Part shown: piece after piece, positions 1-64,000 of the stretch
Numbering within the stretch: position 1 is the stretch's first letter
Layout: each line of letters opens with the position of its first letter
Source: Stutzerimonas stutzeri
GTDB taxonomy: Bacteria; Pseudomonadota; Gammaproteobacteria; Pseudomonadales; Pseudomonadaceae
DNA length: 64,000 nucleotides
Assembly: GCF_024448985.1 (NCBI RefSeq)
Contig: NZ_JAMOII010000002.1
Span: 1-64,000 of the forward strand
Direction of reading: 5' to 3'
The notes under the pieces: generated by a model
Database searches by the model: none
What the model saw: the letters and a program-made list of their open reading frames with translations, nothing else
What the model was told of the DNA's origin: nothing
Translations under genes and position numbers: made by a program

Positions 1-15
1 AGACAACACCGTTCT

Positions 16-33
16 GGTGGGCTGAAGCCCACC
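16..33. repeat. Dispersed stem-loop repeat, GGTGGGCT/AGCCCACC type
   Basis: Near-perfect palindrome GGTGGGCTGAAGCCCACC at the left window edge, just beyond the 3' end of the pnuC gene. It belongs to the same family as hairpins at 1421-1456, 3030-3171, 5569-5585, 5672-5692, 5744-5769 and 26331-26388. On the minus strand it could act as a weak transcription or processing signal after pnuC, but no T-run follows. Confidence 0.6.
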
Positions 34-65
34 CTGCATTTCTAGGTGCATGCGAGCACTGGATC

Positions 66-629
66 TTACTGAACCGTCGCCCTCGCCTGCCGCCACTCAC
101 GCAGGCCCATCACCGCCAGCAGCGTGAACAACCCGTACAGCCCCGCGGTGAGCCAGTACGCCTGAAAGAGGAAGAACGCTACATAGAGCACGTCCACCAC
201 TATCCACAATACCCAGCACTGCCAGCGCTTGAGCGCCATCCACAGCTGTGCGAGCAGGCTGAACGCCGTCAAGGCCGCATCCGGCCAGGGATAGGCCGCT
301 TCGGTAGCCGTCGCCATCAACAGCCCAAGCCCGACACTGCCCAGCGTCGCCACAAGCAGTCCCGCGCCCACCTCCAGTGCCGTCGCACCCACCACGGGCC
401 GCCCGCCGTCCCCTCCGCTACCCCGCGTCCACTGCCACCAGCCATACAGCTGCATGGCGGCGAACACACCGTTGAGTAACACCTGCGAATACAAGCGCGC
501 CTCGAAAAAGAACCAGCCATAAAGCGACACCATCACCAGCCCAATGGGCCAGCACAGCGGGTTCTGGCGCACGGTGAGCCAGACGGCAAGCACGCCGAGG
601 GCGGAGGCGATGAGTTCGAGGGTGGTCAT
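66..629 (-). CDS. pnuC: Nicotinamide riboside transporter, PnuC family
   Basis: Inner-membrane carrier expected to take up nicotinamide riboside for NAD salvage. The 187-residue product begins MTTLELIASALG, which is where PnuC proteins normally start. It is hydrophobic throughout with about seven predicted membrane segments. The Trp-rich stretch YGWWQWTRG near residue 60 and the later WQCWVLWIVVDVLYV stretch are typical of the family. The reading frame stays open about 90 codons upstream, but that extension is charged and low-complexity, so I chose ATG at 629. No convincing Shine-Dalgarno precedes it. No NAD biosynthesis gene or riboswitch is visible next to it in this window. Family assignment is firm; the exact substrate is inferred. 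Confidence 0.85.
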   Translation of the reverse strand: MTTLELIASALGVLAVWLTVRQNPLCWPIGLVMVSLYGWFFFEARLYSQVLLNGVFAAMQLYGWWQWTRGSGGDGGRPVVGATALEVGAGLLVATLGSVGLGLLMATATEAAYPWPDAALTAFSLLAQLWMALKRWQCWVLWIVVDVLYVAFFLFQAYWLTAGLYGLFTLLAVMGLREWRQARATVQ

Positions 630-980
630 GGGAGGGGTCAGTAGCGGTTGCGGTCGGGCATGATACGACAGACGCTCGGCGCTATTTGACGCACTCCTGT
701 TGCTGCAAAGATAAACGCACAGGTTGCGCCCGCTCCACATAGCTGAATGACGAGCAACCGGAGCGTAATTCAACGTTCGGATGGGCGTATCCGGTGCGGG
801 GGCGATGGCCGCGGCCGTGTCGCGGTTAACGACGTAAGCGCCTCCGGCGATTCCGTCACACGAAACGCAATCGGCCATACCCCGATATTTGTACTTTTGA
901 TCCACGCTTACACGCAGCGCACTGAAACTATCGGTCCCTACACCTTAGTTACCTACAAACATGACCCGTCCGGAGGGCAA
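630..980. other. Intergenic region between divergent pnuC and the dioxygenase-like gene
   Basis: About 350 bases with no supported gene. Open frames cross it on both strands but they are upstream extensions of the flanking genes without family similarity. It should contain the promoters of both divergent genes. I cannot point to a convincing -35/-10 pair. Confidence 0.5.
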
Positions 981-1370
981 GTGAAAGAATCTGATACGTC
1001 CATGTCGACGCAAATGGCAGACTTTGAAAGCATCTGTGGGTACCACGCACACGTTTATTTCATGACCAGCGAACAGGAGCAGACGGCGCAGTGGATTCGC
1101 TCGCAGATCGCGGAGCGATACCCGGACGTGCGAATCGGGCGTTGGCATGAACGCCCCGTCGGACCGCATAGCCAGCCGATGTATCAGCTGGCCATTTCAG
1201 TAGCGGACATGCCGAGCGTACTGCCGTGGTTGATGTGCAACCAGCGTGGCCTTTCCATCCTGATCCATCCCGAAACGCGGGATGCCTACCGAGAGCATGC
1301 CGAGTACGCGGCTTGGCTGGGTACACCGCTGCCCTTGAACCTGGGCGCCCTGCCTCGCACGACTAGCTAG
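981..1370 (+). CDS. DOPA 4,5-dioxygenase family protein
   Basis: Small (129 residue) protein resembling the DOPA_dioxygen family of extradiol-type ring-cleavage enzymes and their bacterial homologues. Visible features are the N-terminal GYHAHVYF strand with its His residues, a central RWHERPVGPHSQPMYQ segment, and LIHPETRDAYREHAEYAAWLG near the C-terminus. The His-rich positions are the expected metal ligands. GTG at 981 is chosen because GGAGGG lies at 972-977. ATG codons at 1002 and 1014 are alternatives and begin closer to the conserved domain. The physiological substrate is not predictable from sequence; bacterial members are often isolated genes, as here. Confidence 0.75.
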   Translation: MKESDTSMSTQMADFESICGYHAHVYFMTSEQEQTAQWIRSQIAERYPDVRIGRWHERPVGPHSQPMYQLAISVADMPSVLPWLMCNQRGLSILIHPETRDAYREHAEYAAWLGTPLPLNLGALPRTTS

Positions 1371-1420
1371 CTGCCACTTCGCTGTGCTCGGCATACGGAC
1401 GTTGTGCTCGGTAGCCATTC

Positions 1421-1456
1421 TCGTGGGCTAAAGCAGATCGCAGCCCGGCGCACCCT
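1421..1456. repeat. Degenerate dispersed GTGGGCT...CACCCTAC repeat
   Basis: Contains GTGGGCTAAAGC and, after a short gap, CAGCCCGGCGCACCCTAC, recognisable as a decayed member of the stem-loop family at 16-33 and 26331-26388. It lies in the 298-base gap (1371-1668) between the dioxygenase-like gene and the AraC regulator, where I see no gene. Confidence 0.4.
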
Positions 1457-1668
1457 ACCTATCATTCAGCCGGTTGGTAATTCAGCGCTCAGAGAAACAT
1501 GGATGCGGTAGCGGATAGAAACTTATGAGATGGAAGCGCCTCGCGATATACCACGGAAGCAGCTGCGGCAATCTCATCTTACGAAGCAATCCGCCACACA
1601 GAGACCACGCTAACAAGCGCCCCTTTCGATGGGTATGCTTCAACCTCGTATCTATGTAGCGCAGCGCG

Positions 1669-2481
1669 ATGAACAGACTCAGCACAGACCGCGACTGGCT
1701 TGCGCGCGCCACGCCCTCGACGAAGATGGAGCGCATCGAAGCCTATTTCCGCGGTCACGGCTATACGCCCCATCGACACGACACCTACGCCATCGGCACC
1801 ACGTTGTCGGGCGTGCAGAGCTTTCATTATCGACAATCGATGCGGCATAGCCTGCCGGGCGGCACGATCGTGCTCCACCCGGACGAGGTCCATGATGGCG
1901 AGGCCGGTACAGAGGCCGGCTTCCGCTATCGAATGCTCTACATCGAACCGTCGTTGATTCAGGACGTGCTGGGCGGCGAGCCGTTGCCCTTCATACCGGG
2001 CGGGCTGTCGAATGACCCTCGGCTGCTTTCAGCCACCCGGCGCTTGCTTTACAGCCTGGACGCCGCACTCGACCCGCTCGAAGAAGACGACGCCATCTAC
2101 GACCTGGCGCAAGCGCTAAAGGCTGCGGCGGGCAAGCCACGGGGACGTCAGGCCGTTGATTACGTGGCGGCTGAGCGGGCCCGTGCGTTCATCCATGACG
2201 CACTGGGCGAAGGCATCACCCTGGATGCCCTGGTGCAGGCCAGCGGTCGCGACCGCTGGAGCCTGTCGCGTGATTTCCGTGCGCTGTACGGCACCAGCCC
2301 CTACCGCTACATCACCCAACGGCGCCTTGCCGAGGCACGCAACCGAATGCTGGCAGGTCAGTCGCTAACCGATGCGGCGCTTGCGAGCGGCTTTTTCGAT
2401 CAAGCCCACATGACCCGGCTGTTCACCCAGACCTTCGGCATATCCCCTGCCCGTTGGTTGAAGATGCTCAAGCACCGGTAG
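1669..2481 (+). CDS. AraC/XylS family transcriptional regulator
   Basis: 270-residue regulator with the usual two parts. Residues about 30-130 form an AraC-type cupin sensor domain (HRHDTYAIGTT, LPGGTIVLHPDEVHDG). Residues about 165-270 form the double helix-turn-helix DNA-binding domain, with TLDALVQASGRDRWSLSR for the first helix pair and LTDAALASGFFDQAHMTRLF then FGISPARW for the second. This arrangement is shared by AraC regulators next to LysE-type exporters, but no exporter is adjacent. The cupin gene starts 97 bases downstream on the same strand and may be a co-transcribed partner or target. ATG at 1669 gives a normal length. The effector is unknown. Confidence 0.85.
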   Translation: MNRLSTDRDWLARATPSTKMERIEAYFRGHGYTPHRHDTYAIGTTLSGVQSFHYRQSMRHSLPGGTIVLHPDEVHDGEAGTEAGFRYRMLYIEPSLIQDVLGGEPLPFIPGGLSNDPRLLSATRRLLYSLDAALDPLEEDDAIYDLAQALKAAAGKPRGRQAVDYVAAERARAFIHDALGEGITLDALVQASGRDRWSLSRDFRALYGTSPYRYITQRRLAEARNRMLAGQSLTDAALASGFFDQAHMTRLFTQTFGISPARWLKMLKHR

Positions 2482-2578
2482 CCCACCCAATCGGTGCTTG
2501 CACGATCATGCAATACGGATCGACCGGTACAGCGATAGCGTAGTGGGCAACTACCGCACCCCACTCGCGAGCCCCGCC

Positions 2579-2959
2579 ATGAACACTCAGAACCCTCCCT
2601 ACTCCGCCATCAACTTCGCCGATAAATTTGCGCTGTTCCGAGACCAATGGGCACAAAAGGTCGTCGCCGAAATGAACGACTACCAGTTCAAACTCGCCCG
2701 GCTAGAGGGCGATTTCATCTGGCATCAGCATGCCGACACCGATGAAACCTTCATCGTGCTGGAGGGCGAGCTCGTGATCGAGTTTCGAGACGGTGAGGTC
2801 ACCGTGCGCGCCGGTGAGATGTATGTGGTGAAGAAAGGGATAGAGCACAAGCCCCATGCGCCGAAGGAGGTGAAGCTGCTGCTGATTGAGCCCAGGGGCG
2901 TGTTGAATACTGGTGATGAGACGAATGAGCGGACGGCGGTGAATGATGTTTGGATCTAA
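2579..2959 (+). CDS. Small cupin-domain protein
   Basis: 126-residue single-domain cupin. The first metal-binding motif is visible as FIWHQHADTDETFIVLEGE (residues about 41-59) and the second as VRAGEMYVVKKGIEHKPHA. This suggests a metal-binding beta-barrel of the mannose-6-phosphate isomerase-like or DUF861-like small cupin type. The function is not assignable. The ATG at 2579 precedes the family-like N-terminus; the upstream in-frame extension looks non-coding. Its last 12 or so codons, ending NDVWI, are duplicated in degenerate form at 5453-5494, and a shorter piece recurs at 3185-3206. A rearrangement has therefore used this gene end. Confidence 0.8.
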   Translation: MNTQNPPYSAINFADKFALFRDQWAQKVVAEMNDYQFKLARLEGDFIWHQHADTDETFIVLEGELVIEFRDGEVTVRAGEMYVVKKGIEHKPHAPKEVKLLLIEPRGVLNTGDETNERTAVNDVWI

Positions 2960-3029
2960 TCCATAGCTGCCAAAAAAGGCGTGTGGGCAGATCAATAAAG
3001 TTCTGCCGCTTTCCTGCTCAAACAATCTG

Positions 3030-3171
3030 TAGGGTGGGCCGGGCGGCGTTCCGCTTCAGCCCACCAACCATCCAAGGCACCCTCCGGGCGAGCACGCGGA
3101 CATCGCATGCAGTATCGAGCATGGCGTCGCCAATATCTGATCGCCGAGTGGACAAAAAAAGCGTTGTCCAC
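3030..3171. repeat. Composite dispersed repeat with GTGGACAA/TTGTCCAC hairpin
   Basis: Starts with GTAGGGTGGGC, continues with TTCAGCCCACC and CCATCCAAGGCACC, and ends with the perfect 8-bp inverted repeat GTGGACAA (3148-3155) / TTGTCCAC (3164-3171) followed by CCTACG. The same modules in the same order recur at 5569-5697. It lies in the 454-base gap (2960-3413) between the cupin and PAAR genes. That gap otherwise holds only the second copy of the cupin-end repeat (3185-3206). Confidence 0.65.
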
Positions 3172-3184
3172 CCTACGTCACTGA

Positions 3185-3206
3185 GAATGATGTTTGGATC
3201 TGATTC
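3185..3206 (+). repeat. Second copy of cupin 3'-end sequence (short)
   Basis: Reads GAATGATGTTTGGATCTGAT plus TC, nearly identical to 2941-2960 at the end of the cupin gene and to 5474-5495. It is not translated in context. It marks the left inner boundary of the segment that carries the PAAR cassette. Confidence 0.7.
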
Positions 3207-3413
3207 GGAGCGACGAGCAAGCGAAGAGGACAGATGAATAAGTCTGTCCCCTTTTCCTGTTGGTTCGCGGTGGCTGACGCAAAGCGCCCTCGGCAGCGCC
3301 ATCAGCTGGCGAAAACGTTAACAAGTTGGACTCCTTGGGATGGCGGAGTCGATGAGCTCCGCCAGACTTGTTAGGGTCTTGAGCCTCACTCATGGATTAC
3401 GAAAGGAACTCGT

Positions 3414-3926
3414 ATGGCCAAGCCCGCTGCCCGCTTATCCGACACCCACTCCTGCCCTATCCCCGGTCACGGTTCCAACCCGATAGCGGTTGGTTCGCCG
3501 GACGTCTTGTTCAACAACCTACCTGCTGCCCGAGTCGGTGACACCAGTAACTGCGGTGGCGCGATATCAGAAGGCGAAGCCACGATTTTGGTTAACGGCA
3601 AGCCGGTTGCATTCCTCGGCAGCCCCACCACGCACGGAGGCAGTATCGTGACTGGCTCCGGCAACATCCTGGTCGGCTCGTCGGTGAGCACGGCGCCCTT
3701 CACCGCGCCAGCGCCGATGCCTAACCAGTTGGACGAGCATTTTGTGCTCAGCGATAGCGATACCGGTCTGCCTTTGGCCAACCGCCCTTACAAGCTGAAG
3801 ACGGCCTCCGGCAACGTCATCGAAGGGGTCACTGATGAGCACGGTAAGACCAAACGTGCCGCGGCCTACACGGCCGAGACCGTGTCCGTCGAGTTCGCGC
3901 CACAAACCGAAATCTACATTGGCTGA
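3414..3926 (+). CDS. PAAR-domain protein (type VI secretion spike tip) with C-terminal extension
   Basis: 170-residue protein. Residues about 1-95 form a PAAR domain with literal PAAR motifs at 4-7 and 37-40 and candidate zinc ligands H12, C14, C47 and H74. Such domains cap the VgrG spike of a type VI secretion system and carry effectors. Residues about 108-165 (LSDSDTGLPLANRPYKL, then GVTDEHGKT) resemble the short transthyretin-like adaptor segment common in VgrG and PAAR proteins upstream of toxins. The start is set by AAGGAA at 3403-3408. It is followed 9 bases later by a candidate effector gene. No structural type VI genes lie in the window, so this is an orphan cassette relying on a system elsewhere. 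Confidence 0.88.
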   Translation: MAKPAARLSDTHSCPIPGHGSNPIAVGSPDVLFNNLPAARVGDTSNCGGAISEGEATILVNGKPVAFLGSPTTHGGSIVTGSGNILVGSSVSTAPFTAPAPMPNQLDEHFVLSDSDTGLPLANRPYKLKTASGNVIEGVTDEHGKTKRAAAYTAETVSVEFAPQTEIYIG

Positions 3927-3935
3927 GGGCGCAGC

Positions 3936-4892
3936 ATGTCGAGCACGGAGCCATTAGTCGCACAATCGAACCTGAGCCCTGCGAGCAATACGCAAGGCAC
4001 CCCCGTTCAGGCCAGGCTATTCAAGATCACTGACATTCCGGCAGCCATGGATGCCATCGATTGGCCGGTTTCCGCCGCGCTGATGCGCCACTGGTTTCAG
4101 GGGCAACCCTGGCCAACGGAAAATGGCGGCATGTCGCAGCGGGTCAAGGAGCACGCCGAATGGCCCCCAGCGCAGTACATCGAGGAAAGCATCGTCAAGA
4201 TGAGTTGGGTGGCCGGTTTCGAAAAGGTCCAGCCGGTTCTCGCCGAGCTGCGCAGAAGCTGGAACAACGCCGCCGCCATGGGTGAGATTCGTAAACATCT
4301 GCTCAAGGCCTATGGCGACAAGGGGCTCGGCTGCCATCGCCTGGTTTTCCCGAACCTGGCGAGCGCGGTGGAGCGCTTCGGCTACTTCAACTCACGCGCG
4401 ATCACCTTTTCCAAATGGAGCAGCGAAGGTCTCAACGACCTGCGCGGAGCGCTGGCGGACTTCAACCTGCGGGTGGCGGCCGAGGGCGACGTAGAGGTTC
4501 ATGCAGATCGCATCCTGTTTCGCCCGAGAACATTGCTGTTCTATGCCGAGGACAATTACGACTTCAACGACGACGGCTCGGTGTTCAGCCAGCCGCTGGG
4601 CTACTGGAACTTCGATGGCATCGCTCCCAGCCTGCTGGCGGCCACGGCGCACAATGCCGGCGTCGATGCCGTCTCCCGCGGCATCATGCAGCGGTCGTTG
4701 TTCAACATGAGTGAGCAGAACCAAAGGCGCTATATAGACGAGCAGCGCAAACGCTACATGCTTGTGTTGAACAGACATTTCGCCGATTACCGGGCCAGAT
4801 ACAAACGAGGCGGAGACTTCCGCGTGTTTTCCGATCTGCTACGCGAACCCTTGCCACCTGGCACGCCCGCCATCACCCTGCCGAAACACTGA
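3936..4892 (+). CDS. Candidate PAAR-associated type VI effector (DUF6402-like)
   Basis: 318-residue protein with no signal peptide or membrane segment. I do not recognise a catalytic domain. The segment ALMRHWFQGQPWP (residues about 48-60), the WPPAQYIEESIVKMSWV segment (about 75-92) and the FRPRTLLFYAEDNYDFND segment are reminiscent of the DUF6402 family often found beside PAAR genes; I recall this family only tentatively. Position between a PAAR gene and a small exported protein is the classical effector slot. The downstream gene begins one base after its stop. Function as a toxin is inferred from context alone. An adaptor role for a missing effector is an alternative. Confidence 0.6.
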   Translation: MSSTEPLVAQSNLSPASNTQGTPVQARLFKITDIPAAMDAIDWPVSAALMRHWFQGQPWPTENGGMSQRVKEHAEWPPAQYIEESIVKMSWVAGFEKVQPVLAELRRSWNNAAAMGEIRKHLLKAYGDKGLGCHRLVFPNLASAVERFGYFNSRAITFSKWSSEGLNDLRGALADFNLRVAAEGDVEVHADRILFRPRTLLFYAEDNYDFNDDGSVFSQPLGYWNFDGIAPSLLAATAHNAGVDAVSRGIMQRSLFNMSEQNQRRYIDEQRKRYMLVLNRHFADYRARYKRGGDFRVFSDLLREPLPPGTPAITLPKH

Positions 4893-4893
4893 C

Positions 4894-5304
4894 ATGAATA
4901 AAGCCATTCTCGCTGTATGCAGCCTTCTCGCCGCGCTCGCCCTGCTCTTTGGCTGGAGCCTTAACGATGCACTGAGCGCGCCGCCGTCGGTTTCGCAAGT
5001 CAGTCCGCAAGGCGGCCATTTGATCGAAAGCGTGCCGGTACAGGGCCTGCTCGCCCCTGGCGGTGGCCTGTCGTATCTGCGCATCGTCGACCGTGCGGAT
5101 CGGTCGAAAGTATTTCGCAGCCCGCTCTTTACCAGCCGCTCAGTGGACATGCGGACGAGCGAGGACAACCAAAGCCTGGGCGTGACCTGGATCGCCTTCG
5201 ACAAGCGCACCCATGGCTTTACCCTGAGCATCCCTCAATGGCGCCCGGACTGGCGCAATATCTTCTTCAGCAATACGCCTTATGAGGTCGTGCCGAACGG
5301 GTGA
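4894..5304 (+). CDS. Small membrane-anchored or periplasmic protein, candidate immunity protein
   Basis: 136-residue protein with an N-terminal hydrophobic stretch (AILAVCSLLAALALLFGW, residues about 4-21), either a signal peptide or a membrane anchor, followed by a soluble domain of about 110 residues. The family is not recognised. Its ATG comes one base after the upstream stop, implying translational coupling with the candidate effector. Third position in a PAAR cassette and periplasmic targeting suggest an immunity protein against an effector acting in the periplasm or membrane. It could equally be part of the effector complex. A minus-strand frame over it looks spurious. Confidence 0.6.
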   Translation: MNKAILAVCSLLAALALLFGWSLNDALSAPPSVSQVSPQGGHLIESVPVQGLLAPGGGLSYLRIVDRADRSKVFRSPLFTSRSVDMRTSEDNQSLGVTWIAFDKRTHGFTLSIPQWRPDWRNIFFSNTPYEVVPNG

Positions 5305-5452
5305 GTCATAAGAGGGGGCAGTTGAAGCTAAGTGCGACATGGCTGGATAGAAATCGGGCGGACATAATGCCGCAGCGGTGCCAGACCATTTCAGACGCGC
5401 CGGGATATTAAGGACGCGACAGGGGGCAGAAAATAGATCTGTCCCCTCACTG

Positions 5453-5494
5453 GACGAATGAGCGGACTGCTGTGAATGATGTTTGGATTCGATT
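5453..5494 (+). pseudogene. Relic of cupin gene 3' end
   Basis: GACGAATGAGCGGACTGCTG then TGAATGATGTTTGGATT aligns with 2920-2957 at the end of the cupin gene with only a few substitutions. In the copied frame it would encode a TNERT-VNDVW-like tail. It has no upstream coding sequence, so it is a gene-end fragment left by a duplication or insertion event that separated it from the intact gene by about 2.5 kb. Confidence 0.7.
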
Positions 5495-5568
5495 AGGGGC
5501 GGCCAGCAGAGGTAGATAGGATGGATAAATCCATACCTGTATTTCTATGCCTCCTTTCTGTCGATTTG

Positions 5569-5769
5569 TCAGGTGGGCTTCAACCCACCGCCCATCCAAG
5601 GAACCACCCGGCGTGCGGGTATGTCATTCCATGAGTTTCAAGCGAGGCGTTGTTATCATGTAATCGCCGCATGGACAAAAAAGCGTTGTCCACCCTACGT
5701 CGCCACACCCGCCTGCATGATCGAAGCCCCGCCATTGCGTAGGGTGGAAAACGGCGAAGCCTTTTCCAC
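5569..5769. repeat. Second composite dispersed repeat plus GTGGAAAA/TTTTCCAC hairpin
   Basis: GGTGGGCTTCAACCCACC is followed by CCATCCAAGGAACC, then TGGACAA (5672-5678) / TTGTCCA (5686-5692), CCCTACGTC, and a further hairpin GTAGGGTGGAAAA...TTTTCCAC (5744-5769). Stem sequences differ between copies but pairing is kept, as for the copies at 16-33, 3148-3171 and 26331-26348. Confidence 0.65.
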
Positions 5770-5804
5770 GCGTCACATCCAGGCTACCTCGCTACCTCGC
5801 TTTG

Positions 5805-6353
5805 TTAATTAACTGCATCATCAGCGTTGGGATCGGGCTTCATCGCCAACCCTGCCCTTAGCATTAAAACGAAATATTTCGCCAGCAGGTGTAATTCATA
5901 TATCTCCTCAGATGTTTTTTCAATGGTGTACTGCCCGAAATTCTGATGTACAAGCCTATTACGCTCGGCTCCAATTTCAATAAAGGCTTTAATTGCTTTA
6001 TCAAGCGCATCGTCCATCGTTATTAACTTGCAAAACTCAGTTTTGAAATCTTCGCCAAACAAACCGAGAAACGCATTGCAATTTTTTGAATCCCAATTGA
6101 ATAGGCTATGATATTGTCTTGCTAGGCCTTTCTTTTGCACAAAAGATACTATCCTGTGATCGTTTTTCGTAACTTCTTGGGCTAGAGATACTATAATATT
6201 TGTTATCTCGGTCTCAAAAAAACTGGCAGACGCAAGTAGCACGGACTTCCTGAAGTTAGAGTCAGCTGCACTCTTCAATGAAATCTCACCACTTCCCATA
6301 AGAAACTCATCGATTTCTTTAACTTGACCATATAGAACTTGGACAGTATCCAT
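5805..6353 (-). CDS. HEPN-domain protein, putative RNase partner of the DUF262 protein
   Basis: 182-residue helical protein. Near the C-terminus it carries AERNRLVHQNF, matching the R-X4-H catalytic motif of HEPN ribonucleases (R131 and H136 counted from ATG 6353). The N-terminal FFETEITNIIVSL segment resembles RiboL-PSP/MAE_28990-type HEPN proteins. ATG at 6353 is preferred over the TTG at 6359, because GGAG sits seven bases before it. The gene starts two bases after the stop of the DUF262 gene, so the pair is translationally coupled. It is visibly AT-rich with rare codons, unlike the surrounding Pseudomonas genes, which points to horizontal transfer. RNA cleavage activity is inferred from the motif. 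Confidence 0.7.
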   Translation of the reverse strand: MDTVQVLYGQVKEIDEFLMGSGEISLKSAADSNFRKSVLLASASFFETEITNIIVSLAQEVTKNDHRIVSFVQKKGLARQYHSLFNWDSKNCNAFLGLFGEDFKTEFCKLITMDDALDKAIKAFIEIGAERNRLVHQNFGQYTIEKTSEEIYELHLLAKYFVLMLRAGLAMKPDPNADDAVN

Positions 6354-6355
6354 AG

Positions 6356-7621
6356 TCAAGCTCCGAGATAGCTTTCGACGACTTCAAACCGCTTTATGAC
6401 GTTAGCTGTATTCATGGTCCCAGCTACACAGGCTGCGGCGAAACCATCGTCATCAAGGATACTGCAAACTACATCGTTTGAAATTTTCGCTTCTATTAAA
6501 ACGTGGTCTGCACGTCGTTTATTCGCGAGCACCGCAAATAAAGATTCCAAAACAAAAATATTAAACCTTCTAGATTTCGAGCTTACAAACAAACTAGCAT
6601 CTACTTCAGCGATAGATTGTAGGAATGATATAAATAGCTTTTCTAATAAAAGGATTTGCTCAACATCGAATTTTTTTGCTTTTTTTGAAAAAATATTTAG
6701 GAAATTTGCCAATGATGGCTTGTAGCTTTTATACGCGTCAGCCATGGCGAAACAACGTATTAAAAGCTCATTATCCTTCATATGTATATCTAGATCCTGC
6801 ATGCCTAGAACTCTCCGCCACTCCGGATGATAATTAAGCCTAGCCACCATTGAGAAGAATTCTGAATGATAAAGACAAGCTCTAATTTCTTGTGGTCGTA
6901 GATTCACACCGCCTGAGTTTAGCCTGTTGAATATTTCGTATATAGCAGAGTCCCCGTCCTTTGGGGCGTTCTGCTTGACGATGATATTTCTGATAGGTCT
7001 CAGATCAAACTGAGACTTATAATCCCCCAACGTTGAGTAATTTAAACCATGAAATTTGTTTTTATGTGCGTCCGCGACTTTCGATAATATAAGCTTAAAT
7101 GGCTGAAAGTATTCGTCATCTTCAAGAACCTCGTCAGGAATACCGTTATGCTCAGTAAAAATTCTCCTGATTTCGGCGCGCTTTTCTTTCCTTGGAAACC
7201 TTTTTTTAATGAAATAGAAAATGGACATCATGCGCTGCTGTCCGTCAATAACAAGAAACTTATTTCTACCACTCTCATATAGAAATAGCTGAGGGACTGG
7301 CAAACCTAATAATAACGACTCAATCAGCTTGGATGCCTTCTTTATATCCCAAACAAAGTTTCTTTGAAAGCCCGGTATGATTATCGAGCCAGAATCTATG
7401 AAACTATTAATCGTCATTACATTGAAGTCATTCGGCGTTGCGGTAAGGTCATACTCGTCTATCTGGAACTCAGTATCTAACTCTTCTTGCTCTTCCTCTA
7501 CATTTAACTGTGAGGAATGGTCTTCGTAAAGGTCATCTTTGTTTTCAATCATATTCTTAGCACTCTCACTAGTATTAAGCTTTAACGTAGTTGCTTTGAT
7601 TACAAAACAGGTACATATCAA
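6356..7621 (-). CDS. DUF262 (GmrSD N-terminal / ParB-Srx-like) protein
   Basis: Up to 421 residues. After an acidic N-terminus (about 25-60), the DUF262 domain shows IIPGFQRNFVWD (81-92), then LLLGLPVPQLFL and the diagnostic FLVIDGQQRMMSI (122-134). In GmrS-like proteins this fold binds or hydrolyses nucleotides. The remainder is helical (EIFNRLNSGGVNLRPQEIR is the second typical DUF262 motif) and lacks the C-terminal HNH nuclease domain (DUF1524) of GmrSD enzymes. The start is uncertain: the first ATG (7621) lacks a ribosome site and an internal ATG at 7552 is possible without harming the domain. It is coupled to the HEPN gene downstream. A nucleotide-sensing subunit driving the HEPN effector is an inference. 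Confidence 0.8.
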   Translation of the reverse strand: MICTCFVIKATTLKLNTSESAKNMIENKDDLYEDHSSQLNVEEEQEELDTEFQIDEYDLTATPNDFNVMTINSFIDSGSIIIPGFQRNFVWDIKKASKLIESLLLGLPVPQLFLYESGRNKFLVIDGQQRMMSIFYFIKKRFPRKEKRAEIRRIFTEHNGIPDEVLEDDEYFQPFKLILSKVADAHKNKFHGLNYSTLGDYKSQFDLRPIRNIIVKQNAPKDGDSAIYEIFNRLNSGGVNLRPQEIRACLYHSEFFSMVARLNYHPEWRRVLGMQDLDIHMKDNELLIRCFAMADAYKSYKPSLANFLNIFSKKAKKFDVEQILLLEKLFISFLQSIAEVDASLFVSSKSRRFNIFVLESLFAVLANKRRADHVLIEAKISNDVVCSILDDDGFAAACVAGTMNTANVIKRFEVVESYLGA

Positions 7622-7723
7622 TTTTTTCAGCAGGATGGTCCATCAATGATGATAAAACTGTACCTGCCCCTAAAATAACAAAATCTGCCAAACAAATCGT
7701 TCGCTTTATCAATTGGCGATTCT

Positions 7724-8716
7724 TTAAATGAACAAACTGCCTTGTCCTTCGATATATTTTTTTGCATGACGGTATTTTTTTCCTTGTATTGTTTCAACCG
7801 ATAAAGGACCGTCAACTTTTTCAATCACGGTTGTGACAGCATATCCGGTGATCTTAACATCCCCAACTTCGTCTAGCTCGCGCTCTATACGTAACACACA
7901 TAGGATGGATGACCCATGCTGAAAACTAATACTGTCTAGCAACACCATATCTTTAAAAGCCAAATCTAGCATGTCAAAGCCAATTGGCTGACCGTTGTAC
8001 AAACCTTTCCACTTATATTTACCTTCCTTTAATACAGGAGAAACTATCTCAATTTCTGCCTCGACCTCTTCAGCTTTTAGCTTATTGCTATTTAGCACAT
8101 GCTTTCTAAAATCATGCCTTTCTACCTGTCGCTCTGCAAAGCGCGGAACAAAGTCCGAATCAAGAATAGCAAATCCGATTTTAGTGACTTCAGATCGCTG
8201 GCTAAGCATGGAATAAAAATTTGATTTTCGCTTGATTATTCTTAAATTTTTAGAAAGATTATTAGAAATATTTTCTGCTTTTTCAGGAGCAGGGCTTGAT
8301 CCATTTGCCTCTTCCCGTAAATTTTCGATATTTAGCTTAGCCTCTTCTATCAGTAACCTGTTTAGCTCTTTTTCCAGTTCCTCTTTCTCGGACTTGTGCA
8401 GCATGGGCGCTAAAGTAAGCATCAGCTGGGCCACCATAAGCACCACTGTGATTGCATTCGCATTGCCTTTGATAACGTCCCAAAAATCCCGAAAACCACC
8501 TTCCCTTGCTGCAGTTGCAATTAGCTCTGCCTCGACATCTAAGATCGCAGCAATTTCTGTGACTATCGCTAACAACTCAGCCTCGCACTTATTTCTAAGA
8601 AGCGCATTTATTTGGTGCGCCCCATCTCTCAAGTAATAGTGCAATTCAAACTTGTTGGCAATTTCCATATCCACATACCCATTGTAAAAATAAGAGAACA
8701 GGTTGATTTTAATCAC
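7724..8716 (-). CDS. Membrane-anchored coiled-coil protein of unknown family
   Basis: 330 residues from a GTG start that overlaps the helicase stop codon (GTGA, 8713-8716). An internal ATG at 8668 is an alternative start. The first 80 residues are helical (ELHYYLRDGAHQINALLRNKCEAELL). A single hydrophobic segment at about 84-106 (ITVVLMVAQLMLTLAPML) is followed by a charged helical, probably coiled-coil stretch (107-140). A C-terminal soluble domain follows, with alternating strands (GKYKWKGLYNGQPIGFDML). I do not recognise the family. It is AT-rich like the next two genes. A gap of 102 bases separates it from the DUF262 gene. It may anchor or sense for the putative system. Confidence 0.65.
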   Translation of the reverse strand: MIKINLFSYFYNGYVDMEIANKFELHYYLRDGAHQINALLRNKCEAELLAIVTEIAAILDVEAELIATAAREGGFRDFWDVIKGNANAITVVLMVAQLMLTLAPMLHKSEKEELEKELNRLLIEEAKLNIENLREEANGSSPAPEKAENISNNLSKNLRIIKRKSNFYSMLSQRSEVTKIGFAILDSDFVPRFAERQVERHDFRKHVLNSNKLKAEEVEAEIEIVSPVLKEGKYKWKGLYNGQPIGFDMLDLAFKDMVLLDSISFQHGSSILCVLRIERELDEVGDVKITGYAVTTVIEKVDGPLSVETIQGKKYRHAKKYIEGQGSLFI

Positions 8717-10596
8717 GCATATCTCTGCTGCAGTTCCCCAAGCCCCTCCCTTACCCCACCAATCGCCTCCTGCACTCTCTTCGTAAAATCCGAATGCGCC
8801 TGATACGTCATCACTAACCGATCAATCGCCCGCGTCATCGCCACATACAGCAACCGCGCTTCATCCGCTTCGGCCTCGCCCTTCTTCGGCATTTCACCCA
8901 GGCCCGGGACCAGCACCAGCCCGAATTCCAGGCCTTTGCTGGAGTGCATGCTGACGATCTTCACGCTGTCTTCGCTGCCGTAGAGTTCACCGCGGCCTTT
9001 GGAACTGGTGCCTGAAGCGTAGGCGATGCCGGCTTGGGTCAGGGCGCGTCCGGCGGCTTCGGCCTGGGCGTTGTTGCGGTAGATGATGGCCATGTCGTTG
9101 AGCACGCGGCCGTTGGCCTGTTCGTCGCGGATGCGGGTGACGAGGCAGTCCCATTCCTGCCAGTGGCCTTCGCAGTGGATGAGTTCGGGGAAGGCGCCGC
9201 GGCGGCCGGCGCTTTCGGGGACGATGATGGGGACGCCGTCTTCACCGGCATCGCGGCCGGAGAGCAGTTCGGTGGCGAAGGCGCGGGCGACCGAGAGCAC
9301 TTCTAGCGTGTTGCGGTAGTTGAGTTTGAGGATGGTGGTGCGGCCCTGGGCCTGGATGCCGACGCTGGCGAAGCTGAAGTCCAGCCCGGTCTTCTTGCCC
9401 TTACCGCGGTAGATGGACTGGGCGTCGTCGTAGAGCACCAGCAGCGCGTTGGTGGCAGGATCGACCATCTGAACGACGAGCTTGAACCACTCCGGTGCGA
9501 AGTCGTGGCCTTCGTCGATCAGCACGGCGGAGTATTGCGCGCGCGGGATCTGGCCACGGTCGACGCCGTCGATGGTGAGCTGAATCATCTGCTCCATCTT
9601 CTGGCCGACCGGCAGGCGCGGGCTGGGCTTGTCCACCTGGTAGGCCGTGAGCATGTCGGAGCACCACGCATGGAAGTTGCGCACGCTGACCTTCTCGCCC
9701 AGGCCTTTCTCCTCCAGCACTTGGCACAACCGGCCTGCCAGGGACTTGTTGTAGCAGAGCACCAGAATCGGCTTGGGCGAGACCTTGGCCAGCTGTTCGC
9801 AGCGGTAGCCGAGGATCATGGTCTTGCCGCTGCCGGCCGCACCGTGGATAACGCGATGGCCTTCGCCCAGTGAGCGGGCAAGTTGTTCCTGCTGGAGGTC
9901 CATCACCTTGATGAGGCTTGGGATCGGCACGTCGCCATCGGCAAACAAGCCAAACTGGCCGGGCAGGGCGCTGACGCGGACCTCGGGGTATAGGTGATAG
10001 CGCACGCGGTCGATCTGCGGCAGCGTCAGGGTGCAGGGAAACACGTGAGGGAACATGTTCCACAGCCGCTGCTGAAAGGCTTCCGGATCGGCCGTTTCGG
10101 TCATTTCATCTTGGAAGATGACACGCTGCGGGTCGAGCACGTCGTGGAGGTCGGTCTGTTCGAACTGGCGGCGAGTGATATTGGTCAGCACCACGCCCCA
10201 GCCCCACGGCATGATCAATTCGCCCGGCCGGGGTGAGCTTTTGCTCTGGCGCAGCAGCGGGTCCTTCTTCAGCACCATGTCGACTTCTTTGACGTAGGTG
10301 TGAGCTTGCAGCATCGGGTTGGCCACGGTCTTGAGGCCGCTGCTGGTGTGCAGGGTGGCCTGGCCGTGATTCATGCTCTGGATGGTGGCGAGCTTCCAGT
10401 CCTTGACCTCAAGCACAAGGATGCCGCGCCGCGGATGCAGCACGACGAAGTCGGGGTAGCGGGCCTTGGGGCCGACCGGGACGTTGCTCCAGCAGAGGTA
10501 GTCGTCTTCGAGCAGCTTTTCCAGCCGCTCGGCAAAGCGGCGTTCGCCAGGCGTATCGAACTGGCATTGCGACCGAACGGGGAAGAAGCGCGCCAT
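8713..10596 (-). CDS. NERD-domain UvrD/Rep-family superfamily I helicase
   Basis: 627 residues. Residues about 12-130 form a NERD nuclease-related domain with YPDFVVLHPRRGILVLEVKDW (the acidic D-ExK pattern, D49, E63 and K65). The rest is a UvrD-like helicase: Walker A GAAGSGKTM (252-260), Walker B LIDEGHD (359-365), a QxxxR-like LNYRNT motif, MHSSKGLEF and LLYVAMTRA near the C-terminus. Such proteins couple a nuclease-like domain to DNA translocation and occur in phage-defence loci. ATG 10596 follows an excellent AAGGAAGG. Its base composition is GC-rich, unlike the three genes fused behind it by the GTGA overlap. About 40 bases of its 5' end are duplicated at 11450-11488. The biochemical role is inferred. 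Confidence 0.88.
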   Translation of the reverse strand: MARFFPVRSQCQFDTPGERRFAERLEKLLEDDYLCWSNVPVGPKARYPDFVVLHPRRGILVLEVKDWKLATIQSMNHGQATLHTSSGLKTVANPMLQAHTYVKEVDMVLKKDPLLRQSKSSPRPGELIMPWGWGVVLTNITRRQFEQTDLHDVLDPQRVIFQDEMTETADPEAFQQRLWNMFPHVFPCTLTLPQIDRVRYHLYPEVRVSALPGQFGLFADGDVPIPSLIKVMDLQQEQLARSLGEGHRVIHGAAGSGKTMILGYRCEQLAKVSPKPILVLCYNKSLAGRLCQVLEEKGLGEKVSVRNFHAWCSDMLTAYQVDKPSPRLPVGQKMEQMIQLTIDGVDRGQIPRAQYSAVLIDEGHDFAPEWFKLVVQMVDPATNALLVLYDDAQSIYRGKGKKTGLDFSFASVGIQAQGRTTILKLNYRNTLEVLSVARAFATELLSGRDAGEDGVPIIVPESAGRRGAFPELIHCEGHWQEWDCLVTRIRDEQANGRVLNDMAIIYRNNAQAEAAGRALTQAGIAYASGTSSKGRGELYGSEDSVKIVSMHSSKGLEFGLVLVPGLGEMPKKGEAEADEARLLYVAMTRAIDRLVMTYQAHSDFTKRVQEAIGGVREGLGELQQRYA

Positions 10597-10613
10597 CTGT
10601 ACCTTCCTTGGTA
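10561..10613. repeat. Direct repeat (left copy) spanning the helicase start codon
   Basis: CTGGCATTGCGACCGAACGG and the following bases across the helicase start codon recur at 11450-11502 with a handful of substitutions. The two copies flank the DUF421 gene. A shorter, weaker resemblance (CGCGCCATTTGCACTTTCC) occurs at 10767-10785. Confidence 0.75.
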
Positions 10614-10831
10614 GCGGACCGGTGCAGATCGTAGCGTCGCAGCGGAACCGTGAACGAATGCGCAGGTGCTGCGCGTGATGGCACATTAACCACTGCTTAC
10701 GTACGGGTAAAGCAGACGATGGATTAATCCCGACTTTTCACGCCGGCTCCTGACGCGCGGTCATTCGCGCCATTTGCACTTTCCCCTTGCCAACCCTGTC
10801 CACCCTGCATGACCCACTTGCGGAGGTGATC

Positions 10832-11371
10832 ATGGAAGGCATGTTTTTCAGTAGCGGAACGACGCTGATACGCACACTGGTGGTTGGCGTGCTGGCCTAT
10901 ATCAGCCTGATCTTGCTGTTGCGCCTTTCGGGGCGGCGTACGTTGTCGAAAATGAATGCGTTCGATCTGGTGGTAACGGTGGCGCTGGGGTCGACCTTTG
11001 CGACGATTCTGCTCAATCGCAATGTGTCGCTGGCCGAGGGGGTGCTGGCCTTCGCGCTGTTGATCGGGCTGCAGTATGTGGTCACCTGGTCGAGCGTGCG
11101 GGTGGCGTGGGTGCGGCGTACGGTGACGGGTGAGCCGGCGCTGCTGTTCTATCGCGGGCGCTTTCTCGGCGACGCCTTGCGCGCGGCGCGGGTGACCCAG
11201 GACGAGGTGCGTGCCGCGGCGCGCAGTCAGGGGCTGGCCGCGCTGGATGGCATCGAGGCGGTGGTGCTGGAGACCGATGGCAGTTTTAGCGTGATTACCG
11301 ATGGCGCGGGCGAAAGCCGTTCCACGCTGGACGGGGTGAATATTCCAAGGCCGAATGAAAAGGGCGTTTAA
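10832..11371 (+). CDS. DUF421 (YetF-like) membrane protein
   Basis: 179 residues. Three hydrophobic segments fill the first 95 residues (TLVVGVLAYISLILLL; ATILLNRNVS; GVLAFALLIGLQYVV), with the conserved LRLSGRRTLSKMNAFDLVVTVALG signature between the first two. A cytoplasmic domain from about 100 to 170 contains the family's EPALLFYRGRFL and LDGIEAVVLETDGSFSVI. The function is unknown; members are often stress-inducible. ATG 10832 is fixed by a perfect GGAGGTGATC immediately upstream. It runs opposite to the neighbouring helicase and sits between two direct repeats derived from the helicase start region. Confidence 0.88.
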   Translation: MEGMFFSSGTTLIRTLVVGVLAYISLILLLRLSGRRTLSKMNAFDLVVTVALGSTFATILLNRNVSLAEGVLAFALLIGLQYVVTWSSVRVAWVRRTVTGEPALLFYRGRFLGDALRAARVTQDEVRAAARSQGLAALDGIEAVVLETDGSFSVITDGAGESRSTLDGVNIPRPNEKGV

Positions 11372-11449
11372 GGCCCTGGCAGGGTGCCGCGGCGGCTGAT
11401 CGACAGGCCTATGCCCAGGCGACCGCGCCGGTCCGGTTGCCACAACGGA

Positions 11450-11502
11450 CTGGCATTGCGACCGAATGGGGAAGAAGCGGGCCATCTTTAGCTTCCATGG
11501 TG
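11450..11502 (-). pseudogene. Relic of the NERD-helicase gene 5' end (right direct repeat)
   Basis: On the minus strand from 11485 this reads MARFFPIRSQCQS, matching the first dozen residues of the intact helicase (MARFFPVRSQCQF). After that the frame diverges into sequence with no family similarity, so it is a start-codon fragment, not a gene. The surrounding gap (11372-11717) has no other supported gene. Confidence 0.7.
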
Positions 11503-11678
11503 ACGGGCCGGATGCCCCGTCGTGGTGGCCGCTTTTGGCTTAAGCCGAGCGGCTTGTTGGTGATCCGCGTGCGCAATTCCAGACGCGTGCGCGCCACGTT
11601 ACCGATGCGTTTGACGGGCAAAGCGTCGCCGCCGATGAATCGCTATTTTTGGGTTATCAAACGTATGGCTAGGCAGGA

Positions 11679-11708
11679 TGCGAGCCCGCTTGGCGCAGGC
11701 TCGCATGG
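11679..11708. terminator. Long perfect hairpin between DUF421 and DUF2934 genes
   Basis: GATGCGAGCC ... GGCTCGCAT forms a stem of nine pairs around an 11-base loop, ten bases past the stop of the minus-strand DUF2934 gene. No clear T-run follows on either strand, so it may be a factor-dependent terminator or an mRNA 3'-end stabiliser. Confidence 0.5.
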
Positions 11709-11717
11709 AAGTAGAGC

Positions 11718-11918
11718 TTACTTTTGCTCGTCTGAAGACTTGGGCATAGGGATCGCGACACTACTTTCAACACTGCCGGCCGTGGCATCGCCTTCCTTGT
11801 AGAAGGGCTCCATCTCGTCTCTTGCTTGCGCCCAGTGTTCGCCTTCCTGTCCTTCCGGTCGGCCTTTGGCCTCCCAAATTTCGTATGCCTTTTCACGAAT
11901 GCGTTGTTCGTCGCTCAT
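11718..11918 (-). CDS. DUF2934 small stress-type protein
   Basis: 66-residue hydrophilic protein. The DUF2934 core is visible as RIREKAYEIWEAKGRPEGQ followed by EHWARARDE-like EHWAQARDEM in the first 35 residues. The acidic tail is low-complexity. A strong GAGGTGAGCGAG precedes the ATG at 11918, so the longer in-frame extension is not needed. The role is unknown; family members are commonly found among osmotic-stress or trehalose genes, and treS lies 0.9 kb away on the same strand. Confidence 0.8.
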   Translation of the reverse strand: MSDEQRIREKAYEIWEAKGRPEGQEGEHWAQARDEMEPFYKEGDATAGSVESSVAIPMPKSSDEQK

Positions 11919-12095
11919 CTCGCTCACCTCGCCGTGTGGATTAAGCCGGCATCGGCCGCAACGTTGCCTTGGACGTCGTCGACCCACCTGTTCAGCAGAG
12001 AGGGGTAACGCGAAGATGGTTCCGATATTCCTTGCGCAGCCGACGAACCGACTGTTCGCTGATGCCCATGGCGAACGTTGTGCGGCTTCGCTTGA

Positions 12096-12719
12096 TTACT
12101 GGCGCGGGCCGGTTGCAGTGGCAGGCGTCTGCTCTCGTTCGATTTCGATCTGCAAGGCGTAGGCGGGGCGTTCGACGCTGCGATGGTCGCGGGTATAGCG
12201 CCGGGCGAATTCGCCGACCCCCCATTGCAGATATTGCTCGACGTGCTTGAGCTCATGAGCCCAGAGCGCGACGTTGTCGAGGGCATCCGCCTCGTTGCGA
12301 AAGACGATGATGTCGATCAGCGTCACGGCAGTGACGTCGGGGTGTTGCAGCAGAGTATTGGCGGCGTTGAGCACGGCGTCATCGCCCACCCGGTAACGTG
12401 CCGTTTCCAGCACGGCAAGATCGAAGCGCGACTCAAGCTGCGAGCGGATATGCAGCGGTATCGGATGGCTCTCCTGTAGCGCCAGCTGGTCACGGGATTG
12501 GCGTATCCAGGTTTCCAGTCCGGCGGCGGCCAGCCATTGCACCTGCTCGTAAAACGCCTCGGTATCGCGTGGCGAGCCGGGCAGGCAGACACAAACGCCC
12601 AGGCAGATGGGCTGCTCGCCCGGCGGGCAAGCGGTCTGGGCGGGCGCCGCGGTGGCGTAAAAGCAGGCAGCGCCAAGCAATACTTGGCGGAACAGGCGAA
12701 GGGCAGCGGTGAAGGGCAC
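12096..12719 (-). CDS. Exported DUF4157-type metalloprotease-like protein
   Basis: 207 residues. The N-terminus (FRQVLLGAACFYATAAPAQT) is a signal peptide with likely cleavage near residue 28, followed by a Cys-rich patch CPPGEQPICLGVCVCLPG. At 155-159 an HELKH zinc motif sits in the DUF4157 context WAHELKHVEQYLQWGVGEFARRY. The domain resembles the metalloprotease-like module also found before bacterial toxins, but here it is stand-alone and probably periplasmic. The peptidase activity is inferred from the HExxH motif. The gene stands alone between DUF2934 and treS. Confidence 0.75.
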   Translation of the reverse strand: MPFTAALRLFRQVLLGAACFYATAAPAQTACPPGEQPICLGVCVCLPGSPRDTEAFYEQVQWLAAAGLETWIRQSRDQLALQESHPIPLHIRSQLESRFDLAVLETARYRVGDDAVLNAANTLLQHPDVTAVTLIDIIVFRNEADALDNVALWAHELKHVEQYLQWGVGEFARRYTRDHRSVERPAYALQIEIEREQTPATATGPRQ

Positions 12720-12830
12720 GCGAATGACTCTCGGATCAGAGATGCGGACGGCACCGAGGGGTGCCGGACGGCGCGCACTATAGCCGCGCCGTCTAGCGCG
12801 GCGAAGGGCCAGTCACGCCGTCACCCTCGG

Positions 12831-14900
12831 TTAAAGCACCGACGAAGCCGCACTCACCACGCGCAACGCCAGCCCTTCATAGGGATCGAGGTTGAGGGTC
12901 ACTTCGCAATTGTCGGTCAGGTCGCCCTCGACCCGCTCATGGATGATGTCCACCACCGGGCCGGGCGCGATGCCGGGCAGGCAGAGGGTTTCACTGATCG
13001 GCTCGGCGCTGAAATTCAGTGCGGTAATCTGTACACCCTTGCCAGCCGGCAGCTCATGCACCATGACCAGCAGCCCTGGCGTCTGGACGTCGGGAATCAT
13101 GATTTGCTTGCTCGCGGCTATGTCATAGGCGCGACGGACGCTGAGGATGTGCTTGAGCTGACAGGCGAAGGAGCCAGGGCGCTGCAACTGTTCGACCAGG
13201 CTGCCGTAGAGCGAGCGCGCCTTGGGCAAACCTTCGGTTGAAGCGTCGGCCTCGGGTGCGAGGTCGGCCAGGTCGTAGGCACCGCGGTGCAGCCAGCGGG
13301 TATCGCCGTCGCCCATCAGGTGTGCAACCTGCTCGGCTTCCAGCGGCAGGGCGCCGACCAGGTCCCAGCCGGAGAGGGCGAACACACCGGGCTGCATGGC
13401 GTTGAACATGACCAACAGGATATGCAGGCGTTGGATCTGTTCGATCTCGGCCGCGCCGATGGTGTTCAGGTCGCGAATGCCCAGCGCGGCGGTAATCACG
13501 CTCACGGTGGTGCAGGACACGCCATTGGTGACGAACTTGAGGTTGTAGGGCGCGTGCTCACCGGTCAGCCGCTCGTACATTTCCTCGCGGATGTGCTCGC
13601 GCAAGATGCCGCCCGACAAAGTCTGGCCGTGGTAGTGGTAATGGTCGTAGGCATGAAGCGTCCAGAAGTGCACCAGCTCCAAGGTCAGCTCGTCGTGGTT
13701 CTGCATCGCGTGGATCAGCGAGGCCGGGTCGATGCCGAAGGCGTGAACCTCGCGCAGCATCAGCCGCAGGAACTCGGTGTCGCCGGTCAGCAGCGCATGG
13801 TGGTAGGCCGGGCGGGTGATGAAGTCATAGGAAAGGTCGGCGCCGCCATGGGACATGCTGGCGATGTCGTCGATAGTCAGATTCAGCTCCTGGAAGCTGA
13901 AGCCGCCGGCCTTGCGGATGGTGCTCGCGATCAGCTGGTTGCCGGTGACCGACAACGGGTGACTTTCAGACCAGGCGGTGCCCTCGGCACGGCGCTCGAC
14001 CCCGAGAAAACCGTTGGCATCCAGCCGCAGCACGCGCGCGCCTGACACGTCGATGGCATGCAGGGCATCGCCGATGATCAGTTGCTGCGCAGCGAAGGTC
14101 GGGTCGAGCCAGTTCAGCGAGGGCTGACCTTCCTTGAAATAATGCAGGTACACCCAGCGGCGGCGCTTGCCGTCCACGCCGGTCACAACCCCGGTGGCGC
14201 TCCAGTCGGTGTCCTTGATCCCCGGTTCGAAGAAGATCACCCGCTGCAGCTGGCCGACGATGTAGTGCTTGTCCTTGAGCTGGTCGACCACCGGCGGCGC
14301 GAGGTTGACCGAATCGCGGCCGGCTGGCACCTCGGGCAGCAAGGGCCAGTCCTCCTCGTTGATCTCCACCATGTGGTACAGGCCCGGATAGTCCCCGTAG
14401 GCCATCTCGGCCAGCCGGAAATCGGCGCCCTTGCCAGTGTGCGCAGGGACGATGTCGTCGATGACGATGGCATTGTGCGCGGCGGCCATGCGGCTGAGCT
14501 GCAGCATTTCCGCCTCGGTGCCGAGATTGGGGTCGATATCGAAGCTGATGCGGTCGAAGTTGCCGTCGATGGTCGGGGTGAATTCACGCCCGCGCAGACC
14601 GCCGGAGCGTTTCATCGGGCCGTTGTGAATGCCTTGCACGCCAAGTTCGGAAAGCGCGCTCCACAGGCGGTCGTCGCCCAGCGCCTGCAGCACCGAGCCG
14701 CCTTCCGGCGTGATGATGGCGGCAGGGTAGGCGGTGAACCACACCGAGGAAATCGCGCTCGCATCGCGCGGTCGCGCCTGGGCGTAGGGGCGCTGCCAGA
14801 GTCGGGCTTGCCCGGCATAGAGACGGGCCCGCTCGCGGGCTGTACGAAGCATGGATTGGCTTTCCAGCCATTCGATGTAATTGCTGTCTGGTGTGCTCAT
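12831..14900 (-). CDS. treS: Trehalose synthase (maltose alpha-D-glucosyltransferase), GH13
   Basis: Interconverts maltose and trehalose in the cytoplasm. The product has 689 residues from ATG 14900, the length I recall for the characterised P. stutzeri enzyme, which it resembles closely throughout. Glycoside hydrolase 13 residues are visible: the nucleophile in RLDANGF (D294), the acid/base in FQELN (E338), and the transition-state pair in QNHDE (H402/D403). A C-terminal beta domain starts near 600. It lacks the maltokinase fusion seen in other TreS proteins, and no treY, treZ or glg gene is adjacent. Trehalose would serve as an osmoprotectant. The upstream in-frame extension to 14975 is not expected to be translated. 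Confidence 0.93.
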
Positions 14901-15020
14901 AGCGACGTTCGTTTCCCGGTGCGCTGAGGGACGATGTTGTCGTTTGAGTCGGACGCACCGGCATCGTTGCATCAAGAGTGCGATGCGTTGAAGCCAGACG
15001 CTCGTTGCCGGTTAGTCAGT

Positions 15021-15083
15021 GTAGGAGCCAGCTCGCGAACTGCCGCGTCGTGCAGCCCTGTTCGCGAGCAAGCTCGCTCCTAC
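15021..15083. repeat. Inverted pair of Pseudomonas REP-type elements
   Basis: GTAGGAGCCAGCTCGCGAA (15021-15039) faces TTCGCGAGCAAGCTCGC then TCCTAC (15061-15083). This is the classical Pseudomonas REP word in a back-to-back pair (BIME-like), able to fold into a long cruciform between treS and pbpG. Related single element: 17509-17540. Confidence 0.8.
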
Positions 15084-15114
15084 GCGTCTTGGCTCGCCTT
15101 CTCGCGGGGGCGCT

Positions 15115-16059
15115 TCAACGCTCGGAAAGCACCGCAGCCGCCGCATCGCCAGGTTGCCCGGCCAGTTGGCGCGCGGCCTGCTTCTGCTGCTTGTAAGCCA
15201 GCGCGGCAGGCGCCACTGGCGTGACCTTGCCGGTCTCAAGCCATTTCTTTAGACGACTGGCATCGGCCATGTGGGTGTACTTGCCGAACGCATCGAGCAC
15301 GACGAAGGCCACTTCGCGTTGATCCATGACGGTGCGCATCACCAGGCAGTGGCCGGCGGCGTTGGTGAAGCCGGTCTTGGTTAGCTGGATGCTCCAGCCG
15401 GGTTTGCGCACCAGGGCGTTGGTGTTGCGAAAACCGAGGGTGTAGTTGGGCTTGTGGAAGGCGACGGTCTTTTCGTCCGTGGTGCTGAATTGTTCGATCA
15501 GCGGATAGCCCTGGCTGGCCTTGAGCAGCTTGACCAGATCACTGGCGCTGGAGACGTTCAGCTCGGACAGGCCGGTCGGTTCGACATAGCGTGTGTGGGT
15601 CATGCCCAGCGCCAGCGCCTTGGCGTTCATGGCCTGGATAAATGCGGCGTAACCGCCCGGATAGTGATGCGCGAGGCTGGCGGCAGCGCGATTCTCGGAG
15701 GACATCAGGGTCAACAGCAGCATCTCGCGGCGGCTGATCTCACTGCCAATACGCACCCGCGAGAACACGCCTTGCATTTCCTGCGCATCACGGATGGTAA
15801 CGGGCAGTCGTTGATCGAGAGGCAGCTTGGCATCGAGCACGACCATCGCCGTCATCAGCTTGGTCACCGATGCGATGGGCACCACCCAGTCGGGATTGCT
15901 CGAATAGAGCACTTCGTTGCTGTTGAGATCGATCAGCAGGGCACTGCTGGAGGCCAGCTCTTGTTGCACGGTCGATTGTGGGGCAGCGCTCACCGCCGGA
16001 GACGCGATGACGCTGCCGCAAGCAAGCAGCAGGCCGAGGATGGATTGACGAAATTTCAA
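15115..16059 (-). CDS. pbpG: D-alanyl-D-alanine endopeptidase, penicillin-binding protein 7 family
   Basis: Periplasmic serine DD-endopeptidase that trims peptidoglycan cross-links. From a TTG start at 16059 the product has 314 residues, matching the family (about 310). It begins with a signal peptide ([21 protein letters not shown]). The three penicillin-binding motifs are S64-VTK-K67, S121-E-N123 and K228-T-G230. The frame is open upstream to 16179, but that stretch does not look like a signal peptide, so the TTG preceded by GGTG is preferred; this start is the least certain part. The C-terminal Ala/Gln-rich tail runs almost into the REP pair. Confidence 0.85.
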
Positions 16060-16453
16060 AATGGACACCGATGAATTGGCATTGAAGAAAGACGCGCCGA
16101 GGCCGACAGACGCGGCGCGCATTTTATAGATAAACCCGAACCGCGCCTTATATTTCTGCACGTTCGGCACCGTTACCACCAGTTTGCGGGCATACCGCTG
16201 CGCTTGTTATTCCGCGAATGTGGCGACGCTCAACGCAGCGCTGCAGAGTGTAGAAGAACATTGCGAGCCTCGCTTGGAGTCGGGTGGGCCATTCCCTCGC
16301 TATCGGCAGCGGGGCGCAGCCAACCAATCAGCCCGACGGACGGGAACCCGCGCGGATGCTGCTGGTCCGCTACCTACCAGGACGATGCCGGGAGGCTGCA
16401 CCTTCGCCCGCCCATGGGGTCCAAACAGCACATTCAAACGGGGAGGACCGATT
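16060..16453. other. Divergent intergenic region between pbpG and the DUF883 gene
   Basis: About 390 bases with no supported gene. Open frames here are upstream extensions of the DUF883 frame or shadows. It must carry the promoters of the two divergent genes. No repeat or strong hairpin was recognised. Confidence 0.5.
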
Positions 16454-16762
16454 ATGTCCCGCTTCAGCAAGCCCACCACACGCGACGAAATCGAGCGCGA
16501 GATCCACAACCTGATGACGGCGCTCGACGAGCTCAAGCACGACGCGAGCCGTGGTTCACGGCATCGCTTCGATTCCCTGCGCTCGCGTGCCGAGTCGCTG
16601 TGGCACGACGCCGATCTGGACGCGCACTATCGTGATCTCTCCAAGCGAAGCCGCGAAGCCAGCCGCCTGGCTAAGGATTGCGTACGCGAACATCCGCTGA
16701 GCACTCTGGCGCTGGCCGCCGGTGCAGTGGCGCTGATTGGCTATCTGGCCACACGTCGGTAG
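16454..16762 (+). CDS. DUF883 / ElaB-YqjD family membrane-anchored protein
   Basis: 102 residues. A long amphipathic helical region (IEREIHNLMTALDELKHDAS ...) is followed by REHPLSTLALAAGAVALIGYLATRR, the typical C-terminal glycine-alanine membrane anchor ending in arginines. Relatives tether stalled ribosomes to the membrane in stationary phase in E. coli; whether this one does is unknown. GGGAGG at 16441-16446 supports ATG 16454. A dehydrogenase-like gene follows after 19 bases, so the two may form an operon. Confidence 0.85.
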   Translation: MSRFSKPTTRDEIEREIHNLMTALDELKHDASRGSRHRFDSLRSRAESLWHDADLDAHYRDLSKRSREASRLAKDCVREHPLSTLALAAGAVALIGYLATRR

Positions 16763-16781
16763 TCGTTAGAGGCATCCGCTC

Positions 16782-17396
16782 ATGCTCAACGCCGAGACGC
16801 CGCGCCTCAAGTTCGCCCTGTACGGGGCTCATTCCAGCCTGGGCAACGCCTTGTTGTGCGAGTTGCTGAGCCGGCAGCACGAAGCCGTGGCGCTGGTCAA
16901 CGACCTCAACTCGATGACCGCGCGTCCCGGACTGCGGGCCAAGCCCGGCGACCTGTTCGATGCCACCAGCGTCGCGCGCAGTGTCGCCGGCATGCATGGG
17001 GTGATCTGCCTGTTCGACAGCCCCTCGGTTCCCACCGCTCCAGGCGCCGCCGCCGTGGGGCAGCCGCAGGATCTGTATCAGGCGGTGGAGACGCTGCTGT
17101 CAGGGCTACGTGAGGTGGGCGTCGAACGCCTGCTGCTGGTGGCAGACTTCACCGCCCATGCCGATGAGCCAGAAGTCATGGCCGCCTTGCAAATACTCGC
17201 CGCCGAGCATTCGCTGAAATGGACCCTGGTGGATGCCAACAGCGCGGGTGAGGATTTGTCGATCGAAGACTTCACCAATCTCGAAGGGATGGACACCGAG
17301 GACCGTCGCGTGCAGCTGCGACGCATCGCGGCGGGCATGGTCGACGAGCTGGAGAACCCGCAGCACCTGCATCAGGAAATCCGCTTTCGTATCTGA
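16782..17396 (+). CDS. NAD(P)-binding Rossmann-fold (NmrA/SDR-like) protein
   Basis: 204 residues. The N-terminus KFALYGAHSSLGNALLCELLSR shows a Rossmann nucleotide-binding turn (GAxxxLG), followed by an acidic DL pair after strand two and a VERLLLVADF strand that resembles NAD-dependent epimerase/NmrA proteins. The catalytic YxxxK of SDR enzymes is not evident, so it may be a regulator or a degenerate oxidoreductase. It is probably co-transcribed with the DUF883 gene. The substrate is unknown. Confidence 0.65.
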   Translation: MLNAETPRLKFALYGAHSSLGNALLCELLSRQHEAVALVNDLNSMTARPGLRAKPGDLFDATSVARSVAGMHGVICLFDSPSVPTAPGAAAVGQPQDLYQAVETLLSGLREVGVERLLLVADFTAHADEPEVMAALQILAAEHSLKWTLVDANSAGEDLSIEDFTNLEGMDTEDRRVQLRRIAAGMVDELENPQHLHQEIRFRI

Positions 17397-17508
17397 TCTG
17401 AAGCCTGTTTCGTGAAGCGGTGACGGCTCGGAGCGCTTACCTGAAGTCGTGCCGTTCCATTGGCGTGCATTCGCCGCGGGGCGAAGCTTTTGCTCTTGTG
17501 TTGGCAGG

Positions 17509-17540
17509 TTCCGAATTCGCCGCGAGGCGCGCCTCCTACA
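17509..17540. repeat. Single REP-like element
   Basis: TTCCGAATTCGCCGCGAGGC followed by GCGCCTCCTACA is a variant of the Pseudomonas REP sequence at 15021-15083. It sits just beyond the aroE stop, between convergent genes. Confidence 0.65.
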
Positions 17541-17555
17541 GACTGGTGCGCACCG

Positions 17556-18374
17556 TCAGGCCGCGAGCTGGCGGCGCAGCTCAGCCAGCACCGGCGCCGA
17601 CTCCGGGCGCACACCACGCCATAGCTCGAAGGCCGCCGCAGCCTGTTCGACCAGCATGCCCAACCCATCGCGGGTGACCGCGCCGCGTGCTGCGGCCCAT
17701 TCACAAAAGGGTGTGGGTTTGGCGTCATACATCATGTCGTAGCAGAAGGTTTCGCCGGCATGGATCAGGCCTTCGGCCAGCGGCGGCAAATCTCCACCGA
17801 GACTGGCCGAGGTGCCATTGATGATCACATCGAAGTGGCCTTCCAGCTGCTCGAAGGCGCTCGCGCTCACCGCACCCAGCTCGTCGAATTCCGTGGCCAA
17901 CCGCTCGGCCTTTGCCAGGGTGCGATTGGCGATCACCAGTGCGCTGGGGCGCTGAGCCAGCAGCGGTTCGAGTACGCCACGCACCGCGCCACCCGCGCCC
18001 AGCAACAGGATGCGTTTGCCCTGCAGATCGATGCCGGCGTTATCCAGCAGATCGCGCACCAGGCCGATGCCGTCGGTGTTGTCGCCTAGCAGGGTGCCGT
18101 CATCGAGTTTCTGCAGGGTATTCACCGCACCAGCACGACGTGCGCGTTCGGTCAGTTGATCGGCCAGCCGATAAGCGTCTTCCTTGAAGGGCACGGTGAC
18201 GTTGGCGCCCCGGCCTTCGGTGAAGAACTGACGGGCATTGCCGGCGAAATCGTCCAGCGGCGCCAGCAGGGGCTCGTAGCTGAGCGACTGGCCCGTCTGC
18301 TCTGCGAACAGGCGATGAATCTGCGGCGACTTGCTGTGGCCGATGGGGTTGCCGAATACGCCGTAGCGATCCAT
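17556..18374 (-). CDS. aroE: Shikimate dehydrogenase (NADP+)
   Basis: Reduces 3-dehydroshikimate to shikimate in aromatic amino-acid synthesis. The 272-residue product has the full family length. Residues visible are SKSPQIHR for substrate binding near the N-terminus, NVTVPFKE with the catalytic Lys, NTDGIG with the catalytic Asp, the [10 protein letters not shown] Rossmann loop and NRTLAKAE, the NADP-specific NRT motif. It lies 44 bases from hemF on the same strand, in the Pseudomonas order dprA-tsaC-qor-hemF-aroE. A repeat lies between it and hemF. Confidence 0.96.
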
Positions 18375-18384
18375 GGGATTCCTT

Positions 18385-20446
<2,062 letters not shown>

Positions 20447-20448
20447 TG

Positions 20449-20510
20449 CAGCTGGAAGCTGGAAAGTACTTTGAGACTCCCAGGCTTTTTCTTCCAGCTT
20501 CAGGCTTCAA
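20449..20510. repeat. GCTGGAAG/CTTCCAGC repeat, right copy
   Basis: AGCTGGAAGCTGGAAAG, a spacer with ACTCCCAG, then CTTCCAGCTTCAGGCTTCAA. It shares ACTCCCAG and CTTCCAGCTTCAGGCTTCA with 18421-18447. It lies between the convergent qor and tsaC genes and can fold (GAAGCTGGAA/TTCCAGCTTC), perhaps acting as a bidirectional terminator. Confidence 0.6.
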
Positions 20511-20522
20511 ACTGCTTTTAAG

Positions 20523-21080
20523 CTAACTTGCCCGTATGACTTCTCCGCTACGTACATCCCGGATGGTGCTGGGATTGCGCCTCCCACCCAGCCGGCCACC
20601 GAGCACTGCGTCGAGCTGGCGAGGAAAATACTGCTCGACGCGCAAACGTGTACGGGCCGATGGGCGCCCGGCGGGATTTGCCGAGGTGGATACCAGCGGA
20701 CCCGTCAGCTCGCAAAGCCGCGCGACCAATGGGTGATCGCTGACGCGCAAGGCCACGCTGTCATGTTTGCCGGTAATCCACTCGGGTAGGCGCTGCTGGT
20801 GCGGTATCAGCCAGGTATTGGGACCAGGCCAACTGCCCGCCAGGCGATCCAGCCAGCGCTCGGGCAGGTCTTCCAGAAGAAAATCGAACTGCTCGATGCG
20901 GTCAGCCACCAGAATCAAACCCTTCTCCACCGGACGATCCTTCAGCGCCAGCAACCGGTGCACTGCTTCGCTGTTCCAGGGATCGCAACCCAGCCCCCAA
21001 ACGGCTTCTGTCGGATAGGCGATGACACCGCCGTTTCTGACCGCCCGAGCCGCCTGTTGCACACGCCAGTTACCGACCAT
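20523..21080 (-). CDS. tsaC: L-threonylcarbamoyladenylate synthase
   Basis: Makes threonylcarbamoyl-AMP for the t6A37 modification of ANN-decoding tRNAs. It has 185 residues from ATG 21080; GGAGG ends six bases upstream, so the GTG at 21086 is rejected. Sua5/YciO/YrdC motifs are visible as [29 protein letters not shown] (the KxR...KG nucleotide site) and [17 protein letters not shown]. It is the short YrdC form without a Sua5 C-terminal domain. It lies 61 bases downstream of dprA on the same strand. Confidence 0.95.
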
Positions 21081-21141
21081 CGCCACCTCCGCTGACTGAT
21101 CTGCGCAGTGTACCCAAGCGCATGTGGCGAGACAGCTGCAC

Positions 21142-22233
21142 TCAACCGGCTCGCGCGATCCACACTCCGTTTTCGCAGGCGACCAGCCCTTCGATCTCCA
21201 GCTCGGTCAGTTCCGCCAGGACCTGCGCCAGCGGCTGCGCGACCGCCCCGGCCAGGGTCTCGCTGGTCATTGGCGCAGCGTGCAGCTGGTCAAGCAGCGG
21301 ATGGGTCGGTCGATCGGGTTGCTGCTGGCTGGCAGGAGCTGTCTGCTGCCAGCCCCGGAGTGCCTGAAGGATGTCGTCGACGCTTTCCACCAACGCCGCG
21401 CCCTGGCGGATCAGCTGATGGCAGCCGCGGGCGCCTGGATGATGAATCGAGCCGGGGATGGCATAGACCTCGCGTCCTTGCTCGGCCGCAAGCCGGGCGG
21501 TGATCAGCGAACCGCTGGAAGGGCTGGCCTCAACCACCAAGACACCCAGGGACAGTCCACTGATGATTCGATTGCGACGCGGAAAATTGGAAGCATGAGG
21601 CGCGCAGTCCAGCGGTAATTCGGAAACCAGTGCGCCCCCCGCTTCGACGATGCGCGCGGCGAGACCGATGTGACGGCGCGGGTAGAGATGCTGCAGACCC
21701 GTCCCTAGCACCGCCACGGTCTTGCCGGCGACATCCAGCGCGCCCTGGTGCGCCGCACCATCGATGCCGAGTGCCAAGCCGCTGGTGATCACGAAGCCGC
21801 CATTCGCCAGGCTTCGTGCGAACGCCGTGGCGTTGTCCAGCCCGGGACGCGAAGCGCGGCGGCTGCCGACCATCGCCAGTTGCGGTCGCTCCAACAGACT
21901 TGGGTCGCCGTCGATGAACAACAGCGGCGGTGCGTCCGGCAGTTCTGCCAACAGAGCAGGGTAGGCGGGATCGTCCCACATCAGTAGATGGTGGCCTGGC
22001 TGCTCCAGCCAACTCAGTGCCGTAGCGGCCTGCTCGCGTATCGCCGGGCTGCGCCTGGGTTCGGCACAGCTGGCCGGCAACCCCAGGGCACGCCAGGCAG
22101 TTGCAGGTGCGCTGAGCGCGGAAGAGGCGTCGGGAAAAGCGCTGAGCAGTTTTTGCAGGCGCCGTGGGCCGAGCTCCGGCAGCAGATGGAGGCGCAGGCG
22201 GGCTTCGAGTTCGGCAGGAGAGATCGCAGGCAC
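21142..22233 (-). CDS. dprA: DNA-processing protein A (Smf family)
   Basis: Binds incoming single-stranded DNA and loads RecA during natural transformation, for which P. stutzeri is known. It has 363 residues from GTG 22233, which is preceded by AAGGAACG. It contains an N-terminal SAM-like region ([22 protein letters not shown]), a Rossmann-like DprA core ([44 protein letters not shown]) and a C-terminal winged-helix DML1 domain ([20 protein letters not shown]). The LysM gene upstream ends in its own terminator, so dprA-tsaC have a separate promoter. Confidence 0.93.
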
Positions 22234-22283
22234 GTAAACGTTCCTTGTCTTGGCGCACCGCATCCATACGGTGCCAGTCAGCA

Positions 22284-22308
22284 GAAAAAGCCCCGCATCG
22301 GCGGGGCT
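22284..22308 (-). terminator. Rho-independent terminator after the LysM gene
   Basis: On the minus strand, AGCCCCGC CGAT GCGGGGCT is followed by TTTTT. The stem is 8 bp and starts 9 bases past the stop codon at 22317. It separates tsaP from dprA. Confidence 0.9.
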
Positions 22309-22316
22309 CGGGTAAC

Positions 22317-23342
22317 TCAGGGATTGCGGACCTTGTCCATCACCGACAGCGAGCGGGTCGCTTGCAGCACCAGACCGTAGCTGAGCTTGTCATAGGTGCG
22401 GAAGACCATCAGCAGGCCCGAGCGCTCGTCGGGAATCTTGACGTTTTCGCCCGTGACCCGGTCGCGTACGGTTTCGCCGGTCTTGTACACCGCCAGTACG
22501 TTGCCAATGCTCAAGCCGTCACGCGCGCCCTTGTTCACGGTAACTACGTCGAACTGACCGATCTGCGTCACGCCGCGCGGCACGTCGAGAATCACGCCGT
22601 TAACTTCTTCTTCCGGCTCGCTCGGCATGAAGGTCGAGTTCACTGCGCGCTCTTCGCTGGGGAACATGCGGTCGCCGATGCGTGCTTCCTGGGTGACACG
22701 CGTGAGCATCATAGTCGCGATATCACCTTCCATGTCGATACGCTCGGCGGTTCCGACGTCATCGGCATTGATGCCCAAAAACTCACCTGTCTCAGGATCC
22801 GCGTAAGTCTTGCCCTGACGGAAGATGCCATAGACGGCGATATCGTCCTGGAACTCGCCACGCCCGTAGATGCGATCGCCGGAGCCGCTGATGACGCGCT
22901 CGGCGTTGCCGGCGACGATATAGGGCGCGGCTTCGAATTCGGCGGCGCTGTCGACGATGCGGTTGCTCAGCAGAAAACTGTTGATGGCCTCCAGCGGGAT
23001 GGTGCTGATGGCTTCGGCCATGGGCGTCGAACGTACGGTGGGGGAGAGCTTGATGGTCCCACGCGATGCGCCGCGGTTGAGCATGACGCGCGGCTGCCCG
23101 TCGATATAGACCAGGCTCAAGCTGTCGCCGGGGTAGATCAGATGAGGGTTTTCGACCTGGGGATTGGCGTGCCAGAGTTCTGGCCATTTCCAGGGTTCGC
23201 TGAGAAAGCGCCCGGAAATATCCCAGAGGGTGTCGCCTTTCACTACGGTGTACTGCTCCGGATGATTATCCTTGAGCTGCACAGCGGCCTGCGCCATGCC
23301 GCCAACCGCCACCAGCAGCAGGGCGAGTAGTGATTTCCTCAT
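22317..23342 (-). CDS. tsaP: LysM-domain protein, probable TsaP (type IV pilus secretin-associated)
   Basis: 341 residues with a signal peptide (SLLALLLVAVGGMAQAAV). A LysM peptidoglycan-binding domain at about 29-80 reads QYTVVKGDTLWDISGRFL then NPHLIYPGDSLSLV. A long C-terminal region ends in a FlgT-C-like domain (DVVTVNKGARDGLSIGNVLAVYKTG). The same gene, in the same place between def and dprA, is the P. aeruginosa tsaP orthologue; TsaP anchors the PilQ secretin to peptidoglycan in other bacteria. ATG 23342 is preferred over 23372 because the signal peptide begins there. It diverges from def. Confidence 0.8.
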   Translation of the reverse strand: MRKSLLALLLVAVGGMAQAAVQLKDNHPEQYTVVKGDTLWDISGRFLSEPWKWPELWHANPQVENPHLIYPGDSLSLVYIDGQPRVMLNRGASRGTIKLSPTVRSTPMAEAISTIPLEAINSFLLSNRIVDSAAEFEAAPYIVAGNAERVISGSGDRIYGRGEFQDDIAVYGIFRQGKTYADPETGEFLGINADDVGTAERIDMEGDIATMMLTRVTQEARIGDRMFPSEERAVNSTFMPSEPEEEVNGVILDVPRGVTQIGQFDVVTVNKGARDGLSIGNVLAVYKTGETVRDRVTGENVKIPDERSGLLMVFRTYDKLSYGLVLQATRSLSVMDKVRNP

Positions 23343-23490
23343 GTGGTGAATCCCTTTATGATGTGCCTTCACGTAAAGCGCCCTAGCGCCGCAGAAACCC
23401 TTGTGGAAAGCGGCGTTAAGCCGTTTACAAGCTGCCCGGCATCTTAGCAGCGGCTTTTCACTTTATTCCATAAGTGCATCACAAACGCAT

Positions 23491-23997
23491 ATGGCAATCC
23501 TGAACATCCTTGAGTTTCCCGATCCACGCCTGCGTACCATCGCCAAACCGGTGGACGTGGTCGACGACGGTATTCGTCAGCTGATCGACGACATGTTCGA
23601 GACCATGTACGACGCGCCGGGCATTGGCCTGGCGGCGACGCAGGTCAATGTGCACAAGCGCGTGGTGGTCATGGATCTGTCCGAGGACAAGTCCGAGCCG
23701 CGGGTTTTCATCAACCCTGAGTTCGAGTTTCTCACCGACGAGATGGAGCAGTACCAGGAAGGTTGCCTGTCCGTGCCCGGTTTCTACGAGAACGTCGACC
23801 GTCCGCAGAAGGTCAAGGTCATGGCGCTGGACCGCGACGGTCAGCCCTACGAGCTGATCGCCGAAGGCCTGCTCGCGGTGTGCATTCAGCACGAATGCGA
23901 TCACCTCAACGGCAAGTTGTTCGTCGACTATCTATCCAATCTCAAGCGCGACCGGATCAAGAAGAAGCTGGAAAAGATCCACCGTCAGCAGGCTTGA
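23491..23997 (+). CDS. def: Peptide deformylase
   Basis: Removes the formyl group from nascent N-terminal methionine; Fe2+ enzyme. It is 168 residues long, with all three signature motifs: GIGLAATQ (44-51), EGCLS (90-94, metal ligand C92) and HECDH (134-138, metal ligands plus catalytic Glu). It is followed by a clear terminator and then fmt, its functional counterpart. ATG 23491 starts the expected [15 protein letters not shown]-terminus. Confidence 0.97.
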
Positions 23998-24008
23998 TTC
24001 CCGACACC

Positions 24009-24036
24009 AAAGGCTTGCAGCAGCAAGCCTTTTTTA
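24009..24036 (+). terminator. Intrinsic terminator or attenuator between def and fmt
   Basis: AAAGGCTTGC, loop AGCA, GCAAGCCTTTTTTATT. It has a 10-bp stem followed by a T-run, only 11 bases after the def stop and 17 bases before the fmt ATG. It should limit read-through from def into fmt-rsmB. Confidence 0.88.
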
Positions 24037-24052
24037 TTGATGAGTGTTTGAC

Positions 24053-24982
24053 ATGCGCATCGTTTTTGCCGGAACGCCGGAATTCGCCGCCCAGCACCTG
24101 CAGGCTCTGCTCGACACCAATCGGCAAGTGGTGGCGGTTTACACCCAGCCGGATCGGCCTGCAGGTCGCGGGCAGAAGCTGATGCCCAGCCCGGTCAAGC
24201 AGCTCGCGCTGCAGCACGGGATTGCCGTGTACCAGCCACAGACCCTGCGCGATCCGGCGGCTCAAGCGGAACTGGCGGGACTGCAGGCCGACCTGATGGT
24301 GGTAGTCGCCTATGGCTTGATCCTGCCGCAAGCGGTGCTGGATATGCCGCGGTTGGGTTGTATCAACAGCCATGCCTCGTTGCTTCCGCGCTGGCGCGGT
24401 GCGGCGCCGATCCAGCGTGCAGTCGAAGCCGGCGATGCCGAATCCGGGGTCACGGTGATGCAGATGGAAGCCGGCCTGGATACCGGTCCGATGCTGCTCA
24501 AGGTCAGCACACCGATCACAACTGACGACACCGGCGGCAGCCTCCATGACCGCCTTGCCGAGCTCGGCTCGCGCGCAGTGGTCGAAGCGGTCACGGCGCT
24601 GGAAGCCGGCTCGCTGAAAGGCGAAGTGCAGGACGACAACCTGGCGACCTACGCGCACAAGCTGAACAAGGACGAAGCGCGCCTCGACTGGAGCCGCCCG
24701 GCCGTCGAGCTGGAACGTCTGATCCGCGCCTTCCATCCCTGGCCGATCTGCCACAGCAGTCTGGACGAAGCCGCCGTGAAGATTCACGGCGCACGTCTGA
24801 CGGATGGGCAGGGCGAGCCGGGTCAGATCATCGGTGCCGGCAAGGACGGCCTGCAGGTCGCGTGCGGTGTAGGCTCGTTATTGATTACGCGTCTGCAACT
24901 GCCGGGCGGCAAGCCGCTTGGTTTCAGCGATCTGTACAACAGCCGACGTGAGCAATTCGCGCCGGGCAAGGTGTTCGAATAA
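24053..24982 (+). CDS. fmt: Methionyl-tRNA formyltransferase
   Basis: Formylates initiator Met-tRNA using 10-formyl-THF. It is 309 residues, full length. Visible are [12 protein letters not shown] at the N-terminus, the folate-binding and catalytic region [20 protein letters not shown] (SLLP motif with the Asn-His pair), and [13 protein letters not shown] with the catalytic Asp. The C-terminal OB-fold domain starts near 205. The start ATG at 24053 gives the standard MRIVFAG; an upstream in-frame codon at 24044 adds only three residues. Its stop overlaps the rsmB ATG by one base (TAATG). Confidence 0.97.
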
Positions 24983-26313
24983 TGTCGATGAACCCGCGCC
25001 TCGCCGCGGCCCGTGCGCTCGGTGTGGTACTGGCCGGCAAAGCCTCGCTGAACAGCAGCCTGCCCGATGTGTTGAGCAAGGTCGACGCGCGCGACCGCGG
25101 TCTGACCCAGGAACTGGCGTTCGGTGCTGCACGTTGGCAGCCGCGTCTGGCCGGCCTGGCCGAGCGCCTGCTGCAGAAGCCATTCAAGGCCGCCGATCGA
25201 GACGTCGAAGCTCTATTGCTGATCGGCCTGTATCAGCTGTTCTACACCCGCATACCGCCGCACGCCGCCATCGGCGAAACCGTCGGCTGCGTAGACAAAC
25301 TGAAGAAGCCCTGGGCCAAGGGCCTGCTCAACGCCGTGCTGCGCAATGCTCAACGCGAAGGCGAAGCGCTGTTCGCCGAACTGGAGCGTGATCCGGTGAT
25401 CCGCTTCGCCCATCCGCGCTGGCTGCAGAAATCGCTGAAGGCGCATTGGCCGGAACACTGGGAGGCGATCTGCACCGCGAACAACATCCATCCGCCAATG
25501 ATGCTGCGGGTCAACCACCGTCAGATTGAGCGCGACGACTATCTCGCCGAGCTGCGGACTGCCGGTATCGAAGCCTTCCCCTGCAGCCACAGCGAGGACG
25601 GCATCCGTCTGGCCGAGGCCTGCGACGTCAATCAGTTGCCGGGCTTTGCCGAAGGGCGGGTCAGCGTACAGGACGAAGCGGCGCAGCTGGCTGCCGGCCT
25701 GCTCGATCTGGCGCCCGACCAGCGCGTGCTGGACGCCTGCTGTGCGCCGGGCGGCAAGACCTGCCATATCCTCGAACGCGAGCCCAAGTTGGCGGAAGTC
25801 GTCGCGCTGGATCTGGAGCCCAAGCGGCTGCAACGCGTGCAGGAAAACCTTGATCGTCTGCAACTGAAGGCACAGCTCGTTGCCGCCGATGCACGCACGA
25901 CGGATCAATGGTGGGATGGCCGACCCTTTCAACGGATTCTGCTCGACGCGCCCTGTTCGGCGACCGGCGTGATTCGCCGTCATCCAGACATCAAGCTGGC
26001 CCGCCAGGCCGATGACATCGCGCCGCTGGCCGCGCTGCAGGGCGAAATGCTCGATGCGCTCTGGCCAACGTTGGCGGTCGGTGGGGTGCTGTTGTATGCC
26101 ACCTGCTCGGTGCTGCCGACCGAGAATCGCGAGGTGATCGAGGCGTTCCTGGCGCGCATGCCCGGTGCCCGTCAGTTGGATCTGCCGAAAGGTTTCGGTG
26201 TCGAGCAGTCTCATGGGCGTCAACTGCTGCCGCAGGAGAACGGCCATGACGGCTTCTATTACGCCAAACTGATGAAGATCGCGGCCCAACCCACGGCCAG
26301 CGTGTCTCAATGA
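24982..26313 (+). CDS. rsmB: 16S rRNA (cytosine-967-C5)-methyltransferase
   Basis: Methylates C967 of 16S rRNA with SAM. It has 443 residues. An N-terminal NusB-like RNA-binding domain (about 1-140, [17 protein letters not shown] ... [18 protein letters not shown]) precedes a Rossmann methyltransferase domain. That domain has [11 protein letters not shown] for SAM binding, the DAPCSATG motif and the YATCS motif with the second Cys used in catalysis. It is translationally coupled to fmt through the TAATG overlap. Confidence 0.96.
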
Positions 26314-26330
26314 GACAGGCCGGGGACATC

Positions 26331-26388
26331 GGTAGGCTGAAGCCCACCCTACGGCTTTGTGCCGGGCAGCGCCCCGCTTCAACCCACC
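26331..26388. repeat. Dispersed GGTAGGCT/AGCCCACC stem-loop repeat
   Basis: GGTAGGCTGAAGCCCACC (26331-26348), CTACGG, then GCTTCAACCCACC (26376-26388). Same family as 16-33 and 5569-5585. It lies between rsmB and trkA. Confidence 0.6.
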
Positions 26389-26450
26389 GACAGGCAATCG
26401 ACAAGTTTGGCCAATATGGGCGTTGAAAGCTGCCCTTCAGGAGCGACTTT

Positions 26451-27824
26451 GTGAAAATCATCATTCTCGGTGCGGGGCAGGTGGGCGGTACGCTGGCCGA
26501 AAACCTCGCCAGTGAAGCCAACGACATCACCGTGGTCGACACCGATCCTGATCGCCTGCGCGATCTCGGTGATCGCCTGGACATTCGCACCGTCGTCGGC
26601 CGGGGCTCGTTTCCGACCGTGCTGCGACAGGCCGGTGCGGACGACGCCGACATGCTGGTGGCGGTGACCAACAGCGATGAAACCAACATGGTTGCCTGTC
26701 AGGTTGCCTACACGCTGTTCCACACCCCGACGAAGATCGCACGGGTGCGCGAGTCCGTATACCTCACCCGCTCCAATCTGTTCAGCAACGAGGCGATACC
26801 GGTCGACGTGCTGATCAGCCCCGAGCAGGTGGTCACCAACTACATCAAGCGCCTGATCGAGCATCCCGGTTCGCTGCAGGTGATCGACTTTGCCGGTGGC
26901 AAAGCCCAGCTGGTCGCGGTGCGGGCCTACTATGGCGGGCCGTTGGTGGGCCAGGAGCTGCGCCAGATTCGCAAGCACATGCCCAACGTCGACACGCGGG
27001 TGGCGGCGATCTTCCGTCGCAACCAGGCGATCCTGCCGAAGGGCGATACGGTCATCGAGGCCGACGACGAGGTCTTCTTCATTGCAGCGCGTGCGCATAT
27101 CCGCGCGGTAATGAGCGAGATGCGCCGACTCGACGATTCCTACCGCCGCATCGTCATCGCTGGCGGTGGACATATCGGCGAGCGCCTCGCCGAGGCCATC
27201 GAAAGCCGTTATCAGGTGAAGATCATCGAGATGAATCCAGCACGCTGCCGCTACCTCTCGGACACCCTCGATAGCACTATCATCCTCCAGGGCAGCGCCT
27301 CGGACCGCGATCTGCTAGTGGAGGAGAACATCAACGACGCCGATGTGTTCCTGGCGCTGACCAACGACGACGAGGCCAACATCATGTCGTCGCTACTGGC
27401 CAAGCGCCTGGGCGCGCGCAAGGTGATGTGCATCATCAACAACCCGGCTTACGTGGACCTGGTGCAGGGTGGCGAGATCGACATCGCCATCAGCCCCCAG
27501 CTGGCCACCATCGGCACGCTGCTAACCCACGTACGCCGCGGCGATATCGTCAGTGCCCACTCGCTGCGCCGGGGCGCGGCGGAGGCGATCGAAGTGATTG
27601 CCCATGGCGACTCGCGTTCGAGCAAAGTCGTCGGTCGCGCCATCGGCAAGATCACCTTGCCGCCGGGCTCCACCATCGGAGCGGTGATTCGCGCCGAGCA
27701 GGTGCTGATCGCCCATGACGACACCGTCATCGAGTCGGGCGACCATGTGATTCTGTTCCTCGCCGACAAGAAGCACATTCGCGACGTGGAGCGGCTGTTC
27801 CAGGCGGGCCTCACCTTTTTCTGA
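26451..27824 (+). CDS. trkA: Trk potassium uptake system, NAD-binding regulatory subunit
   Basis: Cytoplasmic ring-forming subunit that gates the TrkH/TrkG potassium channel. It has 457 residues from a GTG (CAGGAG ten bases before). It contains two RCK-N/RCK-C repeats: the first Rossmann loop is [16 protein letters not shown] (residues 3-18) and the second is [16 protein letters not shown] near 235. Each is followed by an acidic strand end and a C-terminal RCK-C domain. No trkH is adjacent, as is usual in Pseudomonas. Its place after rsmB matches the P. aeruginosa order. Confidence 0.96.
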
Positions 27825-28173
27825 TCTGGCGGATTGCTGCCGTTTTCTCACCGACGCCGGGCAAGCCCGGCACCGCAGTAGCTGGCCGGATTCAAGCCAG
27901 ACGGTGACCCTTCTCTTTTTTGCAGCTGATTCGAGACGAATCGGCTCAGATAGCCTCTACATTTCCGTTAACTGCTCGGCTTTTGTATCCTCCGGTCAGG
28001 ATACGAAGCCAGCAAGCCGTGTGACGGCGCTTCGTTAACCTGCGGTGATGGCAATAACAACAACCGAGGCAACCGCATTCAACACAGGTTTGACCACGTT
28101 CGCCCCTGGCGGCGGCCTCCTAAAGCTAATGATCCGCCTTGCGGATTTCAAAGGAACACAGGAGAGACACCCC
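27825..28173 (+). promoter_or_regulatory. Leader region of the ehu-type operon with two palindromes
   Basis: 349 bases without a gene. It contains GATTCGAGACGAATC (27928-27942, six-base arms) and GTATCC...GGATAC (27985-28004, six-base arms eight apart). Either could be an operator for osmotic or substrate-responsive control of the transporter. I see no convincing core promoter. The palindromes are seen directly; regulator binding is a guess. Confidence 0.35.
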
Positions 28174-29028
28174 ATGAGGAATTTCAGCATCTCACCCATT
28201 GCCCGGCTACTGGTCGGTTGTACTGCGCTAGCGAGTGTGACCATCAGCAGCCTGGTCCAGGCCGATACCCTGGATGACATCAAGGACAGCAGTAGCGTCC
28301 GCATCGGCTACGCCAACGAAACCCCCTTCGCCTACACCGCCACCGATGGCAGCGTCACCGGCGAGTCCCCCGAAATAGTCGAAAAGATTTTCCAGCAGAT
28401 GGGCATCGAGACCATCAACCCCGTCCTCACCGAATGGGGCTCGCTGATTCCCGGCCTGCGCGCCAGCCGCTTCGACCTCATCGCTGCCGGCATGTACATC
28501 ACGCCGGAGCGCTGCAAGCAGGTGCTGTTCACCGATCCGCACTACCAGTTGCCCGATACCCTGCTGGTGAAAACCGGCAACCCGAAGAACCTGCGCAGCT
28601 ACGCCGATATCGCCAACGACCCCGAAGCCAAACTGGCCATCATGTCCGGCACGGTCAATCTCGCCTATGCGCGCGAAGCCGGTATCAAGGATTCGCAGAT
28701 CGTCCAGGTGCCCGACACCACCTCGCAACTGCAGGCCGTACGCACCGGCCGCGCCGACGCCGCGATCGGCACCCAACTGACCATGAAGGGACTGGCCGAT
28801 AAGGCCGGCGATCAGGTCGAAGCGACCACCGACTTCAAGGACGACCCGGCCCACACCGGCTATGGCGCCCTGGCATTCCGTCCCCAAGACAAGGCGCTGC
28901 GTGATGCGGTCAACGCCGAGCTGAAGAAGTGGCTGGGCAGCGACGAGCACCTGAAAACCGTCGAGCCGTTCGGCTTCGATCGCTCGAACATCACCGACAA
29001 GACTGCCGAGGAGCTCTGTAGCGCCTGA
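28174..29028 (+). CDS. ehuB: Ectoine/hydroxyectoine ABC transporter substrate-binding protein
   Basis: Periplasmic solute receptor of 284 residues, with signal peptide RLLVGCTALASVTISSLVQA. It belongs to the family 3 amino-acid-type receptors (VRIGYANETPFAY, EIVEKIFQQMGI, DLIAAGMYITPERCKQVLFTDPHY). The GMYITPERC stretch and the Ehu-like gene set point to ectoine or hydroxyectoine over plain amino acids. GGAGAG precedes ATG 28174. Two permeases and an ATPase follow on the same strand, after an unusually long gap of 247 bases. No degradation genes (doe/eut) are adjacent, suggesting uptake for osmoprotection. Ligand identity is inferred. Confidence 0.8.
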   Translation: MRNFSISPIARLLVGCTALASVTISSLVQADTLDDIKDSSSVRIGYANETPFAYTATDGSVTGESPEIVEKIFQQMGIETINPVLTEWGSLIPGLRASRFDLIAAGMYITPERCKQVLFTDPHYQLPDTLLVKTGNPKNLRSYADIANDPEAKLAIMSGTVNLAYAREAGIKDSQIVQVPDTTSQLQAVRTGRADAAIGTQLTMKGLADKAGDQVEATTDFKDDPAHTGYGALAFRPQDKALRDAVNAELKKWLGSDEHLKTVEPFGFDRSNITDKTAEELCSA

Positions 29029-29275
29029 ATGGATTCGGTGCGGCCACGCTGATGCCGCGCTGGACTTCCCTCGGTGAACAGTCCTTCGATAGTGCTTCTG
29101 CCTCCGGTCGGTCGCCGCGCGTCATCGCGCTGCGCCGACTTACGCATGCCTGCTTCCCACCGCCGGACGCAAGACGCCACGCGGTGGCCGGACCGCAGCC
29201 CGCTCACGCAGCCGGCCTTACCGGGTCACCTGCGATCCCAGCTCCAACATCCCCGGAGCCAACCGGAAATCCAAG
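29029..29275 (+). other. Unusual 247-base spacer inside the ehu operon
   Basis: The other genes of this operon overlap by four bases, but ehuB and ehuC are separated by 247 bases with no recognisable gene, REP element or strong T-tailed hairpin. Open frames across it lack similarity or ribosome sites. It may lower permease expression relative to the binding protein, or hide a small RNA or an internal promoter. Confidence 0.4.
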
Positions 29276-29935
29276 ATGAATGAATTACTTCCCCTTCTGC
29301 TGCAAGGCGCCTGGGTGACCGTGCAGGTCACCTTCTGGGGCGCCTTGCTGGCCATTGCCGCGGCGCTGATCGGCGCACTGGGTCGGCTCTCGCCAATCGC
29401 ACCGCTACGATGGCTGGCGATCACCTACATCGAGGTGTTTCGCGGCAGCTCATTGCTGGTCCAGCTGTTCTGGCTTTATTTCGTGTTGCCGATGCCGCCG
29501 TTCAATCTGTCCATGAGCGCCTTCAGCGTCGCGGTCGTCGGCCTCGGTCTGAACATCGGCGCCTATGGCGCGGAAGTGCTGCGCGGCGCCATACGTTCGG
29601 TGCATGAGGGGCAATACGAGGCGTGCCAGGCGCTGAACATGACCGCTTGGCAGCGCTTGCGCCGGGTGATCCTGCCACAGGCCCTGCTGGCGGCGATTCC
29701 GCCGGGCACCAACCTGCTGATCGAGCTGCTGAAGAACACCTCGTTGGTTTCGTTGATCACCCTGTCGGATCTGGCATTTCGCGCGCGCCAGCTGGATCAG
29801 GCCACGCTGATGACGCTGGAAATCTTCGGCCTGGCACTGGTCATGTATTTCGTTCTTGCGCAGCTCATCAATTTCTCCATGCGCATGCTCGAGCGGCGCC
29901 TGGCACGCGGACGCGTGCGGGGAGGGCTGTCATGA
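29276..29935 (+). CDS. ehuC: Ectoine/hydroxyectoine ABC transporter permease 1
   Basis: 219-residue inner-membrane permease of the HisM/GlnP type with about five membrane spans. Family landmarks are IEVFRGSSLLVQLFWLYFVLP and the EAA loop YEACQALNMTAWQRLRRVILPQAL, which contacts the ATPase. The stop overlaps the next start by four bases (ATGA at 29932-29935), giving coupled synthesis with its heterodimer partner. Confidence 0.85.
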   Translation: MNELLPLLLQGAWVTVQVTFWGALLAIAAALIGALGRLSPIAPLRWLAITYIEVFRGSSLLVQLFWLYFVLPMPPFNLSMSAFSVAVVGLGLNIGAYGAEVLRGAIRSVHEGQYEACQALNMTAWQRLRRVILPQALLAAIPPGTNLLIELLKNTSLVSLITLSDLAFRARQLDQATLMTLEIFGLALVMYFVLAQLINFSMRMLERRLARGRVRGGLS

Positions 29936-30591
29936 GTTTCTTCGATTGGGCATTCGCCCTGGAGATTCTGCCCAGGCTGCTCGACGCCTCGCTGAAAACC
30001 ATCGGCATCACCCTGGCGGGCTTCTCCATCGCCATCGTTCTGGGTCTGTTCCTCGCCGTGGGCCGACGCAGCCGGCATCGCTGGTTGTCCTGGCCGGTGA
30101 CCGGGCTGATCGAATTCATCCGCAGCACGCCGCTGCTGATTCAGGTGTATTTCCTGTTCTTCGTGCTGCCCAACTACGGCCTTAATCTGTCAGCGCTGCA
30201 GGCTGGCATCATCGGCATCGCGCTGCACTACGCCTGCTACACCGCAGAGGTCTACCGTGCCGGGCTCGATGCTGTGCCGCGTGCGCAATGGGAAGCGGTG
30301 ACGGCATTGAACATGAAGCCGCTCAACGCCTACCGCACGATCATCCTGCCGCAGGCGCTGCGGCCCATTCTGCCGGCGCTGGGCAACTACCTAATCTCGA
30401 TGCTCAAGGACACGCCGGTGCTGTCCGCAATTACCGTGGTGGAAATCATGCAGCGGGCCAAGAACATCGGCTCCGAGCATTTCCGCTATCTGGAACCGAT
30501 CACCATGGTCGGCCTGTTTTTCCTCATTCTCAGTCTCGGCCTCGCCTGGTTCGTGCGCCGTCTGGAAAACCGTATGGAGCTCGCCCGATGA
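29932..30591 (+). CDS. ehuD: Ectoine/hydroxyectoine ABC transporter permease 2
   Basis: 219-residue permease paralogous to the preceding one, with IEFIRSTPLLIQVYFLFFVLPNYGLNLSA and the EAA loop WEAVTALNMKPLNAYRTIILPQALR. About five membrane spans. It overlaps both neighbours by four bases (ATGA). The two permeases form the membrane channel of the importer. Confidence 0.85.
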   Translation: MSFFDWAFALEILPRLLDASLKTIGITLAGFSIAIVLGLFLAVGRRSRHRWLSWPVTGLIEFIRSTPLLIQVYFLFFVLPNYGLNLSALQAGIIGIALHYACYTAEVYRAGLDAVPRAQWEAVTALNMKPLNAYRTIILPQALRPILPALGNYLISMLKDTPVLSAITVVEIMQRAKNIGSEHFRYLEPITMVGLFFLILSLGLAWFVRRLENRMELAR

Positions 30592-31421
30592 ACGCAGTGA
30601 TGCCCGCCACCGAAAACCCGAACCCGACCGCTGCGGCCAACGAGCCGGAAACCATGGTGCAGTTTCGCGACGTGACCAAGCGCTACGGCGACCTGACCGT
30701 GCTCAATCAGCTCGATCTGGATGTGCGCAACGGCGAAAAGGTCGCCATCATCGGCCCCAGCGGGTCCGGAAAATCCACACTGTTACGCGCGTTGATGACG
30801 CTGGAAGACATCGACGAGGGCGTGATCATGGTTGATGACGAGCCGCTGACGCATATGCCCGGCGCCAACGGCGAACTGGTCCGCGCCAACGCCCGGCATC
30901 TGCGCCGTGTTCGTGGCAAAGTGGGCATGGTATTCCAGAGCTTCAATCTGTTTCCGCACATGAGCACCCGGCAGAACGTGATGGAAGCGCCGGTGCAGGT
31001 GCTGGGGCTGTCGAAAAAGGAAGCGCGCGAGCGCGCCGAGGAACTGCTGGCGATGGTCGGGCTGGAAGACAAGCTCGACCATTACCCGTCGCAGCTGTCC
31101 GGAGGCCAGCAGCAGCGGGTTGCCATCGCCCGCGCGCTAGCCATGCGGCCAAAGGTGATGCTGTTCGACGAGGTGACGTCGGCGCTGGACCCCGAGCTGT
31201 GCGGCGAAGTGCTCAATGTCATCCGCCGGCTGGGAGACGCGCATAGCCTGACCATGCTGATGGTCACGCACCAGATGGGCTTCGCCCGTGAGTTCGCCGA
31301 CCGCGTATGCTTCTTCAACGAAGGCCGGATCCATGAGCAGGGCACGCCGGAAGAGCTGTTCGGCAATCCGCAGGAAACGCGCACTCAGGAATTTCTCAGC
31401 GCGGTCACTCAGGCAAGCTAA
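30588..31421 (+). CDS. ehuA: Ectoine/hydroxyectoine ABC transporter ATP-binding protein
   Basis: 277-residue ATPase. Walker A GPSGSGKST (about 55-63), Q-loop VFQSFNLFPH, signature LSGGQQQRVAIARAL, Walker B VMLFDEVTSALDPEL and switch His in MVTHQMGFARE are all intact. A roughly 22-residue N-terminal extension rich in Asn and Pro precedes the nucleotide-binding domain. The gene order B-C-D-A differs from the ABCD order of rhizobial ehu loci, as far as I recall. It energises uptake. Confidence 0.87.
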   Translation: MNAVMPATENPNPTAAANEPETMVQFRDVTKRYGDLTVLNQLDLDVRNGEKVAIIGPSGSGKSTLLRALMTLEDIDEGVIMVDDEPLTHMPGANGELVRANARHLRRVRGKVGMVFQSFNLFPHMSTRQNVMEAPVQVLGLSKKEARERAEELLAMVGLEDKLDHYPSQLSGGQQQRVAIARALAMRPKVMLFDEVTSALDPELCGEVLNVIRRLGDAHSLTMLMVTHQMGFAREFADRVCFFNEGRIHEQGTPEELFGNPQETRTQEFLSAVTQAS

Positions 31422-31498
31422 TGTCCTGATTCGGATTCATTGAAAAATGGCGGCTGGTGTGTAACCGGGCAAGGCACTCTTTGGGGCGGCGGCCTTAG

Positions 31499-31545
31499 GG
31501 CCGAACTTGTTCGGCCTTCCTACTCTCAGGCCGAATGAATCGGCC
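31499..31545. repeat. Two GGCCGAA-type hairpins after ehuA
   Basis: GGCCGAA...TTCGGCC (31499-31516) and GGCCGA...TCGGCC (31529-31545) lie side by side, preceded by GGCGGCGGCCTTAGGGCC. They fill the 176-base gap between ehuA and the TPR gene and may stabilise the ehu mRNA end. Other copies were not seen in this window. Confidence 0.5.
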
Positions 31546-31597
31546 CTACGGACTTGAGCTCCAACCTGTCGCACGTGCTTATTGAAGGGGAGCGCAG

Positions 31598-31915
31598 ATG
31601 CTCGAATCACTGGAAAAGATGCTGGCCAAGGGCATGGATAATCCCATGCTGCGCTTCGGCCTCGGCAAAGGTTATCTGGATGCCGGCGATGCGGCGCAGG
31701 CTGCGACGCATCTACAGCGCTGCGTCGAACAGGATCCGAAGTATTCCGCGGCCTGGAAATTGTTGGGCAAAGCGTTGCAGACCAGCGGTGACCGCGACGG
31801 CGCGCGTCGGGCCTGGGAGCAGGGCGTGGTCGCGGCGCAAGCACACGGCGATAAGCAGGCGGAAAAGGAGATGGGCGTGTTTCTGCGCAAACTGGACAGG
31901 CAGGCCGGTGTCTAG
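31598..31915 (+). CDS. Small tetratricopeptide-repeat protein
   Basis: 105 residues. Two to three TPR units are visible: MLRFGLGKGYLDAGDAAQAATHLQRCVEQDP (residues about 17-47), then YSAAWKLLGKALQTSGDRDGARRAWEQGV. It is a soluble helical scaffold with unknown partners. A GAAGGGGAG sequence supports ATG 31598. It is convergent with the PilZ gene, with 28 bases between stops. Confidence 0.8.
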   Translation: MLESLEKMLAKGMDNPMLRFGLGKGYLDAGDAAQAATHLQRCVEQDPKYSAAWKLLGKALQTSGDRDGARRAWEQGVVAAQAHGDKQAEKEMGVFLRKLDRQAGV

Positions 31916-31943
31916 TGCCAGCCATTGCGCGACAGGTTCGGTC

Positions 31944-32210
31944 TCAGCTGTCCTGCACGAAGCGCAAGCCGACACCTTCGGCATCGACACGCATCACTTC
32001 CATCTGCAGCACAGGCGCCGGGATCGGCAGATCCTGCACCTGTCCGCTGACGATCATGCCGGGCCGAAGCTCGGTCAGCTGAGGGTGTTTGACGTACACG
32101 CCGCCATCGGACAGGTCGCGGGTGTGGGCGAGCACCTCGCCGAAGGACTCATGAGTGATGCGTATCCGGCACTTCATGGGCGCGCGTGGATGCTGTCGCT
32201 GGTTGGCCAT
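31944..32210 (-). CDS. PilZ-domain protein
   Basis: 88-residue single PilZ domain. The c-di-GMP-binding pattern is present as RQHPR (RxxxR, residues 5-9 region) and DLSDGGVYV (D/NxSxxG, about 33-41), so it is likely competent to bind cyclic di-GMP. The output partner is unknown. It lies 29 bases downstream of an acyltransferase gene on the same strand, matching the P. aeruginosa neighbourhood (PA0011-PA0012). Confidence 0.88.
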   Translation of the reverse strand: MANQRQHPRAPMKCRIRITHESFGEVLAHTRDLSDGGVYVKHPQLTELRPGMIVSGQVQDLPIPAPVLQMEVMRVDAEGVGLRFVQDS

Positions 32211-32239
32211 CTGACGTTCCTATTTGTCTTCGTTAGCTT

Positions 32240-33127
32240 TCAGTACCAGCGACGCTCGCCGGCAGGGCGCTTTTTGAAGCGCTTCATGGTCCACATGTAC
32301 TGGCTCGGCCAGGTGCGCACGTAGCGCCCGATGACGTCGCTCATGGCCGCGACCGCGACCTCGACGTCCTCGTCGTACATGGCCGGTGGTGCCGCTTCGA
32401 TGATCACCTTGTAGCCCGAACCGTCCTCCAGACGCAACGCATGGAGGAACACGCCGATGGCCTTGCCGCCAGTGAGCATGCCGGGTACGAACTTGCTGGT
32501 CAGCGCCTGCGTGCCGAGGAAGGGGACGAATACGCCGGCACCTTCACTGGGCTCCGGGTCCGCCGGAATACCCACGGCGCCGCCGCGGCGCACTTCCTTG
32601 ATCACGCTGATAATGCCTTCGCGGGTCGATGGCGCAACCTTGTTGCCCATTTGTACCCGCTGACGTTGCAGCAGGTCATCGACCGCCTTGAGCTTTGGCG
32701 GACGATAAAAAATGATCGGCTTGCACTGCGCGCAGTAGAAGTGATTGAGCACTTCCCAGTTACCCAAATGGCTGGTGATGCCGACGACGCCCTTGCCGGA
32801 CGCCAGAGCCTGTTCCAGCACCTCGAGTCCTTCGACCTGTCTGACCAGACGCAACGTCCTGTCCGCCGGCCAGATCCAGGCGCAGGCGCTCTCGGTAAAG
32901 GCTTTGCCGATCTGCTGCAGGCTTTGCCCCAACAGCGCTTCGTGTTCGACGGCAGACAGTTCTGGAAAACACTTGGTCAGGTTGATCCGGGCGACTTCGC
33001 GGGAACGGTTGGGCAATTTCCACATTAACCAGCCGATGGCGCCGCCCACGCTTTGCACCGCGCGCCAGGGCAGCAGGGCGAACAGGCGCAGGAAACCGAC
33101 CACCAGCGCACCTTTGAACTTGTCCAA
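32240..33127 (-). CDS. Lipid A biosynthesis (LpxL/HtrB-family) acyltransferase
   Basis: 295-residue inner-membrane acyltransferase. The N-terminal hydrophobic anchor (about 8-36) is followed by the catalytic H-X4-E motif in SHLGNWE (H120/E125) and the later VGIPADPEPSEGAGVFVPFLG segment of this family. It likely adds a secondary (2-hydroxy)laurate to lipid A. The neighbouring order tag - acyltransferase - PilZ is that of PA0010-PA0012, where the enzyme is called HtrB1; acyl specificity is inferred from that. It is transcribed toward the PilZ gene. Confidence 0.88.
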   Translation of the reverse strand: MDKFKGALVVGFLRLFALLPWRAVQSVGGAIGWLMWKLPNRSREVARINLTKCFPELSAVEHEALLGQSLQQIGKAFTESACAWIWPADRTLRLVRQVEGLEVLEQALASGKGVVGITSHLGNWEVLNHFYCAQCKPIIFYRPPKLKAVDDLLQRQRVQMGNKVAPSTREGIISVIKEVRRGGAVGIPADPEPSEGAGVFVPFLGTQALTSKFVPGMLTGGKAIGVFLHALRLEDGSGYKVIIEAAPPAMYDEDVEVAVAAMSDVIGRYVRTWPSQYMWTMKRFKKRPAGERRWY

Positions 33128-33187
33128 GGATCTCTCCCGAAAATCAAAGCCGCTAGTGTAACTGCTTCCAGTGCTCGGCTACTCGTA

Positions 33188-33754
33188 CTAGGCACTGGCC
33201 GAGGTGCCGGCGAGCATCGCGTAGCGCTCGCAATCGATGGTGTGGTCCATGACCATGCCGCAGGCCTGCATGTAGGCGTAGCAGATGGTCGGGCCGACAA
33301 AACTGAAGCCGGCCTTCTTCAGCGCGCGGCTCATGGCCTCGGCTTCAGGGGTCACCGCCGGAACCTCGCTGTGCGACCGGAAATGGTTGACCTTCGGTTG
33401 GCCGCCGACGAATGACCATAGCCAGCCAACCGGGTCCTCCAGCGCCAACCAACGCTGGGCATTGCTGCGTGCAGCCTCGAGCTTGCGTCGGTTGCGGATG
33501 ATGCCCGCGTCGAGCATGCGCTCGTTGATTTCGGCGTCGCTCATCTGCGCCAGCCGCTGCGGATCGAACCCGAACAGCACCTGGCGATACCGCTCGCGCT
33601 TGCGCAAGACGGTGATCCACGACAGCCCAGCCTGAAAGGCTTCGAGGATCAGGAATTCGAACAGAACCTGGGGATCACGCGTCGGCACGCCCCATTCACT
33701 GTCGTGATAGTCGATGTATAGCGGGTCATCGGTGCACCAGGCGCAACGCGGCAT
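33188..33754 (-). CDS. tag: DNA-3-methyladenine glycosylase I
   Basis: Excises 3-methyladenine from alkylated DNA. It has 188 residues from ATG 33754. Zinc ligands are visible at both ends (Cys in MPRCAWC, His in YHDSEWG, and the His/Cys in [12 protein letters not shown]). The helix-hairpin-helix core contains [15 protein letters not shown] and [17 protein letters not shown]. The open frame extends to 33922 but overlaps the glyQ promoter region and lacks similarity, so the shorter start is used. It diverges from glyQ. Confidence 0.95.
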
Positions 33755-33893
33755 TTTCCGGATCTCGAAAGGGGACGTGAGCAGAGTGCCGAGGTCACCG
33801 CTGCATCCAACCCAAAGGCAAGCGCCACCACGGGTTGGAACGGTTATCGGGTATACTCCGAGGCTTTCTGTCGAAGCCAGCACAGGTGAAATT

Positions 33894-34841
33894 TTGACCC
33901 AGCCTACGCCTGCCGTGCGCACCTTCCAAGACCTGATCCTCGCCCTGCAAAGCTATTGGGCAGAGCAGGGTTGCGTCGTCTTGCAACCCTATGACATGGA
34001 AATGGGCGCCGGTACTTTTCACACCGCCACTTTCCTGCGCGCAATCGGTCCCGAGACCTGGAATGCGGCCTACGTCCAGCCTTCACGCCGCCCGGCCGAC
34101 GGCCGTTATGGCGAGAACCCCAACCGCCTGCAGCACTACTACCAGTTTCAGGTGGTGCTAAAGCCCAACCCGGACAACATTCAGGACCTGTACCTGGAGT
34201 CGCTGCGCCGTATCGGCGTGGATACCTCGGTGCATGACGTGCGCTTCGTCGAGGACAACTGGGAATCGCCGACGCTCGGCGCTTGGGGCCTGGGCTGGGA
34301 AGTCTGGCTGAACGGCATGGAAGTCACCCAGTTCACCTACTTCCAGCAGGTCGGTGGCATCGAATGCTACCCGGTCACCGGTGAGATCACCTACGGTTTG
34401 GAGCGCCTGGCCATGTACCTGCAGGGCGTCGATTCGGTCTACGACCTGATCTGGACCGATGGCCCGTTCGGCACCGTCACCTATGGCGACGTGTTCCATC
34501 AGAACGAGGTGGAGCAGTCCACCTATAACTTCGAGCATGCCAACGTCGACAAGCTGTTCGAACTGTTCGATTACTACGAGTCGGAAGCCAACCGGTTGAT
34601 CGAGCTGGAGCTGCCACTGCCAACCTACGAAATGGTGTTGAAGGCGTCGCACACCTTCAACCTGCTGGATGCCCGTCGGGCCATCTCGGTGACGGCGCGT
34701 CAGCAGTACATCCTGCGCGTACGGGCACTGGCCCGCTCGGTAGCGCAGAGCTACCTGCAGGCCCGCGCCAAGCTGGGCTTCCCTATGGCAGCCCCCGACC
34801 TGCGTGACGAAGTACTGGCCAAGCTGGAGGCAGCAGAATGA
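33894..34841 (+). CDS. glyQ: Glycyl-tRNA synthetase alpha subunit
   Basis: Catalytic-core subunit of the alpha2beta2 enzyme. It has 315 residues from a TTG start at 33894, which follows AGGTGA and gives the family N-terminus [15 protein letters not shown]; the longer frame from 33714 overlaps tag. Class II aminoacyl-tRNA synthetase features such as [31 protein letters not shown] and [10 protein letters not shown] are intact. It overlaps glyS by four bases (ATGA). A TATACT hexamer at 33852-33857 is a possible -10 box. Confidence 0.96.
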
Positions 34842-36892
34842 GCGCACTGGATTTTCTGGTCGAACTCGGCACCGAAGAGCTGCCGCCCAAGGCGCTGGGC
34901 AGGCTGTCCGACGCCTTCCGCGCCGGTATCGAGAAGGGTCTGAAGGAAGCCGGCCTCAAGCATGCCCGCGTACAGGCCTTCGCTGCGCCGCGGCGTCTTG
35001 CGGTGCTGGTCGAGCAGCTCGACACCGACCAGCCCGATCGCAGCATCAACCTCGACGGACCACCGCTGCAGGCCGCCTTCGACGCTGAAGGCGAACCGAC
35101 CCAGGCCGCGCTGGGCTTCGCTCGCAAGTGTGGTGTGGATCTCGCAGAGATCGACCGCAGTGGCCCAAAACTCCGCTACAGCCGCTCGATACCCGGCCAG
35201 CCGACCGCCGAGCTGTTGCCTGACATCGTCGAAACCTCGCTGAATGAGCTGCCGATTCCCAAGCGCATGCGCTGGGCCGCGCGCAAGGAAGAATTCGTTC
35301 GTCCAACTCAGTGGCTGGTGATGCTGCTAGGTGATCAGGTCATTGACTGCACCATTCTCGCGCAGCGCGCTGGACGCGAATCGCGCGGCCACCGTTTCCA
35401 CAGCCCGGGTCAGGTGCGCATTTCCAAGCCAACCAGTTACTTGGAAGACCTGCGCGCAGCCCGTGTGATCGCCGACTTCGCCGAGCGCCGCGAGCTGATC
35501 GCTAAGCGCGTCGAGCAGCTGGCAAGCGAGCAGAACGGCACCGCCATCGTGCCGCCGGCCCTGCTCGATGAGGTCGCTGCGCTGGTCGAATGGCCGGTTC
35601 CGCTGGTGTGCTCCTTCGAAGAACGCTTCCTGGAAGTCCCGCAAGAAGCGCTAATCACCACCATGCAGGACAACCAGAAGTACTTCTGCCTGCTGGATGT
35701 AAACGGCAAGCTTCTGCCGCGCTTCATCACCGTGGCCAACATCGAATCGAAAGACCCGGCGCAGATCGTTGCCGGCAACGAGAAGGTGGTGCGCCCGCGC
35801 CTGACCGACGCCGAATTCTTCTTCAAGCAGGACAAGAAGCAGAAGCTGGAAAGCTTCAACGAACGGCTGAAGAACGTGATCTTTCAGGCGCAGCTGGGCA
35901 CCGTTTACGACAAGGCCGTGCGGGTATCGCAGCTCGCCGCTTTCATCGCCGAGCGCACCGACGGCAATCCGCAATGGGCCGCTCGTGCCGGCCTTTTGAG
36001 CAAGTGCGATTTGGCCACTGAAATGGTCGGCGAGTTCCCGGAAATGCAGGGCATTGCTGGTTACTACTACGCGCTCAACGATGGCGAGCCGCAGGACGTG
36101 GCGCTGGCGTTGAACGAACAATACATGCCGCGTGGTGCCGGCGCCGAGCTGCCAAGTACCCGTACGGGTGCGATTCTGGCAGTGGCGGACAAGCTGGACA
36201 CGCTGGTCGGGATCTTTGGCATCGGCATGTTGCCTACCGGCAGCAAAGACCCCTACGCGCTACGTCGTGCGGCGCTGGGTATTCTGCGCATCCTCATCGA
36301 GAAGCAACTGGATCTCGACTTGGTAGAGGCCGTGCGCTTCTCCATCGGCCAGTTCGGCAAGCAGGTCAAGGCCGACGGGTTGGCCGATCAGGTGCTGGAG
36401 TTCATCTTCGATCGCCTGCGGGCACGCTATGAGGATGAGGGCATCGAAGTTGCCTCCTATCTGTCGGTACGCGCCGTGCAGCCAGGCTCCGCGCTGGACT
36501 TCGATCAGCGTGTGCAGGCGGTGCAGGCGTTCCGCACGCTACCGGAAGCAGAAGCGTTGGCAGCGGCCAACAAGCGTGTCTCGAACCTGCTGAGCAAGTT
36601 CGAAGCGAAGCTGCCGGAAACCGTCGAGCCCCGCTGGTTCGACAATGCCACCGAGTTCTCGCTTTATTCGGCGCTGCAACAAGCCGAACAGGCCGTGCAG
36701 CCGCTCGCAGCGGCGCGCCAGTATCGCGAGGCGCTCGAGCGTCTGGCGCATCTGCGCGGCCCGGTGGATGCCTTCTTCGAGGCGGTACTGGTCAATGCCG
36801 AAGACGCTTCGGTACGTGCCAACCGCTATGCCTTGCTTGCCCGGTTGAGAGGACTTTTCCTTGGCGTCGCCGATATTTCCGCACTTGGCTAA
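34838..36892 (+). CDS. glyS: Glycyl-tRNA synthetase beta subunit
   Basis: 684-residue subunit that recognises the tRNA and completes the heterotetramer. It begins [18 protein letters not shown], the conserved beta-subunit N-terminus, and contains a B3/4-like and an HD-like region ([23 protein letters not shown]) before a C-terminal anticodon-binding domain. It is coupled to glyQ by a four-base overlap. The next gene, gmhB, begins 32 bases inside its 3' end. Confidence 0.97.
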
Positions 36893-37436
36893 GCCGGTGA
36901 AACTGATAGTGCTCGACCGCGACGGCGTCATCAATGAGGACTCCGATGCATATGTGAAGAACCTGGATGAATGGATTCCGATTCCAGGCTCTCTCCAGGC
37001 CATCGCCAGCCTGTGCAAGGCGGGCTGGACGGTGGCGGTCGCCACCAACCAGTCCGGGCTGGCGCGAGGCATGTTCGATGCCTCGATGCTCGACGATATG
37101 CACTTCAAGATGCAGCAGCTGGTGATGGAGCAGGGCGGACGCATCGACCTGATCATGCATTGCCCGCATGGTCCGGACGATGGCTGTGACTGCCGTAAGC
37201 CCCTGCCGGGGCTGTTCCATAAAATTGCCGAGCATTTTCATTTGCCCGATCTCAAAGATGTACCGGTGGTCGGCGACAGCCATCGTGACCTTCATGCCGG
37301 TATGCTCTTGGGCGGTGCGCCTTACCTGGTCAGGACTGGCAAGGGCATGCGTACACTGGAAGGCGCACTACCGCCTGGAACCCAGGTATTCGATGATCTC
37401 GCGGCGGTTGCCGAACATCTGCTGAGGGCATCGTGA
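36861..37436 (+). CDS. gmhB: D-glycero-beta-D-manno-heptose 1,7-bisphosphate 7-phosphatase
   Basis: HAD-superfamily phosphatase of the LPS core heptose pathway. Up to 191 residues. Motif I is [11 protein letters not shown] (DxD nucleophile), motif II is VATNQSG, the GmhB zinc loop is [14 protein letters not shown], and the last motif is [15 protein letters not shown] 36861 is supported by GAGAGGA seven bases ahead and lies inside glyS. A GTG at 36897, just after the glyS stop, would give the shorter N-terminus and cannot be excluded. It ends overlapping the next gene's ATG. Confidence 0.92.
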
Positions 37437-38188
37437 TGAACCTTCTGTTTGCTGCTCGGATCGCGCTGTTCTATTTCCTCCTGGCCTTCACCGCTTTCGC
37501 CTGGTGCCTGGTCTGCCTGGTCTGCGCGCCGTTCATGGCATTCCGCATGCGCTATCGCTTCGTCGTACAGAACTGGTGCCGCTGCGCCGTATGGCTGGGT
37601 AAGACGCTGGTCGGCCTGCGCTACGAGGTGCACGGTGCGGAGAACGTCCCGTCGCGCCCTTGCGTGATTCTGGCCAAGCACCAGAGCACCTGGGAGACGT
37701 TCTTCCTGTCGGCCTACTTCGAGCCTCTGACCCAGGTGCTCAAACGTGAGTTGCTGCGTGTGCCGTTCTTTGGTTGGGCAATCATGTTGCTCAAACCCAT
37801 CGCTATCGATCGCGACAATCCCAAGGCTGCGCTGCGGCAGGTGGCTAAGCAAGGCCATGAGCGGCTGGAGCAGGGCGCCTGGGTGCTGATTTTCCCAGAA
37901 GGCACGCGCGTACCGGTCGGCGAGCAGGGTAAGTTCTCCCGGAGCGGTGCGGCGCTTGCCGCCAACGCCGGGTTGCCAGTCCTGCCGATCGCACATAACG
38001 CCGGGATGTTCTGGCCCAAGAGTGGCTGGGGCAAGAAACCCGGCACCATTCAGGTGGTTATTGGGCCAGCTATGTATGCCGAAAGCGAAGGTCCTCGCGC
38101 TGTCGCCGAACTCAATCAGCGCGCTGAAGACTGGATCAATGCGCAGGTCAGGCTGCTCGAGGATGGGTATCTGACCGCAAAGAAATAG
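37436..38188 (+). CDS. plsC: 1-acyl-sn-glycerol-3-phosphate acyltransferase
   Basis: Membrane enzyme converting lysophosphatidate to phosphatidate; the orthologue at this locus is called lptA (PA0005) in P. aeruginosa. It has 250 residues from ATG 37436 (GAGGG upstream; the gmhB stop overlaps it by one base, GTGATG). The N-terminal membrane span is ALFYFLLAFTAFAWCLVCLV. The catalytic motif reads HQSTWE (H82 to E87), that is H-X4-E instead of the usual H-X4-D, and FPEGTR (153-158) is intact. The H-X4-E form is seen in a subset of PlsC proteins. Confidence 0.92.
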   Translation: MNLLFAARIALFYFLLAFTAFAWCLVCLVCAPFMAFRMRYRFVVQNWCRCAVWLGKTLVGLRYEVHGAENVPSRPCVILAKHQSTWETFFLSAYFEPLTQVLKRELLRVPFFGWAIMLLKPIAIDRDNPKAALRQVAKQGHERLEQGAWVLIFPEGTRVPVGEQGKFSRSGAALAANAGLPVLPIAHNAGMFWPKSGWGKKPGTIQVVIGPAMYAESEGPRAVAELNQRAEDWINAQVRLLEDGYLTAKK

Positions 38189-38195
38189 CAGTCCA

Positions 38196-38249
38196 GAGCA
38201 CAACGAAAGGGAGAGCAGACCGAAAATCTGCTCCCCCTTTTTTGTGCTC
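38196..38249. terminator. Extended bidirectional terminator between plsC and ahpF
   Basis: GAGCACAA (38196-38203) pairs with TTGTGCTC (38242-38249). Inside it, AAAGGGAGAGCAGA pairs with TCTGCTCCCCCTTT, with CCGAAAA as loop and a T6 run. It serves the convergent genes plsC (+) and ahpF (-). Confidence 0.9.
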
Positions 38250-38256
38250 GTCAGAC

Positions 38257-39822
38257 TCAGTCTTCGACGGAGCTGCGGATCAGATGGTCAAAGGCGCTCA
38301 GCGAGGCCTTGGCGCCTTCGCCGACTGCAATGACGATCTGCTTGTACGGCACCGTGGTGACGTCGCCCGCCGCGAAGATGCCCGGCAGCGAGGTCTCGCC
38401 CCGCGCATCGACGATGATTTCGCCGCGCGAAGTCAGTTCGACGGTGCCCTTCAGCCAGTCGGAGTTGGGTAGCAGGCCGATCTGCACGAAGATGCCTTCC
38501 AGTTCCAGGTTGTGGAACTCGCTGGAGTTGCGGTCCTTGTAGGTCAAACCGGTGACCTTCTGCCCGTCGCCGATGACTTCACTGGTCAGTGCACTGGTGA
38601 TCACGGTGACGTTGGCCAGGCTGTGCAGCTTCTTCTGCAGCACGGCGTCGGCACGCAGCTGGCTGTCGAACTCGATCAGCGTGACGTGAGCGACGATGCC
38701 GGCCAGGTCGATGGCCGCTTCTACGCCTGAGTTTCCGCCGCCGATCACCGCGACACGCTTGCCCTTGAACAGCGGGCCGTCGCAGTGCGGGCAGTAGGCA
38801 ACGCCACGGCCACGGTATTGCTGCTCACCCGGCACGTTCATTTCACGCCAGCGGGCACCGGTGGCTAGGATCAGCGTCTTGGCCTTGAGCGAGCCGCCAT
38901 TTTCCAGCTTGATTTCGTGTAGGCCGCCTTCACCGGTAGCCGGTATCAGAGCCGCAGCGCGCTGCAGGTTCATGATGTCGACGTCGTATTCGCGCACGTG
39001 GTTTTCCAACGCACGGGCCAGTTTCGGGCCTTCGGTCTCGTTGACCGAGATAAAGTTTTCGATGGCCATGGTGTCCAGCACCTGACCGCCGAAACGCTCG
39101 GCCGCCACGCCGGTGCGGATGCCTTTACGCGCCGCGTAGATGGCCGCTGCGGCACCCGCCGGGCCACCGCCGACGACGAGTACGTCGAAGGCGTCCTTGG
39201 CGCTGAGTTTTTCGGCATCACGCGCCGAGGCGCCGGTGTCGAGCTTGGCGAGAATTTCCTCTTCGCCCATGCGGCCTTGGCCGAACAGCTCACCGTTGAG
39301 GTAGATGCTCGGTACGGACATGATCTGCCGGGCTTCGACTTCGTCCTGGAACAGCGCGCCGTCGATGGCGACATGGCGGATGTTCGGGTTGAGCACGGCC
39401 ATCAGGTTCAGCGCCTGGACCACGTCGGGGCAGTTCTGGCAGGACAGCGAGAAGTAGGTTTCGAAGCTGTAGTCGCCTTCGATGTTCTTGATCTGCTCGA
39501 TGACTTCCGGTGCGGTCTTCGACGGATGGCCGCCGACCTGCAACAGGGCGAGCACCAGCGAGGTGAACTCATGGCCCATCGGGATGCCGGCGAAACGCAG
39601 GCTGATGTTGCCACCGATGCGGTTGAGTGCGAACGACGGGCGACGGGCATCATCACCATCGGTGCGCAGGGTGATCTGGTCGCTAAGGCTGGCAATGTCT
39701 TCCAGCAGGGCGAGCATTTCCTGGGATTTCTCGCCGTCACCGAGGGACGCGACGATCTCGAACGGCTGAGTGACCTTTTCCAGATAGGTTTTCAACTGGG
39801 TCTTGAGATTGGTGTCCAGCAT
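38257..39822 (-). CDS. ahpF: Alkyl hydroperoxide reductase subunit F
   Basis: NADH-dependent flavoprotein disulfide reductase that recycles peroxiredoxin AhpC. It is 521 residues, full length. The N-terminal thioredoxin-fold pair holds CQNC (C128/C131). The FAD site is [17 protein letters not shown], the redox-active C-terminal pair is in YCPHCDG, and the NADH site is [15 protein letters not shown] 39822 follows ACGAGGTAA. ahpC is not adjacent, although the two are usually neighbours. The gene sits between plsC and gyrB, which are contiguous in P. aeruginosa, so it has been inserted into the origin block. Confidence 0.95.
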
Positions 39823-39977
39823 TGGATTACCTCGTAAGTGATTTGACGGCTTCTTGGGAAGCCGAGGAACCTGAAAGTCTCGATAGAGAAAGCTTACGTA
39901 CCGCAAGGGAATTCGGAAAATTGATAAAACCAAGAAGGCCCATGGGGTAAAGCTATCGAAGAGCGGGAAACTTTTTA

Positions 39978-39993
39978 TGTTCCACGTGAAACA
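39978..39993. other. parS centromere-like site 1
   Basis: TGTTCCACGTGAAACA matches the bacterial parS consensus for ParB. It lies in the gap between gyrB and ahpF and touches the gyrB terminator hairpin. Confidence 0.9.
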
Positions 39994-40018
39994 AAAAACC
40001 CGGCGGAAGCCGGGTTTT
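39993..40018. terminator. Perfect bidirectional terminator after gyrB
   Basis: AAAACCCGGC, loop GGAA, GCCGGGTTTT: ten paired bases with A and T tracts on both sides, 28 bases past the gyrB stop. The parS site abuts it directly. Confidence 0.9.
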
Positions 40019-40045
40019 AGGAAGTAAGTAACTAGAACGAGAGAA

Positions 40046-43568
<3,523 letters not shown>

Positions 43569-43581
43569 TAAGGGTCGAGCG

Positions 43582-44685
43582 TTACAGACGCATCGGCATC
43601 ACGACATAGGCTGAATCGTCGTTGTCGTATTCCTGAACCAGCGCACTGCTGTTGGCATCGGAAAGAATCAGACGAACCTGGTCAGTGGTCATGACACCCA
43701 GCACGTCGAGCAGATAGCTGACGTTGAAACCGATCTCCAACGATCCGCCGGCGTAGTCGACCGCAACTTCTTCTTCCGCCTCTTCCTGTTCCGGGTTGTT
43801 GGCCTGGATTTTCAACAGCCCGCTTTCGAGCTGCAGGCGGATACCGCGATATTTCTCGTTGGAGAGAATCGCCGTGCGGCTGAATGCTTCGCGCAGCGTC
43901 TGGCGCTCACCGACGACCAGCTTGTCACCGCCGCGGGGCAGTACGCGCTCATAATCGGGGAACTTACCATCCACCAACTTAGAAGTGAAAGTGAACTCAT
44001 TGGTCGTTGCGCGGATGTGGTGCTGACCAAGCACGATGCTGACGTCGCCGTCCTGATCGGTCAGCAAACGGGCCAGTTCGAGAATCCCTTTGCGCGGCAC
44101 GATGACTTGGTGACGATCCGGTTGCTCGATACCGGCCTGCATGGAACACATCGCTAACCGATGGCCATCGGTCGCGACCGCACGCAGCATTCCGCTGGAA
44201 ACTTCGATTAGCATACCGTTCAGGTAGTAGCGCACGTCCTGCTGTGCCATGGCAAAGCTGCTGCGTTCGATCAAACGACGCATCTTGCCCTGGTTGACGC
44301 TGAAATTGAGAGAGCCTGGCCCTTCCTCGACGGTAGGGAAATCGTTGGCCGGCAGGGTCGAAAGGGAAAAACGGCTACGCCCCGACTTGATCACCACTTT
44401 CTGATCATCCAGCCGTATATCAATCAACGCATCGGGCTGCAGGCTCTTACATATGTCCATCAGCTTACGCGCCGGTACCGTTATCTCCCCCGGCTCGGAT
44501 GCATCCTCTAGGGCTACGCGGCCGACCAGTTCGACTTCGAGATCAGTGCCGGTAAGGGATAACTGATGATCCTGAACCACCAGTAACACGTTGGACAAAA
44601 CGGGCAAGGTCTGGCGTCGCTCGACGACGCCGGCCACCAACTGCAGAGGTTTCAACAGGGCTTCGCGCTGAATAGTGAAATGCAT
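43582..44685 (-). CDS. dnaN: DNA polymerase III beta subunit (sliding clamp)
   Basis: Ring-shaped processivity factor. 367 residues, the usual length, built of three clamp domains. It begins [32 protein letters not shown]-type sequence and ends in the canonical YVVMPMRL. It lies 33 bases downstream of dnaA and 13 bases upstream of recF, so it is part of one transcription unit. Confidence 0.98.
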
Positions 44686-44718
44686 GGTCTGGTCCCTTGC
44701 CTATTAATTGGCCGCAGT

Positions 44719-46170
44719 TCAGGTTGTCAAAGTACGCAGCAGATTTTTGTAATCTTCGCGAATATCCGCGTCCAATTCACGAAGTTCAGCAATTTTACGA
44801 CAGGCATGAAGCACGGTCGTGTGATCGCGCCCACCAAACGCATCGCCGATCTCCGGCAGGCTATGGTTGGTGAGTTCTTTTGACAAAGCCATCGCGACCT
44901 GCCGCGGTCTCGCCACTGATCGGGAACGTCGTTTCGACAGCAGATCGGAGATCTTTATCTTGTAGTACTCTGCGACGGTGCGCTGAATATTATCCACACT
45001 GACCAACTTGTCCTGCAGAGCAAGCAAGTCTTTCAAAGACTCTCGAATGAGCTCGATGGTGATATCGCGGCCCATAAAATGAGCGTGAGCGATGACGCGC
45101 TTCAGTGCGCCTTCAAGCTCACGCACATTCGAGCGGATCCGCTGCGCGATGAAGAACGCAGCATCATGTGGCAAATCCACATTGGCTTGGTCAGCTTTCT
45201 TCATCAGGATCGCCACTCGCGTCTCAAGCTCTGGCGGCTCGACAGCAACCGTCAGGCCCCAGCCGAAACGGGACTTGAGTCTTTCTTCTAGTCCGTCGAT
45301 TTCCTTCGGATAGCGGTCACTGGTGAGAATCACCTGCTGCCCACCTTCCAATAACGCATTGAAGGTGTGAAAGAACTCTTCCTGGGAGCGCTCCTTCTTG
45401 GCGAAGAACTGAATGTCGTCGATCAGCAGCGCATCCACCGAGCGATAGAAGCGTTTGAATTCATTGATGGCATTGAGCTGCAGCGCCTTGACCATGTCGG
45501 CGACGAAACGCTCCGAATGAAGATAGACCACCTTAGCGTTGGGATTTTTCTTCAGCAGGTGGTTGCCCACCGCATGCATCAAGTGAGTTTTACCGAGACC
45601 CACCCCACCATAAAGAAACAGCGGGTTATAGCCATGCTTGGGATTGTCGGCGACTTGCCATGCAGCAGCGCGAGCCAGCTGATTGGACTTGCCCTCGACG
45701 AAATTTTCGAAGGTAAAGGTCCGGTTGAGGTAACTGGTGTGCTTGAGTCCACCTTCGACCTGGACGTTACGCTCCGCACGCGCAGGCGCAGCTGCTGGTG
45801 GCGGAGCAGATGGAAGTGCAACGGCAGCGGGTTCCGAATGTGCCGTTTGCGAGGGCGCGGCAGAAACGCTGGCCTGCTGTTGAGCACGGGCCATCGATGC
45901 AGAAGGGAGCGCGGCGGCGGCCGTACGTTTGCTTCCTATCAATAGAGACAACGAAGGTGCCGGGCCGGTAGCGCGTTCGGATAGCAACTCAAGCAAACGG
46001 GAAAGATACTTTTCGTTGACCCAATCAAGAACGAATCGATTGGGTGCGTATACGCGCAGCTCATCTCGCTCAGCCTCGACTTGAAGCGGACGGATCCACG
46101 TGTTGAATTGCTGGGCCGGCAGCTCATCTCTCAAGAGGTCAACGCACTGCTGCCAAAGTTCCACCGACAC
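44719..46170 (-). CDS. dnaA: Chromosomal replication initiator DnaA
   Basis: AAA+ initiator that binds DnaA boxes and melts oriC. It has 483 residues from GTG 46170, with AGGAGATTCC directly upstream. Domain I is about 1-85. Domain II is an Ala/Pro-rich linker (85-135) typical of Pseudomonas. Domain III has Walker [10 protein letters not shown] (188-196), Walker B LLIDDIQF and sensor motifs. Domain IV ends with the DNA-reading [14 protein letters not shown]. The promoter region contains a DnaA box, implying autoregulation. Confidence 0.98.
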
Positions 46171-46208
46171 GGAATCTCCTAGACGCTGTCGAGCTTCAAA
46201 CGGCAGTC

Positions 46209-46239
46209 ATTGTAGCCTTGGCCAGCCCGGTTATCCACA
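46209..46239 (-). promoter_or_regulatory. Probable dnaA promoter overlapping a DnaA box
   Basis: On the minus strand, TACAAT (46209-46214) is a good -10 and TGGATA (46232-46237), 17 bases upstream, is a 4/6 match to -35. The -35 lies within the perfect DnaA box TTATCCACA at 46231-46239, which would allow DnaA-ATP to repress its own gene. Sequence elements are seen; function is inferred. Confidence 0.55.
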
Positions 46240-46592
46240 GTCGGCATCCTTATAGGGGCGAACTCAGGCAAAAATATAGCTAGTAACAATCTCGGCACAG
46301 GGCCTGAGCGCTGTTGATAACCCCCCGTCAGGGTTCCGGATAAGCCTGTGCAAAGGTCAGTGCGGAACCTGCCTGTTGATAACCTGCAAAAGTGTTCACA
46401 GGAAATCAAATGCGTTCCCACCGTAAACGCACCGTTTACGAAGAGAGTTTAGTAACGCCTAAGATGGCGTGTGTCCTGGGCTATAGGAGGTTATCCACAG
46501 AACAGGTACACACCATTAATAAGCTCTGTTTTAAGAAAGCTTTAAAACTCTTTCTATCTTTTTTATTTGTCTTTCGTGCCGCTGGTTGGAAA

Positions 46593-46621
46593 TTGACCTC
46601 GCAGCGCAGCTTCTCTACAAT
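46593..46621 (+). promoter_or_regulatory. sigma70 promoter of rpmH-rnpA
   Basis: TTGACC (46593-46598), a 17-base spacer and TACAAT (46616-46621), about 60 bases before the rpmH ATG. It matches the consensus well and lies at the edge of oriC, as expected for this operon. Confidence 0.8.
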
Positions 46622-46680
46622 CGCCGGTCTCTTAAAAGGGGGCCATTCCGGCCCGCAACGGATCACCAGGTAAACGCATC

Positions 46681-46815
46681 ATGAAACGCACTTTCCAACC
46701 CAGCACCCTCAAGCGCGCTCGCACTCACGGTTTCCGTGCTCGTATGGCCACCAAGAACGGCCGTGCCGTCCTGTCGCGCCGTCGCGCCAAAGGTCGTAAG
46801 CGCCTGGCAGTCTGA
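46681..46815 (+). CDS. rpmH: 50S ribosomal protein L34
   Basis: 44-residue, highly basic protein beginning [18 protein letters not shown] and ending [12 protein letters not shown], a textbook L34. First gene of the rpmH-rnpA-yidD-yidC cluster to the right of oriC. It is followed 17 bases later by rnpA. It is shorter than most gene finders' cut-offs. Confidence 0.99.
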
Positions 46816-46832
46816 ACACGTCGGAACAGGTA

Positions 46833-47228
46833 GTGAGTCGAGACTTCGCTCGGGAAAAGCGATTGCTGACCCCGCGTCAGTTCAAAGCAGTCTTCGACTC
46901 CCCTTCCGGCAAGTTACCGGGCAGGAACGTCCTGCTCCTGGTGCGCGAAAACGAACTGCCGCACCCCCGAATCGGGCTGGTGATCGGCAAGAAGAGCGTC
47001 AAGCTCGCGGTTGAACGCAATCGCATCAAGCGGCAACTGCGTGAGACCTTTCGTCTCCACCAGATGGAACTGACGGGGTGGGACATCGTGGTTATCGCTC
47101 GCAAGGGATTGGCTGATCTGGATAATCCCGAACTGGCACGGCAATTCGCCAAACTCTGGAGGCGGTTGTCCCGTACACCCTCCCAGACCGCCGGCAGTCC
47201 GGAACAGAGCAAGTCCGCCCATGCGTAA
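46833..47228 (+). CDS. rnpA: Ribonuclease P protein component
   Basis: 131-residue basic cofactor of the RNase P ribozyme, which matures tRNA 5' ends. It starts at GTG 46833. It contains the RNR motif [16 protein letters not shown] (about 58-73) and [12 protein letters not shown]. The C-terminal tail ([18 protein letters not shown]) is an unconserved extension. Its end overlaps yidD by eight bases. Confidence 0.97.
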
Positions 47229-47466
47229 ACTGGCCTTGATTCCGATTCGGATCTACCGGTACGCCATCAGCCCCATGATGGCGAGCCATTGTCGTTTCTA
47301 CCCAAGTTGCTCCTGCTACGCACAAGAGGCCATTGAGAATCATGGCCTGCTGCGCGGTGGCTGGCTGAGCCTCTGCAGGCTTGGCCGTTGCCATCCATGG
47401 AATCCGGGCGGCTATGATCCCGTGCCTTCCAACAACACCTCCAATTCATCTTCGATGACCGAGTAA
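47221..47466 (+). CDS. yidD: Membrane protein insertion efficiency factor YidD
   Basis: 81-residue protein that assists YidC/Sec insertion. The family core is present: [23 protein letters not shown] with its Cys residues, [18 protein letters not shown] and [17 protein letters not shown] Ser/Asn-rich tail follows. It starts inside rnpA and ends two bases before yidC. Confidence 0.97.
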
Positions 47467-47468
47467 CC

Positions 47469-49139
47469 ATGGATATCAAACGCTCGATCCTGCTTGTCGC
47501 ATTGGCAGTCGTTGCCTACCTGATGGTTCTTCAGTGGAATCAGGACTATGGTCAGGCTGCTCTGCCTGCCGAGACAAATCAGGAACAATCTTCGGCCACT
47601 CAGCTACCCGAGACGCCAACCACTGTTACTGCTGAAGGTTCGCAGGGTGACATTCCTGCTGTCGCTGGCGAGCAGTCGGTCAGCGCGCTTCCTGAAACTC
47701 AGGTCAGCTCTCAGCTCATCCGTGTGCGTACCGATGTCCTCGACGTGGCGATCGATCCACGTGGCGGTGATATCGTCGACCTGCGCTTGCCGGAGTTTCC
47801 GCGCCGCCAGGATCGGCCGGATGTTCCTTTCCAGCTTTTCGAGCGTAGCGCCGAGCGAACGTACGAAGCTCAGAGCGGGCTGATTGGCGATGGTCCAGAC
47901 AAAGCCAGCGGCCGCCCACTGTACAGCAGCGAGCAACAGCACTATCAGCTCGCCGAAGGGCAGGATCAGCTCGTCGTCGACCTGAAGTACAGCGAAGATG
48001 GCGTCAATTACACCAAGCGTTTCACCTTCGATCGTGGCGATTACGATCTGGGTGTACGTTACCTGATCGACAACCAGAGCCAGAAGGCCTGGACTGGTTA
48101 CATGTTTGGTCAGCTCAAGCGCGACGACAGTGGGGATCCCTCTTCGAGCACGGCAACCGGCACGGCAACCTATCTAGGTGCGGCACTGTGGACCAAGGAC
48201 GAGCCCTATACCAAGGTGTCCATGGGCGACATGGACGACCAGAACCTGAAGAGAACCGTCGACGGCGGCTGGATCGCCTGGTTGCAGCACTACTTCGTGA
48301 CCGCCTGGATTCCTGCGCCCGATCAGACCAACCAGGTACAAACGCGCAAGGATAGCCAAGGTAACTACATTATCGGTTTCACCGGTCCTGCCATTGCAGT
48401 CGCGCCCGGTAGCCAGGGTGAAACAGCCGCGACCCTCTATGCGGGTCCCAAGAGGCAGGACAAGCTCGAGGAACTTTCCCCCGGTCTGCGTCTGACCGTC
48501 GACTACGGCATTCTCTGGTTCATCGCCCAACCGATCTTCTGGCTGCTGGAAAACATTCACGCACTACTGGGTAACTGGGGCTGGTCGATCATCGTACTGA
48601 CCATCATCATTAAGCTCGCGTTTTTCCCGCTGTCTGCCGCCAGCTATAGGTCGATGGCGCGCATGCGTGCGGTATCGCCGAAGATGCAGGCACTCAAGGA
48701 ACAGTTCGGCGATGACCGCCAGAAGATGTCCCAGGCGATGATGGAGCTGTACAAAAAAGAGAAGATCAATCCGCTTGGCGGCTGTCTGCCGATCCTGGTG
48801 CAGATGCCTGTTTTCCTTGCGCTCTATTGGGTTCTGCTGGAAAGCGTCGAGATGCGCCAGGCGCCCTGGATGTTCTGGATCACCGACCTGTCGATCAAGG
48901 ATCCGTTCTTCATCCTGCCGATCATCATGGGCGTGACCATGTTCATCCAGCAGCAGCTGAACCCCACTCCACCGGATCCGATGCAAGCCAAGGTGATGAA
49001 GCTGTTGCCAGTCATCTTTACCTTCTTCTTCCTGTGGTTCCCGGCAGGTCTGGTGCTGTACTGGGTCGTCAACAACGTCTTGTCGATCGCTCAGCAGTGG
49101 TACATTACCCGCAAGATCGAGAGACAGGCCGCAGCCTGA
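47469..49139 (+). CDS. yidC: Membrane protein insertase YidC
   Basis: 556-residue Gram-negative type insertase. TM1 is near the N-terminus (SILLVALAVVAYLMVLQWN). A Ser/Thr/Glu-rich linker and a large periplasmic beta-domain (about 70-340) follow. The conserved core from about 350 has the cytoplasmic hairpin RAVSPKMQALKEQFGDDRQKMSQ and membrane segments ending WYITRKIERQ. It inserts, among others, ATP synthase c subunits encoded further downstream. It is followed by a strong terminator. Confidence 0.98.
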   Translation: MDIKRSILLVALAVVAYLMVLQWNQDYGQAALPAETNQEQSSATQLPETPTTVTAEGSQGDIPAVAGEQSVSALPETQVSSQLIRVRTDVLDVAIDPRGGDIVDLRLPEFPRRQDRPDVPFQLFERSAERTYEAQSGLIGDGPDKASGRPLYSSEQQHYQLAEGQDQLVVDLKYSEDGVNYTKRFTFDRGDYDLGVRYLIDNQSQKAWTGYMFGQLKRDDSGDPSSSTATGTATYLGAALWTKDEPYTKVSMGDMDDQNLKRTVDGGWIAWLQHYFVTAWIPAPDQTNQVQTRKDSQGNYIIGFTGPAIAVAPGSQGETAATLYAGPKRQDKLEELSPGLRLTVDYGILWFIAQPIFWLLENIHALLGNWGWSIIVLTIIIKLAFFPLSAASYRSMARMRAVSPKMQALKEQFGDDRQKMSQAMMELYKKEKINPLGGCLPILVQMPVFLALYWVLLESVEMRQAPWMFWITDLSIKDPFFILPIIMGVTMFIQQQLNPTPPDPMQAKVMKLLPVIFTFFFLWFPAGLVLYWVVNNVLSIAQQWYITRKIERQAAA

Positions 49140-49155
49140 TCTGCTGAACGAACAG

Positions 49156-49184
49156 AACGCCCCTTGATTGGGGCGTTTTGCTTT
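49156..49184 (+). terminator. Intrinsic terminator after yidC
   Basis: AACGCCCC, loop TTGATT, GGGGCGTTTTGCTTT. The 8-bp GC-rich stem starts 17 bases past the yidC stop and ends about 20 bases before the mnmE ATG. Confidence 0.88.
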
Positions 49185-49203
49185 GGATCCTCTGGAGAGA
49201 CGC

Positions 49204-50571
49204 ATGAGTCACGATCGTGAAACCATTGCCGCAGTCGCCACCGCACCCGGGAGAGGGGGAATAGGGGTCGTGCGTGTTTCCGGCCCGCGGGCGAAAGCGG
49301 TGGCCATCACTCTCAGTGGCCGGGAGCCGACAGCCCGCCATGCACATTACGGCCCGTTCCATGCCGACGATGGAGAGGTCATCGATGAAGGGCTGATGCT
49401 GTTCTTCCCAGGTCCTAATTCCTTTACCGGCGAAGATGTACTGGAACTGCAGGGCCATGGTGGCCCGGTGGTGATGGACATGCTATTGCGCCGCTGCGTG
49501 GAGTTGGGCGCGCGCCTGGCTCGCCCCGGCGAATTCAGCGAGCGGGCTTTCCTCAACGACAAGCTGGACCTGGCGCAAGCCGAGGCGATCGCCGATCTGA
49601 TCGAAGCAAGCTCCGCCCAGGCCGCCCGCAACGCCGTGCGCTCGTTGCAGGGCGAGTTTTCCCGGCGGGTGCATCAACTGACAGAAAAACTCATCCAGCT
49701 GCGGATCTACGTGGAGGCAGCGATCGATTTCCCGGAAGAGGAAATCGATTTCCTGGCCGATGGTCGAGTGCTTGCATTGTTGCAGGGTGTCAGACAGGAA
49801 CTGGGCGAGGTCATCCGTGAAGCCGGTCAGGGTGCACTGCTGCGAGAGGGCATGAATGTCGTGATCGCCGGTCGCCCCAATGCTGGAAAGTCCAGCCTGC
49901 TCAACGCACTGGCCGGTCGGGAAGCGGCGATCGTCACCGATATCGCAGGCACCACGCGCGACGTGCTTCGCGAGCACATTCATATCGACGGTATGCCGTT
50001 GCACATCATCGATACCGCCGGCTTGCGAGATACCGATGATCAAGTGGAGCGCATCGGAGTGGAGCGCGCCATCAAGGCCATCGAGGATGCCGACCGGATA
50101 CTCCTGGTGATGGACGCCAGCGCAGCATCCGGCGACGCTGGCGAGCCAGGTTGGCCCGAGTTTCTCACCATCTGGCCGGACCGCACCAAAACCACCCTCA
50201 TCCGCAACAAGGCCGACCTGACCGGCGAAGCCGCCAGGCTTGCTATCAATCCTGACGGCTATACCACCCTGAGCCTCTCGGCGAAATCAGGTGACGGCCT
50301 CGAAATGCTGCGTGAGCATCTAAAGGACTGCATGGGCTATGACCAGACCGCCGAGAGTGGTTTCAGCGCCCGTGGTAGACACCTGGATGCGCTGCGACAG
50401 GCTGCGGAGCATCTGGAACATGGTCATGCCCAGCTCACGCTCGCTGGAGCGGGGGAGCTGCTGGCCGAGGACCTCCGCCAAGCTCAGCAAGCGCTTGGCG
50501 AAATCACTGGAGCCTTCAGTTCAGATGATCTGCTGGGCCGCATATTCTCCAGCTTCTGTATTGGTAAGTAG
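49204..50571 (+). CDS. mnmE: tRNA uridine-5-carboxymethylaminomethyl(34) synthesis GTPase MnmE
   Basis: With MnmG, modifies the wobble uridine of several tRNAs. It has 455 residues. The N-terminal tetrahydrofolate-binding domain ([27 protein letters not shown]) and a helical domain flank an inserted G domain with [12 protein letters not shown] (P-loop), [17 protein letters not shown] and RNKADL. The invariant C-terminal CIGK is present. mnmG follows, but 577 bases away, an unusually large gap. Confidence 0.98.
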
Positions 50572-51148
50572 CTCGAAGCCTCGTTCGACGGCTCCTTAGG
50601 CTTCGCTAATTCCCGCGCGCTTGAACGCCACCGTGCTTCGTTCTGCGGCTGCCTGCGGGAAACCTCGTCATTAACATCGCCAATGCCCTTCAACCCTACC
50701 CAACGTCTCCACTGGCTTGCCGCAAGCTATGGCAGAGCTTACCAATCCCTACCGCTAAGCTCTGTGGAAAAGTACGCCTAAGATCGGTCTATAACCAGTT
50801 GAACAACAGGCATGCAGATTGCCCTGTGCATAACTTGCCCTTTCATACACAGCCTATGAACCGGCAGCGCACGGGTAGAGCGCAGCATTAACACAACCTT
50901 TTAAATCGCTGTAAGCCTTTAAATACGGGGCTTCTGGTGATCTATCCACAGAAATTTTGGTCCTATTTATAAACATAAACATAAGCTTTAAATACTTTCT
51001 CTATTCTTTCTAATGATGCGTCTGTTTTACCTAGTCATGCCTGAAGCGGCAGCTGGTCAATTTTTGTTCAAAGGACTTCTTTCGAAATCTTCTAACCCCT
51101 ATACTTGCGCGTTTCCCAGAACTCATCTGAACAGGCACGAGGTGCGTG
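50572..51148. other. Large mnmE-mnmG intergenic region with origin-like elements
   Basis: 577 bases without a supported gene. One-mismatch DnaA boxes occur at 50763-50771 (TGTGGAAAA), 50825-50833 (TGTGCATAA) and 50942-50950 (CTATCCACA). An AT-rich block at about 50965-51010 includes AAGCTTTAAA followed by TACTTTCTCTAT. The words GTACGCCTAAGAT (50772-50784) and AAGCTTTAAA are shared with oriC at 46453-46466 and 46537-46546 in the same order. A TATACT at 51100-51105 could be the mnmG -10 box. The 5' end near 50575-50609 has a GAAGCC/GGCTTC hairpin that may end mnmE transcription. Confidence 0.6.
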
Positions 51149-53041
51149 GTGGATTTCCCTTCCCGTTTTGACGTCATCGTTATCGGCGGTGGCCATGCCG
51201 GTACCGAAGCTGCTTTGGCAGCCGCTCGAATCGGCGTGAAGACATTGCTGCTCACTCATAACGTCGAGACGCTAGGGCAGATGAGCTGCAATCCGGCCAT
51301 TGGTGGCATCGGCAAAAGTCATCTGGTCAAGGAAATCGACGCGTTGGGCGGCGCCATGGCGACTGCCACCGACAAGAGTGGAATACAGTTCCGCGTGCTC
51401 AACAGCCGCAAGGGTCCGGCGGTCCGGGCTACGCGTGCGCAGGCCGACCGTGTGCTCTACAAGGCTGCGGTGCGCGAATCGCTGGAGAATCAGCCGAACC
51501 TGTGGATATTTCAGCAGGCTGCTGACGATCTGATCGTAGAGGCGGATCAGGTCAAAGGTGTCATCACACAGATGGGCCTGCGTTTCTTCGCCGAGTCGGT
51601 TGTTCTGACGACCGGGACCTTCCTTGGTGGACTTATCCACATTGGTTTGCAGAATTACTCAGGTGGACGCGCTGGCGATCCGCCGTCCATTGCTTTGGCC
51701 GCACGTCTGCGCGAATTACCGCTTCGTGTCGGTCGTCTGAAAACCGGGACGCCGCCTCGTATCGACGGCCGCAGCGTCGATTTCTCGGTGATGACCGAAC
51801 AGCCGGGCGACACGCCCATTCCGCCGATGTCATTCCTCGGTCATGCGGCGCAGCATCCAGAGCAGGTCAGTTGCTGGATTACTCACACCAACGCCAAAAC
51901 CCATGAAATCATCGCGGCCAATCTCGACCGCTCGCCGATGTATTCCGGTGTCATCGAGGGGGTCGGGCCACGCTACTGTCCATCGATCGAGGACAAGATC
52001 CATCGTTTCGCCGACAAGGACAGCCACCAGGTTTTCATCGAGCCCGAAGGCCTGACTACCCATGAGCTTTACCCCAATGGCATTTCCACCTCGCTGCCGT
52101 TCGATGTTCAGTTGCAGATCGTGCAGAGCATTCGTGGGATGGAGCAGGCCCACATCGTCCGACCTGGCTATGCCATCGAATACGATTATTTCGATCCGCG
52201 CGATCTGAAATACAGCCTGGAAACCAAGGTTATCGGCGGGCTCTTTTTCGCTGGCCAAATCAATGGCACCACGGGTTACGAAGAAGCCGGCGCGCAGGGC
52301 TTGCTGGCCGGTACCAATGCGGCCCTGCGCGCGCTAGGAAAGGACAGCTGGTGTCCACGTCGCGACGAAGCCTACCTGGGCGTGCTGGTCGACGATCTGA
52401 TCACCCTGGGAACCCAAGAGCCGTATCGCATGTTCACTTCTCGCGCCGAGTATCGGTTGATACTGCGCGAGGACAACGCCGACCTTCGGTTGACCGAAAA
52501 AGGCCGGGAGTTAGGACTGGTGGATGATGTTCGCTGGGCGGCGTTCGAGCGCAAGCGCGAAAGTATCGTTCAGGAAGAACAGCGTCTGAAAAGCACCTGG
52601 GTGCGTCCTGCCACCCAGCAGGGCGATGCCATCGCCGAGCGTTTCGGCACACCGCTGACCCACGAGTACAACCTGCTCAATCTGCTTGCGCGTCCGGAAA
52701 TTGACTACCAAAGCCTGATTCAGCTCACTGGCGCTGGGGTCGAAGATCCCCAGGTCGCCGAGCAGGTCGAGATCAAGACCAAGTACGCCGGATACATTGA
52801 TCGCCAGCAGGAGGAGATAGTCCGCCTGCGTGCCAGCGAAAGCGTGGTGCTACCGGCGGACCTGGTTTACGCGACCATCAGCGGCTTGTCGAAGGAGATC
52901 CAGCACAAGCTTTCCCAGGCGCGCCCCGAGACGCTAGGCCAGGCTTCGCGGATACCCGGCGTGACACCGGCAGCCGTATCGCTCCTGATGATCCATTTGA
53001 AAAAACGCAGCGCCGGTCAGAAGCTGGAGCAACGCGCTTGA
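51149..53041 (+). CDS. mnmG: tRNA uridine-5-carboxymethylaminomethyl(34) synthesis enzyme MnmG
   Basis: FAD-dependent partner of MnmE. It has 630 residues from the second of two adjacent GTG codons (51149), spaced six bases from GAGG and giving the usual MDFPSRFDV start; the GTG at 51146 would add one residue. The FAD loop is [17 protein letters not shown]. GidA signatures [13 protein letters not shown] and [17 protein letters not shown] are intact. Its stop overlaps the rsmG ATG by one base. Confidence 0.97.
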
Positions 53042-53688
53042 TGGACGCCGAATACTCCCGCTATGCCGAAGAACTCAAGCAGGGTGCGGCCTTGCTGGGC
53101 GTCGATCTGAACGAAACCCAGCAAGAGCTACTGCTCGGCTATTTGCGGCTGCTGAACAAGTGGAACAAAGCCTACAACCTGACCGCCGTGCGCGATCCGG
53201 CGGAAATGGTTTCGCGGCATCTGCTCGATAGCCTCAGCGTCGCGCCGCAAATAGAGCAGGGCGGCTCGCGCTGGCTCGATGTAGGGAGCGGTGGTGGTAT
53301 GCCTGGCATACCGTTGGCAATTCTGTTTCCCGAGTGCAGCTTTACACTGCTCGACTCGAACGGCAAAAAGACCCGCTTTCTGACGCAGGTCAAGCTCGAA
53401 CTGAAACTCGCAAATCTGGAAGTTGTCCACAGCCGCGTCGAAGAGTTCAGACCGGAGCAGCCCTTTGCCGGTATCACCTCCCGGGCTTTCAGCTCTCTGC
53501 GTGACTTTGCCGACTGGACGCGCCATCTAGGCGATCGCGATACGCACTGGCTTGCCATGAAAGGTATCCAGCCGGACGATGAGCTACAGGCGCTGCCGGA
53601 GGATTTCCAACTGGAGCGCTGTCTGGTTCTCAAGGTTCCCGGTTGCCAAGGGCAACGCCATCTGTTGATACTGCGCCGCACTTCATGA
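53041..53688 (+). CDS. rsmG: 16S rRNA (guanine-527-N7)-methyltransferase
   Basis: 215-residue SAM-dependent methyltransferase; loss of function gives low-level streptomycin resistance in other bacteria. The SAM site is [18 protein letters not shown], preceded by the [15 protein letters not shown] motif. It overlaps the mnmG stop (TGATG) and lies 19 bases before parA, in one probable operon. Confidence 0.97.
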
Positions 53689-53707
53689 CTCCGGACAGAC
53701 ACTGACC

Positions 53708-54496
53708 ATGGCTAAAGTATTTGCCATCGCCAACCAGAAGGGCGGTGTCGCCAAGACCACCACCTGCATCAACCTCGCCGCTTCGCTGGTTGCGACACGC
53801 CGTCGCGTCTTGCTTATCGATCTTGATCCACAGGGCAACGCCACCACCGGAAGCGGTGTGGATAAGTTGAGTCTCGACTACTCGATCTATGACGTTCTCA
53901 TCGGCGAATGCAGCTTGATCGATGCGATGCAGTTTTCCGAGCACGGTGGTTATCAGTTACTGCCGGCCAACCGTGACCTGACGGCCGCAGAAGTCGCCCT
54001 GCTCAATTTGCCGGCCAAGGAAAACCGCCTGCGCGAGGCGCTTGCGCCAGTACGCGAGAATTACGATTACATCCTCATTGATTGTCCGCCTTCTTTATCG
54101 ATGCTGACCATCAACGCCCTGACAGCGGCGGACGGCGTGATCATTCCGATGCAGTGCGAATATTACGCCCTCGAAGGTCTGACTGACCTGGTCAATTCCA
54201 TTCAGCGCATCGGTCAGGCGTTGAATCCAACGCTGAAAATCGAGGGCCTATTGCGCACCATGTACGATCCGCGCAGCAGCCTGACCAACGATGTCACCGA
54301 ACAGCTCAAGGCGCATTTCGGAGAGAAGCTCTACGACACCGTCATCCCGCGCAATGTGCGACTGGCCGAAGCGCCCAGTCATGGCATGCCGGCGTTGGTC
54401 TACGACAAGCAATCCAAGGGCGCCTTGGCCTATCTGGCACTGGCGGGCGAACTGTCGCGTCGTCAGCGTCGAGCCGCCCGCAGCGTAACCGCATAA
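53708..54496 (+). CDS. parA: Chromosome partitioning ATPase ParA (Soj)
   Basis: 262-residue deviant-Walker ATPase that positions origins. The N-terminus KVFAIANQKGGVAKTTTCINLA contains the KGGxxKT signature with the Lys needed for sandwich dimers. Walker B-like YDYILIDCPPSLSMLT follows. It lacks the N-terminal DNA-binding extension of plasmid ParA proteins, so it is chromosomal type Ib/Soj-like. parB follows nine bases later. The parS sites lie about 11-14 kb away across oriC. Confidence 0.97.
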   Translation: MAKVFAIANQKGGVAKTTTCINLAASLVATRRRVLLIDLDPQGNATTGSGVDKLSLDYSIYDVLIGECSLIDAMQFSEHGGYQLLPANRDLTAAEVALLNLPAKENRLREALAPVRENYDYILIDCPPSLSMLTINALTAADGVIIPMQCEYYALEGLTDLVNSIQRIGQALNPTLKIEGLLRTMYDPRSSLTNDVTEQLKAHFGEKLYDTVIPRNVRLAEAPSHGMPALVYDKQSKGALAYLALAGELSRRQRRAARSVTA

Positions 54497-54505
54497 GGAA
54501 CTTTC

Positions 54506-55378
54506 ATGGCGACCAAAAAACGAGGCCTAGGACGCGGACTGGATGCCCTGCTCGGCGGCGCCAATGTAACAGCGGCGCAGGAACAGACCGTTCAGGTCGA
54601 CGAGCGCGAGCTGCAACAGCTGCCCCTCGACGTCATCCAGCGGGGCAAGTATCAGCCGCGTCGCGATATCGACCCGGTGACCCTCGATGAATTGGCGAAT
54701 TCGATTCGTAGCCAAGGCTTGATGCAGCCGATCGTTGTTCGCTCTATCGGCTCGGGCCGCTACGAGATCATTGCAGGTGAGCGGCGCTGGCGTGCCAGCC
54801 AACAGGCGGGGCTCGAGAAAATTCCGGCATTGGTACGCGAAGTCTCGGACGAAGCGGCCATCGCCATGGCGCTGATCGAAAACATCCAACGCGAAGATCT
54901 CAATCCGATCGAAGAAGCTGTGGCTCTGCAACGACTTCAGCAGGAATTCCAGCTGACCCAGCAGCAGGTCGCTGACGCGGTGGGCAAGTCACGGGTGACC
55001 ATCAGCAACCTGTTGCGTCTGATTTCCTTGCCTGAAGAGATCAAGACGCTTCTGTCCCATGGCGATCTTGAAATGGGACATGCGCGGGCGTTGCTGGGGT
55101 TGCCCGTTGAACAGCAGGTCGAAGGCGCGCGTCATGTTGTCGCACGAGGATTGACGGTGCGCCAGACCGAGGCGCTGGTTCGGCAGTGGCTCAATGGCAG
55201 CAAGGACACCAAAGCCGAGCCGAAGAGCGATCCGGACATTGTTCGCCTGGAACAACGGCTAGCCGAGCGCCTGGGTTCTCCAGTGCAAATCAAGCATGGC
55301 GAAAAGGGCAAGGGTCAGCTGGTGATCCGCTACAATTCGCTGGATGAGTTGCAAGGCGTACTGGCGCACATTCGTTGA
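54506..55378 (+). CDS. parB: Chromosome partitioning CTPase/DNA-binding protein ParB (Spo0J)
   Basis: 290 residues. The N-terminus KKRGLGRGLDALLG is the ParA-stimulating box. A CTP-binding ParB-N domain has GKYQPRRDID, IRSQGLMQPIVVR and the ATIAGERRWRAS-like IIAGERRWRASQQAGL. ALIENIQREDLNPIEEA precedes the helix-turn-helix (QQQVADAVGKSRVTISNLLRL) that reads parS. A C-terminal dimerisation domain ends at LDELQGVLAHIR. Expected to nucleate on the parS sites at 39978, 42502 and 43132 and spread. Confidence 0.97.
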   Translation: MATKKRGLGRGLDALLGGANVTAAQEQTVQVDERELQQLPLDVIQRGKYQPRRDIDPVTLDELANSIRSQGLMQPIVVRSIGSGRYEIIAGERRWRASQQAGLEKIPALVREVSDEAAIAMALIENIQREDLNPIEEAVALQRLQQEFQLTQQQVADAVGKSRVTISNLLRLISLPEEIKTLLSHGDLEMGHARALLGLPVEQQVEGARHVVARGLTVRQTEALVRQWLNGSKDTKAEPKSDPDIVRLEQRLAERLGSPVQIKHGEKGKGQLVIRYNSLDELQGVLAHIR

Positions 55379-55421
55379 TACAAAATTTATGTAGTGCCGA
55401 TCGGAAATAACTACCGGAAGG

Positions 55422-55450
55422 TTGAACGCCGCTGGGGCTGCTCCTATACT
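55422..55450 (+). promoter_or_regulatory. sigma70 promoter of the ATP synthase operon
   Basis: TTGAAC (55422-55427), a 17-base spacer and TATACT (55445-55450), about 60 bases upstream of the atpI GTG. The spacer and flanks also form CGCCGC (55427-55432) / GCGGCG (55452-55457) followed by TTTTTT, which could terminate parB transcripts. Promoter and terminator would therefore be superimposed. Confidence 0.75.
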
Positions 55451-55511
55451 CGCGGCGCTTTTTTGACTGCCGTCATTTTCAGATGGCATGGGTATTTGGC
55501 GGTGGTTGTAG

Positions 55512-56797
<1,286 letters not shown>

Positions 56798-56852
56798 CAG
56801 CTGAATCGTTCGAAACGTTTTTGCTTTACCCGAAAAACCTTAACCCCCTTAG

Positions 56853-57095
<243 letters not shown>

Positions 57096-57187
57096 TACAT
57101 TCCGGTTCCTGATGGGGTTCGCTCGCCGAGCCCCGTTGCCGTGGAATTGACAACCGCGTCGAACGAGATAGCACGAGGTATATCGCT

Positions 57188-57658
57188 GTGAACATTAACT
57201 TGACGCTGTTCGGTCAAACGTTCGCTTTCGCTATTTTCGTCTGGTTCTGCATGAAGTTCGTATGGCCGCCTATCACCAAGGCCATGCAGGAACGCCAGAA
57301 GAAAATTGCCGAAGGACTGGACGCCGCAGGCCGTGCGCAGCAAGACCTAAAATTGGCTCAGGAAAAGGTGTCCAACACCCTCCGCGAGACCAAAGGGCAA
57401 GCTGCCCAGATTCTTGAGCAGGCCAACAAGCAGGCCAACGCCATTGTTGAGGAAGCCAAGCAGCAGGCGCGCGCCGAAGGTGAGCGACTGGTAGCCGGCG
57501 CCCGCGCCGAAATCGAGCAGGAAGTGAATCGTGCCAAGGAGCAACTGCGCAATCAGGTAGCGGTATTGGCCGTGATGGGTGCGGAGAAGATCCTGGAGTC
57601 CCAGGTGGACGCCAAGGCGCACAACGATCTGGTCGAAAAACTGGCCTCCCAACTCTAA
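57188..57658 (+). CDS. atpF: ATP synthase Fo subunit b
   Basis: 156-residue stator stalk. One N-terminal membrane helix ([26 protein letters not shown]) is followed by a long charged coiled coil rich in Ala, Glu, Gln and Lys. It starts at GTG 57188 (GAGG eleven bases upstream). A hairpin GGGG...CCCC at about 57114-57134 precedes it and may set expression relative to the abundant c subunit. Confidence 0.97.
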
Positions 57659-57670
57659 GCGAGGCAAGCG

Positions 57671-58207
57671 ATGATCAATACCCAGACGCTTGCCCGGCCT
57701 TACGCGAAGGCAGCTTTCGAGTTTGCCAGCGCAGCTGGTCGGATCGATGCCTGGTCAGGCATGTTGAGCCTGGCTGCGGTCGCCGTTGACGTTCCCCAAG
57801 TTGCCGAACTGCTGAAGAACCCCCGTCTGACTAGCGAAAGCAAGGTACAGACGCTGGTACAGCTGTTTGGTAGCGACATCGATGAAGCCTTCCGTAACTT
57901 CGTCTCCACCCTAGGCGATAACGATCGTCTGGACGTGTTGCCGATGATCGGAGAGCTGTTCGAGGAGCTCAAGGCTGAAGCTGAAAAGACACTCGACGTA
58001 GAAGTGCAGACAGCTTTCGAGCTGTCACCTGCACAACTCCAAACTTTGGCTGCCGCCTTGTCGAAGCGGCTAGATCGTACCGTCAACCCCCAGCAGGTCG
58101 TGAACCCTGCGCTGATCGGCGGCGTTGTCATTCGCGCCGGCGATGTGGTTGTCGATGGTTCGGTCCGCGGCAAACTGAGCCAGTTGGCCGAATCGTTGAA
58201 ATCCTGA
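57671..58207 (+). CDS. atpH: ATP synthase F1 subunit delta
   Basis: 178-residue stator protein linking b to the F1 head. The N-terminal helical domain begins TLARPYAKAAFEFA, the OSCP/delta signature. The C-terminal part contains the VNPALIGGVVIRAGDVVVDGSVRGKL motif typical of the family. It starts 12 bases after atpF. Confidence 0.97.
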   Translation: MINTQTLARPYAKAAFEFASAAGRIDAWSGMLSLAAVAVDVPQVAELLKNPRLTSESKVQTLVQLFGSDIDEAFRNFVSTLGDNDRLDVLPMIGELFEELKAEAEKTLDVEVQTAFELSPAQLQTLAAALSKRLDRTVNPQQVVNPALIGGVVIRAGDVVVDGSVRGKLSQLAESLKS

Positions 58208-58222
58208 TTTGAGGGTCGTGGC

Positions 58223-59767
<1,545 letters not shown>

Positions 59768-59773
59768 GCCGCA

Positions 59774-59795
59774 GCGGGAGCCGCAAGGCTCCCGC
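59774..59795 (+). other. Intercistronic hairpin atpA-atpG with GCAA tetraloop
   Basis: GCGGGAGCC, loop GCAA, GGCTCCCGC: nine perfect pairs closed by a GNRA-type tetraloop, without a T-run. This looks like an mRNA-processing or stability element and not a terminator, since atpG must be co-expressed. Confidence 0.7.
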
Positions 59796-59817
59796 CTGCT
59801 AACCCGATAGGTGTCAA

Positions 59818-62105
<2,288 letters not shown>

Positions 62106-62106
62106 C

Positions 62107-62130
62107 TGGCGCGCCCGCTTGCGGGCGCCA
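62107..62130 (+). other. Intercistronic hairpin atpD-atpC
   Basis: CGCCCGC TT GCGGGCG core (62112-62127) with outer TGG/CCA pairing. No T-run. Like the atpA-atpG hairpin, it is more likely an mRNA-stability or partial-attenuation element that lowers epsilon synthesis. Confidence 0.6.
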
Positions 62131-62185
62131 ATAAGCTCGACCGGCGGCACCAGTCGTGGGTCGAGCTGATTACCGAGGCATAAGT

Positions 62186-62614
62186 ATGGCTATGACAGTC
62201 CACTGTGACATCGTCAGTGCGGAAGAAGAGCTGTTCTCGGGGCTGGTGGAGATGGTCGTCGCTCACGGTCACCTGGGTGATCTGGGCATTCTGCCGGGCC
62301 ACGCTCCTTTGCTTACTGATCTCAAGCCCGGTCCGGTGCGTGTGATCAAGCAAGGTGGTGAGGAGGAGATCTTCTATATCTCCGGCGGCTTCATTGAAAT
62401 CCAGCCGAACATGGTGAAGGTGCTTGCCGATACCGCTACGCGCGCCAAGGATCTGGACGCAGCGGCGGCGCAAGCTGCCGTGACGGCCGCTGAGAAAGCG
62501 CTGCATGAGAAAGGCGCAGAGTTCGACTACGGGTCTGCTGCTGCTCGTCTGGCCGAGGCAGCCGCTCAGCTGCGGACGATCGAGGCGATGCGCAAGAAGT
62601 ACGGTCGCGGTTGA
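62186..62614 (+). CDS. atpC: ATP synthase F1 subunit epsilon
   Basis: 142-residue regulatory subunit. N-terminal beta-sandwich ([52 protein letters not shown]) and a C-terminal two-helix part ([34 protein letters not shown]) that can inhibit ATP hydrolysis. ATG 62186 has GAGG ahead; the longer frame from 62156 is not needed. Confidence 0.97.
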
Positions 62615-62641
62615 TTCGCTAACGCTTCATCGCGCACGAGT

Positions 62642-62674
62642 AAAAGGGTAGCCTTGGCTACCCTTTTTCTTTTC
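62642..62674 (+). terminator. Terminator of the ATP synthase operon
   Basis: AAAAGGGTAGCC, loop TT plus flanking G, GGCTACCCTTTTTCTTTT: an eleven- to twelve-base stem with T-rich tail, 27 bases after the atpC stop. Confidence 0.92.
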
Positions 62675-62728
62675 CGTTTCGCAAACTTCTCGCGTGGGCC
62701 CACGGGTCACGATTGTTCAGGATCTGCC

Positions 62729-64000
62729 ATGTCTCTCGATATCGTCATTCTCGCTGCTGGTCAGGGCACGCGTATGCGGTCCGCTCTACCCAAGGTACTT
62801 CACCCGGTTGCCGGTCAGTCCATGCTGGGGCATGTGATCGAGACCGCCCGTGGGCTCGAGCCTAAAGCCATCCACGTGGTGATTGGTCACGGCGCCGAGC
62901 AGGTGCGTGAGCGCCTGGCCGCAGACGATCTGAACTTCGTGGCCCAGGCCGAGCAGTTGGGAACAGGACATGCGGTGGCCCAGGCACTTCCTGCGCTTAC
63001 GGCCGAGCGGGTGCTGATCCTTTATGGTGACGTGCCGCTGATCGAAGCGGCGACGCTCGAGCGACTCCTGCACAAGGTCAGTCCGCAGCAGCTTGCGTTG
63101 CTTACGGTGAATCTGGCTGACCCAACTGGTTACGGCCGAATTGTGCGCGACAGCCAGGGGGTGGTCCGGGCAATCGTCGAACACAAGGACGCTACCCCCG
63201 AACAGAAGCTGATTGCAGAAGGCAACACCGGCATTCTGGCAGTGCCTGGCGAGCGACTGGGTGACTGGCTGGGACGGCTCTCCAACAGCAATGCACAAGG
63301 CGAATACTATCTGACCGATGTGATCGCCATGGCCGTCGCCGATGGGCTGACGGTCGCTACCGAGCAGCCGGAAGATGCGATGGAAGTACAGGGCGCCAAC
63401 GATCGCATTCAATTGGCCGAGCTCGAGCGGCACTATCAGCAGCGTGCGGCGCGTCGTCTGATGGCGCAAGGGGTCACGCTGCGCGATCCGGCACGCTTCG
63501 ATCTGCGTGGCGAAGTGAGTGTCGGCCGCGATGTCTTGATCGACGTGAATGTAATCCTCGAAGGCCGAGTGGTGATTGAGGATGGTGTGGAAATCGGCCC
63601 CAATTGCCTGATCCGCGACAGCACGCTGCGCCGCGGCGCGGTGGTCAAGGCCAACAGCCATCTGGAAGGCGCCGAACTGGGCGAGGGCGCCGACTGCGGG
63701 CCATTCGCGCGCCTGCGTCCCGGTGCGGTGCTGGGAGCCAAGGCGCACGTCGGCAACTTCGTCGAGGTGAAGAATTCGCGCATGGGCGAGGGCGCCAAGG
63801 CCGGCCACCTGGCCTATCTCGGTGACGCCGAAATCGGCGCGCGGACCAACATTGGCGCCGGCACCATCACCTGCAACTATGACGGTGCCAACAAGTTCCG
63901 CACGGTGATGGGCGAGGACGTGTTCATCGGATCCAACAGCTCGCTGGTGGCCCCGGTCAATCTCGGTGATGGTGCTACCACTGGCGCCGGTTCGGTGATC
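62729..64000 (+). CDS. glmU: Bifunctional GlmU: glucosamine-1-P N-acetyltransferase / UDP-GlcNAc pyrophosphorylase (partial)
   Basis: Makes UDP-N-acetylglucosamine for peptidoglycan and LPS. 424 codons are present and the gene runs off the window; about 30 residues are missing. The N-terminal uridylyltransferase starts [21 protein letters not shown], with LYGDVPL and EGNTGILAV. From about residue 250 the left-handed beta-helix of hexapeptide repeats begins, with the acetyltransferase segment [21 protein letters not shown] and [16 protein letters not shown]. Gene order atpC-glmU is standard in Pseudomonas. Confidence 0.97.

Follow-up and report, generated by a model that had tools for sequence, protein, structure and literature searches.

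A probable promoter-anchored, orientation-locked site for changing defence cargo at a NERD-UvrD helicase gene of Stutzerimonas stutzeri

A window of 64,000 nucleotides, the whole stretch of DNA that was analysed, contains four neighbouring minus-strand genes that had been proposed to form a single defence system. The comparison with related genomes led to a different view. Judged from the sequences, the quartet does not form one system: a conserved putative promoter and the helicase gene lie in front of three imported genes that serve as interchangeable cargo. The locus is probably a chromosomal site for defence cassettes that is anchored at a promoter and locked in its orientation. Its fixed end would be made up of a promoter-like element that is conserved, together with the first part of the native gene for the NERD-UvrD helicase. 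The cargo, one to several low-GC genes, lies in the direction of the putative promoter and thus could be read from the element. It would be expressed from the element and selected in that orientation, and it would be swapped by recombination in the shared flanks, including the 3′ end of the helicase gene. In the window the cargo would comprise a solo PDC-S42 gene and a DUF262-HEPN pair (Table 1). That the cargo turns over, has a common orientation and lies between shared flanks, and that element and cargo persist where the helicase is truncated or undetected, could be followed directly in the sequence comparisons.

Table 1. Features of the putative cassette site and its flanks in the window.
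Feature	Position	Strand	Remarks
Promoter-like element TTTACC-N17-TAATGT	10683..10711	-	-115 from helicase start; constant part of the site
NERD-UvrD helicase gene (PADLOC C3a187)	8713..10596	-	host-like composition; first gene of the site
PDC-S42 gene	7724..8668	-	ATG 8668 used as start; cargo of low GC, probably solo
DUF262 (GmrSD_N) gene	6356..7552	-	ATG 7552 used as start, frame open up to 7621; cargo of low GC
HEPN_RiboL-PSP gene with R-X4-H	5805..6353	-	low-GC cargo; partner of the DUF262 gene
YetF/DUF421 gene	10787..11371	+	divergent neighbour; upstream region in common with the element
Far flank: 136-codon ORF and DUF6402 gene	3936..5304	+	also in L151 and L152

The four open reading frames were found where the preliminary description had placed them, and three of its family assignments were verified with Pfam: NERD (4.5e-13) and UvrD_C (1.1e-20) in the helicase, GmrSD_N (DUF262; 8.9e-31) in the protein with the motifs FQRNFVW and DGQQR, and HEPN_RiboL-PSP (PF18735; 1.5e-18) in the small protein, the R-X4-H motif of which is formed by R131 and H136. 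The 330-residue protein had been regarded as a member of an unrecognised family, but a profile search assigned it to PADLOC PDC-S42 (6.2e-112 over residues 17–329, a full-length match to the model). It had also been called a single-span membrane protein; one hydrophobic stretch is present (mean Kyte-Doolittle value 2.14; 1.42–2.18 in five relatives), and a membrane span is possible. Two of the reported gene distances depend on the choice of start codons. The four-base overlap GTGA exists with a GTG start at 8716, while the ATG at 8668 gives a gap of 44 bases; the latter is preferred because the PADLOC profile begins at residue 17 and relatives align from that ATG. Likewise, the gap of 102 bases requires a TTG start at 7621, while the first ATG, at 7552, gives 171 bases. 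The proposed link to defence was supported at the family level, as PDC-S42, NsnA/PD-T4-2_A and C3a187 are PADLOC entries. A composition break had gone unmentioned: the GC content at third codon positions (GC3) is 0.83 in the helicase gene versus 0.38–0.39 in the other three genes.

Intact close orthologues of the helicase gene were present at 15 sites, in seven genomes of the Stutzerimonas group, which was sampled with one genome per species, and in eight genomes of the Pseudomonas oryzihabitans group. Low-GC cargo was found behind the helicase at 14 of the 15 sites. It starts at most 118 nt from the helicase stop in 13 of the 14 cases (667 nt in L153), and in several genomes its start codon overlaps the helicase stop. 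Directly behind the helicase, homology was detected in 0/28 and 0/28 genome pairs of the two groups; in the upstream 1 kb it was detected in 14/28 and 28/28 pairs, and 2–6 kb downstream in 12/28 and 28/28 pairs. When 74 cargo proteins were compared, four between-locus pairs matched at 1e-5, one of which represents the same cargo. The window is 94.8% and 92.4% identical to L151 and L152, respectively, over 8 kb to the end of the helicase gene, which is followed by different cargo and then by the same flank. Low-GC ORFs were present at 42 of the 45 sites read, and the first such ORF was co-directional with the element or the helicase at 41 of these 42. The sites without counted cargo were L037 (intact helicase) and L289 (remnant), which have no low-GC cargo, and L282, which is cut off. 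There was no general cargo pattern at 61 helicase loci of other genera, and thus the feature is confined to the two groups.

Cargo was also present behind 17 of the 19 helicase remnants read, which persist as 5′ stubs, and behind a helicase lacking codons 1–404 (L053). In other genomes of the Stutzerimonas group the helicase was a remnant or undetected and element and cargo persisted, including ten sites without a detected helicase. Therefore, the helicase is not a required neighbour of the cargo. A PADLOC scan covered 24 of the 42 cargo sites, none of them among the ten promoter-only sites. As raw counts, matches with an E-value of at most 1e-5 were obtained at 10 of the 15 sites where cargo accompanies an intact or fragmentary helicase and at 4 of 9 further sites. 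Much of the scanned cargo belongs to PADLOC or Pfam families of defence type, which suggests a defence activity. Low GC alone is not proof of defence. In a plasmid search for the origin of the cargo, a protein of L046 had no match and one of L041 matched 164 records; the one record read had no annotated helicase.

The element has the consensus TTTACC-N17-TAAYGT, which matched once in the window with 0 matches expected. It was exactly conserved at 7/7 intact Stutzerimonas-group loci, at 7/8 oryzihabitans loci and at 17/17 remnants that keep the helicase start, and thus at 31 of the 32 loci of the two groups that retain this start, versus none of 46 more distant helicase loci. In eight destroyed helicase copies, 6 of 75 columns were variable at -125 to -50, versus 24 of 60 columns in the defunct coding sequence (Fisher's test, 1.6e-5). 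The element was retained where other upstream DNA was unlike that of the window and where the coding part had decayed. Ten copies were also found in genomes without a helicase match, and at these sites, which were chosen by eye, low-GC co-directional ORFs come next in 10/10 cases. Judged from conservation and orientation, the element may be a promoter that drives transcription of the cargo. In window-like loci the divergent YetF gene has its start at -191, and this gene may explain part of the upstream conservation.

As an alternative, the locus could be an ordinary defence hotspot between conserved genes, shaped by chance and recombination, in which orientation and element are products of gene order and descent and not of expression. 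Stretches of variable defence genes that lie between core genes are a familiar feature of Pseudomonas (PMC10250203), and descent together with the divergent YetF gene can partly account for the conservation of the element. However, the low-GC ORFs point almost uniformly in one direction, whereas systems in P4 hotspots are described in either orientation (PMC9122126), and the element is kept amid unlike upstream DNA and beside a decayed coding part. An ordinary hotspot is therefore considered unlikely.

The intact helicase genes had dN/dS values of 0.04–0.23 in nine pairs and are thus under purifying selection, so that the helicase probably has a function of its own. It could act as the invariable sensor or DNA processor of a modular, Gabija-like immune system that draws its effectors from many interchangeable partners. 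The common occurrence of intact helicase and cargo, with start codons that often overlap or are near, the purifying selection and the OLD-type cargo beside the UvrD helicase in L038 and L040 are consistent with this explanation. In contrast, cargo is present behind the L053 fragment, behind most remnants and at the helicase-less sites, DUF262-HEPN and S42 genes are found elsewhere without the helicase, and the helicase occurs without such cargo in L037 and on plasmids. More distant helicases on seven plasmids read had no tight low-GC cargo; on one of these, a Pantoea plasmid, a T6SS gene overlaps the helicase stop. Helicase relatives with 23–52% identity were found in 12 viral contigs. A modular helicase system is considered unlikely.

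In the oryzihabitans group, the helicase sequence is common to all eight loci up to the DRLVM codons, after which every genome has a tail of its own. The GC3 of the tails is 0.19–0.69, versus 0.86–0.91 before the tail, and they still encode a helicase-like C-terminus with the pattern S-x-[FL]-[ST]. By analogy with Rhs and CDI proteins, in which toxin tips are swapped, exchange at the 3′ end of the helicase gene may be promoted by the NERD-UvrD helicase itself. It is conceivable, if doubtful, that the locus is a dedicated exchange site and not a passive hotspot, at which the fixed promoter and leader serve as a loading dock and the cargo travels as a unit of helicase C-terminal tail and defence genes. 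Among 22 loci, a clear second helicase copy was seen only in the window and in L151 and L152, where it is a 5′ relic.

Several candidate traces of exchange were considered and rejected. Orphan helicase tails behind cargo, as in Rhs/CDI loci, were absent from the 22 loci. The repeat AAATAAATCTGTCC had 0 matches in the eight oryzihabitans-group loci with two mismatches allowed. A run of 21 bases before the helicase tail is conserved, not clearly beyond coding conservation, and no claim is made for it as a recombination site. Helicase stubs that end near nt 65–72 had resembled a site-specific junction; judged by eye, the stubs L258, L261 and L262 share sequence behind nt 69 and a similar internal deletion is present in G189, G199 and G205, and thus the pattern looks like decay and descent. 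A search for repeats of at least 14 nt within each end region of the window cargo revealed no direct repeats and one inverted pair (5684–5753).

The preliminary description had proposed one dedicated four-gene system, and had named as arguments against itself that the S42, DUF262 and HEPN genes are not conserved together elsewhere or that the helicase is regularly found without them in the same context. Both were found. The S42 gene occurred without DUF262, HEPN and helicase genes at 5/5 other loci read, and DUF262 and HEPN occurred without S42 and helicase on 3/3 plasmids read (a DUF262 match was present on 25 plasmids). The helicase was found with other cargo in the same chromosomal context, and different cargo follows 13 further intact helicases. 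The common strand, the close spacing and the membership of all four proteins in PADLOC or HEPN families would fit a single system. However, more than two of the four genes were found at no locus outside the window (tblastn, 1e-4, among the loci compared), the composition of the helicase gene differs from that of the other three, and close relatives with 90–98% identical helicases hold different cargo. A single system is thus very improbable.

As far as families and gene order indicate, the DUF262 and HEPN genes are a pair of known type that is found alone on plasmids too. On the three plasmids read, the DUF262 gene is directly followed by the HEPN gene, two of the HEPN proteins being nearly identical, and R131 and H136 are invariant in 5/5 aligned HEPN proteins, two of these nearly identical. 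For these two genes, our preferred guess is that the DUF262 protein controls a HEPN RNase: the DUF262 NTPase would sense phage DNA or nucleotides and then release the HEPN RNase, which would stop infected cells. The DUF262 protein corresponds to the DUF262 component of PD-T4-2 (PADLOC PD-T4-2_A, 4.9e-41), although it matched NsnA better (1e-57). An NsnB-type ATPase, which stands beside NsnA in the Nsn system, was absent among the families listed at E 1 for the other three window proteins (for the helicase, the best 25 of 37). From its name, the Nsn system is presumably Menshen; a literature search for NsnA yielded unrelated papers only, among the matches listed. The S42 protein would act on its own. 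Relatives of the DUF262 protein were not found in viral contigs, and those of S42 neither there nor in phage records; a literature search for PDC-S42 yielded no paper.

In integron cassette arrays changing cargo is read in one direction from a fixed promoter. Membership of the site in an integron or in some other site-specific array of cassettes has a negligible probability, since, in spite of the similar layout and an integron integrase in the genome (502 bits), this integrase is encoded on another contig (C14:90438-91382), none was found beside the site among the flanking ORFs that were scanned, and attC-like core pairs at 14 cargo ends numbered 0, with 0.4 expected.

If transcription of the cargo starts at one conserved promoter, a search for new defence genes could look behind the 29-base element and the helicase start, even in short contigs. 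The candidates include cargo without a PADLOC match at 1e-5 (L042, L044, L046, L151, L152, L276, L278, L281 and L283). The promoter-anchored site would also show how expressed defence genes can be retained and replaced with no integrase on the spot. Genes that follow one another closely on the same strand can be unrelated cargo, and neighbourhood-based searches for systems of several genes are misled by this. In a literature search that covered few subscription papers, no description of a NERD-UvrD helicase or its promoter as the anchor of changing defence cargo was found.

The site shares features with several known systems. Gabija consists of an OLD protein and the UvrD helicase GajB, and OLD-type cargo lies beside the UvrD helicase in L038 and L040; the best GajB match of the window helicase was 4.6e-26. 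In contrast to GajB, the window helicase begins with a NERD domain. Many cargos other than OLD occur at the sites; no OLD was found among the four window genes, and PADLOC revealed no GajA or Old match in the three genes behind the helicase. An integron has the same fixed promoter and one-way changing cargo, and differs by its adjacent integrase and attC sites. PD-T4-2 combines DUF262 with a PF18735 HEPN protein (PMC10952713), the same domain pair as the last two window genes; however, the window HEPN protein had no PADLOC match at E 1 in spite of its PF18735 domain, and the DUF262 protein scores higher with NsnA. According to PMC10250203, cDHS1 and cDHS2 of Pseudomonas aeruginosa hold different systems between conserved chromosomal genes, as the present site does between conserved flanks, with a GC content below that of the genome, and recombination in the conserved flanks was proposed, as for this site. 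These loci span tens of kb (median of cDHS1 26 kb) with several systems, whereas about 1–4 kb of cargo lies here directly behind one element and gene start in a single orientation. In P4-like satellite hotspots, each element has a system of its own at one common place next to conserved anchor genes, in either orientation (PMC9122126), whereas the present site is chromosomal and 98 of the 100 low-GC ORFs at the sites read are co-directional with the element or the helicase.

The four open reading frames (ORFs) of the preliminary description were verified to be present. The helicase resembled the PADLOC family C3a187 (NERD plus UvrD, 8.9e-166), the DUF262 protein resembled NsnA (1e-57) and PD-T4-2_A (4.9e-41), and the last gene product matched the Pfam HEPN family PF18735 (1.5e-18). 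The second protein, described earlier as a membrane protein of unrecognised family, could be assigned to PADLOC PDC-S42 (6.2e-112; S42 below). These profile names denote the resemblance of a protein, not its activity. Two of the earlier gene starts are doubtful: instead of the GTG that makes the S42 gene overlap the helicase gene, the alignment of S42 relatives begins at an ATG at 8668, and in the DUF262 frame no ATG precedes the one at 7552. The GC3 was 0.83 for the helicase and 0.73-0.83 for four flanking genes, and 0.38-0.39 for the S42, DUF262 and HEPN genes; by composition, the set is of two origins. An inverted repeat some 50 bases past the end of the HEPN gene resembled, by eye, Pseudomonas REP elements, and the order of the PAAR and DUF6402 genes fits what a cargo pair of type VI secretion would show. 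A full integron integrase was found on another contig (502 bits, cut-off 265), and thus the genome probably has a chromosomal integron.

The four genes had been proposed as one candidate defence operon, which the other loci read did not bear out. In a tblastn search (1e-4) no window-type DUF262, HEPN or helicase gene was found at any of five other S42 loci (L002, L003, L054 and the short contigs L191 and L192; two further Vibrio plasmid matches lie outside this set). With the window counted, 2 of the 198 genomes of the family (E 1e-10) and 3 of the 369 of the class (E 1e-20) had an S42 gene. The window copy is probably a candidate for defence by a single gene. The helicase was present at E 1e-100 in 36 of 196 Pseudomonadaceae genomes and 11 of 19 genera. 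Relatives of the DUF262 protein were found on 25 plasmids, and on all three that were read (one of Bacillota, two of E. coli) a PF18735 HEPN gene followed, while neither S42 nor the helicase was found there. This pair is of an already known kind, because an excerpt of a 2013 survey mentions an operon of RiboL-PSP-HEPN and ParB, the latter being equated with DUF262 elsewhere in it (PMC3710099), and an excerpt of a review gives both domains for PD-T4-2 (PMC10952713). The review also describes for SspE that the DUF262 NTPase activity turns on a linked nuclease domain. The window's DUF262 protein, with its DGQQR motif, might detect phage DNA or a change in nucleotides, upon which the HEPN RNase would be released.

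Intact helicase genes of at least 77% identity were found at the site in seven genomes of the Stutzerimonas group (the window's genus) and eight of the Pseudomonas oryzihabitans group (oryzihabitans group below), which belongs to a second genus. Low-GC ORFs on the same strand (cargo) followed at 14 of these 15 sites (none in L037), beginning -19 to +118 nt from the helicase stop in 13 loci and at +667 in L153, and they differed at each site. PADLOC matches of 1e-5 or better were obtained at 10 of 15 cargo sites, L053 included, a raw rate without baseline from part of the cargo proteins; the proteins scanned from L042, L044, L046 and L151 had none at 1e-5. Low GC is no proof of a defence role. 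By eye, the two L191 genes resembled the two-gene cargo of L046, so the same families of cargo may turn up in further defence loci.

Coordinates of features and cargo assigned by profile scans
Locus	Position	Strand	Feature
Window	3414-4892	+	PAAR-motif, then DUF6402 protein, beside far end of site
Window	5684-5753		Inverted repeat (16 nt, 94%)
Window	5805-10596	-	Helicase, S42, DUF262 and HEPN genes
Window	11446-11485	-	Relic of helicase 5′ end (first 40 nt, 93%; with leader 66 nt, 86%)
L295 (G000:C14)	90438-91382		Integron integrase
L166	1325-5377		1350-codon P-loop ORF, 8-nt overlap with stop of 48%-identical helicase; low-GC genome of family
L191	3593-5100		Two genes beside S42 gene
L225	8895-11892		Second DUF262-HEPN pair (HEPN_MAE_28990), C5 cytosine methylase close behind, after helicase stub
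L274	3498-6648		Pantoea vagans; helicase relative within type VI secretion cluster, overlapping VasL gene
L035			SIR2 + DUF2971
L036			DUF2971/PDC-S31
L038			OLD split over two ORFs
L039			HEC-01 A and B
L040			AAA_15/OLD-like
L041			AAA ATPase
L043			5'-nucleotidase/PDC-S08
L053			AAA_13/PDC-S06, behind helicase without codons 1-404
L152			HEPN
L153			TIR

Directly behind the helicase, homology was found in 0/28 Stutzerimonas-group pairs (eight loci, including L037 and L053) and 0/28 oryzihabitans-group pairs; the respective numbers were 14/28 and 28/28 for the 1 kb upstream, and 12/28 and 28/28 at 2-6 kb downstream. Over the 8 kb that ends with the helicase gene, the window was 94.8% identical to L151 and 92.4% to L152; unlike genes and then a common DUF6402 flank followed, which shows a clean swap of cargo. 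Among oryzihabitans-group loci without the helicase, L179 had the same flanks about 550 bases apart, and thus lacks helicase and cargo together, L178 had other DNA at the site, and L182 was alignable on the LysR side only.

The helicase DNA of the oryzihabitans group was common up to DRLVM (GC3 0.86-0.91 across codons 1-590) and then ended in a genome-specific tail of 12-26 codons with a GC3 of 0.19-0.69 and a helicase-like pattern. At the far border, the convergent LysR gene likewise varied at its end (unaligned in L041, one of eight). In the Stutzerimonas group, the last helicase codons were unlike in the window, L151 and L035, and alike in L036, L037, L152 and L153. Such ends could stem either from donors that carried this helicase as well or from selection for a functional tail.

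Where intact, the helicase is under purifying selection (dN/dS 0.04-0.23, nine pairs); it seems often to have been lost, with the promoter-like element and cargo retained. In a DNA search, 26 of the 56 genomes of the genus had a helicase match, 7 full and 19 partial; 16 of the partial copies kept the first bases of the gene, and the 5′ pieces stopped after 47-345 nt. The 19 remnants read further came from 18 of these genomes, with a second copy in G208 included. In 17 of them, low-GC ORFs lay within 3.5 kb behind the remnant or before the contig ended, the exceptions being L282 (contig end) and L289. Their cargo included AbiU (2.4e-109), a SIR2 protein (4.6e-61), an AbiP/putAbiC-like and an OLD/AriA-like protein, and PADLOC matches of 1e-5 or better were found at 4 of 9 sites scanned (a raw rate without baseline). 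One cargo was common to L285 and L288, an apparently IS30-like transposase (by eye) lay between helicase stub and cargo in L278, and the L225 cargo may couple sensing by DUF262 with methylation of DNA. The window's own relic, like those in L151 and L152, is situated on the far side of the YetF gene, upstream of the intact helicase gene, and has a leader similar to a second type that precedes other remnants.

The promoter-like element TTTACC-N-TAAYGT (spacers of 14-19 were admitted, and every exact match but one had 17) was exact upstream of the helicase start at 7/7 intact loci of the window's genus, 7/8 oryzihabitans loci (one mismatch in the eighth) and 17/17 remnants keeping a start, and no exact copy was found at 46 less closely related helicase loci (identity 66-76% for 10 of them and 56-60% for the other 36). 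The rest of the upstream DNA was unlike in several remnants and in the oryzihabitans loci. In eight destroyed copies, 6/75 columns varied from -125 to -50, 9/50 from -50 to 0, and 24/60 in the dead coding part (Fisher 1.6e-5, first versus last). The divergent YetF gene, starting at -191 in window-like loci, may share in this conservation. To judge from these alignments, the constant part of the site is its promoter side.

The 29-base pattern occurred in 49 of 56 genus genomes, many with a further copy elsewhere; behind three of these (L300-L302, a small control) lay host-GC DNA (0.61-0.67). Eleven matches were picked by eye from genomes without a helicase match in the DNA search, and the one in G220 was dropped (host-like DNA of GC 0.51-0.59, reverse ORFs, one ribosomal-looking by eye). 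All ten others, defined by the element irrespective of chromosomal place, were followed by co-directional low-GC ORFs, and in two a few codons of the helicase seemed, by eye, to be left. Four (L305, L306, L307, L311) had, by eye, a similar leader unlike that of the helicase, which may be another leader kind at the site.

Altogether, 45 sites were compared, with one genome per species: 15 had an intact helicase, 1 a fragment and 19 a remnant, and 10 were promoter-only sites. Low-GC ORFs (at least 100 codons, GC <0.505) were present at 42, and the first was co-directional at 41 of these; at the exception, L293, it had 111 codons and overlapped a plus-strand ORF. In total, 98 were on the plus and 2 on the minus strand; because ORF calling was simple, it judges genes of host-like GC and those on the opposite strand poorly. 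By contrast, the P4 hotspot, according to an excerpt of its description, carries its systems in either orientation (PMC9122126). Most likely, the helicase was the original occupant of the site, imported defence genes would be kept where they land correctly oriented behind a promoter already in place, and strains would exchange cargo through recombination in the conserved flanks.
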